Of a stretch of DNA of 39,487 bases, positions 1 through 39,487 are shown one piece after another (the first letter of the stretch is position 1; the number at the start of each line of letters is the position of its first letter). The stretch covers positions 1 to 39,487 of the IMG/VR virus record IMGVR_UViG_3300046001_009642, one strand, 5' to 3'. The translations under genes were made by a program, and so were the position numbers. The notes under the pieces are model-generated. The model was not told the DNA's origin. It worked only from the letters and a program-made list of their open reading frames with translations, and ran no database searches. This DNA is from a virus.

Positions 1-1023
1 GATCTTGCCTTCGCCCGTGAACGGGGCGGGGACTTGGCGCTCGAAGGAACCGTCATAGAACAAGAACGCCACTTCGTGCGAGGCATTGAGCCAAGCCTGA
101 GAGACGACCGAGACGGTGCCGACGGTGGCCGATTGCGAGACGTTTGGATCGACGGGGTCGTAACCCGCGCCGTTCCAGTTGAGGCGCAATGGGATTGGGT
201 CCTCGCCGAGCTGAATGCCACGGTAGAGGGGCTCGAACAGGTAGCCGGTGAGGGCGTCTTGAGCCATCTTGTTACCGCCAGCGGCAACTTGACCCAACGG
301 GACGATGTTCGCACCGCCGGGACCAGCGGCACCGCCGAGGTCATTACGGAGGAAATCGAGGATGTCGGGGGAGCCGATGAAACGGGCGTGGGCATTGGCG
401 CCAGAGCCGAAGGGCTTCGCGCGGAGGGCCGAACGCATGTAGCGGTTGGCAGCCTGAAGAGCACCGAAGGTGAGTTCGGCGTTCGACTGCACCGCAGGGA
501 CGGGCGTGTCGATGGCGTACTCACCACCAGCGATCTGGGAGGTGACGTCGGTGCCCGTGCGGACAACCCACTTCACACCGGAACGGAGGAAGAGCTGCCA
601 ACGGACATCGGAGTTGATCAGCTCGGTAACACCGGTCTGATAGGCTTCAAGCTGAGCGGTCAAGGAGCCGAGAAACGCTGAGAACCCTTGGTTCAAACAG
701 ATTTTGTCGGACATGCCTTGATTGATCTCGGCGATGTAGCTGTATTGGTTCGTACCGTTCTGGTCGACGTTCAGCGAGCAAGAACCGCAAAGGTTCAGCA
801 TCGAATTGAAGGTCGGATTGGCCAGAGAGGTCTGGAGGTAGGGACGACCTTGAGCAACGCTCAAGAGCGTGGACGCGACAGAAGCCGGGAAAGTACCGGA
901 CTTGAGCACGGAGATGTACGGAACCTGAGTCATCAGGTTACGGGCGATTGGGCCGTAGAGACGTTGAGGATCACGCGAGAAAAGTTGCGTGGCTAGATCG
1001 ATTGGGACCGGGGCGCAGGACAT
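1..1023 (-). CDS. Major capsid protein (HK97-like), C-terminus cut off by window edge
   Basis: The minus strand is open from an ATG at 1023 to base 1 (341 codons, no stop), so the gene continues beyond the left edge. The product begins MSCAPVPIDLATQLFSRDPQ. It is a soluble, hydrophobic/Gly-Ala mixed protein without signal peptide or membrane span. A central region reads FIGSPDILDFLRNDLGG and a later part LFEPLYRGIQLGEDP, which fits the P-domain style of HK97-fold capsid proteins. It would form the icosahedral head shell. It lies downstream of portal and scaffold on the same strand, the usual head-gene order, although four glycosyltransferase genes intervene. No SD precedes the ATG; the leader is pyrimidine-rich. 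Capsid identity is inferred from sequence character and context. Another abundant head protein is less likely. Confidence 0.72.
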   Translation of the reverse strand, partial: MSCAPVPIDLATQLFSRDPQRLYGPIARNLMTQVPYISVLKSGTFPASVASTLLSVAQGRPYLQTSLANPTFNSMLNLCGSCSLNVDQNGTNQYSYIAEINQGMSDKICLNQGFSAFLGSLTAQLEAYQTGVTELINSDVRWQLFLRSGVKWVVRTGTDVTSQIAGGEYAIDTPVPAVQSNAELTFGALQAANRYMRSALRAKPFGSGANAHARFIGSPDILDFLRNDLGGAAGPGGANIVPLGQVAAGGNKMAQDALTGYLFEPLYRGIQLGEDPIPLRLNWNGAGYDPVDPNVSQSATVGTVSVVSQAWLNASHEVAFLFYDGSFERQVPAPFTGEGKI

Positions 1024-1240
1024 GGTGAGAAGAATTTAAGTTGGTTTGTTTCGCTGGTCGGAATGACCGGCGAATATGTTTTCATCCGAAGGTGGGTAGT
1101 TCCCTCTCCAATTTGGCCTTGCGGCACACCCGTTCGTCCCCGGCGGATGTATCTGCTCTCGCAGACGGACCGGCACTTGCGTGCTAATAACCCCCGGATG
1201 TTTCTCGTAATAACTCGTTGAGGGGCTCCGTCAATGCCTT
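1024..1240 (-). promoter_or_regulatory. Non-coding leader upstream of the capsid gene
   Basis: This 217-base gap in the minus-strand head operon holds no credible ORF. Read on the minus strand it has a TTGACG box (1234-1229) followed about 17 bases later by an AT-rich stretch (ATTACG/TTATTA), a possible promoter. A short hairpin (GGTC, 5-base loop, GACC) lies near 1060-1075, close to the capsid start. The long leader, in an operon where other junctions overlap or nearly abut, suggests independent high-level transcription of the capsid gene. This is inference. Confidence 0.3.
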
Positions 1241-1990
1241 TTATGCAATTACTGTAGTGACCCCCGCCATGATCATTTGGCGCTTGTCCATGGCGTGCTT
1301 CATGGGTGGGTCAAAATTACCCCATTTCATGGCCACGTTGAGCGCGCTAAGCCGAGCCCGTTGACGGGCATAACGCTCAGCGATCCGCTCAACCGGACCG
1401 AGATGGTGAAAATGCAAAAAGTACGTAGGCGGAGTAAGGATCGGCAGAGATTTACTGTGAAACCGGTATCCCTGTTTGGTCGTGGCCCATGCTTCGTGAG
1501 CACCCGCCGAAAATTCGACGCTGGAAATCCGATTGGCCGAGAACAAAACGGGCTTTGCGTACCAGTCATTCTCTGGGCAACCTGTTACGACTTCATCATA
1601 GATTTGTCCTTCTGTGGTGGGGAAGACGTCGCTCACCATCTCAAATCCTTGGGGGCGAACCATGGCTATGCCGGCAGAATCGTAGGAGGCCAGTGTGTTC
1701 CACGCCCCCATTGGGAAGTAGATCAACTCGTCAGCGTCTACCATGATAGCCCAGTCGGTCCCATCAGTGCGCCACGCTTGCTCCTTTAATTCCTTCGCCA
1801 GTTTGTCGTTCAGCCCGTCCGTTCGCCATTCGCGAATCTCGACTTCGTACTGCTGTGCAATTTCCCGCGTGCGATCCGTGCTGCCGCCATCGTGGATGAT
1901 GATTTTGTCGGCAAACGTAGCGTAGTGACGCAGCGTGTACGGAAGAATATCTTCCTCGTTAAACGTCAGGATGTGGACAGAGATGCTCAT
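1241..1990 (-). CDS. Family 2 type glycosyltransferase (GT-A fold)
   Basis: 249 aa. The N-terminus (MSISVHILTFNEEDILPYTL) is a typical GT2 start: a beta strand, then N-E-E. HDGGSTDRT at residues 33-41 matches the nucleotide-binding loop, and VDADE at 84-88 supplies the metal-binding DxD (D85, D87). It probably transfers a sugar from a nucleotide donor; acceptor unknown. There is no membrane segment, so it acts in the cytoplasm. The start codon overlaps the stop of the upstream glycosyltransferase gene by 4 bases (ATGA), indicating co-translation. It is the last of four consecutive sugar-transfer genes before the capsid gene. Family-level call is firm; substrate cannot be read. Confidence 0.85.
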   Translation of the reverse strand: MSISVHILTFNEEDILPYTLRHYATFADKIIIHDGGSTDRTREIAQQYEVEIREWRTDGLNDKLAKELKEQAWRTDGTDWAIMVDADELIYFPMGAWNTLASYDSAGIAMVRPQGFEMVSDVFPTTEGQIYDEVVTGCPENDWYAKPVLFSANRISSVEFSAGAHEAWATTKQGYRFHSKSLPILTPPTYFLHFHHLGPVERIAERYARQRARLSALNVAMKWGNFDPPMKHAMDKRQMIMAGVTTVIA

Positions 1991-3288
1991 TTTTTACGGA
2001 CACAAACTTGCCAGCCGGTGCGTTGCAACACGTCGAGTTCTTTTGCGTAGCATGCGATAAACGCATCTACGGCCATCTTGGGCCTATCGATGGCGTTCGG
2101 GAACACGGCCCATTCGTAATCGTCAAAAACCATCACGCCGCCGGACACGAGCAGCTCGAACGACATGACTGCGTCTCGCAAACAGTTCATGGCGTCGTGA
2201 GCTCCGTCAACGTAGGCAAAATTAAAATCGCGGTCGAACGTGTGAAGCACCTCGTTGGAAAATTCTTTGTGGAATTGAACATTGGCATAGCCTTTGAGGC
2301 GCTTCTTGGTTTCGGACTCCAAGATGGTGCAGTCGATGCCCGCGTTGTGATGTTCGATAGAGCCGAGAAACGGATCAATGCAGTGATATTTTGACGTCGG
2401 ATGCGTGAAAATGTTGTCCAACATCCACTCGGCAGATTCGCCTTTGAATGTGCCAATCTCAAAACCTCGGATATCCGCTTTGCCTTGGATCGGGGCAAGC
2501 CACTTTGCCCAATTAGGCCCGTGAACTTGTCCAGTGACGGATTTTACTTTTGGGATGAATGGGGCTTGGATAGTCGACATGGCGGGTTTGAAATATTGAG
2601 CGTAGTCTTTAGCATCATCTCCGATTTGCTCGGTAAGCTGTTTAAGGTCTAAATCGTCGACGGCTGAAACATCGCGCCCGTTTGCGGTGTGGCCGCTTCC
2701 ATAACCTGAACGTCCGGGCATGGATTTGATACCTACGGTGCGACGCCGGCGAACTGTTTGAGGATCGAAAACTCTCCGAGATAGCAAGCGTTTCCCCCAA
2801 AGGGCTACATCGATAAATGGGTTTTTTGATCTGCGAGTTTCTTCAAGGAGGGATGGGAAAACTTGCTTACGTATCGCGGTAGCACAGAGGCTGGCATGTG
2901 TGAGATTGCCGTGAGCAAACCAGTACCGGTGTTGCACGTTGTAATACCATGCGCGGCCTTCGCCGAACACGTCACACGAAGTGAGGTTTGTCGCGCACAG
3001 CTCCAACCAGTCTTTGGCATACCAATCGTCATCCTCGATGAAGCAAAGAGCATCACCTCGGATCGTGTTTGATTCCAACACCCACTTGATTTTTTCAACG
3101 AGGGAGCTGCGTCCCGTCATGTGTGGAACGTGGTGATATTCTTGCCCCATGGTGCAGGGCGTAGGTATCGCTCCATCGTCCATGACGATCCACTGAATGG
3201 GTTGAAGCGTTTGTCGCGCCATGTACTTTTCGCACAGAGCAAACGCTTCCGGCCGAGTGCCGGTACAGGTTAGCAAGGTCAGTTTCAT
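1987..3288 (-). CDS. Glycosyltransferase-methyltransferase fusion
   Basis: 433 aa, two domains. Residues 1-190 look like a GT-A glycosyltransferase: an N-terminal strand, WIVMDDGA near 33-40, and an acidic cluster FIEDDDWY at 83-90 in the DxD position. Residues 270-433 look like a class I SAM-dependent methyltransferase of the Methyltransf_24 type: EIGTFKG (277-283) as motif I, YVDGAHDA (359-366), and GGVMVFDDY (383-391). The protein could add and O-methylate a sugar, or modify a glycan made by its neighbours. It follows the two-domain glycosyltransferase gene directly (stop at 3290, start at 3288) and overlaps the GT2 gene by 4 bases. The linker region 190-265 is basic then polar and not recognised. 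Confidence 0.75.
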   Translation of the reverse strand: MKLTLLTCTGTRPEAFALCEKYMARQTLQPIQWIVMDDGAIPTPCTMGQEYHHVPHMTGRSSLVEKIKWVLESNTIRGDALCFIEDDDWYAKDWLELCATNLTSCDVFGEGRAWYYNVQHRYWFAHGNLTHASLCATAIRKQVFPSLLEETRRSKNPFIDVALWGKRLLSRRVFDPQTVRRRRTVGIKSMPGRSGYGSGHTANGRDVSAVDDLDLKQLTEQIGDDAKDYAQYFKPAMSTIQAPFIPKVKSVTGQVHGPNWAKWLAPIQGKADIRGFEIGTFKGESAEWMLDNIFTHPTSKYHCIDPFLGSIEHHNAGIDCTILESETKKRLKGYANVQFHKEFSNEVLHTFDRDFNFAYVDGAHDAMNCLRDAVMSFELLVSGGVMVFDDYEWAVFPNAIDRPKMAVDAFIACYAKELDVLQRTGWQVCVRKK

Positions 3289-3289
3289 A

Positions 3290-4783
3290 TTAAGACTGTC
3301 GTAGGTAATTCTCCATCGCTTGGACGGGGCTGCCGCGCATTGCGGACAGGATCATCGTCTCTAAAGAAAATTCTACCATGCGGGCTTCAGACCAGCCGGG
3401 AGTGCCGCAACCGTAGACTGCCACATCGGTAAGATAGTCGATCTCTGAATTTTTGAGTATCGACAGGTCAGATACGTGGGCTCGGCCGTTGATTGAATCT
3501 TCAGAGTCTGGGATGTAGTCTGCCATCCCAGTCAGATACTCAGCCAAGTCTTTTCGAGTGAAGAACGCTCCAACGATGTTGGGGTGACCGGCTTCGTCAT
3601 TGAATAACGTAGTCGTGGTGGTGAGATTTTCTGGGACGAATTTCCCGGGGAGTACGTCTACGTCAACCATCAGACCGGCACCCATGAGGTCTAAGGCAAC
3701 CCACCGGGCCATGTTTGAGGCCATCTCTGCGCGGTCGGTGAGGCATGGCAACGCGTTCACGCGCTCCATAATTTTGGTGTACCTCGGGCTGCGAGCAGCA
3801 TCGCGGGCTCGGAGAACGACCGGGTTCCAGCCTCGGCTCTTCCATCCTTCAAACCAGAGGTCCAGCTTTTGCTGATCCGCCGCTGGAATGGCGCCGGCAG
3901 GTTGGTGCTGGTAAGTAAACACCGTGCGACGGGACAAGTCTTTCGTCTGTGAAAACGTGATGTGCTTAGCTCGAACTGCTTCGCGAGCAGACGCGTCTTT
4001 CACCCCGTGGAAAAGCGCGGGCTCGATGCCGTTTTTCCATGGGCGGAAAAGGTCGTCAGCGGCAATCGTTGGGCGCTGATACTGAAACATGATCGATGCG
4101 GTATCTTGCGCGATAGGCAGGATATCCCTTGCGTGATAGATGTCGTAGGCAACTTGTGGGTTGCCTCCGTTCAATTTACCCGCGCCAACGATACGCCAAA
4201 GGTTGATGTCATAAACGGCCACGCCGTTCATGTGTGGGACCGGGTCGTTGTGAATGTGACCAACGGCAGCAAAACTGTGGGCCTTGGCCATGCGGAACTC
4301 GGAAATGAGTTCGCGAATCCAACCGGGATGCACGGGGGTGCAGTCCGCTTCTAAGGGAAGAAACGCGTAATAGTTCGTCTTCCACGGGGCAAATTGAGCC
4401 ACGAGCGTGACGAGATCATTCCACATTTGGTTAGGGGCAAATGGATACCCTTTACCGTCGCGGCGCCGGCAAGTCTCAAAATAGACTTTGTCGAATTTAT
4501 CTTCCAACTTGGATCGGACGCTACGGCTAAATTCCGACGCGTCGAACCGACGGAATATGAGGATGTCCGCTTCTTTGTTTTGGATGCGCTCCAAATCCGC
4601 GATCAGGGAGGCAAGGTCTTCTGCTGATTCTTTGTCCCCTTCGTAATATTGGATAACAATCAGAAGTTTTTGATGTGCGAGCGGGATGTTGGGATTGGAG
4701 TGGGCAACGGGCGCGTACGTCCCATTTGCCATGCGAACCATAGTTGGCGCAGAGGTAAAATTCTGAATGTTATCGTTGGGCAT
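3290..4783 (-). CDS. Two-domain glycosyltransferase
   Basis: 497 aa from an ATG at 4783. The frame stays open upstream to 4894, but that stretch overlaps the preceding gene, and the ATG at 4783 sits 11 bases after its stop. The N-terminal domain (about 38-275) has a strand (KLLIVIQYYEGD) and FLPLEADCTP (141-150) in a DxD-like position. The C-terminal domain (about 285-497) begins TVFTYQHQP and contains MARWVALDLMGAGLMVDVDV, typical of sugar-binding DxD glycosyltransferases (Gly_transf_sug type, D374/D376). It therefore probably carries two sugar-transfer activities or one active and one binding domain. It is cytoplasmic, with no membrane span. It is part of the four-gene cassette between scaffold and capsid. 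Substrate unknown. Confidence 0.72.
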   Translation of the reverse strand: MPNDNIQNFTSAPTMVRMANGTYAPVAHSNPNIPLAHQKLLIVIQYYEGDKESAEDLASLIADLERIQNKEADILIFRRFDASEFSRSVRSKLEDKFDKVYFETCRRRDGKGYPFAPNQMWNDLVTLVAQFAPWKTNYYAFLPLEADCTPVHPGWIRELISEFRMAKAHSFAAVGHIHNDPVPHMNGVAVYDINLWRIVGAGKLNGGNPQVAYDIYHARDILPIAQDTASIMFQYQRPTIAADDLFRPWKNGIEPALFHGVKDASAREAVRAKHITFSQTKDLSRRTVFTYQHQPAGAIPAADQQKLDLWFEGWKSRGWNPVVLRARDAARSPRYTKIMERVNALPCLTDRAEMASNMARWVALDLMGAGLMVDVDVLPGKFVPENLTTTTTLFNDEAGHPNIVGAFFTRKDLAEYLTGMADYIPDSEDSINGRAHVSDLSILKNSEIDYLTDVAVYGCGTPGWSEARMVEFSLETMILSAMRGSPVQAMENYLRQS

Positions 4784-4794
4784 GTTAGTTTGAG

Positions 4795-5706
4795 TTACAG
4801 GTCGTTGTAGGTGTAAGCGTGATTTCCGATGTGTGCGGCAAAAACCGACATGTCGACAACCACCTTGTGTCCCGCTCTGGCGGCTCGGTGACAAAAAGGA
4901 ATATCGTCCCCGGGGACGTTTATGTCGATAGGGTTGAAGAACGCGTATTCATAACCAAATCGGCTACTCAACCCGCGATTGGTCACGCGGATTTCATCCC
5001 CCTGCGTCTTAATAATATCCTCGAACACCGACCGGTGAGTCAGGGTAAAACCGAATCCGGTCCACTCGCGCTCCATGAGTTCGTTGCGTGGGCCGCGCTT
5101 AATCATGGTTCGCATGCTTAGGGACTCTCCTTCGGCAAATTGTGGAGGGGCTCCTTTGCGACGGCCGACGTAGCACGCGCTCACAAACGTCTTTTTGTGG
5201 ACGAGCATGCGGTAGATCGAGTGAACGCCGGCAAACGTGTCTGACATGTTTGGGGCTTGGCACAGTTTCTTAAACTCCTCGGCATTTCCGTAGGGAGCCA
5301 CGGTGTCTCCGTCCCACCACAAAGCCCATTCCCACGGGCCGCGTAGGAAGTGGCCGGCAAGGGCGTTTCGAGCCACCGAAAGATTGTTAAAGGCGACTCG
5401 CTTAAAATCCATCTCCTTCGGATCGTAAATTTGCGAGAACGCATCCAACACCTCGGGTTCTGGGCCGCCGGTGAGCGGCATCAAAATGATGAGTTTAGTA
5501 CCTAGTTTGGGATTGGTGTAGAGCGGTGCGATATCCCCCAGTAAAGAGGGATCAAAATCCACCAATTTCTGCACGGCTTCGAGTGGAAATCGCTTTCGCG
5601 AAATCCACATCGAGAGCATTGCAGAACCCTGACCGATTATCTCGCAAACTTTTTCACGCCCAAATCGTTCTAGGTACTTCGTCGGAAGGTTTACTAGATC
5701 GATCAC
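4795..5706 (-). CDS. Glycosyltransferase with HTH-like N-terminus
   Basis: 303 aa. Residues 70-303 form a glycosyltransferase-like domain: KLIILMPLTGG strand, NLSVARNALAG (108-118), then WWDGDTVAP (130-138) with DGD as metal site, and GDDIPFCHRA near the C-terminus. Residues 10-56 read like a Cro/YdaS-type helix-turn-helix: REKVCEIIGQGSAML followed by SMWISRKRFPLEAVQKLVDF. The order matches a repressor HTH (helix, turn, recognition helix with SxWI, basic turn, helix). This is an unusual fusion for a sugar-transfer enzyme; the HTH may bind DNA or serve as a protein contact. The gene overlaps the scaffold gene by 4 bases (ATGA). The glycosyltransferase call is good; the HTH is a pattern reading. 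Confidence 0.72.
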   Translation of the reverse strand: MIDLVNLPTKYLERFGREKVCEIIGQGSAMLSMWISRKRFPLEAVQKLVDFDPSLLGDIAPLYTNPKLGTKLIILMPLTGGPEPEVLDAFSQIYDPKEMDFKRVAFNNLSVARNALAGHFLRGPWEWALWWDGDTVAPYGNAEEFKKLCQAPNMSDTFAGVHSIYRMLVHKKTFVSACYVGRRKGAPPQFAEGESLSMRTMIKRGPRNELMEREWTGFGFTLTHRSVFEDIIKTQGDEIRVTNRGLSSRFGYEYAFFNPIDINVPGDDIPFCHRAARAGHKVVVDMSVFAAHIGNHAYTYNDL

Positions 5707-7148
5707 GAGTCGATGGTGATACCCATTTCCCGAGCGATTTGTTTAGCGGCGTCTTCCGTGCTTTCAGGGAGGGCAGCTTTAGCACCGGCCGGGGCTGATG
5801 CAGCCGCAGCGTGAGCCCGAGAGAGCTTACCAGCGGTCTGAATCTTGCCGACCTTGGCTTCCAGTTCTGCGTTACGAGCGCGCAATTCTGCTAACTCTTT
5901 TTTGACGCGGGGGAGGACGTGTTCGCGAAGGATGATGCCTTGGACGGCCGAAGCTGAAACTCGACCTTGGGCTTCCAGAGCTTTCTCTGGGGGAGCTTTA
6001 GAAGGATCGAGCGAACCCACTGCTTTAGAGACAGCTTGGGATGCAGCTTCAAACGCCGCAATGGCGTCTTGCTTGGCTCGGGCTACCGCTGGGGTGTCGG
6101 TCGGGAGTGGCTCGGTAGGACGGTTGAGGTATGGGAAATCCTTGGACAGCTCCGCAATGTCTGCGTTCAGAATCTTGCTCGCATGCTCACGAACTTGGGT
6201 CGTGTAGTTCTCTTGCTGCTGTTGGCTTTGCTGAATGGTCTGCTGTTTCTTAGACTCAAAATTGGTTTTCCAGTCACCAATCTCTTTCTCCTTTTCGCGA
6301 CCAATGCGGATATTTTCGCGGAGGATTTCACGCAGCTCTTCAGCCGCGCCTTCCTCGCCCGCGTCCGAAAGTTTTTTGATGTGGGGAGCAATCGCCGAAA
6401 AACCCATGCCGGATTTCTTTAACGCCTCGATGGCCGCAGGATCGGGCTTGCCGTCTGCGGTCTGGCCGAGGCCGAAGCTCTTGAGCACGTCGATAATTTT
6501 ATCTTGGTTCTGACGGATGGGAGCATCGAACTTGGTTTCGATGGTGGGGTCTTGAGCAATATCGAGTTCGCGAATGCGCTCGCGCAACTTGGTCAGCTCT
6601 TCCTCAACCGGTTTTGGTACGGTCGTGGTCTTGGCGGCTTCGCGGAGTTTCTGAAGCTCTTGCTCCATGTCCGCTTTTTCCTTGGCCAGAGTTTCGGCCT
6701 TGTTGCGTTCAGCGATAATCTTTTGATTCCGCTCTTCGATGATTTTCTTGGTCTTGGGGTGCAGCACGGTAGACGCACGCTCGTCGAGTTTAAGATCGGA
6801 ATCGCGCGCGTTCTCTACGGGCTTGGGCGTCTCGACCGTCTTGGGTGCTTCGACGGGAGGAACTTCTTTAGCCTTGGCCGCCTCAGCGGACTGGCGATTT
6901 AGTTCTTCCAGTTCGTCAGCGATGCTGGTCGTAGGCTCTTCATCCAGTTCCGGCTGTTCAGTCGGCTCTGGGTCTAATTCTGGCGGTGTGGGGTCTGCAC
7001 CTTCGTCAACCACTGGGGCTGGCGTGGGATCAGGGGCCACATTGCCAGCGTCGGAATCGACTTGCTGAGCAATTTCTGGACTGACTTTACGAGCAAGGTC
7101 GGCAAGACCTTCGAGATCGAACGGTTCGTTTTCTGGAGCGGGGGGCAT
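5703..7148 (-). CDS. Head scaffolding protein (coiled-coil)
   Basis: 481 aa, acidic and low-complexity. The first 100 residues are rich in P, E, D, A and T. A long heptad-like coiled coil follows (about 125-200, with KKIIEERNQKIIAERNKAE), then Gln/Glu-rich helices, and an Ala-rich C-terminus. This composition and the position directly after portal and upstream of capsid fit an internal scaffolding protein that templates prohead assembly and is later removed. No protease motif is visible in it, and no separate prohead protease is seen in the window. No SD precedes the ATG. The alternative is an internal virion or decoration-linked coiled-coil protein. Confidence 0.65.
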   Translation of the reverse strand: MPPAPENEPFDLEGLADLARKVSPEIAQQVDSDAGNVAPDPTPAPVVDEGADPTPPELDPEPTEQPELDEEPTTSIADELEELNRQSAEAAKAKEVPPVEAPKTVETPKPVENARDSDLKLDERASTVLHPKTKKIIEERNQKIIAERNKAETLAKEKADMEQELQKLREAAKTTTVPKPVEEELTKLRERIRELDIAQDPTIETKFDAPIRQNQDKIIDVLKSFGLGQTADGKPDPAAIEALKKSGMGFSAIAPHIKKLSDAGEEGAAEELREILRENIRIGREKEKEIGDWKTNFESKKQQTIQQSQQQQENYTTQVREHASKILNADIAELSKDFPYLNRPTEPLPTDTPAVARAKQDAIAAFEAASQAVSKAVGSLDPSKAPPEKALEAQGRVSASAVQGIILREHVLPRVKKELAELRARNAELEAKVGKIQTAGKLSRAHAAAASAPAGAKAALPESTEDAAKQIAREMGITIDS

Positions 7149-7150
7149 GG

Positions 7151-7411
7151 TTAGTCTATGGTTTCGAGAACTGAGGGACGGTTAAAAGGGTCGACGCGCT
7201 CAACTGGGCGGTCGAACGGAAGTTTTTCCAACTCTTCCAAAGCGAGTTCAAAACCCTTCCGGGAAAATCCTTTTGCCGCTGCGACGTGGATCGCGTCGGC
7301 GGAATCCGGGGATTCAGGACGCCGCTCTAGCAGACACTTTTTAATGTCTGCCCAGAGCGGAGTATTGAGTAGGGTTGCAGCGGGTTCGGTGTTTTCTTTA
7401 CGTAGGTACAT
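7151..7411 (-). CDS. Hypothetical 86-aa protein between portal and scaffold
   Basis: Not recognised. It begins MYLRKENTEPAATLLNTPLW and contains helical segments (ADIKKCLLERRP, KGFELALEELEKLPF). It starts inside the 3' end of the portal gene (14-base overlap) and stops 2 bases before the scaffold ATG, so it is surely translated as part of the head operon. No Cys pairs, membrane span or signal are present. A small head-assembly or head-completion accessory role is only inferred from position. Confidence 0.6.
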   Translation of the reverse strand: MYLRKENTEPAATLLNTPLWADIKKCLLERRPESPDSADAIHVAAAKGFSRKGFELALEELEKLPFDRPVERVDPFNRPSVLETID

Positions 7412-9722
7412 TAGCGAGGGCGGGCGCTTCGCCTTGGAGTTGATCTGCGGTTGGGGAAATTTGCATTGCGGCTTGATCTAACGGGGGAGCGCCCATGGGC
7501 GCTTCGCCGGGAAGCAATCCTTCGGAACGAATCTGTTGCTGCACGGCTTCCTGAGCCGCTTGGGCCTCAGCATTGATCTGCACCACTTCAATGAGCTGCT
7601 TTTTGAAGCCCACGGCGAATTTTTCCAGTTCGCCGAATGCGGGATTCTTTTGCAGACCTTGCGCGCTGCCGGCTTGGAGGTGCTCGAAAAGGTGGTTGAG
7701 ATTGAGTTCGGCCGCTTTGAGCGCGGTTGGTGGCGGGTTCGGGCTGCTGAAAATCGGGGCCACCTCGGTCAGCAATTTTTGCAGAGTCTCGCCATGCACC
7801 AAGTGATTGTCCCGAGGGCTGACTGGGATAGGCATCGTGGAGGTCGCCATAGTGACCGACTCCATCATTTGCTGACGGGAGGCTTCGGCCATGACCGTCT
7901 CGTCGGCTTTCGGGATGAACAGCTCTTGAGCAGCCTCGGCACCCACGGAGTTCTCGATGTCGCGATAGATGAGTTTGCCTTGGTCGACGTTGGGGTTGCC
8001 GGCGTATTTCTGCGCCACCACCGAGACGCCTTGAGAAACCGCCGCATCGGACGCGTGAGCCAACGGGCTGGCAGGGCTATCGCGCCAAACGCGGATGTCT
8101 TCATCCGAGATGTTCAGCGGGTCCATCATGACTTCGACTAGCGTGCGAAGAGCAGCGGCGTCGCTGTTGCCGTGGCCTTCATAGAACTTCTTGTTCTCCA
8201 AACTGGGGTCTTCGATCAACTTCTTGGTGAGTCGGCGAGCATCGGCAATGCGATCATCCGAGAACGCCCGACGTTGCTGAATCTGGGTGAGATTGGCAAA
8301 CTGATCGATCCAGCGACGGATCATAATGTCGGCCGCTTCGCTCTCGCGACGAGCATCGATGTTGGCTTCGGTAGCGGTCTTTTCGCTCCTGCCGGCAGCA
8401 TCAAGCTGTTGAGTCAGGTAGGCGCCAACGGACTGCTCGGCCCAGCCATCGATCTGGGTATCGGTGACGCGGTACGATTCAGCGTTGGAGGTAAATTGCT
8501 GAGCTGGAATTTCAACGGATTTGTCCAGCATCACGAACGGCGACATGACCGCCGGCGCGAATTTAGATTTGTCCTTGGAATCAACGCGCAAAACCATCAG
8601 GCCGCTCATGCGGCTGTTGTCGATGATGCCGTTGCGGAACAGCTCTTTCATGATCGTCAAGGCCGCGAGCTTGCGGCCCAGACCCTTGGACGAGTGAATG
8701 CAGCCGTTGCCGGGCTCGAAAGAGAACATGGCCAGCACGTCCTGCATCTCGTCAAACAGCTTGAAGCTGAAGCGGAGCATCTTGCCGGTGTCGCGATGGA
8801 CCAGCCAGAAAGATACTTTGCCGTCGTATTCGCGATTGAACAGGAGCCAGCAAGACACCACGCGGGCGCCGGTGCTCGTAAAAGTGAGCCCCAGCATACC
8901 CTCGTTGATCATCTCGACGAATTTACGGAATTGCGTCGTGGTAGCGTCTTCGCGCGGGTCTTGCATCCTCGCGTTGTTCGCCGCGTAGACGCAGTTGTCG
9001 ATGTCGTAACCGACTTCTTTGGCCGACTCTTCGTCTTTGAACAACTCGATGAACTCGTCGAGACGGTAGTCCATTTTCGCCACCATGAACTGAAGGTCGC
9101 GAGCGTGTTGGCCAGCCAGTTCAGGAACGAACGCCCGGTCCTGTTTGAACATGGTGGGCTTGTAGGTGTAGGGGTCGAGGAATACTGCATAAGCATACCC
9201 TTGCAGTGCGGTTTCGACTGCGAGGCTGTTGATCAGGCCGGTGTGACCATCCCACGAGCGGATCAACTTGGTAAATTTTGCCCGGAGCAAATCGGTCTTG
9301 CTCTTGTCGGGCCCATTCACTGCCGGCAAAGAGCTGGAAGTGACGTAAATCTGAGAAATGATCGCGTTGACAAATCGCTGACTGACCCGACCAACGATGC
9401 CTGACAACCAGTTGGTGGATGCGTTGGACTGCCAAGACTTGCCGCGTTCGGCTTGGCCGGCGGAAGAGCGTGGAGGCTCACCATCATGCAAAGACTGGAT
9501 GTCGGCTGTGCGCGCCGCGCGCGTACGGTTGTTTTGCTCGGTCGCTTTACAGATGTTCCACGCGTGGTCGACGGTTTTTACTGACCGTGCCTCCAACTCA
9601 AGTTGATTACCGTGCCCGTCGTCAGTGCGCTCAGGAGCGTCAATGGTAGCGATGCCGATAGCGGGGAGCGGATTGCCCGTCCCCTGAACATTCTGCTTAT
9701 TGGGTTGGATGTCGTCTGCCAT
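7398..9722 (-). CDS. Portal protein
   Basis: 774 aa, the length of large podovirus-style portals. The N-terminal half holds the expected helical/beta mix (WLSGIVGRVSQRFVNAIIS, then TALQGYAYAVFLDPYTYKPT). The region around 440-520 has the long helix typical of portals (SEKTATEANIDARRESEAA, followed by MIRRWIDQFANLTQIQQRR). The C-terminus is a Gln/Ala/Pro-rich tail like that of portal crown or barrel regions. It forms the dodecameric DNA channel at the capsid vertex and the docking site of the terminase. The gene follows two small Cys-rich genes and precedes the scaffold. The ATG at 9722 is 5 bases after the upstream stop, with no SD. Confidence 0.8.
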   Translation of the reverse strand: MADDIQPNKQNVQGTGNPLPAIGIATIDAPERTDDGHGNQLELEARSVKTVDHAWNICKATEQNNRTRAARTADIQSLHDGEPPRSSAGQAERGKSWQSNASTNWLSGIVGRVSQRFVNAIISQIYVTSSSLPAVNGPDKSKTDLLRAKFTKLIRSWDGHTGLINSLAVETALQGYAYAVFLDPYTYKPTMFKQDRAFVPELAGQHARDLQFMVAKMDYRLDEFIELFKDEESAKEVGYDIDNCVYAANNARMQDPREDATTTQFRKFVEMINEGMLGLTFTSTGARVVSCWLLFNREYDGKVSFWLVHRDTGKMLRFSFKLFDEMQDVLAMFSFEPGNGCIHSSKGLGRKLAALTIMKELFRNGIIDNSRMSGLMVLRVDSKDKSKFAPAVMSPFVMLDKSVEIPAQQFTSNAESYRVTDTQIDGWAEQSVGAYLTQQLDAAGRSEKTATEANIDARRESEAADIMIRRWIDQFANLTQIQQRRAFSDDRIADARRLTKKLIEDPSLENKKFYEGHGNSDAAALRTLVEVMMDPLNISDEDIRVWRDSPASPLAHASDAAVSQGVSVVAQKYAGNPNVDQGKLIYRDIENSVGAEAAQELFIPKADETVMAEASRQQMMESVTMATSTMPIPVSPRDNHLVHGETLQKLLTEVAPIFSSPNPPPTALKAAELNLNHLFEHLQAGSAQGLQKNPAFGELEKFAVGFKKQLIEVVQINAEAQAAQEAVQQQIRSEGLLPGEAPMGAPPLDQAAMQISPTADQLQGEAPALANVPT

Positions 9723-9727
9723 TGCGA

Positions 9728-10003
9728 TTAGAGGTCTGTGGGTATCTTGGGGCTGAATGTCAACCTATTCCATCGGGAAGGTTGGTCGGGGCATTTTTCC
9801 CCGGCAAAGAGGGCTTTAATATCCGTGAAGCAGGTGCAAACTTGGCACTGTCCTTGGAAATTTTTAGGGCATGCTCTGCAAATATCGAGACGCTCTTTGA
9901 AAACTTCTTCTGGTGCCATCACTCGGGCACCGGACATGAGGTATCGGAGAGTCCGAAAGATCGATTTTGCCAAATTTGAAAAACTGTCTTTGCGAATGAT
10001 CAT
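9728..10003 (-). CDS. Small cysteine-rich (zinc-binding type) protein
   Basis: 91 aa from an ATG at 10003. That ATG overlaps the upstream stop as ATGA, which I prefer to an in-frame ATG 18 bases earlier. Cysteines lie at residues 42, 45, 53, 56, 58 and 71 (CRACP, then CQVCTC, then CP before a Trp), a treble-clef or rubredoxin-like metal knuckle pattern. I have the impression of similar small proteins near phage head genes, but no function is known to me. The N-terminus is basic and amphipathic (MIIRKDSFSNLAKSIFRTLR). It may bind nucleic acid or be structural. Confidence 0.65.
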   Translation of the reverse strand: MIIRKDSFSNLAKSIFRTLRYLMSGARVMAPEEVFKERLDICRACPKNFQGQCQVCTCFTDIKALFAGEKCPDQPSRWNRLTFSPKIPTDL

Positions 10004-10599
10004 TGAGATTTTTTCCAGCACCGGTCGGGCATTGCTTGCCGTTGATCGTTGGAGATAGTAAGGTCTTCAGGCTGCATCCAGACGGCTGTTTGGTTGTCCC
10101 AGCCGCCGATCTCACAACCGCTGAGGTCGCCGTGGTATTGGCTGGTTTGGGTTTTGCGTAGTTGGGCCAACACCGTCGCGGTACTGCTGCTGCAACCACG
10201 GCATCCGACACGCCACGCTTGGTTTTTAGGACATCCAACGCATATTTTGCCCCGACGTTCAGCCTCTTCCGCGTTCACCAAGGGGTAGCCTCCCTTGGGC
10301 TGCTTGTGCATTAGCGTCGCCACCCATCGAGAAACGCGATTAAGCATCGGCTCTGAGTAGGTAGACTCATTCGCTCCGGGAATCCAGTCTTTGGCTTCCT
10401 TGTGACACGCTTCTGGCCAGCGGGAGCAGTAATACTCGTCGAGGTCCCGCTCGATATTCCCAATCGGGAGATTATTCCGCAAACGAAACTCGAAGATGAG
10501 CTTGATCAGCCCTTCTTCGTTGATGGATTCCAATTTGACCTCGGGGGTTACTTGGAAGTGCCAACCGTTCGGCGGAACTTTCCCTCGGGAAATTTTCAC
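10000..10599 (-). CDS. Cysteine-rich protein of the head operon
   Basis: 199 aa starting with GTG at 10599. The GTG overlaps the stop of the 42-aa gene (GTGA), which fixes this start. The first 75 residues resemble a small phage domain (GLIKLIFEFRLRNNLPIGNI, C58, C65). The second half has C120xxC123, C133xxC136, C162 and C194, a probable zinc site, with an arrangement like that of the 91-aa neighbour (CVGCP-N...C..C). The two may be related halves of one functional unit. Function unknown; location between portal and terminase suggests packaging or head completion. Confidence 0.65.
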   Translation of the reverse strand: MKISRGKVPPNGWHFQVTPEVKLESINEEGLIKLIFEFRLRNNLPIGNIERDLDEYYCSRWPEACHKEAKDWIPGANESTYSEPMLNRVSRWVATLMHKQPKGGYPLVNAEEAERRGKICVGCPKNQAWRVGCRGCSSSTATVLAQLRKTQTSQYHGDLSGCEIGGWDNQTAVWMQPEDLTISNDQRQAMPDRCWKKSQ

Positions 10600-10724
10600 T
10601 TTTTCTTAGGTTTAACTTTCTCGGGCAACTTTTTCATGTTGGGAGTTTTCGCTGCGTATTCTTTAGCAATCTTGGGCTCGGTCGCGAATAGATAACGGCT
10701 TTGGGCTTTCGATTTGAATGGCAT
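10596..10724 (-). CDS. 42-aa basic phage protein (MPFKSKAQ type)
   Basis: The ATG at 10724 is preceded by AAGGA six bases upstream, one of the few clear SD sites of the head operon. The product begins MPFKSKAQSRYLFATEPKIA and ends in a Lys-rich tail. Such tiny MPFKSKAQxRYLFA proteins recur in many phages, often beside terminase or portal genes (recall, not searched). The function is not established; its basic charge suggests nucleic-acid contact. It is the first gene of the minus-strand operon and is translationally coupled to the following GTG. The divergent terminase gene starts 61 bases away. Confidence 0.7.
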   Translation of the reverse strand: MPFKSKAQSRYLFATEPKIAKEYAAKTPNMKKLPEKVKPKKK

Positions 10725-10785
10725 AATGATCCTTCTTGATAAATTTCCGTTGGAGTTCAAGGCGAAATGATGCTACCGCTTCGAC

Positions 10786-12771
10786 ATGCCCGTAATCATT
10801 CCTAACAAAACCCGGAAACGGGAGTTTAAATTCATCCATCAAAATCTGTTTCTTTTTAAGGAGACGGGGAATGTCGACGCGTTGACCAAGGCTCTTGAGC
10901 AAATGCTCAAAGACCCCCAGTTCAAACGATATATTCAAAATAACGCAGCTCTGCAAAAGCCGGTGGGCACGGTTGCGGACATGGTGTCGATGGCGTGGGC
11001 GTACGTTTATTCGCTGCTTTACGCTCGTGACTACGTTGCTGCGGCTCAAATCCTCTGGGGCCCCAAGACATTCACGCCCGAGCCGGAAGCAGCGCAGCTG
11101 ATGTGGAACGCGCTGTTCACAAAAAATCTTATTAACGTGATGGGGTGCGGTTCGGTTGGTAAGACGTTCACGCCATCCGCGTGGTGCGTGCTCGATTGGT
11201 TGCTTGATCCCGAATGGACCCGCATCGAGGTCGCGTCCAACTCTCAAGACCACGTTGAGAAGAATCTTTTCGCCGACATCGTTCGTCTTCACACCGAAGC
11301 GGTGTTAGACATGCCCGGCCAGATCGATAGTGAGTCCATCTCACTCGATAAAAAACGTGGTATGGGGATTTTCGTTCTCGTGATCCCGGGCGGCCCTAAA
11401 TCTCGTGGTAAACTGAAAGGCGCCAAGATTAAGAACCGTCCGACTCACCCGTTGTTCGGAGATAACTCTCGATTGCGAATCCTGCTCGACGAAGCGCAGG
11501 AAATTCCAGCCAATATCTTCGATGAAACACCCAATTTGTTGTCCTCGGTCGATAATTCGGTCGAGCACATCAAAATCATGGCTGCGGCCAACCCAAAAGA
11601 CGAGTGGTCGCGCTACGGGATGAACTGCAAACCCGTTGGTGGGTGGGAAGCGATCACCGACGATGCGCGTGAGTGGGAGTCGGAAACAGGATGGCACGTT
11701 ATTTCCATAAATGCCTTCCACACGGAGAATGTGATCGCGAAAAAGACGATTTTCCCTCGTATGATCACGTACGAAGGCGTGCAAAAGATCATTCGGTCCC
11801 AAGCGGGCGGCAACGATCAGCATCCGAACGTCTATACCTTCGTTTACGGTCGATTCCCCAAGACGGGCATCCAAACGACGATGATTCAGGCCCAGCACAT
11901 CCGCCGAGCAGAGGGCGAATGGGTGTTTGATGGCCCCACCGAGGTCATTGCGGGCTCTGACCCAGCGTTTACGGGCGATTTGCCCGCATTAACCATCGGG
12001 CGGGTGGGCCGAGCGGTCGCTTGGGTCGATTACAGCGGCAATCGCCACGAATTACCCGAGCCGGCGATCAAAATTCAGGCCGATGGGACCGCAATTCTGC
12101 CCCATGGTGACACGCAAGACGTAGCGGACGAGAATATGATCCGCTGCAAACAGCTAAATATCAAACCGGAGAACTTCGGCATCGATAAAACGGGTACTGG
12201 CCGTGGCGTGCATGACGTAATTCGTCGCCAGTGGGTCACCAAAGTTAAAGCGTTACCCGAATCTGACGAAGGTGCCGCCCCCATCCTCGGGGTGGAGTAC
12301 GCCGCGTCGCCGTCAGAGGTAAAAATCGCGGAAGAAGATACTCAGACTCCGAAAGAATTGTTTGATCGTACGGCAACCGAGCTATGGATGGCCGGGGCAA
12401 AGCTGTTTGAGTACGATATCGTCCGAATTGGTCGCGGTATCGACGCCAAAACTTGCGATGAGTTGTCGGGCCGTCGCGGTGGTATGAAGGTTGGCATCGG
12501 TAAACGCCAATCGGTCGAGCCAAAAGACGCGTACAAGGGGCGCACCGGTGAAAATTCGCCCGACCGAGCAGACTCTTTCTTGATTATGCTCCATGTTGCC
12601 CGGCTGCGTACGCCCGGATTGGTGCCTCGCGCCAAAGACACGGAGCTACCTGACGCCCCGGCCCGCACGCGCGAAGACCCGTGGAGTGGTTTTGACGCTG
12701 CGTTCGGGTCGGCCTCCATGTCGGGTTGGGATTCTGACGTGGCCGACGTGAAAGATATGATGAAAGATTGA
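10786..12771 (+). CDS. terL: Terminase large subunit
   Basis: 661 aa. The N-terminal ATPase has a P-loop GCGSVGKT (120-127), Walker B with catalytic Glu RILLDEAQE (221-229, D225/E226), and a coupling motif MAAANP (255-260). The C-terminal RNase H-like nuclease shows AGSDPAF (D382), GIDKTGTGRG (D457) and SPDRADSF (D573/D576). All key residues are present. It cuts concatemers and pumps DNA through the portal. The gene is transcribed away from the head operon, with a 61-base divergent spacer, which is a little unusual because terminase normally leads the head operon on the same strand. No SD lies close to the ATG. Confidence 0.92.
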   Translation: MPVIIPNKTRKREFKFIHQNLFLFKETGNVDALTKALEQMLKDPQFKRYIQNNAALQKPVGTVADMVSMAWAYVYSLLYARDYVAAAQILWGPKTFTPEPEAAQLMWNALFTKNLINVMGCGSVGKTFTPSAWCVLDWLLDPEWTRIEVASNSQDHVEKNLFADIVRLHTEAVLDMPGQIDSESISLDKKRGMGIFVLVIPGGPKSRGKLKGAKIKNRPTHPLFGDNSRLRILLDEAQEIPANIFDETPNLLSSVDNSVEHIKIMAAANPKDEWSRYGMNCKPVGGWEAITDDAREWESETGWHVISINAFHTENVIAKKTIFPRMITYEGVQKIIRSQAGGNDQHPNVYTFVYGRFPKTGIQTTMIQAQHIRRAEGEWVFDGPTEVIAGSDPAFTGDLPALTIGRVGRAVAWVDYSGNRHELPEPAIKIQADGTAILPHGDTQDVADENMIRCKQLNIKPENFGIDKTGTGRGVHDVIRRQWVTKVKALPESDEGAAPILGVEYAASPSEVKIAEEDTQTPKELFDRTATELWMAGAKLFEYDIVRIGRGIDAKTCDELSGRRGGMKVGIGKRQSVEPKDAYKGRTGENSPDRADSFLIMLHVARLRTPGLVPRAKDTELPDAPARTREDPWSGFDAAFGSASMSGWDSDVADVKDMMKD

Positions 12772-12804
12772 CAAGTTAATCAGATTCTTCCGTATAGGGC
12801 CACC

Positions 12805-13002
12805 ATGCCCGCCCAATCCCTTAAAGAATCCAACGTCGCTTCTGGTATGCCCATGAGCGTCTATCCCCGTGAACGCGCTGCAATCCTTCGGATGATGCGG
12901 ACGTATAAATTGAAGAGCCAGTTCGATGTTTTTCGCCTCTTAGCTGTCGGTAGCCTGATGGTGAGGAAGGGTGATTTCCGAGCGCCGACGGTACGAAACT
13001 AA
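12805..13002 (+). CDS. Small protein, possible ribbon-helix-helix regulator
   Basis: 65 aa. Residues 15-56 (MPMSVYPRERAAILRMMRTY, then KLKSQFDVFRLLAVGSLMVR) fit a short strand plus two helices with the Pro/Arg turn seen in RHH DNA-binding proteins. It sits between terminase and serine recombinase, directly upstream of a GTCACCGAACAG element. It could autoregulate or control that promoter; this is inference. No better match recognised. Confidence 0.5.
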   Translation: MPAQSLKESNVASGMPMSVYPRERAAILRMMRTYKLKSQFDVFRLLAVGSLMVRKGDFRAPTVRN

Positions 13003-13003
13003 T

Positions 13004-13043
13004 AAATTATTAAGAATATCGTTGACAGGGGGTCACCGAACAG
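13004..13043 (+). promoter_or_regulatory. Putative promoter/operator with GTCACCGAACAG
   Basis: The intergenic sequence has AAATTATTAAG (13004-13014), TTGACA (13022-13027) and GTCACCGAACAG (13032-13043), ending 13 bases before the recombinase ATG. The same three parts in the same order (last motif shortened to ACCGAACAG) recur at 29695-29728 upstream of another plus-strand gene. The TTGACA could be a -35 box and the repeated 12-mer an operator or phage-specific promoter element. Confidence 0.5.
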
Positions 13044-13056
13044 TTTGTCTACGCAA

Positions 13057-13644
13057 ATGAACGTGACCCTCTATCTCCGAGTTTCTACTGCCGATCAGAC
13101 GTTGGAACCCCAACGGCTCGAACTTACCCGCTACGCCGAGCAGCGTGGTTGGACCATCAACGAAGAATGCACCGATGTCATATCGGGCTCTAAGTCTTCC
13201 CGCACTGGGCTTGATCGCCTGATGGAGCTTGTCCGCGAAAAGAAGACTGAGGGGATTCTGGTAGTGAAGATGGACCGATTGGCCCGCTCCTTACCCCATT
13301 TTGCTCAGCTCGTAGCCGAGTTCGACAAGTTCGGTGTCGCTCTGATCTGTCCCGGCCAAGGCATCGATACTTCAAAGGCCAACCCCGCCGGCCGTCTTCA
13401 GATGAACGTCCTCGCCGCTGTAGCGGAGTTCGAGCGTTCGCTCATCATCGAGCGTACCAAGGCGGGCCTTGCTGCCGCTAAAGCCCGTGGAGTGAAGCTG
13501 GGTAAGCGGTCGACCCGTCTGCCCGAGAATCATAAAGAAATTATTGCTGAGTGGAAAGCTGAGGGCGGTAAGCACCTCCGAGAATTGGCGAATCGCCTGA
13601 ATGGCGTGTCCGTCTCAACCGCATTCAAACTCTCAAAGGTTTAA
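13057..13644 (+). CDS. Serine recombinase (resolvase/invertase family)
   Basis: 195 aa from the ATG at 13057. A TTG four codons upstream is possible, but the ATG puts the nucleophile at Ser10, as in gamma-delta resolvase. Motifs: YLRVSTADQ (catalytic Ser10), VVKMDRLARS (catalytic Arg pair), GRLQMNVLAAVAEFERSLI leading into the long E-helix, then AAKARGVKLGKR and a C-terminal HTH (HLRELANRLNGVSVSTAFKL). The size fits small resolvases/invertases, not large serine integrases. It may resolve genome multimers, invert a segment, or act as a phage-plasmid maintenance factor. A GTCACCGAACAG site lies just upstream, so that motif could be its crossover-site element. No invertible segment is evident. 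Confidence 0.88.
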   Translation: MNVTLYLRVSTADQTLEPQRLELTRYAEQRGWTINEECTDVISGSKSSRTGLDRLMELVREKKTEGILVVKMDRLARSLPHFAQLVAEFDKFGVALICPGQGIDTSKANPAGRLQMNVLAAVAEFERSLIIERTKAGLAAAKARGVKLGKRSTRLPENHKEIIAEWKAEGGKHLRELANRLNGVSVSTAFKLSKV

Positions 13645-13645
13645 T

Positions 13646-13930
13646 ATGGCTTATTCGAACCTCGCTGCTCAATCGCTGACTACGTCTACTACGACGACCT
13701 TGCCGTATCCGACATTTTCGGAAACCAGTGCGCTCTACAGTCTGAGAGATGAACTTGCTTCACGAGCGACTGAGAAAGATATTGAAGCCCATCGGGGGAT
13801 TACATCGGATGGGGGTTGCACGCCAATCACGGAAGAAGAGGCAAAGAATTGCCCGAAGGACTGGGTCCGTACTCGGGAACAAGCAAAATACCATTACGCT
13901 GACGCGATGATCGCCGCGAGAAATCTCTGA
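13646..13930 (+). CDS. Hypothetical 94-aa protein
   Basis: The ATG at 13646 comes one base after the recombinase stop. The product begins MAYSNLAAQSLTTSTTTTLP, a Ser/Thr-rich N-terminus, followed by helical, charged sequence (YSLRDELASRATEKDIEAHR) ending with WVRTREQAKYHYADAMIAAR. Not recognised. Probably co-transcribed with the recombinase and the following small genes. Confidence 0.5.
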   Translation: MAYSNLAAQSLTTSTTTTLPYPTFSETSALYSLRDELASRATEKDIEAHRGITSDGGCTPITEEEAKNCPKDWVRTREQAKYHYADAMIAARNL

Positions 13931-13931
13931 C

Positions 13932-14162
13932 ATGAAATACATCAAACCTTGGTCCAAGACCGATTCCATGCGTTGGCTCGATGAGCGTAGCGCCGAGTGT
14001 GTGCTCCACTGGCATAGTGCTACCTCTACGAAGGCTTTTGGCTCATGGCTACGCGCTAATTTTATGAAAGCGTTTGATCCAATCCATGACCGGATTGCTA
14101 AAGCTACTCCCAAAAATCGGGATTCGTTAACAATAAAATTTGTAATCAAAGGAATCAAATGA
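13932..14162 (+). CDS. Hypothetical 76-aa protein
   Basis: Begins MKYIKPWSKTDSMRWLDERS; basic, Trp-rich, and mixed helix/strand by eye (LTIKFVIKGIK at the end). It starts 1 base after the upstream stop and overlaps the next gene by 4 bases (ATGA), so it is part of a tightly coupled run. No family recognised. Confidence 0.5.
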   Translation: MKYIKPWSKTDSMRWLDERSAECVLHWHSATSTKAFGSWLRANFMKAFDPIHDRIAKATPKNRDSLTIKFVIKGIK

Positions 14163-14581
14163 CTACCCCAAAATTAACGGTTGAGACTAATGAGGCTGCA
14201 TTTCAAACAGACTCTTTGCTAAGTTTCCGTCACGCGAACCGCGAGGTGTTACGCATCACGCACGATGGGCACATGATTTGCGGCGAAGGCCTGTCCGTAA
14301 ACGCAGCAACACAAGAAGCGGCGAAGTTGCTAATCGCTTCGTTTGAAGAACGGATTCAAGAGATGGTGGATGCGCGGGTTGCCGCTGAACTCGTTACAAT
14401 GAACGTCCCGCGCCGAGAAAAAGCGGAGGCTGACACAGCGCGGCTGGATTGGTTGGAGGCACACGCTTTGCCGCAACACTCACCCAATATCAGCATCTCC
14501 GACCTCGGACGGCACTTTAACGGCTTCCCCGGCTCTTTCCGCGCCGCCATCGACGCAGCCATGAAGGAGGGCAGCAAATGA
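14159..14581 (+). CDS. Hypothetical 140-aa phage protein
   Basis: AAAGGA six bases before the ATG gives a clear SD. The N-terminal part has FRHANREVLRITHDGHM. The C-terminal part has ADTARLDWLEAHA and FRAAIDAAMKEGSK, a segment I associate with many small phage proteins of unknown function (recall). No catalytic motif is visible. It overlaps the following 44-aa gene by 4 bases. The last codons carry the SD of that gene (GGAGG at 14566-14570). Confidence 0.55.
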   Translation: MTTPKLTVETNEAAFQTDSLLSFRHANREVLRITHDGHMICGEGLSVNAATQEAAKLLIASFEERIQEMVDARVAAELVTMNVPRREKAEADTARLDWLEAHALPQHSPNISISDLGRHFNGFPGSFRAAIDAAMKEGSK

Positions 14582-14712
14582 ACGGAAAAGGCGACAACAA
14601 CCGATCCTGCACACCAGCTTTTCGGAACAACTACGACAAGATTTCTTGGGTTAAGAAGCCGAAGCCGGCTCCTAAACCGAAGCCTAAGTCAACTCAGGAT
14701 TGCAAGCCGTAG
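14578..14712 (+). CDS. 44-aa Lys/Pro-rich phage peptide
   Basis: ATG at 14578 with GGAGG seven bases upstream. The product starts MNGKGDNNRSCTPAFRNNYD and continues with KISWVKKPKPAPKPK. The GKGD...NYDKI.W pattern recalls a family of tiny conserved phage proteins with no known role. The tail is Lys-Pro repeated. Coding potential is supported by the SD, the ATGA overlap and the exact fit before the next start. Confidence 0.6.
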   Translation: MNGKGDNNRSCTPAFRNNYDKISWVKKPKPAPKPKPKSTQDCKP

Positions 14713-14718
14713 GGGTTT

Positions 14719-15744
14719 GTGATTATTCCGGCTCACCTTATGAACACTAATTTTGTCGGCGCCCAGTTAGTAATCGCTGGATGTACCAAGTGGCCGGAAC
14801 TTCCCAACCTCACATTGGCTAGAAAACTTTACAACGACAATCCGGGCGTATGGACCACCCTATCTGCGGTGCGTCTCTCGGTGCAATACCGTCGAGGCAA
14901 AATTAAATCGAAACGTCCTAAAGGAATTATTAAGAGTGCCGAAAGCTCTTTAATAAGTCCGCAACTCCGAATCCCGCCCAGTTTCGCCAAGGATTTTATT
15001 CCCTACGAAATGAAGATCGATAAGGACGTGCGCGCTGCGGTGATGGGCGACATCCATCTGCCATACCACGACGCACGCGCGGTGGAGACGACGCTCAAAT
15101 CCGCCAAGCGTAACAAATGTGGTATCGTGATATTGAACGGCGACACGTTAGATTTCCATCGTCTCAGCCGCTTTAATAAAGAGCCCGGTTCTCGCAGCGT
15201 CAAAGACGAGTTCAAAGCAGCCAACGAGCTCCTTGATTACATTGACGAGTTGTTCCCCAAGGCGCGCAAAATCTGGCGCGATGGTAACCACGAAGACCGG
15301 TACGGACTCTACCTGAACGCCATGGCTCCCGAAATCTTCGACATGGTTTCGGAAAAATGCTCCATCCCTAAACTTCTCAAACTCGAAGAGCGCGGCTGGG
15401 AATACGTCTCAGAAAAACGCCCGATGTACTTGGGCGGCCTGACGCTGCTGCACGGTCACGAATACCCCACGCCCATGATCGGGCCGGTAAACGCCGCCCG
15501 TGGCCTATTTCTTCGAACTCAAGCCTCGGCCATGGTGAATCACCATCACCAGACCAGCGAGCACACCGCACCGACCGTGCGCGGTAAGATGATTACGACG
15601 TGGAGCCTCGGCTGCCTCTGCGGCCTTCACCCCACCTACGCGGTGTTCAACAAATGGAACCACGGTGCAGCGGAGATCGACCTCTCGCCCAACGGCGATT
15701 ACAGCGTCCACAATTTCCGAATCGTGGACGGTAAGATTTTATGA
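14719..15744 (+). CDS. Metallophosphoesterase (calcineurin-like)
   Basis: 341 aa with GTG start at 14719; an ATG at 14740 is an alternative. The core shows all five blocks of the family: MGDIHLPYHD, LNGDTLDFHR, DGNHEDRYGL, HHHQTSEH and HGHE, so metal ligands and the catalytic His appear intact. The first 90 residues look like a separate helical, basic region (VWTTLSAVRLSVQYRRGKIK), possibly DNA-binding. It may act on nucleic-acid ends or nucleotide phosphates; phages carry such enzymes as nucleases or phosphatases. It overlaps the lysozyme-like gene by 4 bases. Confidence 0.85.
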   Translation: MIIPAHLMNTNFVGAQLVIAGCTKWPELPNLTLARKLYNDNPGVWTTLSAVRLSVQYRRGKIKSKRPKGIIKSAESSLISPQLRIPPSFAKDFIPYEMKIDKDVRAAVMGDIHLPYHDARAVETTLKSAKRNKCGIVILNGDTLDFHRLSRFNKEPGSRSVKDEFKAANELLDYIDELFPKARKIWRDGNHEDRYGLYLNAMAPEIFDMVSEKCSIPKLLKLEERGWEYVSEKRPMYLGGLTLLHGHEYPTPMIGPVNAARGLFLRTQASAMVNHHHQTSEHTAPTVRGKMITTWSLGCLCGLHPTYAVFNKWNHGAAEIDLSPNGDYSVHNFRIVDGKIL

Positions 15745-16133
15745 TGTTCGCCATGATTATCCTCGCCCTGAACGGAGCTCCCGACATCGACAACGTAGTT
15801 CGCGCCATCGAAGCGGTGGAGAACTCGGCGTGGACGCTGCCGGGCGGGGGTCTTCAATGGAAAGAGTCGACGTGGCGTGAAGAGACGAGGGAGTCGTTTA
15901 CCAAGGCAAATAGCCGAGAGTTCTCCCGTCAATTAGCCGCGCAACGTCTGACCAAGTTCGTTCGTAAACTTCATGCCTTAGATATCCCCGCCACGCCTGA
16001 GCTGCTCGGGAGCATTTGGAACAAGGGTTGGACGGGCGCTTTGATGATGCGTCGTCATAAGGAGTTTTGCGAGTACGGCCAACGTGTTAAGAATTACCAC
16101 GATTTTTATATATGTCCGCCAAGAAACCGATAA
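15741..16133 (+). CDS. Possible lysozyme/transglycosylase-like protein
   Basis: 130 aa. The N-terminus MMFAMIILALNGA is short and hydrophobic, a possible export signal without a basic region. AIEAVENSAW followed by GGGLQWKESTW resembles the lysozyme-like core, where a catalytic Glu (here in EAVENS) precedes a G.GL-Q block; IWNKGWTGALM further on resembles the Y-N-G region of such folds. If correct it would cleave peptidoglycan at lysis or entry. Two single-span membrane peptides follow about 1 kb later. Assignment is tentative. It starts inside the metallophosphoesterase stop (ATGATG). Confidence 0.45.
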   Translation: MMFAMIILALNGAPDIDNVVRAIEAVENSAWTLPGGGLQWKESTWREETRESFTKANSREFSRQLAAQRLTKFVRKLHALDIPATPELLGSIWNKGWTGALMMRRHKEFCEYGQRVKNYHDFYICPPRNR

Positions 16134-16873
16134 GGATTTATATCAGCTCAAATCGAGGCTTGCCCAATCTCGGCCGATCTTTGTCGGCGTTAGTGGGTCG
16201 GCTCACCGCTTCGGGCATGCCAAAAAACCGGCTTCAAATTATCGATGCCGGCCCGACGGATTTTGAGTATCCAGCGTTAAACCGGTTGTGGCTTGATAGC
16301 CATGACGAAGATTTCTACGCGCTCTATCTCCATTGCAAGGGCTCCAGCAAGACGAACGAAGTGGAGTTCCAAAACGGCCTCGCTTGGATGCACTACATGG
16401 CTGTCGGGGTGATCGACAACTATCCGATCTGCTTAAAACACCTCGACCGTGGCGCCGACCTCGTTGGCTCCATGTGGTATCGTCACTTCAAGGGTAATTT
16501 CTTCTGGGCAAAAAGCTCGTACCTACGCACATTGACCGGGCCCTACCAGCTCGATGCGTCGAACCGTTTCAATGCGGAATATTGGTGCTCTCAAGCATAC
16601 TGGCATTCCAAGGGGTCGCCTCGGCCCAAGGTAAAGAATTTGTTCTACCTTCCGATCATCCGCGACGATCAATTCCTCTCGTTGTTTAATCGGGGGTACG
16701 TCCCCAAGTTTTACGACCGTGAGGTCTGCGTAAGTTTAGCCGATGCTAAGGCATCTGGTAATTACATGATCTACGATGACATTATCCTAAACGACGAACC
16801 GGATGAAGACGTTGCCGCCTACTCCAACTACAATTCCAATTTCTACCTATGCCCGCCACCAAAACAACCCTGA
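16112..16873 (+). CDS. Glycosyltransferase-like protein
   Basis: 253 aa. LYLHCKGSSK (71-80) and GNFFWAKSSYLRT (128-140) are the two hallmark blocks of a group of bacterial and phage glycosyltransferase-like proteins found in glycan loci (recall). DDQFLSLFNRGY and YDDIILNDEPDED are further acidic regions. No membrane span. It overlaps the lysozyme-like gene by 22 bases and the following small gene by 25. It is the only sugar gene in the plus-strand terminase block; why it is separated from the head-operon cassette is unclear. Confidence 0.65.
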   Translation: MSAKKPIRIYISSNRGLPNLGRSLSALVGRLTASGMPKNRLQIIDAGPTDFEYPALNRLWLDSHDEDFYALYLHCKGSSKTNEVEFQNGLAWMHYMAVGVIDNYPICLKHLDRGADLVGSMWYRHFKGNFFWAKSSYLRTLTGPYQLDASNRFNAEYWCSQAYWHSKGSPRPKVKNLFYLPIIRDDQFLSLFNRGYVPKFYDREVCVSLADAKASGNYMIYDDIILNDEPDEDVAAYSNYNSNFYLCPPPKQP

Positions 16874-17037
16874 CCTTTGAGGTCAATTCGGAGGGGATTC
16901 TCTCCATTCGTAAAGAGTCGGACCACGACAGTGCGTCGCTGGATGCTCAAGTCGCCATCATCTGCCTGACTAAAGCCGTCGAGGTTTTAGAGGCGGCTGG
17001 GGGCAAAGCTAAACCTTTTGACCCGTCCAATAATTAA
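16849..17037 (+). CDS. Hypothetical 62-aa protein
   Basis: Begins MPATKTTLTFEVNSEGILSI with strand-like alternation, then a helix (AQVAIICLTKAVEVLEAAGG). It starts within the glycosyltransferase 3' end and stops one base before the next ATG. Not recognised. Confidence 0.5.
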   Translation: MPATKTTLTFEVNSEGILSIRKESDHDSASLDAQVAIICLTKAVEVLEAAGGKAKPFDPSNN

Positions 17038-17038
17038 C

Positions 17039-17131
17039 ATGCTCGCCTACATTTTTCTCTGCTTCATGTGTTTCGTGGCGGGTTACTTCATCGGCTACAC
17101 TTCCCCAAACAAGGATGAAGACGTTGAATAA
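17039..17131 (+). CDS. 30-aa single-span membrane peptide
   Basis: Too short for usual callers. ATG at 17039, TAA at 17129-17131. The product is MLAYIFLCFMCFVAGYFIGY plus a short acidic tail. One transmembrane helix starts at residue 2, with a charged C-terminus. It is nested head-to-tail with the next membrane peptide in another frame (17-base overlap). Could be a holin, antiholin or lysis accessory given the lysozyme-like gene upstream, but only topology supports this. Confidence 0.45.
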   Translation: MLAYIFLCFMCFVAGYFIGYTSPNKDEDVE

Positions 17132-17231
17132 TATCATCCAGTGCGTGATTTTCGTGATCGGCATTTTGCTGCTAATTTTGCCCTTCATTCACCGGCGCTA
17201 CAATGACGATGAGCGGGATCGTAGGAATTAA
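17115..17231 (+). CDS. 38-aa single-span membrane peptide
   Basis: ATG at 17115 inside the previous peptide gene, TAA at 17229-17231. The product begins MKTLNNIIQCVIFVIGILLL, continues ILPFIHRRYN and ends in an Asp/Arg-rich tail, so it has one transmembrane helix and a charged cytoplasmic-type tail. The overlap in a different frame suggests coupled expression with the 30-aa peptide. A possible holin/spanin-like pair; no family recognised. Confidence 0.45.
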   Translation: MKTLNNIIQCVIFVIGILLLILPFIHRRYNDDERDRRN

Positions 17232-17234
17232 ATT

Positions 17235-17852
17235 ATGCACCACACATTAAACTCTAGTGTTCCGCAGCACCTGTATGGGTTAGTCGACAAAGGCATCTTG
17301 CGTGGGAAGGTCGAGGATGGCACCGATTTTGACCGTTGCGTGATCTTTGGAGTGACGTCGTTGCCGTCGCGGGCGCTGCACTTTTCGATTATGACGGAGG
17401 CTGGCAGTCAGTGGGCGCGGATTCCGTTGCACAAGCTGAGGCACACGGAGCCGGTGAAGGGTGGTCCGAGGCACCCGTTGCCAGAGTTGCAGAGTTGGGA
17501 TTGCCATGGTTGGGACTTTTCGGTGGTGGCCTACGAATACCTGCGGGAGATGGGTTGCGAGTATCGGACCAGAGACGGCATTATGGTTCCAGCTTCGTAC
17601 TGGTTCACCCTCGATCACACGGACAACGGGTATTCTCAATATCCTTCCGAGCACAAATGCTATCACATCCTGCTGCTAGAGGACGGTTCCGGTCAGATCG
17701 CCGCGCAACCTAACAACCGAATCTTGTGGCGAGACGATAGCTTTGTGCGCTCGCAGCCGGAAAAGCTGGCTGAGTATCGGGTGATGCCTGATAAAACGTG
17801 GCATGCTGAGCTTGGAAGGAATGCGGACCAGAATACCCTTCTCGGTGAATAG
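17235..17852 (+). CDS. Hypothetical 205-aa protein
   Basis: Starts MHHTLNSSVPQHLYGLVDKG, 3 bases after the preceding stop. It is Trp/His/Cys-containing and mixed alpha/beta (VAYEYLREMGCEYRTRDGIM, then PASYWFTLDHTDNGYSQYPS). It reads like a compact globular domain, and the His/Asp-rich middle might bind metal, but I do not recognise a family. Last gene of the plus-strand terminase block; its 3' end contains a TCGGTGAATAGGGA repeat (17842-17855) that spans the stop codon. Confidence 0.5.
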   Translation: MHHTLNSSVPQHLYGLVDKGILRGKVEDGTDFDRCVIFGVTSLPSRALHFSIMTEAGSQWARIPLHKLRHTEPVKGGPRHPLPELQSWDCHGWDFSVVAYEYLREMGCEYRTRDGIMVPASYWFTLDHTDNGYSQYPSEHKCYHILLLEDGSGQIAAQPNNRILWRDDSFVRSQPEKLAEYRVMPDKTWHAELGRNADQNTLLGE

Positions 17853-17917
17853 GGATTTTGATTTTTTAATTTTTTAAGCCCTAATTTTTTAGCCTCAAGA
17901 TATTCGGTGAATAGGGA
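17842..17917. repeat. Two TCGGTGAATAGGGA direct repeats
   Basis: A 14-base sequence occurs at 17842-17855 and 17904-17917 (62-base spacing). Its reverse complement core CCCTATTCACCGA occurs at 19740-19752, inside the repeat cluster on the other side of the minus-strand gene pair. All contain the TCACCGA core of the dispersed GTCACCGAACAG motif. Confidence 0.6.
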
Positions 17918-17960
17918 AAAATAGTAGCGGGGTGTGAGAGGGCTATATGCTACAGCAGCA

Positions 17961-17985
17961 GGGGTGGCGGGGGGGTGGGGGCGGC
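17961..17985 (+). other. G-run stretch, candidate G-quadruplex
   Basis: GGGGTGGCGGGGGGGTGGGG followed by further Gs gives at least four G-runs separated by 1-3 bases on the plus strand. This fits a potential G-quadruplex or polymerase pause site, in a region with other structured repeats. Structure formation is not shown by sequence alone. Confidence 0.4.
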
Positions 17986-17992
17986 GCGAGCG

Positions 17993-18076
17993 CGACCGGC
18001 CGGCCCTGTTGCAAACGCTTGGCTCATGCAAACGCTTGGCTCCTGCAATGTTTATGCGTTGCAACTGGGCCGGTCG
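17993..18076. repeat. Imperfect inverted repeat enclosing two 16-base direct repeats
   Basis: The left arm (17993-18018, CGACCGGCCGGCCCTGTTGC...) pairs imperfectly with the right arm (18056-18076, GCGTTGCAACTGGGCCGGTC...). The intervening DNA holds TGCAAACGCTTGGCTC at 18010-18025 and again at 18027-18042. The dyad plus direct repeats resemble a protein-binding or packaging/replication site more than a simple terminator. Confidence 0.5.
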
Positions 18077-18154
18077 GGGTGCGGCGGGTGTGCGCTGACC
18101 CCCTCCCCGAGTCGACGGTTCGGTGACGACCGTCATCGAACACCCGCCGGCGGG

Positions 18155-18805
18155 CTACAGTACCGACTCGGCGCTGGGCTCAGCGTCGACGATCTCGGCC
18201 TCGGCCGGCTCTGGCATGGTCAGACCCTCGGAAGGGGCTGAAATCGCAGCCAACGGTGCCGGCTTGGCCATCGGGGCGGCCTGTTGGCCGACGATGTTCT
18301 GCACGGTGACGTTGAGCGCGCTCACCATGCTCGCCGACCACTGGCCGTTGCTGCCCTCCATGCCGGCCTGTTTCAGCGCCTTGGGGATGCCAACGACGCC
18401 CACGTCCTTCAACGCCTTCGTCACGTTGCCCAGTGCGAACGTCACGGTGTTAAGCGTGTTGGCGCGCGTGTTCACCGACTTCTTCGTCTCCAGTTGGCCG
18501 ATGATCTCCTCCAGCTTGGAGATGACGTTGAGGCTGACGTTGGTCACCGCTGCGATGACGGCCGTGTCCATCTTCGCAGCGCGCAGCAGCGCCACGGCCG
18601 CGTCGCCGTTCTTAAGCTGGTTCTCTAAGTGCGCCACGCGCAACGTCGCCCAACCCTCGTCTTGCGCTGCGCGTCGCAGTCGGTCCTCGCTGCACTTGTA
18701 CTTCGCCGCAAGCTCGGCCCACGTCGGGCGCTCGTCGGCTTCAATGAAATCGCGACGCACCGAAACCCAGTCGAAAGTTCTCAGAGTGAAATTTGGATTC
18801 GCCAT
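18155..18805 (-). CDS. HTH protein, small-terminase-subunit-like
   Basis: 216 aa from the ATG at 18805; an upstream in-frame ATG at 18826 is less likely. Residues 27-56 (RPTWAELAAKYKCSEDRLRR, then AAQDEGWATLR) form the HTH plus E-G-W hallmark seen in many putative phage small terminase subunits. The middle is a long helical region (about 60-165) that could oligomerise, and the C-terminus is a disordered Ala/Pro/Glu tail. A small terminase would recognise the packaging site and load the large subunit. It is far (about 5.4 kb) from the large terminase and on the opposite strand, which is unusual, so a general DNA-binding protein is an alternative. Confidence 0.5.
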   Translation of the reverse strand: MANPNFTLRTFDWVSVRRDFIEADERPTWAELAAKYKCSEDRLRRAAQDEGWATLRVAHLENQLKNGDAAVALLRAAKMDTAVIAAVTNVSLNVISKLEEIIGQLETKKSVNTRANTLNTVTFALGNVTKALKDVGVVGIPKALKQAGMEGSNGQWSASMVSALNVTVQNIVGQQAAPMAKPAPLAAISAPSEGLTMPEPAEAEIVDAEPSAESVL

Positions 18806-19113
18806 TGCCCCGACATAGGCCCGCACCCCTTCACCCGCAAGCTCAAATGCGTATTTCTACCCGTTCGTTTAACCCCCCTGCCGTTAAATCGATTTTAAGG
18901 CCCTTGTTTTCTCGTGATCAAACGCTTTGCAGTACGTTGTAAGTCGCAGTTCCGTCATGCACTTATGCGATCCTGTTCGTTTAACCCCCTACCTATGCCT
19001 AGGCTGTTCGCCGTTTCGCCCATAAACCAAACGGTGGGCCCTTAGAAACGATTTGCCAGTCGCTGGCATACGATTTCACAAGGGCCACTATTTCAACCAC
19101 TTACAGAAGAGGG
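18806..19113. other. Intergenic region with a 15-base direct repeat
   Basis: No credible gene. GTTCGTTTAACCCCC occurs at 18863-18877 and 18975-18989 (112-base spacing). On the minus strand it lies between the zinc-type gene stop (19114) and the start of the HTH gene (18805), so it is positioned as an upstream regulatory repeat for the HTH gene, or a site that its product binds. Confidence 0.5.
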
Positions 19114-19485
19114 TTAAATCACGTCTGGCTGACCCTTCCCGACCCGATGCTCCAGCCGCTTCGTCCACCGGTCGAATCGCACGCGGTAGCGATGCGCGCT
19201 CATCCCGTACCGGCTCAGCTCCTCGGCCTTCTTCTTGGCGTACGCCTTCGCGCAGTGCTGCCGGTGCTCGCTCAGGTGGTACACGCAAAGCCGCTTGCCG
19301 GTCACCACGGGCTCAGTGCAATGCACGCACAAGCCACGCACCATTTGTCTGAGCTGGTATCGGCGCCGGCATGACACCTTCTTCCCAGTCGCATCGTCGC
19401 GATGCTCTGAGAGCCAGTCGTCGATCCGCTCGTTGTACTGACCACGTTTCCAGCTGCGGGGATTCACTCTCAGGTAATTTTCCAT
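19114..19485 (-). CDS. Zinc-binding type small protein (CxxC...CxxH)
   Basis: 123 aa from the ATG at 19485; an in-frame ATG at 19512 is possible. It is very basic (RSWKRGQYNERIDDW, RRRYQLRQMVR). C53xxC56 and C67xxH70 (LCVHCTEPVVTGKRLCVYHL) make a probable zinc knuckle, followed by a Lys/Arg/His-rich helix. Such C..C-C..H basic proteins occur in phages as small DNA-binding or endonuclease-related factors, but no HNH catalytic histidines are clear. Lies between the repeat cluster and the HTH gene on the same strand; probably the first gene of that short operon. Confidence 0.55.
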   Translation of the reverse strand: MENYLRVNPRSWKRGQYNERIDDWLSEHRDDATGKKVSCRRRYQLRQMVRGLCVHCTEPVVTGKRLCVYHLSEHRQHCAKAYAKKKAEELSRYGMSAHRYRVRFDRWTKRLEHRVGKGQPDVI

Positions 19486-19558
19486 GTGTCCAAGTTGTCG
19501 CCGGCCGCACACCCGTCAAGGCGCTTCTTCAGAGTAGGATTAGCCCAAGACTCTGGGG

Positions 19559-19620
19559 GATTTTTATATATTTTTTTTTAAATTTTCCCCACATTAGTTT
19601 TCCCATACTACTCTCTCATA
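19559..19620. other. AT-rich tract, candidate duplex-unwinding element
   Basis: An otherwise GC-rich genome shows TTTTTATATATTTTTTTTTA and further A/T runs here, immediately beside the CACCGAAC repeat cluster. An easily melted segment next to spaced repeats is the arrangement of many iteron-type replication origins; it could equally be a strong promoter region. Confidence 0.45.
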
Positions 19621-19680
19621 AAAACAGTAGTTAAAACGCTGATACAGAACAAAAATTTTCGTATAGCTCCGACACCCCAA

Positions 19681-19785
19681 CACCGAACTATCGCCGTACG
19701 TCACCGAACAGGTAGCCCCCCCCGTCACGAAACGCCGGACCCTATTCACCGAACCAGATCACTTAACCACCACGTCACCGAACAG
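19681..19785 (+). repeat. Iteron-like cluster of CACCGAAC repeats
   Basis: CACCGAAC or a close variant starts at 19681, 19702, 19726 (degenerate CACGAAAC), 19747 and 19776, all in one orientation, spaced 21, 24, 21 and 29 bases, close to two or more helical turns. Two copies are extended to the exact 12-mer GTCACCGAACAG (19700-19711, 19774-19785). The regular spacing points to cooperative binding of a protein on one DNA face. Confidence 0.65.
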
Positions 19786-20181
19786 AATTTTTCAGAGGAT
19801 GATGCTAAATTTTAATTCCTACAACCCCATGCACTTACAAAAGTCAGGATACATTTTGTGTTTTTGTGCTCGACCCATACCTCAACACCTGTAAACATGT
19901 TTCTCGTCAGGGTTGGTTGAGCAGTAACAGCAGCGAATCGCACCGCGAAACGCCGCTTCTCCTCAACTCCTCGGACAAGAGTCTAGGGGCAAGCCTCACC
20001 GCGCGCCTTGGCAGGACTCCCCAAAAACAAGCCCACCGCGACGTCAACGCTGGTATCTCCAACCCGCCGGACGCGCCGCCCCCTGAAACCCGATCAGCCC
20101 CCGCGCTGGTCCGTTTCGTAAAGCTCACCCCCGCCGGTTGGCTTCACGAAGCGCACCGCTTCAATCAACAAAAAACACATC

Positions 20182-20421
20182 ATGACCATCATCGACCGAC
20201 TCAAAATCGCCCGCACCGCCGCCTTAGCTCACGAGCAAGCCGCTCATGACCTCCGCGTCGCTGCGTTTGCCTACTATCAAATCGCTGGCCGATCCGACGA
20301 CTACAGCATCTTCGAGGCCGCCCGCTCGTCGCACATCGCGGCCTGTGAAGCCGTCCGCAAACTGGAAAACCTCGCCGAAGAGGCCGACCTCGCCCGCTTC
20401 ATCAGCTCCCTCAACGCCTAA
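20182..20421 (+). CDS. Hypothetical 79-aa helical protein
   Basis: Begins MTIIDRLKIARTAALAHEQA; almost entirely helical, Ala-rich, ending ADLARFISSLNA. The leader is A/C-rich with no SD. First gene of the long plus-strand accessory/replication run. Not recognised. Confidence 0.5.
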   Translation: MTIIDRLKIARTAALAHEQAAHDLRVAAFAYYQIAGRSDDYSIFEAARSSHIAACEAVRKLENLAEEADLARFISSLNA

Positions 20422-20426
20422 CCACC

Positions 20427-20594
20427 ATGGACCACATCGACTTCATCATGGCCGTCGAAGACGGCTCCCTCACTCACGAACAGTTCGCCCAGCACGCTCA
20501 AGCGTTCGTCGACTCTGGCGTCTGGCGCTCGCTGCAAGGCTCGTGGCAACGCACCGTCCACTACTGGGCCGAGCACGGCCTCGTCACCTTATGA
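20427..20594 (+). CDS. Hypothetical 55-aa protein
   Basis: ATG at 20427, TGA at 20592-20594. The product MDHIDFIMAVEDGSLTHEQF continues with QHAQAFVDSGVWRSLQGSWQ and ends HYWAEHGLVTL. It looks like a small helical domain of the type common in phage early genes (EDGxLTxEExxxxxxxLxxSGxxxxLQGSWQR). Its stop overlaps the next ATG (ATGA). No catalytic residues seen. Confidence 0.55.
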   Translation: MDHIDFIMAVEDGSLTHEQFAQHAQAFVDSGVWRSLQGSWQRTVHYWAEHGLVTL

Positions 20595-20683
20595 CCCCCA
20601 AACGACTCGTCGAAACCCTCGCCTGTTGCATCGTCGGGCTCCTCTTCGGGGCCCTGCTCTGGCACATGGCGGCAAATTGGTAA
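20591..20683 (+). CDS. 30-aa membrane peptide
   Basis: ATG at 20591 overlapping the preceding stop, TAA at 20681-20683. The product is MTPKRLVETLACCIVGLLFG plus ALLWHMAANW: basic N-terminus and a single hydrophobic helix. It ends 7 bases before the first of the four repeated hairpins. Role unknown; topology would suit a membrane-regulatory peptide. Confidence 0.45.
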   Translation: MTPKRLVETLACCIVGLLFGALLWHMAANW

Positions 20684-20689
20684 CACATC

Positions 20690-20717
20690 GGGCTCCCCTC
20701 ACGGGTGGCCCTCTTTT
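20690..20717 (+). terminator. Repeated hairpin, copy 1
   Basis: GGGCTCCCCTCACGGGTGGC followed by CCTCTTTT: the arms GGGC-CCC and GGG-GCCC pair with one bulge, then a T-run. First and most diverged of four copies in this block. Resembles an intrinsic terminator or attenuator upstream of the ATPase gene. Confidence 0.6.
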
Positions 20718-20760
20718 GTTCCTGATCAACCACAACAACATAAAACAGACACACACACAC

Positions 20761-21801
20761 ATGACCTCGTCATCCCGCCTCGCCTCACTCCTCAACGCCA
20801 AGCGCCGCGTCCTCCTCGTGGGACCCCCGGGCTGCGCTAAGACCGCCCGCGTCGCCGCTGCCGCCAAGGCCGCCGGCCGCAAGCTCATCACCTTCCGCAC
20901 CTCGCTCGCCGAGCGCGTGGACCTCGGTGGCTGCTACGTGCCCGACGTCGCCGCCGGCCTCACCCGCAGCTTGCCCCTCCAGCTCCTCCACGAGCTGCGA
21001 AACACGAACGCGCCCACGGTGCTCTTCCTCGACGACCTCGGCCAAGCGCCCATGGACGTCCAAGCCGCGTGCATGAGCCTGTTCGACGATGGCGCCATCA
21101 GCGACACGGTCGTCATCTGGGGCGCCACGAACCGCCCGAGCGACAAGGCCGGCGTCTCGGCCCTCTGCGAGCCCCTGCGCTCGCGGTTCCACGTTGCATT
21201 TGCCATTGCAACGCCATCGAGCGAGACCAAGTCGGACGGCCCCACCTTCCTAAGCTCTTGGAAGGACGAGGTTGACGCATGGGCCGAGTGGGCCGGCTCG
21301 CAGGACTTCTGCGCCGAGCTCATCGCATGGCACCGCAGCACGACCGGCCGCACGCTTTACGCTTGGAAGCCCTCGGCCGACCCTGCGCTCCGCATGGCCG
21401 ACTACCGCTCGTGGGAGACGGTCGGCCACCTCTGGGCCGCTGGCTTGCGCGACTTCGACACGGTCAGCGCCGCCATCGGTAAGCCGGCCGCCGCCGAGTT
21501 CCTCGCCTTCGCCGCGCTCGCCGACCAGCTGCCGACCCCGCAGCAGGTCTGGATGGACCCGCACGGCGCGCCGGTGCCGGCCGAGCCCGCCGCCCAGTAC
21601 CTCATCGCGACGATGCTGGGCCGAGCGGTCGAGCCTAAGTACGCCGCCGCGCTGATCACTTACATCGGCCGGCTGCCCCGCGTGATGGCCGCCTACTGCG
21701 CCAAGGATGCCTTCGGCCGGCTGGGCGCCAAGCTCGTGGCCAACAAAGCATGGCAGGAGTGGTGGGTCGCCAACCAGCAGCTGTTCGCCACCTCAGTCTG
21801 A
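20761..21801 (+). CDS. MoxR-type AAA+ ATPase
   Basis: 346 aa from the ATG at 20761; the frame is open further upstream but that part spans the membrane peptide and hairpin. GPPGCAKT (21-28) is Walker A, VLFLDDL (87-93) Walker B with D91/D92 in place of the usual D-E, GATNRP (121-126) sensor 1, and CEPLRSRF holds the arginine finger. The C-terminal 150 residues are helical. MoxR-family ATPases work with VWA proteins as chaperones that mature or remodel partners; a VWA protein is encoded two genes downstream. The leader is CA-repeat-rich with no SD. Confidence 0.82.
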   Translation: MTSSSRLASLLNAKRRVLLVGPPGCAKTARVAAAAKAAGRKLITFRTSLAERVDLGGCYVPDVAAGLTRSLPLQLLHELRNTNAPTVLFLDDLGQAPMDVQAACMSLFDDGAISDTVVIWGATNRPSDKAGVSALCEPLRSRFHVAFAIATPSSETKSDGPTFLSSWKDEVDAWAEWAGSQDFCAELIAWHRSTTGRTLYAWKPSADPALRMADYRSWETVGHLWAAGLRDFDTVSAAIGKPAAAEFLAFAALADQLPTPQQVWMDPHGAPVPAEPAAQYLIATMLGRAVEPKYAAALITYIGRLPRVMAAYCAKDAFGRLGAKLVANKAWQEWWVANQQLFATSV

Positions 21802-21810
21802 GCACTCATC

Positions 21811-21838
21811 GGGCTCCCCCTCACGGGGTGGCCCTTTT
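21811..21838 (+). terminator. Repeated hairpin, copy 2
   Basis: GGGCTCCCCCTCACGGGGTG followed by GCCCTTTT: perfect GGGC/GCCC and CCCC/GGGG arms with a bulged T and a T-run. Lies 9 bases after the ATPase stop. Confidence 0.7.
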
Positions 21839-21872
21839 CAGTCCTCAACAACAACAGAAAACACATATCCAC

Positions 21873-22682
21873 ATGACCATCGCATCATCCCCCACCGCTG
21901 CCCGCCTGTCGGCCAAGGCAGTCATCGCCACCCTCAACGTCGGCGCATGGCGCACTGTCAAACGCCACGCGGCCGAGACCGCCGCCGAGAATGCCCGCCA
22001 CGGCCTACGTGACGAGGCCCGCGTCGACGTCAAAATCTGCGCCCACCCAGCGCTCGAAGCCATCGCCCAGCTGCACAGTGAAGCGCGCGCCGAGCACTAC
22101 CGGCTCAGCCTACCGGCCGCCGACAAGGGTCTGCGCCTGTTGCCGGCCGCTCGCCAGTTCGAGCACGCCGCGATCATGCAGGACTTCGCCACGCGCATCG
22201 CGGCGTTGGTTCAGACCTTCCTCGCCGACTATGACGCCGTCCGCGCCGACGCACCCAAGCGCCTCAACGGCCTTTACATCGCGACGCAATGGCCGGCCCA
22301 CGACATCGTCGCCTCGAAGTTCCGCTTCGAGACCCGCTACCTCCCCGTCCCCGACGTCGGTCAGTGGGCCGAGTGGATGGCCGAGGCCGCCGGCGCCGCG
22401 CAGGACGACCTCCGCGAGCGCCTCGCCGACGCGGTCCTCAAGGTCGCCCAGAAGCTAAAGGACCCCAAGGCGATCTTCCGCGACACGCTCATGAGCAACC
22501 TCGCCGAGCTCCTCGCTCTCGTGCCCGACCTCAACTTGGCCGACGATCCCAGCATCGCCGCACTCGCCAAGCAAGCCGGCGAGCTCGTCGAGCACGACGC
22601 CGCCACCCTGCGCGACGATCCCTTCGCCCGCGCCGACATCGCCCAGAAAGCCAACAACCTCTGCTCTCTCTTCAACCTATGA
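21873..22682 (+). CDS. DUF3150-like phage protein
   Basis: 269 aa from the ATG at 21873. The segment EHYRLSLPAADKGLRLLPAA with downstream FLADYDAVRADAPKRLNGLY and FRFETRYLPVPDVG matches my memory of the DUF3150 style (HYxxTLPWxDxGxRLLPA). The protein is largely helical with no catalytic motif. Its place between a MoxR ATPase and a VWA protein agrees with how such proteins are arranged in other phages. It may be an adaptor or substrate of the ATPase. The A/C-rich leader has no SD. Its stop overlaps the VWA start. Confidence 0.6.
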   Translation: MTIASSPTAARLSAKAVIATLNVGAWRTVKRHAAETAAENARHGLRDEARVDVKICAHPALEAIAQLHSEARAEHYRLSLPAADKGLRLLPAARQFEHAAIMQDFATRIAALVQTFLADYDAVRADAPKRLNGLYIATQWPAHDIVASKFRFETRYLPVPDVGQWAEWMAEAAGAAQDDLRERLADAVLKVAQKLKDPKAIFRDTLMSNLAELLALVPDLNLADDPSIAALAKQAGELVEHDAATLRDDPFARADIAQKANNLCSLFNL

Positions 22683-23857
22683 GCTCCACACCCGTCTCAA
22701 TCGACCGCGCCCGCTACTGGGCGCTTACCACGCCGGCCGTAGCCTTCTACGGCTCGCTCGCTTCTAACCTCGCCGACGTGATCGACGACACCGTCGACAC
22801 GGCGTGCACGAATGGCTCGACGATCAAATGGTCGCCCAAGTTCGTCGAGGGCCTCACTGACGCCGAGGTGCGGTTCGTGCTCCTGCACGAGACGCTCCAC
22901 TGCGCTCACGATCACTTCCACCGGCTCCCGCTCAACGAGCAGGGCAACGAGGCCGGCGACTACGCCATCAACGCGGTGCTCGCCAAGGTCGCCGGCATCT
23001 CGATGCCAAAGGGCGGCCTACTCGACGCCAAGTTCGACGGCATGGCCGAGGAGGAAATCCTCGCCGCGCTCGCCAAGCGCCCGACGCCCCCACCGCAACC
23101 CCAGCAGGGCCAACCCCAGCAGGGCGCCGGCCAAGGTCAGCCCCAGCAGGGCAACGGCTCCTGCGGCGGCTTCGAGGCCCCAGCGCCCGCGCCGGCCGCC
23201 AAGGCCGGTCAGACGCCGGCCCCGAGCATGCAGGAAAAGTGGAAGCGCGCCCTCGTGGCCGCCGACATGGCCGCCAAGTCGCTCGGACGCGGCAACGTGC
23301 CGGCCGACCTGCAACGCCTGATCGACTCGCTCACGGCGCCGACCCGCGTCGACTGGCGACAAGAGACGGCCGACTTCGTCCGCTCATCGGTCGCGACGCG
23401 CAACGACTGGACCCGCTCGGCTCGCCGCATGGCGACCGCGCCGGTCATCTACCCGCGCCGCAAGGTCAACGAGACCGGCCGCGTGCTGTTCGTGCGCGAC
23501 ACCTCGGGCAGCATCAACGACCAGCTCGTCGGCGAGTTTACCGCGCTCATCGCGCAATGCACGGCCGACCTCGGCTGCGCGTCAATCGTGATGGACTGCG
23601 ACGCCGAGATTCACAACGAGCACTGGCTCGAAGCCGGCGAGGAGGCGCCGATCAAGGCGCAGGCCGGTGGTGGCACGGACTTCCGTCCCCCGTTCGCCCG
23701 TGCTGCCGAGCTGATCGAGGCGGGCGACTCCATCGCCGGCATCGTCTACCTCACCGACCTCGAAGGGCCCGAGCCCGAGCACAACGAGATTCCGACCCTC
23801 TGGCTCTGCACCACGGCCAACGTCGCCCAGACCGGCCGCACGGTGGCGATCCACTGA
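22679..23857 (+). CDS. VWA-like protein with N-terminal HExxH-type domain
   Basis: 392 aa. The ATG at 22679 overlaps the preceding stop (ATGA). The N-terminal part has LLHETLHCAHDHFHR (68-82), an H-E-x-x-H zinc metallopeptidase-like motif (HETLH, 70-74). A Pro/Gln/Gly-rich linker (135-165) follows, then a VWA domain with a complete MIDAS: DTSGS (274-278), GGTDF (T333) and LTD (D360). This matches DUF2201-type putative metallopeptidase plus VWA-like proteins. It likely works with the ATPase two genes upstream as a cleaving or remodelling machine. Whether the peptidase is active is unknown; the other zinc ligands are not obvious. Confidence 0.8.
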   Translation: MSSTPVSIDRARYWALTTPAVAFYGSLASNLADVIDDTVDTACTNGSTIKWSPKFVEGLTDAEVRFVLLHETLHCAHDHFHRLPLNEQGNEAGDYAINAVLAKVAGISMPKGGLLDAKFDGMAEEEILAALAKRPTPPPQPQQGQPQQGAGQGQPQQGNGSCGGFEAPAPAPAAKAGQTPAPSMQEKWKRALVAADMAAKSLGRGNVPADLQRLIDSLTAPTRVDWRQETADFVRSSVATRNDWTRSARRMATAPVIYPRRKVNETGRVLFVRDTSGSINDQLVGEFTALIAQCTADLGCASIVMDCDAEIHNEHWLEAGEEAPIKAQAGGGTDFRPPFARAAELIEAGDSIAGIVYLTDLEGPEPEHNEIPTLWLCTTANVAQTGRTVAIH

Positions 23858-23866
23858 GCGTTTATC

Positions 23867-23892
23867 GGGCTCCCCCTCACGGGGTGGCCCTC
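23867..23892 (+). terminator. Repeated hairpin, copy 3
   Basis: GGGCTCCCCCTCACGGGGTG then GCCCTC: identical hairpin core to copy 2, ending CTCTTAAACTCTT just before the first Gly-rich gene. The flank GAGCGTTTATC is shared with copy 4, so hairpin, leader and gene start were duplicated as a unit. Confidence 0.65.
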
Positions 23893-23902
23893 TTAAACTC
23901 TT

Positions 23903-24268
23903 ATGACAACCTTACAACTCGACGACTTCGGCGAAGGCAACCCCTTCGACCGCTACAGTGACGGCCCCATCGGCTACGGCATAGACTCCTGCTTAGGCTA
24001 TGGCATCGGCTATCGCTACGGCTGGAGCGACGGTGACGGCAAAGGCACCGGCTACGACGACCAGCACGGCCACGGGTGCGGCTACGGCCTCAGCCACGAT
24101 TTCGAGGGCGACGGCTGCGGCACCGGCCTTGGCGTCGGCTATGGCGTGCGCTATGGTGACGGCAACGCCACCGGCGAAGGCTACGGCGACGCCGACCGCT
24201 ACGAATACGGCGCCAACATCCTCACCACCCATGACGCCCTTGAGGCGCTCGCGACAATTTCCCGATAG
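23903..24268 (+). CDS. Gly/Asp/Tyr-rich repeat protein, copy 1
   Basis: 121 aa, the longest and most divergent of seven paralogues. The N-terminus is MTTLQLDDFGEGNPFDR. The body is an alternating G-x pattern dominated by GYG, GDG, GTG and GVG. It ends with the shared tag ANILTTHDALEALATISR, slightly altered after DALEAL. No signal peptide or membrane span. The body is probably disordered or forms an extended glycine-rich fold; the tag is a likely amphipathic helix. It follows the VWA gene and hairpin copy 3. Function not known. Confidence 0.7.
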   Translation: MTTLQLDDFGEGNPFDRYSDGPIGYGIDSCLGYGIGYRYGWSDGDGKGTGYDDQHGHGCGYGLSHDFEGDGCGTGLGVGYGVRYGDGNATGEGYGDADRYEYGANILTTHDALEALATISR

Positions 24269-24303
24269 GTAAACAACAACAACATCAGAAAACAGATACA
24301 CAC

Positions 24304-24573
24304 ATGACCACTAAACAAAATTCAGTCACTGGTTGGAATATCCTCGTCGTCGACAACGGCTTCGTCTTCGTTGGCGACGTCGTCACCCAGAACGGCATGC
24401 TCCTCGTGCAGCACGCCAAGCAACTCCGCAAGTGGGGCACCACGGCCGGCCTCGGTGAGATCACCGGCGGCCCCACGAAGCAGACCGCCGCCGACCCCGT
24501 CGGCGTGTTGCTCATCCCCTACGCCCGCCTCGTGTTCGCTCTCCCAGCGTCCGAGAAAGGTTGGAAGTTCTGA
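24304..24573 (+). CDS. Conserved small phage protein (WGTT-GLG type)
   Basis: 89 aa. WNILVVDNGFVFVGDV and LRKWGTTAGLGEITGGPTKQ match a small beta-rich phage protein I recall as recurring (iR.WGTT.GLG.l..GPT..T..DP.G.v..P), function unknown. I have the impression that such proteins occur near Gly-rich repeat proteins elsewhere, which would agree with its place between Gly-rich copies 1 and 2 here. The leader CAACAACATCAGAAAACAGA followed by TACACAC resembles those of the ATPase and DUF3150 genes and has no SD. Confidence 0.6.
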   Translation: MTTKQNSVTGWNILVVDNGFVFVGDVVTQNGMLLVQHAKQLRKWGTTAGLGEITGGPTKQTAADPVGVLLIPYARLVFALPASEKGWKF

Positions 24574-24582
24574 GCGTTCATC

Positions 24583-24610
24583 GGGCTCCCCCGCGAGGGG
24601 TGGCCCTCTT
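24583..24610 (+). terminator. Repeated hairpin, copy 4
   Basis: GGGCTCCCCCGCGAGGGGTG then GCCCTCTT. The loop differs from copies 2 and 3 (CGCGA for CTCAC) while both arms are kept, a compensated pattern showing that the stem is what is conserved. It directly precedes Gly-rich copy 2. Confidence 0.65.
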
Positions 24611-24618
24611 AAACTCTT

Positions 24619-24903
24619 ATGACAACCTTACAACTCAACGGCAATGGCGATGGCTCCCTCGGCGGCTTCGGCTTCGGCGGCGACGGCTATGGCGACGGAG
24701 GCGGCGGCTACGGCGACGGCTCCGACTACCGCATCGGCGACGGCGACGGCGCCTACGGCTACGGCTCCGGCGCCGGCTACGGCTACGGCTTCGGCTTCGG
24801 CGGCGACGGCTATGGCGACGGCGACCCCGATAGCTACGGCGACGACGACGGCGTCAACATCCTCACCACCCATGACGCCCTTGAGGCGCTGACCTATTTA
24901 TGA
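24619..24903 (+). CDS. Gly/Asp/Tyr-rich repeat protein, copy 2
   Basis: 94 aa. N-terminus MTTLQLNGNGDGSLGG, body of G-x pairs with an internally repeated block GFGFGGDGYGDG (two copies), and C-terminal tag VNILTTHDALEALTYL. The DNA body is close to a (GGCNNC)n repeat. The stop TGA overlaps the ATG of copy 3 (ATGA). Preceded by hairpin copy 4 and the same TTAAACTCTT leader as copy 1. Role unknown. Confidence 0.7.
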   Translation: MTTLQLNGNGDGSLGGFGFGGDGYGDGGGGYGDGSDYRIGDGDGAYGYGSGAGYGYGFGFGGDGYGDGDPDSYGDDDGVNILTTHDALEALTYL

Positions 24904-25184
24904 CAACCTTACAACTCAACGGCAATGGCGATGGCTCCCTCGGCGGCGACGGCGCCTACGGCTACGGCTACGGCGACGGAGGCGGCGGCTGGGGCAACGG
25001 CCACGGCGACGGGCTTGCCTACGGCAACGGCTCCGGCGACGGCGACGGCTCCGGCGGCGACGGCTCCGGCGACGGCTATGGCTGTGGCATCGGCGATACC
25101 ATTGGCAATGGTAGCGACGGCGACGAACATGACGCCAACATCCTCACCACCGACGACGCCCTTGAGGCGCTGACCTATTTATGA
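24900..25184 (+). CDS. Gly/Asp/Tyr-rich repeat protein, copy 3
   Basis: 94 aa. It shares its first 16 residues with copy 2, and the DNA over this stretch is nearly identical. Body richer in GDG/GSG/GNG and poorer in Tyr than copy 2, with one Trp and one Cys (GWGNGHG, GYGCGIG). C-terminal tag ANILTTDDALEALTYL. Starts and stops with 4-base overlaps to its neighbours. Confidence 0.7.
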   Translation: MTTLQLNGNGDGSLGGDGAYGYGYGDGGGGWGNGHGDGLAYGNGSGDGDGSGGDGSGDGYGCGIGDTIGNGSDGDEHDANILTTDDALEALTYL

Positions 25185-25426
25185 CAACCTTACAACTCAA
25201 CGGCGGCCGCGACGGCAAAGGCACGGGCGAGGGCTACGGCGACGGCTCCGGCTACGGCTACGGCTACGGCTACGGCTACGGCTACGGCGAGATGCGAGGC
25301 GACGGCTACGGCTACGGCAACGCCACCGGCGACAGCGACGGCGACAGCGACGGCGACGGCGAGGGCTTCGGCGACGCCAACATCCTCACCACCCATGACG
25401 CCCTTGAGGCGCTGACCTATTTATGA
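25181..25426 (+). CDS. Gly/Asp/Tyr-rich repeat protein, copy 4
   Basis: 81 aa, the shortest, about 30 per cent Gly. N-terminus MTTLQLNGGRDGKGTGEGYG, then a run of six GY pairs, the module GEMRGDGYGYG that recurs in copy 6, an Asp/Ser run (GDSDGDSDGDGEG) and the tag ANILTTHDALEALTYL. 4-base overlaps on both sides. Confidence 0.7.
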   Translation: MTTLQLNGGRDGKGTGEGYGDGSGYGYGYGYGYGYGEMRGDGYGYGNATGDSDGDSDGDGEGFGDANILTTHDALEALTYL

Positions 25427-25695
25427 CCACACTGGAATCCAACGACGACGATGGCTACAACTACGGCGACGGCCATGGCTTTGGCTTCGGCGACGGCGAC
25501 GGCGACGGCTTCGGCGACGACTACGGCGACGGCGACGACTACGGCGACGGCAGCGGCGACGGCTACGGCTACGGCTTTTTCGGCGGGGGTTCGGGCGATG
25601 GTAAACGCTTTGGCTATGGCACAAGCACGAGCTACCGTGACGGCCTGTGCATCCTCACCACCGACGACGCCCTTGAGGCGCTGACCTATTTATGA
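25423..25695 (+). CDS. Gly/Asp/Tyr-rich repeat protein, copy 5
   Basis: 90 aa. N-terminus differs from the others (MTTLESNDDDGYNYGDGHGF), then acidic GDGDGDGFGDDYGDGDDYGD, GYGYGFFGGGSGDGKRFGYG and the tag CILTTDDALEALTYL. The most acidic copy. 4-base overlaps on both sides. Confidence 0.7.
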   Translation: MTTLESNDDDGYNYGDGHGFGFGDGDGDGFGDDYGDGDDYGDGSGDGYGYGFFGGGSGDGKRFGYGTSTSYRDGLCILTTDDALEALTYL

Positions 25696-25964
25696 CAACC
25701 TTACAACGCAACGGCAATGGCTGCGGCTACGGCTACAGCGACGGCTTCGGCTTCGGCTACGGCACCGGCTGGGAAGGCGGCGACGGCTCCGGCTACGGCA
25801 CCGGCAACGGCTACGGCGAGATGCGAGGCGAAGGCTATGGCACCGGCTATCGCCACTACGCGATTGGCGACACTGGCGACGGCGGCCTACTATTACGGGG
25901 CCCAGAAGCCACTCACGACATCCTCACCACCGACGACGCCCTTGAGGCGCTGACCTACTTATGA
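25692..25964 (+). CDS. Gly/Asp/Tyr-rich repeat protein, copy 6
   Basis: 90 aa. N-terminus MTTLQRNGNGCGYGYSDGFG; contains GEMRGEGYGTG, the same module as in copy 4. The last third before the tag leaves the Gly pattern (RHYAIGDTGDGGLLLRGPEA). Tag DILTTDDALEALTYL. 4-base overlaps on both sides. Confidence 0.7.
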   Translation: MTTLQRNGNGCGYGYSDGFGFGYGTGWEGGDGSGYGTGNGYGEMRGEGYGTGYRHYAIGDTGDGGLLLRGPEATHDILTTDDALEALTYL

Positions 25965-26215
25965 CGACCATACTTTACGACCGCACCACCTACGGCACCG
26001 GCAGGGGCGCCGGCACGGGCTACGGCGACGCCCAAGGTGGCGGCGGTTACGACCACGACAACGACGGCCTCAACTACGGCGGCCACATTTACGCCGATGG
26101 CCTCGGCTACGGTTACCGCGACGGCGACGGCCAAAACGTCGACATCCGCTTCACGAGAAGCGGTCTTTTCATCCTCACCACCGACGACGCCCTTGAGGCA
26201 CTCACTTTTTTATGA
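25961..26215 (+). CDS. Gly/Asp/Tyr-rich repeat protein, copy 7
   Basis: 84 aa, last of the array. N-terminus diverged (MTTILYDRTTYGTGRGAGTG), then GYGDAQGGGGYDHDNDGLNY, GLGYGYRDGDGQ and the tag LFILTTDDALEALTFL. Its stop overlaps the ATG of the 196-aa gene by 4 bases, so the array is translationally joined to that gene. Confidence 0.7.
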   Translation: MTTILYDRTTYGTGRGAGTGYGDAQGGGGYDHDNDGLNYGGHIYADGLGYGYRDGDGQNVDIRFTRSGLFILTTDDALEALTFL

Positions 26216-26802
26216 CCACACAACACGATTACGATTCAGAAATGTATACTGTCCTCGCCGGCCTCGGTTGGTCGGACATCCCCTCCGACTACCCAGCACG
26301 CTACGGCGAGCTTAAAAATCGAAACGACCCAGCGTTTGTTTTTTGCCCGATCAAAACCAAACACGACCTCTTCGGCGTGCCCAAGAAACGCTTCAAGCTG
26401 GGCGTTGACCACCGCGACGCCCAAGGAGTTGACGAGATTCCGTCGCGGAACATCGACATGGACGCACCCAACTGGAAGCGTTCGCTCTACTCGTGGCACG
26501 CTACGGCCACGTTCAAACTGGCCGAGATTCGAGCGAAGTACGCCGAGCGCGACGCGGAAAAACAGCGCATCGAAAAGCGGCAGAAAGAGTCGTGGGAGTT
26601 GGCGTGCGCGGGGTCTGCCGCTATGAAAAAACTAGCACTGCCCTACTCACACGACGACGACGACAACGTCGACTCCATCTTGGTGAATTGGTCGCATCGA
26701 GTCTATTCGAGCAAAGCACTCGACGGCATTACCCTGACGCAGAGAGCCGACAAGGTTCGCCGGCTCTGCGAGTTCTTAGTGGCCGAAGGATGGGACAAAT
26801 AA
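26212..26802 (+). CDS. Hypothetical 196-aa protein coupled to the Gly-rich array
   Basis: Begins MTTQHDYDSEMYTVLAGLGW. N-terminal part globular with FVFCPIKTKHDLFGVPKKRF. Middle is a charged helix (KLAEIRAKYAERDAEKQRIE, continuing KRQKES), probably coiled coil, then YSHDDDDNVDSI and a helical C-terminus (RADKVRRLCEFLVAEGWDK). The initial MTT and the ATGA overlap match the array genes, so the start region may derive from the same duplication. No family recognised. Confidence 0.55.
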   Translation: MTTQHDYDSEMYTVLAGLGWSDIPSDYPARYGELKNRNDPAFVFCPIKTKHDLFGVPKKRFKLGVDHRDAQGVDEIPSRNIDMDAPNWKRSLYSWHATATFKLAEIRAKYAERDAEKQRIEKRQKESWELACAGSAAMKKLALPYSHDDDDNVDSILVNWSHRVYSSKALDGITLTQRADKVRRLCEFLVAEGWDK

Positions 26803-26803
26803 C

Positions 26804-27022
26804 ATGGAGCTACGCATTCATCACCGAACCAACCCGCTCAGCCGGCAATCGGCGTATCGGGTAAAGTCCTACAGCAAGTTTTACCGAGGCGATAACTTGC
26901 TCGACGGCTTGACCCATGTCGGTCACGCCGCCATGCTGGACACGGTCAACGTAGTGCTAAACAAACTACGCGAAGTCGAGCCTCGCCGGTCAACGTACAC
27001 CGTACTCATCGAAACAAATTAG
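26804..27022 (+). CDS. Hypothetical 72-aa basic protein
   Basis: Begins MELRIHHRTNPLSRQSAYRV, one base after the previous stop. Basic, with a helical middle (HAAMLDTVNVVLNKLREVEP) and strand-like end (STYTVLIETN). Last gene before a strong terminator, so it closes the accessory operon. Not recognised. Confidence 0.5.
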   Translation: MELRIHHRTNPLSRQSAYRVKSYSKFYRGDNLLDGLTHVGHAAMLDTVNVVLNKLREVEPRRSTYTVLIETN

Positions 27023-27033
27023 GGGGCGAACAG

Positions 27034-27067
27034 CCCGCACCGTGCTCACGCATGGTGCGGGTTTTTT
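27034..27067 (+). terminator. Intrinsic terminator
   Basis: CCCGCACCGTG (27034-27044), a 6-base loop, CATGGTGCGGG (27051-27061), then TTTTTT and more Ts: an 11-bp stem with one G-T wobble and a U-tract. It separates the accessory block from the replication block. Confidence 0.85.
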
Positions 27068-27119
27068 ATTTTTCCCGCTTGACCATGCAACAGGAGACCG
27101 TTCAACACAGCAACCCGCC

Positions 27120-27257
27120 ATGCCACTATCGCCATCACAGATCGCCGCTCTCCTCGGCAAATTGAACAAGGGGAAAAAGAAGAAGATCAGCAAAGCCGAA
27201 AGCAAACGCCGCGCAGCCCAGCTGGCTATCGCTCGCAAATCGAGGTGGTCAAAATGA
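27120..27257 (+). CDS. 45-aa Lys-rich protein
   Basis: ATG at 27120. The product MPLSPSQIAALLGKLNKGKK continues with a Lys/Ala/Arg-rich helix (SKAESKRRAAQLAIARKSRW). Strongly basic, probably nucleic-acid binding. Its stop overlaps the primase start (ATGA), so it is expressed with the replication genes. Upstream in-frame extension passes through the terminator and is rejected. Confidence 0.5.
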   Translation: MPLSPSQIAALLGKLNKGKKKKISKAESKRRAAQLAIARKSRWSK

Positions 27258-29695
27258 GCACCCCAACCTACTTCGGGGGTCAACCCTCCAACATGGGGCG
27301 CGTCACGGCGCTACCCGCCACAACCTTTGCCGAACTGGTCGAGCAGTTCATCGCTGCACCCATCGCGCTCGGGATCACTCAGGCCGAGATGCAAGCTCTG
27401 CCCGAGGCCGAGCAGAACGAAAAGAAGAAGACCGCTTACCTCGTGCCGGCCGTGTTCAAGACGAGCCCGAGCCCGCGCCAAACCGGCTCGGCCACACACT
27501 GCAACCTGTTATTCATCGACGTCGACGATCCCAAAGAGGCGAGCCGCATCATCAACGCCGGAGTCAACATTCTCCTCGGCGACATGTCGGCCGTCGTCTG
27601 GCACACCGCACGCTCGGTGCCCGACCGCCCGCGTCTCCGCATTATGGTGCCGGCGAGCGGCGTGCCCGTCGCTCAATACGCCATGGCCGTGACCGGTCTG
27701 GCCGGCTTGCTCGGGATGAACGACCTGACGCACGAGTCCAAGGTCGCGGTGCAGCCCATGTATTTACCCGTCGAGTATACGGACATGGTCGAGGGCCCGA
27801 TAGTCTACAGTAAAACCGATGGCACGGTGTTCGACCACTCGCAGCTGGTCGAGCTCGAAGGGCTCAAGCGCACGACCGACGAGGTGGTCGACGTCGACAT
27901 CGGCGACATCGAGTACCTGCGCGCACCGCTGGAAGACGTCACCGTCGAAGAGGTAGCCGACGCTCTCAGCAAGGTCGACCCCGCTTGCTCGCACCAAGAG
28001 TGGGTCGAGGTTGGCATGGGTTTGAAGCATCAGTTCGGCGCGGCCGGCTTCGACCTCTGGGATCAATGGTCGGCCCAGTCCAAGGACAAGTACCCCCAGC
28101 AGTCCGAGATGAAGAAAAAGTGGGAGTCGTTCCGAGCGAACCCCAAGGACCGCGTTCCCACCACGATTCGCAGCGTCATCAAGGTCGCAGTCGAGGCGGG
28201 CTGGAACAACCGACCCATCGCCGGCCGCATGTTCGAGAGCGCCCGCGAGTGGATTCGCGACTCGGCACGCACACCGGAAGACCTGTTGGTGCATGGAGCC
28301 AAACGCATCGCCAAGCTGGGCGCCGTAGTGGGCCCCCTAGAGCAGAAGGTCCTAGTCGCCGACCTGTTCGGCGCGACCAAGTCGCGAGGGCTACGCGGCC
28401 CCACCGTGGTGGACTTAGCTAAGGAGATTCGCCGGCTATCCTCAGCGGCGACGCGGGCCAACAGTTCGCAGCCCCCATGGGCGACCGGCATCGTGTTCCT
28501 CACTGCGCCCAATCTGTTTTTCCGCTACCTCGACAACCGCAAGATGCGCGGCGAGGTGGTCGACCTCATCTACAAGAGCCCCAACCCCGAGATCAGCGCA
28601 CGCGACTACCTCATTCACGACATCGGCATCCCCGTCGTCGAGAACCTGCGTTACAACCCCGCCGAAACTAAGCGGGTGTTCACGCACGAGGGCGTGCCCT
28701 ACATCAACACCTATCGCCCGACCTACGCACGCCCCGACAAGAGCATGGCCATTGAGGCCGGCGCGCTCTACCTGCGGCACGCGCAGAACCTATTGGGCGA
28801 TCCGTATTGGATCACCTTCACCGATTGGGTCGCGTACCAAGTCCAGCACTCGGGGAAAAAGATTCGCTGGGCGCCGGCTATCCAGTCGGGCGTCGGCGGC
28901 GGCAAGGGGTTCCTCGCGTACATCCTCACGCTCATCCTCGGCCAATCTAACGTGCAACGACTGGCGGCCGAGCACATCCTCGAAGGCAATCACAACGGCT
29001 GGGCGGCGGGATCGCAGCTCACCGTCGTCGACGAGGTTCGCATCATCGGGCCGAACCGGCACCGGATCATGGACAAGTTAAAGCCCGTCATCTCCGACGA
29101 CATGGTTTCGGTTCGGCAGATTTACGAGCCGGTCATGACCTGTCCCAACGTGACGAACTATCTTTTCTTCACGAACTATCACGACTCTCTCGCGGTTCAC
29201 TCGGACGACCGGCGCTACTTCTACGTCGAGTCACCGCTGCAAACCAAGAAGCAGATTCTCAACCTCGGGCCGACCTACTTCGACGACCTCTATCGGGACG
29301 CGACACGTTTGGCCGGCGGGTTGCGTGCGTTCTTCGAGGCGTGGCCTATCTCGAAAAACTTCGAGCCCGAAGGCCGTGCCCCCATGACGCCATTCCTACG
29401 CACGCTCGCCATGCAGACCGCGACCCCGCTCGCCCGCGCTGTGCTCGACACGATCCACGATCAGCCGCACCCGCTCGTGCGGAAGGACCTTGTATCGCTT
29501 ACAGCACTACGCGCAATGATGCCGACCAACAACCTGCCACCGTTCACCGACCAAGGGCTCAGCTCTATCCTGCGCGAAGAAGGATTCGTTTCGGTCGGCC
29601 GCCACCAGATCGACGGCGCCACGCACGCCCTGTGGACGATGGACCCCGACCTCGACACCGCCGCACGGGCGCAGCAAAGAATGGATTTGCTGTAA
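27254..29695 (+). CDS. Primase-helicase (AEP-like, PriCT and DUF5906-type ATPase)
   Basis: 813 aa. The N-terminal region has LLFIDVDDP (85-93), WHTARS and RLRIMVP (127-133), resembling an archaeo-eukaryotic-primase-like domain. Residues near 225-320 (VADALSKVDPACSHQEWVEV, then GMGLKHQFGAAGF and KKKWESFR) fit a PriCT-2-type linker. The C-terminal part is an SF3/D5-style helicase: Walker A GVGGGKGF (546-553, with GKG in place of GK[ST]), Walker B VVDEV (D593/E594), followed by NYLFFTNYHDSLAVHSDDRR, as in DUF5906 proteins. It would prime and unwind DNA at the phage fork. The ATG at 27254 is chosen over an in-frame GTG-type start 9 bases upstream because of the ATGA overlap. Confidence 0.82.
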   Translation: MSTPTYFGGQPSNMGRVTALPATTFAELVEQFIAAPIALGITQAEMQALPEAEQNEKKKTAYLVPAVFKTSPSPRQTGSATHCNLLFIDVDDPKEASRIINAGVNILLGDMSAVVWHTARSVPDRPRLRIMVPASGVPVAQYAMAVTGLAGLLGMNDLTHESKVAVQPMYLPVEYTDMVEGPIVYSKTDGTVFDHSQLVELEGLKRTTDEVVDVDIGDIEYLRAPLEDVTVEEVADALSKVDPACSHQEWVEVGMGLKHQFGAAGFDLWDQWSAQSKDKYPQQSEMKKKWESFRANPKDRVPTTIRSVIKVAVEAGWNNRPIAGRMFESAREWIRDSARTPEDLLVHGAKRIAKLGAVVGPLEQKVLVADLFGATKSRGLRGPTVVDLAKEIRRLSSAATRANSSQPPWATGIVFLTAPNLFFRYLDNRKMRGEVVDLIYKSPNPEISARDYLIHDIGIPVVENLRYNPAETKRVFTHEGVPYINTYRPTYARPDKSMAIEAGALYLRHAQNLLGDPYWITFTDWVAYQVQHSGKKIRWAPAIQSGVGGGKGFLAYILTLILGQSNVQRLAAEHILEGNHNGWAAGSQLTVVDEVRIIGPNRHRIMDKLKPVISDDMVSVRQIYEPVMTCPNVTNYLFFTNYHDSLAVHSDDRRYFYVESPLQTKKQILNLGPTYFDDLYRDATRLAGGLRAFFEAWPISKNFEPEGRAPMTPFLRTLAMQTATPLARAVLDTIHDQPHPLVRKDLVSLTALRAMMPTNNLPPFTDQGLSSILREEGFVSVGRHQIDGATHALWTMDPDLDTAARAQQRMDLL

Positions 29696-29728
29696 AATTA
29701 TTAAGCAAACCGCTTGACGACCGAACAG
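29695..29728 (+). promoter_or_regulatory. Putative promoter/operator with ACCGAACAG
   Basis: AAATTATTAAG (29695-29705), TTGACG (29714-29719) and ACCGAACAG (29720-29728) lie between the primase stop and the ATG at 29750. The same elements in the same order occur at 13004-13043, but with 13 instead of 6 bases between the start of TTGAC and ACCGAACAG. Probably starts transcription of the downstream replication genes or is an operator for it. Confidence 0.5.
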
Positions 29729-29749
29729 AAACAGTTTTTGTTTTAACCC

Positions 29750-30007
29750 ATGCCCAACGACCCGACACCCATTGAAGTTCAGGCGGCCATGATTGCCGAC
29801 CTCGAAGCCCGTCTAAAGTTAGCCGACGAGAAACAGTTCTACACCGCATCGCAGAACGCTGCGCTGCGTGTGGCCCTCACCGACCTCCGCGCCGCCGGCC
29901 TTTCCCTCATGGAGCGCAGCACCGAGGCCGACTGGTACGCCGCTGACCTCAAGGTCGCCGTCATCAAAGCCGACATCGCTTTGGATACCCCACCCTACTC
30001 TGTCTGA
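29750..30007 (+). CDS. Hypothetical 85-aa protein
   Basis: Begins MPNDPTPIEVQAAMIADLEA; a helical protein with heptads in ADLEARLKLADEKQFY and LRVALTDLRAAGLSLMER. Small coiled-coil-type proteins like this are frequent in phage replication operons. No specific family recognised. Confidence 0.5.
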   Translation: MPNDPTPIEVQAAMIADLEARLKLADEKQFYTASQNAALRVALTDLRAAGLSLMERSTEADWYAADLKVAVIKADIALDTPPYSV

Positions 30008-30032
30008 GAAATAACAACCAACAAAATACAAC

Positions 30033-30539
30033 ATGTCCCTAGAAGATAGTATCAATAAACTCACGGTCGCAGTTGAGAACCTGACCCAGACCATCACCAC
30101 GCTCAACGCTGCGCCAGTACTGGCAGGGGCCAATACCCCCGAAGTTCTTGCAAATCCCGAGCCCACGCCGGCGCCAGCCGTTGAGCCCGAGACGCCGAAA
30201 AAGTCGCGCAAGAAAGCCGCCGCACTGCCTACCACGTTTCAAGAAGCTCACCAAGCCGCTGACGAGCTCATTGCTAAGCACTCACTGGAGCCAGCCGCCG
30301 AGCCCGAGGTGGCCATTGCCGTCGAGCCCGAGCCCGTCACCGGTGCCATGCACGAGTCTGTGAAGATCACACTCCAAGACATTCGCGAGCTGGCCCAAGT
30401 CGCTCTCGACAACGACAAGCTCTCGGGCGTGATTGCGATCAACAAGAAGTTCGGCCTTCGCCGCATTTCCGAAGCGACGGAAGAGCAGTACGCCGAGATT
30501 CACGAACTCCTTACCAAGCTCACCCATGGGACGTCGTAA
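30033..30539 (+). CDS. Hypothetical 168-aa protein with Pro/Glu-rich linker
   Basis: N-terminal helix with heptads (MSLEDSINKLTVAVENLTQT), an Ala/Pro/Glu linker with a Lys patch (TPKKSRKKAA), and a C-terminal helical domain (VKITLQDIRELAQVALDNDK, then INKKFGLRRISEATEEQYAE). The C-terminal part, with FG..RISE..EE.Y, recalls a small domain I associate with phage proteins near recombination and ssDNA-binding genes. Overlaps the DUF2800 gene by 14 bases. The leader is A/C-rich without SD. Confidence 0.55.
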   Translation: MSLEDSINKLTVAVENLTQTITTLNAAPVLAGANTPEVLANPEPTPAPAVEPETPKKSRKKAAALPTTFQEAHQAADELIAKHSLEPAAEPEVAIAVEPEPVTGAMHESVKITLQDIRELAQVALDNDKLSGVIAINKKFGLRRISEATEEQYAEIHELLTKLTHGTS

Positions 30540-31686
30540 CCGCATCGACGTTGGACCGTCGGCCGCCCATCGGTGGTCGCGTTGCACCGCTTCGCCTCAG
30601 TACATCCTCGATAACGCGGATCAGCTGGGCGAGGACTCGTCGGTCTATGCTGACGAGGGTACGCTCGCGCACGACGTGGCCAATCGCATGCTAACCGAGC
30701 AACCCGTGCCCGCTGACGTGCCTGAGATTATGATCCAGCACGTCAACGGCTACGTTAAGCACGTCATGTCCCACTACACGATGGGCTCGACGTTGCTCGT
30801 GGAGCAAAAGGTTCCCCTGTTTTACTTGCCCGACCGCAACGGGCTGGTCGACGCATCCATTCGCCGGCCCGACGCCATCTTCATCGATGACCTCAAGTAC
30901 GGCGTGGGCGTGTCGGTCTATGCCTACGAGAACGAGCAACTGGCAATCTATGCCGAGTCGCTCATCCAACTTTGGGAGGCCGCGCTGGATTTCCCAGACG
31001 ACCTTCCAGTCCACCTGACAATCTACCAACCCAGAGATCGTAACGATTCCGAGCCTGTCCGTACATGGTCACTCACTCGCGGAGAGTTGCGTTCCTTTGC
31101 CGCCGAACTGGGCTGCAAAGCTGCTATTGCCCTATCAGGCAATGGCACTTTCGGCCCGTCTGACAAGGCGTGCAAATTTTGCCCAGCCAAGGGTATTTGC
31201 ACCGCTTACGGCAACGAGGGTTTGGTAGCATTGCCCGAGGAAGCCCGCCCCATACAGATGCCTGACGTCAAGTCCCTCACTCGTGAACAACGCGTGAAGG
31301 TACTAGCCGCCAAGAAGCTGTTGAAGGATTGGCTTGAAGCAGTCGAAGACCAAGAGGTCGGCGACCTCATGGCGGGCGCAACCCCCATGGGCTATAAACT
31401 GGTTACTGGTAAATCGAATCGCGTCTGGAAAGACGCCGAAGCGGCCCAGACCTTGTTAAGCAACCACCTTGGTATCGATACCACGAGGCCGAGAGCCGAC
31501 CTCATTTCGCCCAAACAGGCGGAAGAAGCTCTCAAGGGGATCGAACTGTCGGCGCGCTTCAAAACGCGTTTGCAGTCCCTGATTACTAAGCCCGAAGGCA
31601 AACCAACTCTCGTCTCCGAAGACGATAAGCGGCCAGCCCTCGATTATAGCACCGCTCAAGGACTCGAAAACCTCGATGTCATTTGA
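30526..31686 (+). CDS. DUF2800 protein (RecB/Cas4-like PD-(D/E)XK nuclease)
   Basis: 386 aa from the ATG at 30526. The start PSAAHRWSRCTASP and YADEGTLAHDVAN match the beginning of DUF2800. AIFIDDLKYGVG carries the D...(D/E)xK core, followed by ENEQLAIYAESL as in RecB-type nucleases. CKFCPAKGICTAYG is the Cys cluster near the C-terminal end of the nuclease core. It probably acts as a DNA exonuclease in recombination together with the DUF2815 protein encoded next, as in many phages. The alternative upstream start lies inside the previous gene and is rejected. Confidence 0.85.
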   Translation: MGRRNRIDVGPSAAHRWSRCTASPQYILDNADQLGEDSSVYADEGTLAHDVANRMLTEQPVPADVPEIMIQHVNGYVKHVMSHYTMGSTLLVEQKVPLFYLPDRNGLVDASIRRPDAIFIDDLKYGVGVSVYAYENEQLAIYAESLIQLWEAALDFPDDLPVHLTIYQPRDRNDSEPVRTWSLTRGELRSFAAELGCKAAIALSGNGTFGPSDKACKFCPAKGICTAYGNEGLVALPEEARPIQMPDVKSLTREQRVKVLAAKKLLKDWLEAVEDQEVGDLMAGATPMGYKLVTGKSNRVWKDAEAAQTLLSNHLGIDTTRPRADLISPKQAEEALKGIELSARFKTRLQSLITKPEGKPTLVSEDDKRPALDYSTAQGLENLDVI

Positions 31687-31706
31687 GCACAACCTGAAAC
31701 ACTGAT

Positions 31707-32249
31707 ATGTCTAACGAACAAAAAACCAACGTAAAGCTAGTCAACGCTCGCCTGTCCTTCCCCGCTCTCTTCCGTCCTAAAAAGGGCCCAGAAGAGAACA
31801 GCAAAGAGGCGTTCAGCGCGACCTTCATCCTCGATAAAAAGACCAACGCCTCCTCGATCAAAGCGATCAAGGACATGATTGCCCAGATCGTCCGCGACGA
31901 TTTCAAAGGCAAGACCCCACCGAAGATTTGCCTCCGCGACGGCGCTGAGAAAGAGCTCGATGGCTACGGCGAAGACGTGATGTTTATCTCGGCCCGTTGC
32001 GACCGCCGCCCTCAAGTGGTGAACCGCGACATGAGCCCGCTCGTCGAAGACGATGGCAAACCGTACGCCGGTTGCTACGTCAATGCGACCGTGCGCCTCT
32101 GGGCTCAGGACAACAAGTTTGGCAAACGCATCAACGCCCAGCTCCGCGCTGTGCAATTCGTCAAGGACGGCGCTCCGTTCGGCGAAGGCACGGTCGACGT
32201 GAGTAAGGAGTTTGAAGCTCTGCCCGATGAAGATGAGGGCGCCATCTAA
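31707..32249 (+). CDS. DUF2815 protein, ssDNA-binding protein-like
   Basis: 180 aa. Features of the family: VKLVNARLSFPALFRPKKG at the start, FSATFILDKKTNASSIKAIK, VNATVRLWAQDNKFGKRINA and an acidic tail (EALPDEDEGAI). The acidic C-terminal tip is typical of single-strand binding proteins that recruit partners. Position between DUF2800 and the polymerase fits replication/recombination. No SD seen. Confidence 0.85.
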   Translation: MSNEQKTNVKLVNARLSFPALFRPKKGPEENSKEAFSATFILDKKTNASSIKAIKDMIAQIVRDDFKGKTPPKICLRDGAEKELDGYGEDVMFISARCDRRPQVVNRDMSPLVEDDGKPYAGCYVNATVRLWAQDNKFGKRINAQLRAVQFVKDGAPFGEGTVDVSKEFEALPDEDEGAI

Positions 32250-32250
32250 C

Positions 32251-32436
32251 ATGGACCGCCCACACGTCATGCAGCAAGCGGCTGAAATCGCTCTGCTGTT
32301 GGACTCCGATCCAGTGCTGGCCGCTCAGATCAAAGAACACATGCCTGTTTCCCGCTTGCTCGACTTGCTCGACCTGTCCGGTGACCAGTTGTGGGCTTCG
32401 ATGCAGAAACCAGAAACTGTCGAAACTGTTGATTGA
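32251..32436 (+). CDS. Hypothetical 61-aa acidic helical protein
   Basis: ATG at 32251, one base after the DUF2815 stop. Helices ALLLDSDPVLAAQIKEHM and SRLLDLLDLSGDQLW, then a short tail. Not recognised; perhaps a partner of the replication proteins. Confidence 0.45.
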   Translation: MDRPHVMQQAAEIALLLDSDPVLAAQIKEHMPVSRLLDLLDLSGDQLWASMQKPETVETVD

Positions 32437-32483
32437 TTAAGGCGCGACTGAGCAACCTGCGTAGTGGTGGCTCAACTATTTTT

Positions 32484-32663
32484 ATGGCCAACTCTATCCT
32501 CTCAACCCTCGTTGCTTTTGCCCTCGGGTTGTTTGTCGCGTCCGTCATTACCGAGTATCGCGCTAAACGAGATTACAATCATGCCGGCGCTCTTACGGGG
32601 ATATGGTCTTTTTACATCATCCTCGCGGTGTTTTTGATTAAGCTCGGCATCTTCCTCGCATGA
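32484..32663 (+). CDS. Two-span membrane protein (59 aa)
   Basis: ATG at 32484 preferred over an upstream TTG. MANSILSTLVAFALGLFVAS is the first span, GIWSFYIILAVFLIKLGIFL the second, joined by a charged loop (EYRAKRDYNHAG). The stop overlaps the polymerase ATG (ATGA). Membrane peptides inside replication operons are common in phages; the role is unknown (holin-like is possible). Confidence 0.5.
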   Translation: MANSILSTLVAFALGLFVASVITEYRAKRDYNHAGALTGIWSFYIILAVFLIKLGIFLA

Positions 32664-34645
32664 TCGAAGACGTACACTTTGACATTGAGACGCGTAGCCG
32701 CATCGACCTTACCGTCGTAGGCGCTGACCGCTACGGCTGCGACCCGAGCACCGAGATATTCATGGGCGCCGTCGGTTCGTCAGACCCCGCGTCGCCGGTC
32801 TACCTTTGGGTTAATCCGAAGTTCCATGACGCCGGCATACCATCGGACGCAGGTGCCGAGGACATGCTCAAAAACGCCAAACGCGTACACGCCCACAACA
32901 CCGGTTTCGAGCAACCGGTCTGTGCAGGTACAAACATGTTTACGCATATCGGGCTTGATCAGTGGCGATGCACGCAAGCCATGGCCCGCATGGCCGGTTT
33001 GCCTGAGTCGCTCGAAAATTGTGGTGAAGCTCTCAATATCAAATCGAAGAAGAGCCCACGCGGCAAAGCCCTCATTAAGTTTTTCTCCCAGCCTCGCGAA
33101 GAGGATGGCCAGTTCAACGAGCCTCGCGACCACCGTGCAGAGTGGGCCGAGTTCTGCGAGTATTGCCGGCAAGACGTACGCGCCGAGCGCGAGATTCACG
33201 CCAAACTGAAACACCGATTTTCTCTGGTCGACGAGAACTTAGCGACCTACCAATTTACGATGCGGATGAACCACATGGGCATCCCCGTAAACGTGCCGGC
33301 CTTGAAGAACGCTCAATCGATTCTCACCGAGGTTCAGTCAGGCATCGTCACCGAGTTCCGCGAGATCACCGGACTCAACCCCACGCAACGGGCAAAGGTC
33401 TTGGAAATGGTGCGCGGCCTCGGGGTCGACATCGACAACATGCAAGCCGACACGTTGGAGAATCCCAACCTGACCAAAGACATTGCCGACAAGGCCAACC
33501 GCGAGCGCGCCGCCAAGATTCTCGACCTCTATTCCAAGGTGTCCTATGCGGCCACGAAGAAGATCACGACCATGCTGGCGTGGGCTTGTCCTGATAACCG
33601 GTTACACGGCGTGCTCAAGTTTTACGGCGCCGGCACCGGCCGTTGGTCAGCTGGCGGCCCTCAGATTCAAAACGCCAAGAAGGCCACGCCGGCCATGCGC
33701 CCGATCACTCACGCGGCCTTTGCCTACATCGCCAAGGGCGGCACCGCCGCCGGCATCGACGCCGTCTATGGCGATCCCATTGAAGTGCTGGCCTCGTGCG
33801 TGCGCCACTTTGTGGGCGACCCTAACTGCGAGATTCTCGATGGTGATTACAACGCTATCGAAGCCCGCATCGCGTGCTGGGTATCGGGCGAAGTCGAGGC
33901 TCTGGAAGAATACCGTCGTGGAGTTGACCGTTACCGCACCATGGCCGCCTACATCTACAGCATACCTGTCGACAAGGTCACCAGCGACCAGCGTGAGGTA
34001 GGTAAGCGCGCGATCCTTGGGCTCGGCTACGGCATGGGCGCCGAGAAGTTTATGACCTCGTGCCGCGACATGTATGGCATCGACATTTCGCTTGAAATAT
34101 CCGAGCGGGCCAAGGTGGCGTTTCGCGTAAAGCATAGCCGCATGGCCAAGTGCTGGCGCACTCTCGACGACGCCATCGTCGCTGCGATTCAACGCCCGCA
34201 GAACCCGCCCGCCGAGCTCGGTCGGTTGCGTGTTCATTGCGAGCGCACGGCCGGCATGCTTTACCTCTTTATCACGCTACCCTCGGGTCGCCGGCTGGCG
34301 TACCCATTGCCCGAGATCGTCGCCGACGACCAGTTCGGCCAACAGATAACCTATTGGGGGCAAATCCCGAGCAGCACTCGATGGGGCCGCATCAAACTCT
34401 ACGGCGCAAAAGCGTTCGAGAACGTCTGCCAAGCCATCGCCGCCGATGTCATGTCTCATGGCGCGCGCAAGGCTGAGAGTCTGTGGATGCTACCGTTCGC
34501 GCTCATCCACGACCAAGGTCTGGCGCTGCGCTTGAAAGGTCAGACGGCCGATCAGTTCTCTGCCGCGTTGGCCACGCTGCCCGCATGGGCGCAGGGTTTA
34601 CCGCTCAAGGTCGAGTCCAAGATCATGCCCTACTACTCAAAATGA
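32660..34645 (+). CDS. Family A DNA polymerase with 3'-5' exonuclease domain
   Basis: 661 aa. The DnaQ-type exonuclease has FDIETRS (D8, E10), HNTGFEQ and YCRQDVRAER, so proofreading residues look intact. The polymerase part has NPTQRAKV, then motif A DGDYNAIEARIA (D396), motif B REVGKRAILGLGYGMG (R445, K449), and motif C IHDQG (H617, D618, Q619). Motif C has Gln where most family A enzymes have Glu, while the essential Asp is kept. It has no 5'-3' exonuclease domain. It is the replicative polymerase of the phage, coupled by ATGA overlaps to its neighbours. Confidence 0.92.
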   Translation: MIEDVHFDIETRSRIDLTVVGADRYGCDPSTEIFMGAVGSSDPASPVYLWVNPKFHDAGIPSDAGAEDMLKNAKRVHAHNTGFEQPVCAGTNMFTHIGLDQWRCTQAMARMAGLPESLENCGEALNIKSKKSPRGKALIKFFSQPREEDGQFNEPRDHRAEWAEFCEYCRQDVRAEREIHAKLKHRFSLVDENLATYQFTMRMNHMGIPVNVPALKNAQSILTEVQSGIVTEFREITGLNPTQRAKVLEMVRGLGVDIDNMQADTLENPNLTKDIADKANRERAAKILDLYSKVSYAATKKITTMLAWACPDNRLHGVLKFYGAGTGRWSAGGPQIQNAKKATPAMRPITHAAFAYIAKGGTAAGIDAVYGDPIEVLASCVRHFVGDPNCEILDGDYNAIEARIACWVSGEVEALEEYRRGVDRYRTMAAYIYSIPVDKVTSDQREVGKRAILGLGYGMGAEKFMTSCRDMYGIDISLEISERAKVAFRVKHSRMAKCWRTLDDAIVAAIQRPQNPPAELGRLRVHCERTAGMLYLFITLPSGRRLAYPLPEIVADDQFGQQITYWGQIPSSTRWGRIKLYGAKAFENVCQAIAADVMSHGARKAESLWMLPFALIHDQGLALRLKGQTADQFSAALATLPAWAQGLPLKVESKIMPYYSK

Positions 34646-34920
34646 AAATCGCCACCAAGTACCAAATCTTCGACTTGCCGGTTGAGATCACCGACAACGA
34701 CGCCAAGCGGCTCATGCCGCATTTATCAGGCTGGAATCAACTCAACGAGATGTTCCTGCTTGGCGTATCCGAACAAGACCTACGCCGACTCGTCATCCTT
34801 GAAGTGATGAAAGGTCAGCGCCGAACCATCATCAATCGATTGCTTGGCCGCATTGCCAAGATCGAGCGAGCCCGCCAATTTTCCCGCATCCAAAAAACCA
34901 TAAACCAAAACCTAATATGA
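34642..34920 (+). CDS. Hypothetical 92-aa protein
   Basis: ATG at 34642 overlaps the polymerase stop. Begins MKIATKYQIFDLPVEITDND. The middle includes LLGVSEQDLRRLVILEVMKG and the C-terminus is basic and helical (RIAKIERARQFSRIQKTINQ). It may be a small nucleic-acid-binding accessory factor of replication. Not recognised. Confidence 0.5.
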   Translation: MKIATKYQIFDLPVEITDNDAKRLMPHLSGWNQLNEMFLLGVSEQDLRRLVILEVMKGQRRTIINRLLGRIAKIERARQFSRIQKTINQNLI

Positions 34921-35183
34921 GCAAGAATCAGAAATTCTTTGTCGCCGCCAACATCGTTGGAGCGACCACCGTCCACGCCGAGAACATCGAGGAGGCTCAG
35001 AAAAAAGCCCTCAAGATATTCTCCAAGCGGTACACGCTTCAAAAGTTGCCGGCCGGCGTGATGGTCTTCGATCCCGCCAACCCGCCATCGCACTTCGAGG
35101 CGATCCCTAACCCTAACTCGGACTTCGCTCCCGTGCCCACGCCCGAGGCGGCGCCAGCTTCTGAGACGGAGGGCAGCAAATGA
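34917..35183 (+). CDS. Hypothetical 88-aa protein
   Basis: Begins MSKNQKFFVAANIVGATTVH; N-terminal beta-alpha (FFVAANIVGATTVHAENIEE, then AQKKALKIFSK), C-terminal Pro/Ala tail ending TEGSK. The last codons include the SD (GGAGG) of the next gene. Not recognised. Confidence 0.45.
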   Translation: MSKNQKFFVAANIVGATTVHAENIEEAQKKALKIFSKRYTLQKLPAGVMVFDPANPPSHFEAIPNPNSDFAPVPTPEAAPASETEGSK

Positions 35184-35377
35184 ACAACAATTCTATCTTT
35201 CCTTATATCATATTTTCTTTCGTATTCGCAATAATCGGTTTTGTATTTGGAGCTGCTTTTGGTACTTCGCAGTTTGGTGAAAAATTTGAGCGGGAAGCCG
35301 TTAAAAAAGGTCACGCTGTATGGAGTACCAACGAAAACGGCTACCCTGTATTTAAGTGGAAGGAGTCCTGCAAATGA
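35180..35377 (+). CDS. Single-span membrane protein (65 aa)
   Basis: MNNNSIFPYIIFSFVFAIIG is the start of a span reaching FGAAFG. Then comes EKFEREAVKKGHAVWSTNEN and GYPVFKWKE, where the A-x-x-x-G-H-A-x-W...F-K-W-K pattern is a common soluble tail of small phage membrane proteins (recall). Clear SD GGAGG seven bases upstream. Its codons are visibly more AT-rich than those of its neighbours (ATTCTATCTTTCCTTATATC), so it may be acquired more recently. Confidence 0.55.
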   Translation: MNNNSIFPYIIFSFVFAIIGFVFGAAFGTSQFGEKFEREAVKKGHAVWSTNENGYPVFKWKESCK

Positions 35378-35420
35378 CACCGCATTTCCAGTTTACGGAA
35401 AACGGGAAAGTAATACTCTG

Positions 35421-35702
35421 ATGCTGGAATCGGAACTAGAACGTAAGATCGTCGCGCTCTGCCGCAGTCAGCAGATCGCGACGTACAAGTTTGTCTCTCC
35501 CGCTAATCGGGGAGTGCCAGACCGCATCATACTGTGCAACGGCAAGGCGATGTTCCTCGAACTAAAACAGAAGGGGAAGAAGCCCACTCCACTCCAGCTT
35601 CACGAGATGGGTCGCATCCGTGAAGCCGGTTGTCGGGTGGTTTGGGCTGACAACTTCGACGACGCTCGCATCCTGATTCTGCACTTCGCAGCCAACGCAT
35701 GA
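35421..35702 (+). CDS. VRR-NUC domain nuclease
   Basis: 93 aa from the ATG at 35421. Core motifs: a Glu in the first helix (LESELERKI), GVPDRIIL, then AMFLELKQKGKKPTPLQ, i.e. the D...ExK catalytic pattern of VRR-NUC proteins, ending with an A-D-N-F region. Stand-alone phage versions are thought to act as structure-specific nucleases, possibly in Holliday junction resolution. Stop overlaps the SNF2 helicase ATG by 4 bases; the pair is a frequent phage combination. Confidence 0.88.
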   Translation: MLESELERKIVALCRSQQIATYKFVSPANRGVPDRIILCNGKAMFLELKQKGKKPTPLQLHEMGRIREAGCRVVWADNFDDARILILHFAANA

Positions 35703-37018
35703 AATTCAACCCCGAACCCTACCAGTTGGTGATGCGCGATCACTTGCTCAACAACGAGCGAGCGTACGCCAACGTAGGGCTCGGCCTTGGCAAGACAGCT
35801 TCGACCCTATCTGCGCTCAACGAGCTGTTCAAAGACGGCGCCATTCGTGCCGCGCTGGTTATCGCCCCGCTGCGCGTGGCCCGCGTTACATGGCCAAACG
35901 AGATTCAGAAATGGGACGCGTTTAAGTGGATGAAGACCGAGATTCTCAAGGGTCAGAAACCCTCGGGCAAAGCTCACGTCTACCTCATCAACTACGAACG
36001 GTTGAGCCAGCTAGAAGACCTCAAGTTCTGTGACGTCGTGGTCTTCGATGAGATCACCAAGGCCAAGAACCCCACGAGCAAACGGATCAAAGCTCTGCGC
36101 CCGCTACTCAAACATCAGCGCCGCTGGGGTCTGACCGGCACACCACGGCCCAACTCACTGTTGGAAATCTTTGCCCAGATTCGGTTGCTGGATGATGGCA
36201 AACGGCTGGGCACCGCGTTCTCCAGTTTTCGCGACGGATATTTTTACCCGACCGACTACATGCGTTACAACTGGGAGCCCAAGGCCGGCTCGGAGGGTAA
36301 GGTCTACGCCAAGATTCAAGACATGACCGTCACGCTCCGCAGCAGCGACTACCTCGACATCCCCGACACGCTGTTACAGGACATCGACGTGCCATTGCCC
36401 GACACGGTTAGCGCCGCGTACGAAGAACTGGAAAAGCAGTTTCTCATCGCGACCAAAGAGGGCGAAGTGGTTGCACGCAACGCGGCCACCTTGGTTGGAA
36501 AACTCCACCAGATTTGCGGCGGCACGGTTTACAACGACGAGCGCATCATTGAAGAGTTACACGACGCCAAGATTAAGGCGTTGGAAAAACTTGTGACCGG
36601 CATCGGCGAGCCCGTGCTTGTCGCGTGCAACTACGTCCACGAGCGCGAGCGCATTTGTCGCGAGCTCTCAAGCCTCGGCGCCGTCGACGTGGCCAAGTTC
36701 AAAGGCGATATCGAGAAGGCTTGGAACAGCGGCACGATCCCAATCCTTGTCGCCGATCCTCGATCCATCGGGCACGGGCTAAACATGCAAGCCGGCGGCC
36801 GCACCGTGGTCTGGTATTCTCCGACGTGGAGTCGCGAACTCTACGATCAATTTAACGCCCGCGTGGCGCGCAAGGGGCAAGACAAGCAGCCTCAGATTTA
36901 CCGGCTGGTTTCGCCTAACACTATCGACGAGGCGATCATTGAAACTTTGCGCGAGAAGGGCGATGCCCAACACGAGATGACCCGCGTCATGTCTAACTAC
37001 CGAAAGTTAATCGCCTGA
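35699..37018 (+). CDS. SNF2-type DEAD/DEAH-box helicase
   Basis: 439 aa. Motif I GLGLGKT (27-33), motif Ia LVIAPLRV, motif II FDEIT (D117, E118), motif III LTGTPRPNSL, then in domain 2 VLVACNYVHERERI, NMQAGGRTVVWYSPTWSREL and QFNARVARKGQ (motif VI region with Arg residues). Likely a DNA translocase/helicase aiding replication or branch migration along with VRR-NUC. Ends directly against the stop of the minus-strand ferritin-like gene (37018/37019). Confidence 0.9.
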   Translation: MKFNPEPYQLVMRDHLLNNERAYANVGLGLGKTASTLSALNELFKDGAIRAALVIAPLRVARVTWPNEIQKWDAFKWMKTEILKGQKPSGKAHVYLINYERLSQLEDLKFCDVVVFDEITKAKNPTSKRIKALRPLLKHQRRWGLTGTPRPNSLLEIFAQIRLLDDGKRLGTAFSSFRDGYFYPTDYMRYNWEPKAGSEGKVYAKIQDMTVTLRSSDYLDIPDTLLQDIDVPLPDTVSAAYEELEKQFLIATKEGEVVARNAATLVGKLHQICGGTVYNDERIIEELHDAKIKALEKLVTGIGEPVLVACNYVHERERICRELSSLGAVDVAKFKGDIEKAWNSGTIPILVADPRSIGHGLNMQAGGRTVVWYSPTWSRELYDQFNARVARKGQDKQPQIYRLVSPNTIDEAIIETLREKGDAQHEMTRVMSNYRKLIA

Positions 37019-37417
37019 TTACTTCGTGATGCGTTTGAATTTGTACTGACGCATCTCGGATTTGTCCGCGATACCTTGCAAAAGGTTTTGTGTGCCAGTC
37101 GAGCAGGAGCCGACCGTCTTTTTAATCTCGGCGCACAAAGATTTTTCCGTCGCAAGGAGCACTTTGAAGTTGGTGCAGCAGTCGCCGGTCTTAGCTTTGG
37201 AGACGATGTCGCAAGCGTCGCAATTCAGCGCCGGCAAATCCACCTCCATATCCATGCCGATCATGCGCTCGACCACCGAGTCGTACTCGCCTTCGTAAGC
37301 TGGGTAAAGCTCGCCAAAAAACTCATGGTCTTGAAGGAAGTTACAACCGCTCGCCATATTGTGAGCGTTGTGCGCGTAAAGCTGAAGGGCGCGAAGGAGG
37401 GTGGCGATGGCTTTCAT
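37019..37417 (-). CDS. Dps/ferritin-like protein
   Basis: 132 aa from the ATG at 37417, with GAGG seven bases upstream. MKAIATLLRALQLYAHNAHN and FLQDHEFFGELYPAYEGEYD followed by SVVERMIG follow the Dps pattern, with H19, H31 and the D46xxxE50 pair as possible ferroxidase ligands. The C-terminal half is Cys-rich (LNCDACDIVSKAKTGDCC). Dps proteins sequester iron and protect DNA; phage-encoded relatives exist. The single reversed gene suggests separate regulation. A longer in-frame ORF upstream overlaps the glycosyltransferase gene and is rejected. Confidence 0.72.
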   Translation of the reverse strand: MKAIATLLRALQLYAHNAHNMASGCNFLQDHEFFGELYPAYEGEYDSVVERMIGMDMEVDLPALNCDACDIVSKAKTGDCCTNFKVLLATEKSLCAEIKKTVGSCSTGTQNLLQGIADKSEMRQYKFKRITK

Positions 37418-37496
37418 GGCAAACCTCGTAGAGCATCCGGTTTTACAGCGCAAGAAAAACTCTTGACCCCAATTCTTAACAAGGTAACCCCAAATC

Positions 37497-38705
37497 ATGC
37501 CCACCAAACTCCCTCGGCTACACATGGTAGCCTGTTTCCACACGCTACTTACCGATGCCTATAGCCATTGCGCGTTCAGCGGCAAATGCCGCCGATGGGC
37601 CAAGATGATGAAGCCCTACGGCTGGGAAACGGTTCTCTACGCCAACGAGGGCAGCGACGCCACCGACGCGGCCGAGTTCGTACCCATCCTCAACGCCAAG
37701 GAGTTTGCCGAGTTTTACCCCCGCCCCGACGCCAAAGAATTTCATGGAAATCACGCCGTAATCGGACAGTTCGGTTGGCCCACGTTTAACAGCCGTTTGA
37801 TCACCGAGCTGGCCAAGCGAGTCGCCCCGGGCGACATCATCCTTCACCCATTCGGTCGGGCTCACGAGTCGCTCGTCGGCATCTTCCCCCAGTGCCAGCA
37901 CGTCGAGTCTGGTATTGGATACGGCGACAAGCCGTTCGGTTGTTGGCGCATCTTCGAGTCTCAAGCGTGGCGCCACTACCACTGGGGCCGTTGGGATCAC
38001 GACGCGTCCGTGCCGCAAGGCGAGCGCGGCCAAAACCGGTTCTACTCGTGGGTGGTGCCGAACTATTTCGACCTCGATGACTGGCAGGTAGGCACCGGCA
38101 AAGACGACTACATCGTTTTCATGGGTCGCATCACGCCCGAGAAAGGCATGACCACCATCGCGGCCATCATCCGCGAGTTCGCCAAACGCAGCAAAGAAAC
38201 CAAAGAGGTTCCGCCTCGGTTCGTGTTCGCCGGCCAAGGTAATTTTGAGAAAGAGGTGATGAGCCACGTTCTCGGTGATCCGCGCCCAGAAGACCATTGC
38301 CTCAACATCGAGTACGTCGGCCCCGTGCATGGCCGCGCCCGCTCCGACCTGATCAACAACGCCCGCTGCATGCTCATGCCCACGTCATTCGTCGAGCCCT
38401 TCGCCGGCTCTGGCGTTGAGGCGATGCTGTGCGGCACTCCACTCCTCGCGGTAGGCTATGGCGCGTTCACCGAGACCATCGTGGAAGGTGTCACCGGCTA
38501 CCGCTGCAACACGCTCGGAGATTGGATGCACGGCATTGAAGCCACGCGCCATCTCGACCGTAAGGTCGTGGCTGATACAACCCGCGCTCGGTATTCACTC
38601 CAAGCGTGCGGGAAGATTTACGACGCGGCGTTTCGCCAAATCAACGACCTCAGCGGCGCGGGCTGGTATTCGCCTGAGAGCTACCGGATCGGCCGGCGGC
38701 CATGA
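37497..38705 (+). CDS. Family 4 glycosyltransferase (GT-B fold)
   Basis: 402 aa. C-terminal donor-binding half: YIVFMGRITPEKGMTTI, FVFAGQGNFEKEV, IEYVGPVHGRARSDLINNAR, then SFVEPFAGSGVEAMLCGTPL with the E-x7-E motif of GT4 enzymes. The N-terminal half is an acceptor-binding Rossmann-type region with aromatic/His-rich sequence (QAWRHYHWGRWDHD). Divergent from the ferritin-like gene (79-base spacer with a TTGACC box at 37463). It is the sixth glycosyltransferase-type gene in the window and, as the last plus-strand gene, is followed by minus-strand virion-type genes. Confidence 0.88.
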   Translation: MPTKLPRLHMVACFHTLLTDAYSHCAFSGKCRRWAKMMKPYGWETVLYANEGSDATDAAEFVPILNAKEFAEFYPRPDAKEFHGNHAVIGQFGWPTFNSRLITELAKRVAPGDIILHPFGRAHESLVGIFPQCQHVESGIGYGDKPFGCWRIFESQAWRHYHWGRWDHDASVPQGERGQNRFYSWVVPNYFDLDDWQVGTGKDDYIVFMGRITPEKGMTTIAAIIREFAKRSKETKEVPPRFVFAGQGNFEKEVMSHVLGDPRPEDHCLNIEYVGPVHGRARSDLINNARCMLMPTSFVEPFAGSGVEAMLCGTPLLAVGYGAFTETIVEGVTGYRCNTLGDWMHGIEATRHLDRKVVADTTRARYSLQACGKIYDAAFRQINDLSGAGWYSPESYRIGRRP

Positions 38706-38742
38706 GGGCTTTGGCGAATTTACCGATTTGATCGGGCGTCAT
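38650..38742 (-). CDS. Possible 30-aa peptide overlapping the GT4 3' end
   Basis: An ATG at 38742 on the minus strand opens MTPDQIGKFAKALMAAGRSG plus 10 residues and stops at 38650, antisense to the glycosyltransferase 3' end. MTPxQIxxFAxALxxGG-type peptides occur in phages next to virion genes (recall), and it follows the large partial gene after a 34-base gap. Only the N-terminal pattern supports it. Confidence 0.3.
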   Translation of the reverse strand: MTPDQIGKFAKALMAAGRSGSSQANTSPRR

Positions 38743-38776
38743 TGAGCCCGTCAAATCGTGCGGTTCTAGCGGCTCT

Positions 38777-39487
38777 TTATTGGTTGAAGGCTTGGAGAGC
38801 GTTGTTCGCTTGCTCTCCGAGCCCCTGCGCTTTGGCGAGTTTAAGAAATTCTTCATCGTAGGAGTTTTTCAGGTTGCTCTCAGAATCTCCAGCCAATTTA
38901 GCCCAGATGTCCTTTTCAGGATACCAGAGAATGGCTTGAATATCCGCGTTGGTTGTTTTCATGCCGCGCTGCTCAAGACCGACACGGACTTTGTTCACAA
39001 TGCGGTTAATAACTTCACGATCTTGGTCGCTTGGGACATCAACCGGTTTTAAGATGTTGGAGATAACCCGAGCGGCTTTTGCCCACGTCGGTTTGTTACC
39101 CGAAAGCTCTTTATTCGTCAGAGTTTCGGTCCGACCTTTGCTCGCATCGTAAGACTGGTAGAAAGCCTCTCGGTCTTTGTTGCTGAGTTTAGTTTCGGAG
39201 CCCTCTTTGAATTTGACCCATGCGGCTTCGCGATCCCGCAACGGCTTTACCAGCTGTTTACTCAAGGCTTCAAGGCTGAGAGAGCCATCGCGTACGGCGG
39301 CAGCTTGCTCAGGGGTTATGCCGTTACGAACTTGGTCATAAACCTTGTTCCAGCGGCTATCTAGCTCGTCCGCTGCCGAGTAAATTTTATCAACTGATTC
39401 GGGATTTGAGAGGAGGCGTTCAGCCGTTTTTTCGGATATGGTCGTACCCTTTTTGCCGCCTTGCGACACGGTACGAACACCTTTCTC
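38777..39487 (-). CDS. 3' part of a large protein, possibly polyvalent/internal virion protein
   Basis: The frame is open from the right edge (39487) to a TAA at 38777-38779 (236 residues), so the true start lies outside the window. The sequence is helical and charged (LSKQLVKPLRDREAAWVKFK, REVINRIVNKVRVGLEQRGM). The C-terminal NADIQAILWYPEKDIWAKLA resembles the A-x-x-Q-x-x-L-W-x-x-E-K motif I associate with large polyvalent proteins of phages, which can be co-injected with DNA. Its strand matches the head operon. Function remains uncertain. Confidence 0.5.
   Translation of the reverse strand, partial: EKGVRTVSQGGKKGTTISEKTAERLLSNPESVDKIYSAADELDSRWNKVYDQVRNGITPEQAAAVRDGSLSLEALSKQLVKPLRDREAAWVKFKEGSETKLSNKDREAFYQSYDASKGRTETLTNKELSGNKPTWAKAARVISNILKPVDVPSDQDREVINRIVNKVRVGLEQRGMKTTNADIQAILWYPEKDIWAKLAGDSESNLKNSYDEEFLKLAKAQGLGEQANNALQAFNQ

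Follow-up and report, generated by a model that had tools for sequence, protein, structure and literature searches.

Some Sm proteins of eukaryotes have tails that are disordered and rich in Gly, SSB contains disordered Gly-rich linkers, and hnRNP-type proteins contain Tyr/Gly-rich low-complexity domains. In the phage-borne VIPR systems, vrRNAs alternate GGY with variable dinucleotides; they consist of tandem 5-nt YNNGG units, have a constant 3´ end and are accompanied by a small Vipr (RAMP/RRM) protein (PMC13142463). The locus described here lies in a window of 39,487 nucleotides, which is the whole stretch of viral DNA that was analysed, and contains seven tandem genes for short Gly-X (GX) repeat proteins next to a gene for a predicted Sm-like protein. 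Sequence comparison and structure models point to an undescribed two-protein phage system composed of these two kinds of protein. In our preferred reading, to which we assign a probability of about 0.45, the array is an amplified version of one half of a module of a Sm-like DUF6948 protein and a disordered GX protein, which would form a nucleoprotein assembly early in infection.

The seven-copy GX array

The ORF list of the window bears out a preliminary description of seven ORFs with fixed ends, in which copies 2 to 7 are chained by 4-nt ATGA overlaps (Table 1). The same overlap joins copy 7 to the 196-aa gene downstream. M-T-T and I-L-T-T-[HD]-D-A-L-E-A-L do not vary among the seven copies. 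The ends given in that description, close to MTTLQ(L) and ILTT(H/D)DALEALTYL, call for minor corrections: the start is MTTLES in copy 5 and MTTILY in copy 7, and the end is DALEALATISR in copy 1 and TFL in copy 7. An 89-aa gene (p89), which had been left out, is located between copy 1 and the other six. The DNA pattern of the tag has five matches on the + strand, compared with none for the reversed control.

An independent metagenome contig (9,710 bp) matches the window over 6,179 bp with two differences (positions 24026 and 24031), both of which are non-synonymous and fall within copy 1. This contig reaches into copy 5 and thus rules out an assembly artefact as the origin of the array; copies 6 and 7 rest on one assembly because the contig stops within copy 5. 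In three more distant contigs, two or three GX copies occupy the same place and carry a related tag, (P)LITDDPLVALQHVSP or LTCDDALVALQHISP. GX ORFs are widespread in phages, some of them likewise in tandem, and the array in the window is not unique.

Table 1. Coordinates of the GX array, p89 and surrounding features in the window.
Feature	Position	Strand	Remark
MoxR-like AAA+ ATPase	20764..21801	+	context gene
269-aa protein between ATPase and VWA genes	21873..22682	+	no Pfam match; context
DUF2201 metallopeptidase-like/VWA protein	22676..23857	+	context gene
Leader hairpin GGGCTCCCCCTCACGGGGTGGCCC	23867..23890	+	directly upstream of copy 1
GX copy 1	23903..24268	+	ORF list; 121 aa; most diverged copy; ends ILTTHDALEALATISR
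p89, DUF6948-like protein, predicted Sm/LSm barrel	24304..24573	+	89 aa; recurrent partner of GX proteins
Leader hairpin, variant GGGCTCCCCCGCGAGGGGTGGCCC	24583..24606	+	directly upstream of copy 2
GX copy 2	24619..24903	+	ORF list; 94 aa; structure predicted
C-terminal tag, copy 2 example, ILTTHDALEALTYL	24859..24900	+	sole predicted helix; clade-specific
GX copy 3	24900..25184	+	ORF list; 94 aa
GX copy 4	25181..25426	+	ORF list; 81 aa
GX copy 5	25423..25695	+	ORF list; 90 aa
GX copy 6	25692..25964	+	ORF list; 90 aa
GX copy 7	25961..26215	+	ORF list; 84 aa; body least regular of seven
196-aa protein downstream of array	26212..26802	+	context gene

The ends and the body of the GX protein

The proposal that fixed ends surround a fast-changing, low-complexity body agrees with both the AlphaFold prediction of disorder and the sequence comparison. 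In the model of copy 2, the body is disordered (pLDDT <50) and the tag forms the only helix (residues 84–93, low confidence). The body is composed of homogeneous hexamers, in which the third base of the Gly codon and the Ser codon are uniform within an array and different between arrays; some whole arrays have GGA or GGG in place of GGY. The X residues are mostly limited to Tyr, Asp and Ser or Asn, and C is rare at the variable base. GX proteins are highly acidic, with a median net charge of -9 and values from -7 to -17 for the copies in the window, which counts against nucleic-acid binding by GX itself. They match no known family: PHROGs and NCBIfam yielded no informative match for the proteins that were covered, and the Pfam TrAA12 matches of GX proteins are apparently due to chance in low-complexity sequence.

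The tag had been regarded as a docking or sorting element. The part of this idea that stands is that the GX ends track the DUF6948 subtype: in 119 non-redundant pairs, the GX N-terminus tracks the neighbouring subtype in 13/13 versus 3/90 cases (Fisher 5e-14). The tag itself is confined to a small clade. An exact degenerate search found the near-identical contig alone, and a looser search with Gly repeats returned only close relatives and chance matches; most relatives have other ends, and a widespread sorting signal is rejected. The match of GX ends to DUF6948 subtype could reflect the shared ancestry of the locus.

The body changes fast in length and composition because 6-nt units are gained, lost and reshuffled. 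Barba31A and Barba18A differ at 5 of 2239 upstream bases, and between these near-identical isolates the GX genes (252 and 210 nt) are reshuffled, with gains of whole hexamers. Between loci L011 and L012, GX shows 22 non-synonymous and 14 synonymous codons, compared with 25 and 130 in the primase. A diversity-generating retroelement was also considered and rejected, with no reverse transcriptase (PF00078) match in the record, which may be incomplete.

The reading frame of the GX gene

An open body by itself does not count as coding evidence, because a GGC-NNC tract lacks stop codons in each of the three forward frames, whatever it encodes. Every one of the pairs examined (72/72) has, close to the DUF6948 stop codon, a start codon that leads into the GX frame; it is ATG in 58 of them, whereas the other two frames have 8 and 1 ATGs at the same place. 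MTTL, the tag and TLDG exhibit synonymous variation. These starts and this variation indicate that the GX protein is translated. The GGY spacing is 6 nt in 118 cases and 5 nt in one, and nearly all spacings are multiples of 3.

p89, a probable DUF6948 protein with a predicted Sm-like fold

p89 itself has no Pfam match. An alignable homologue exceeds the PF22253 cut-off (35.4 versus 27 bits, E 1.2e-8), and the viral proteins that match the p89 model in fold carry the name DUF6948 (E 2e-7, TM 0.83), which suggests, through its homologue and its model, that p89 is a divergent DUF6948 (PF22253) protein. No mention of this family was found in the literature searched, and a DUF6948-like query had no match in plasmids. 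The AlphaFold model (pLDDT 93.8) is a five-stranded, bent barrel of the Sm/LSm type, and its best solved-structure matches are almost all Sm/LSm proteins (best Z 8.7, rmsd 2.1 over 65 residues; Foldseek, VIA). These scores are moderate, with a Foldseek E of ~2e-3 and a Z of ~8.7 that is barely above the tool's 'common arrangements'. When p89 was compared with solved structures by profile search, none of the matches up to E 10 was a Sm protein. Since sequence homology to Sm proteins was not found, p89 is named Sm-like and not a member of the Sm family. The best-conserved DUF6948 positions, R-x-W-G-T...G-L-G-E-L, are located in the loop after strand 3, which differs from the usual RNA-holding site of Sm proteins.

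DUF6948 and GX genes are paired in diverse phages

The two genes adjoin each other in more than 100 other phage contigs. In a search whose starting homologues had themselves been located beside GX, a GX ORF lies directly behind the DUF6948-like gene in 72 of the 86 loci read, and in 60 of the 68 loci with at least 400 nt downstream. The collection scan used the narrower alignment A3, alignment A2 being too diverse. Among loci gathered solely by the DNA pattern (GGNNAY)n, a p89 homologue is found beside the GX ORF in about 40. The unrelated loci among L013–L031 contain no GX ORF. Two relatives of the window phage, L009 and L010 (VWA identity 64–65%), lack both GX and DUF6948 throughout their records; PF22253 gave no match on the relatives, and our own DUF6948 profile was therefore used. 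The 196-aa gene is kept in relatives without GX and DUF6948 and is thus placed outside the module.

The pair occurs as gp017/gp018 in the cultured Rheinheimera Barba phages and as gp46/gp47 in the Rhodobacter phage RcapNL, so direct tests are possible in phages that can be grown. A term search of the Barba phage papers yielded neither a mention of the DUF6948/GX genes nor expression data. ERF, RecT, YqaJ, SSB, DnaB or PolA genes are located near at least 40 of the 119 pair loci, as a raw count with no matched control.

A proposed two-protein module and its alternatives

In the proposed module, one gene would encode a small DUF6948-type protein with a Sm/LSm-like barrel, and the second would encode a short Gly-X protein that is acidic and intrinsically disordered, in which X is Tyr, Asp and Asn or Ser. 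Translation of GX appears to be coupled, as a rule, to the DUF6948 gene or the preceding GX copy. The body would be remodelled in 6-nt units with its amino-acid type kept, and the constrained ends probably hold GX to the Sm-like partner or to the partner's assembly. The Sm-like protein probably forms a ring and binds RNA or single-stranded DNA. We infer that the two proteins interact physically, and that multivalent disordered GX and the Sm-like protein would condense or assemble into an early nucleoprotein assembly, beside the replication and recombination genes and to the benefit of the phage. In the window phage, the GX gene appears to have been multiplied seven-fold and to have gained the helical C-terminal tag.

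Condensation, adhesion and decoy activity, put forward in the preliminary description, are candidate roles of GX. GX could instead be a decoy, an anti-defence protein or another kind of diversifying protein, with selection on its body to change in response to a host or rival factor; DUF6948 would then be its chaperone or delivery partner. We consider this reading unlikely. The fast and mostly non-synonymous change of the body (Barba31A/18A; L011/L012), the location of both differences from the independent contig in copy 1, the seven-fold amplification and the lack of known-family matches are consistent with this notion. However, unrelated phages share the same narrow set of residues, suggesting that composition rather than exact sequence matters, and hexamer slippage alone would yield fast change. 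PADLOC found nothing for p89 and its homologues or for the VWA, 269-aa and 196-aa proteins, and gave only a marginal IetA match for the ATPase. A little less probable still is a diversifying phage system in which a Sm-like ring works with a rewritten modular Gly-X partner (a protein, or a protein and a repeat RNA). The partner would set the specificity or the material state of the nucleoprotein assembly, which might be used against host or rival factors or to hide from them.

Equally doubtful is the view of the GX body as a near-neutral, microsatellite-like passenger or simple spacer, which would leave the ends and the DUF6948 gene as the parts that matter. The codon uniformity within arrays, the codon differences between arrays and the whole-hexamer gains in the Barba isolates are in keeping with it; yet bodies of the same amino-acid type, written with different codons, recur beside DUF6948 subtypes of ~25% identity, the frame is kept in every pair, and the gene is multiplied in the window phage.

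The ATPase and VWA proteins had been put forward as binding partners, and the array might belong to this adjoining MoxR ATPase/VWA system, with GX proteins as AAA+/VWA substrates or adaptors. The genes share the strand and the neighbourhood in the window and in its relatives, and a few unrelated GX loci also have MoxR and VWA genes. This reading is nevertheless very improbable: L009 and L010 keep the ATPase, middle and VWA genes although they lack GX and DUF6948, and of the 119 pair loci only 2 had MoxR/VWA genes in range, on which count a general link is rejected. Genomic context makes the neighbouring Sm-like DUF6948 protein the first candidate partner of GX, ahead of the ATPase/VWA pair.

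Comparison with known systems

Like VIPR, the array is phage-borne and exhibits a GG/NN-like alternation, a constant 3´ end, a hypervariable body and a small partner protein, whose predicted fold is RNA-binding; the openness of the tract in every forward frame would also suit an RNA. Unlike VIPR, it has a 6-nt period instead of 5-nt YNNGG units, a translated frame in place of a non-coding repeat tract, whole GGA/GGG arrays with a restricted choice of X, and, going by the p89 model, a Sm-like neighbour instead of a RAMP or RRM protein. The translated repeats might still have a second role as RNA. PF03787 (RAMP) has no match in the record, Vipr itself being divergent, and Rfam has none within 19500–27300. 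The period, the GX-frame starts and the synonymous ends therefore argue against a VIPR-type guide RNA, and repeats read as such a guide by a small RNA-binding protein, with incidental ORFs, are the least likely explanation and are rejected. A coding Gly-X repeat can thus mimic a GG/NN guide RNA, a point to bear in mind when scanning for VIPR-like systems.

p89 and DUF6948 share their predicted barrel topology with Sm/LSm proteins (eukaryotic Sm, archaeal SmAP, PDB 3by7). They differ from these in that p89 has no detectable sequence similarity to solved Sm proteins, in that the conserved loop follows strand 3, and in that the Gly-rich part of the module is a separate gene product, which is acidic and Tyr/Asp-rich; the Sm-like assignment comes from the predicted fold. 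GX resembles SSB linkers and hnRNP-type domains as a Gly-rich disordered chain with aromatic residues and a partner of nucleic-acid-binding fold (compare the F/YGG motif, PMC9067507). Unlike them, it is a phage protein in its own right, alternates strictly between Gly and X, and has a net negative charge. In the proposed reading, DUF6948 and the odd Gly-X ORFs would belong to a single module that occurs in very different phages. If the module is as proposed, phages own a split version of the eukaryotic ribonucleoprotein design of a fold plus a low-complexity tail, and the disordered part of this split design evolves within one population.

The GX gene array and its relatives

The record of 39,487 bases carries on its plus strand, in order, genes for a MoxR-like AAA+ ATPase, a 269-aa protein, a DUF2201 metallopeptidase/VWA protein, the first Gly-X repeat (GX) protein, an 89-aa protein, GX copies 2-7, a 196-aa protein and a PriCT-2/DUF5906 primase. 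The ORF listing reproduced the lengths and coordinates that the preliminary description had assigned to the seven GX ORFs, and the fixed ends reported there also hold: the start MTT and the C-terminal tag ILTT[HD]DALEAL are invariant across the seven copies. The bodies are Gly-X alternations in which X is chiefly Asp or Tyr. The seven copies in this phage may, at a guess, serve dosage or mixed assemblies. L007, a contig from a separate assembly that stops inside copy 5, shows two differences in 6,179 bases; both fall in copy 1, 5 bases apart, and alter GX amino acids.

Features of the window
Feature	Position	Remark
GC-rich hairpin	20636-20654	ahead of operon gene
GC-rich hairpin	about 20692	ahead of operon gene
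GC-rich hairpin	21811-21834	ahead of operon gene
269-aa protein	21873-22682	between ATPase and VWA
PHROG 1314 match	22676-23854	DUF2201/VWA protein
GC-rich hairpin	23867-23890	ahead of operon gene
GX copy 1	23903-24268	
L007 differences	24026, 24031	copy 1
89-aa ORF	24304-24573 (+)	
GC-rich hairpin	24583-24606	ahead of operon gene
GX copies 2-7	24619-26215	

The hairpins ahead of several operon genes have the form GGGCTCCCC-loop-GGGG-GGCCC and then a run rich in pyrimidines; three copies are near-identical (0 expected), and no obvious Shine-Dalgarno was seen at the genes they precede. The 269-aa protein lacks a Pfam or PHROG match and recurs alongside MoxR/VWA in other phages (L139, L115, L127 and L097). 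PHROGs and several RefSeq phage records give the DUF2201 metallopeptidase/VWA proteins of phages the label 'HNH endonuclease'; Pfam gives DUF2201_N and DUF2201, and the label is probably a propagated misannotation.

Four further relatives were obtained by a VWA-guided search. L011 and L012 share the layout of the window: their homologue of the 89-aa protein has 84 aa, and the ends of their 2-3 GX genes are related to those of the window; a different hairpin stands ahead of their GX genes, with compensatory changes (CCACG/CGTGG and CCATG/CATGG). L009 and L010 retain the ATPase, VWA, 194-aa and primase genes, and neither a GX tract nor an 89-aa homologue was found anywhere in either record. The tag was not found outside the clade of these relatives.

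GX ORFs behind DUF6948-like genes

Among the matches listed for the DNA pattern (GGNNAY)n, GX ORFs are common in phages, often with different fixed ends and sometimes in tandem. The preliminary description had passed over the 89-aa protein. Its profile matches the gene adjoining the GX ORF in at least about 40 otherwise unrelated loci among the matches listed, and one homologue scores above the Pfam DUF6948 cut-off. The reverse search of IMG/VR yielded 373 stretches coding for relatives. Of the 86 loci that were read, 80 are viral and 6 come from bacterial contigs; a GX ORF lies directly behind the DUF6948-like gene in 72 of them, and in 60 of the 68 with at least 400 nt downstream, proportions subject to ascertainment since the query set was itself collected beside GX. 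The pair occurs in cultured phages, namely the Rheinheimera Barba phages (115 records matched, 14 read) and Rhodobacter phage RcapNL. Six bacterial contigs (L232-L237) carry it, including Nakamurella aerolata NZ_JABEND010000009.1 (L236). ERF, RecT, YqaJ, SSB, DnaB or PolA genes are close to the pair in at least 40 of 119 loci, a raw count with no matched control. Fusions of GX tracts with other small domains occur as well (L040:10363-10935, L077:1821-2510, L063:80-742, L035:9716-10264, L069:1659-2282 and L042:4418-4894), for example with DUF7666 in L069 or with domains that have no Pfam name.

The DUF6948-like partner was modelled with AlphaFold on 39 homologues (pLDDT 93.8). PDB matches to this model are headed by Sm/LSm (Foldseek E ~2e-3; VIA Z up to 8.7, rmsd 2.1 over 65 residues), and the viral fold matches are DUF6948 proteins. 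A profile search of solved structures, up to E 10, detected no Sm sequence, so the partner is termed Sm-like on account of its predicted fold and is not established as an Sm protein. The preliminary description had cast the GX body as a sticky or spacer region and the tag as a docking or sorting element; the body of copy 2 is modelled as disordered, the tag as a helix at low confidence. GX proteins are acidic (median charge -9) and DUF6948 near neutral (+1).

GX is translated

An RNA reading of GX needed testing, since the VIPR preprint (PMC13142463) reports phage RNAs with alternating GGY/NN units and a constant tail that adjoin a small RNA-binding protein. Open frames are no evidence for coding, since a GGC-NNC tract is open in every forward frame. 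In all 72 pairs the GX frame has a start codon near the DUF6948 stop (58 ATG), versus 8 and 1 ATGs into the other two frames. Codons vary synonymously in MTTL, in the tag and in TLDG, a start motif found in other GX proteins. GGY spacing is mostly 6, 3, 9 or 12, certain arrays are wholly GGA or mostly GGG, and X is mostly Tyr and Asp plus either Ser or Asn. GX is therefore a translated protein; its tract may have an additional RNA role. In the GX arrays of L032-L231 the Ser and Asn alphabets are almost exclusive; 45 arrays are Ser-type and 37 Asn-type, and none has at least 4 of both.

The GX body turns over rapidly

Inside one array the Gly codons nearly all share a third base, and the Ser codon is almost constant; both change from array to array and depart from usage in the remaining genome. 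Growth and shuffling of arrays in hexamer steps would produce such a pattern. Mostly a single codon per amino acid is used inside one array. Barba isolates gain whole hexamers in GX; the array of Barba31A (252 nt) is fully reshuffled relative to that of Barba18A (210 nt), with 5 differences across 2,239 upstream bases. Between L011 and L012, GX copy 2 has gaps and differs at 22 codons non-synonymously and at 14 synonymously, versus 25 and 130 in the primase. RPVG-type GX starts accompany W-E-S-type DUF6948 in 13 of 13 cases and W-G-T-type in 3 of 90 (Fisher 5e-14), and the Ser/Asn type matches that of the nearest DUF6948 relative in 76% (50% when shuffled). Both patterns fit co-adaptation, and shared ancestry as well.

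A proposed two-protein module

The association, co-absence, translated frame, predicted folds and rapid body turnover are computational findings. The best-supported reading is a two-protein module of an Sm-like barrel and a disordered, multivalent GX protein. The barrel is probably oligomeric and would bind nucleic acid; GX, held through its ends, would contact it and work with it in an assembly that acts early in infection and benefits the phage.

Searches of non-subscription literature found neither a mention of DUF6948 nor phage work on the GX motif, and no family in PHROGs, NCBIfam or PADLOC matched the proteins that were scanned. Its parts are either in catalogues already or resemble known folds; a described system of such build was not found in the literature searched, and an earlier description in subscription literature is conceivable. 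The GX array superficially resembles the VIPR RNAs and differs from them in a GGY spacing that is hardly ever 5, in its translated frame and in its GGA and GGG arrays.
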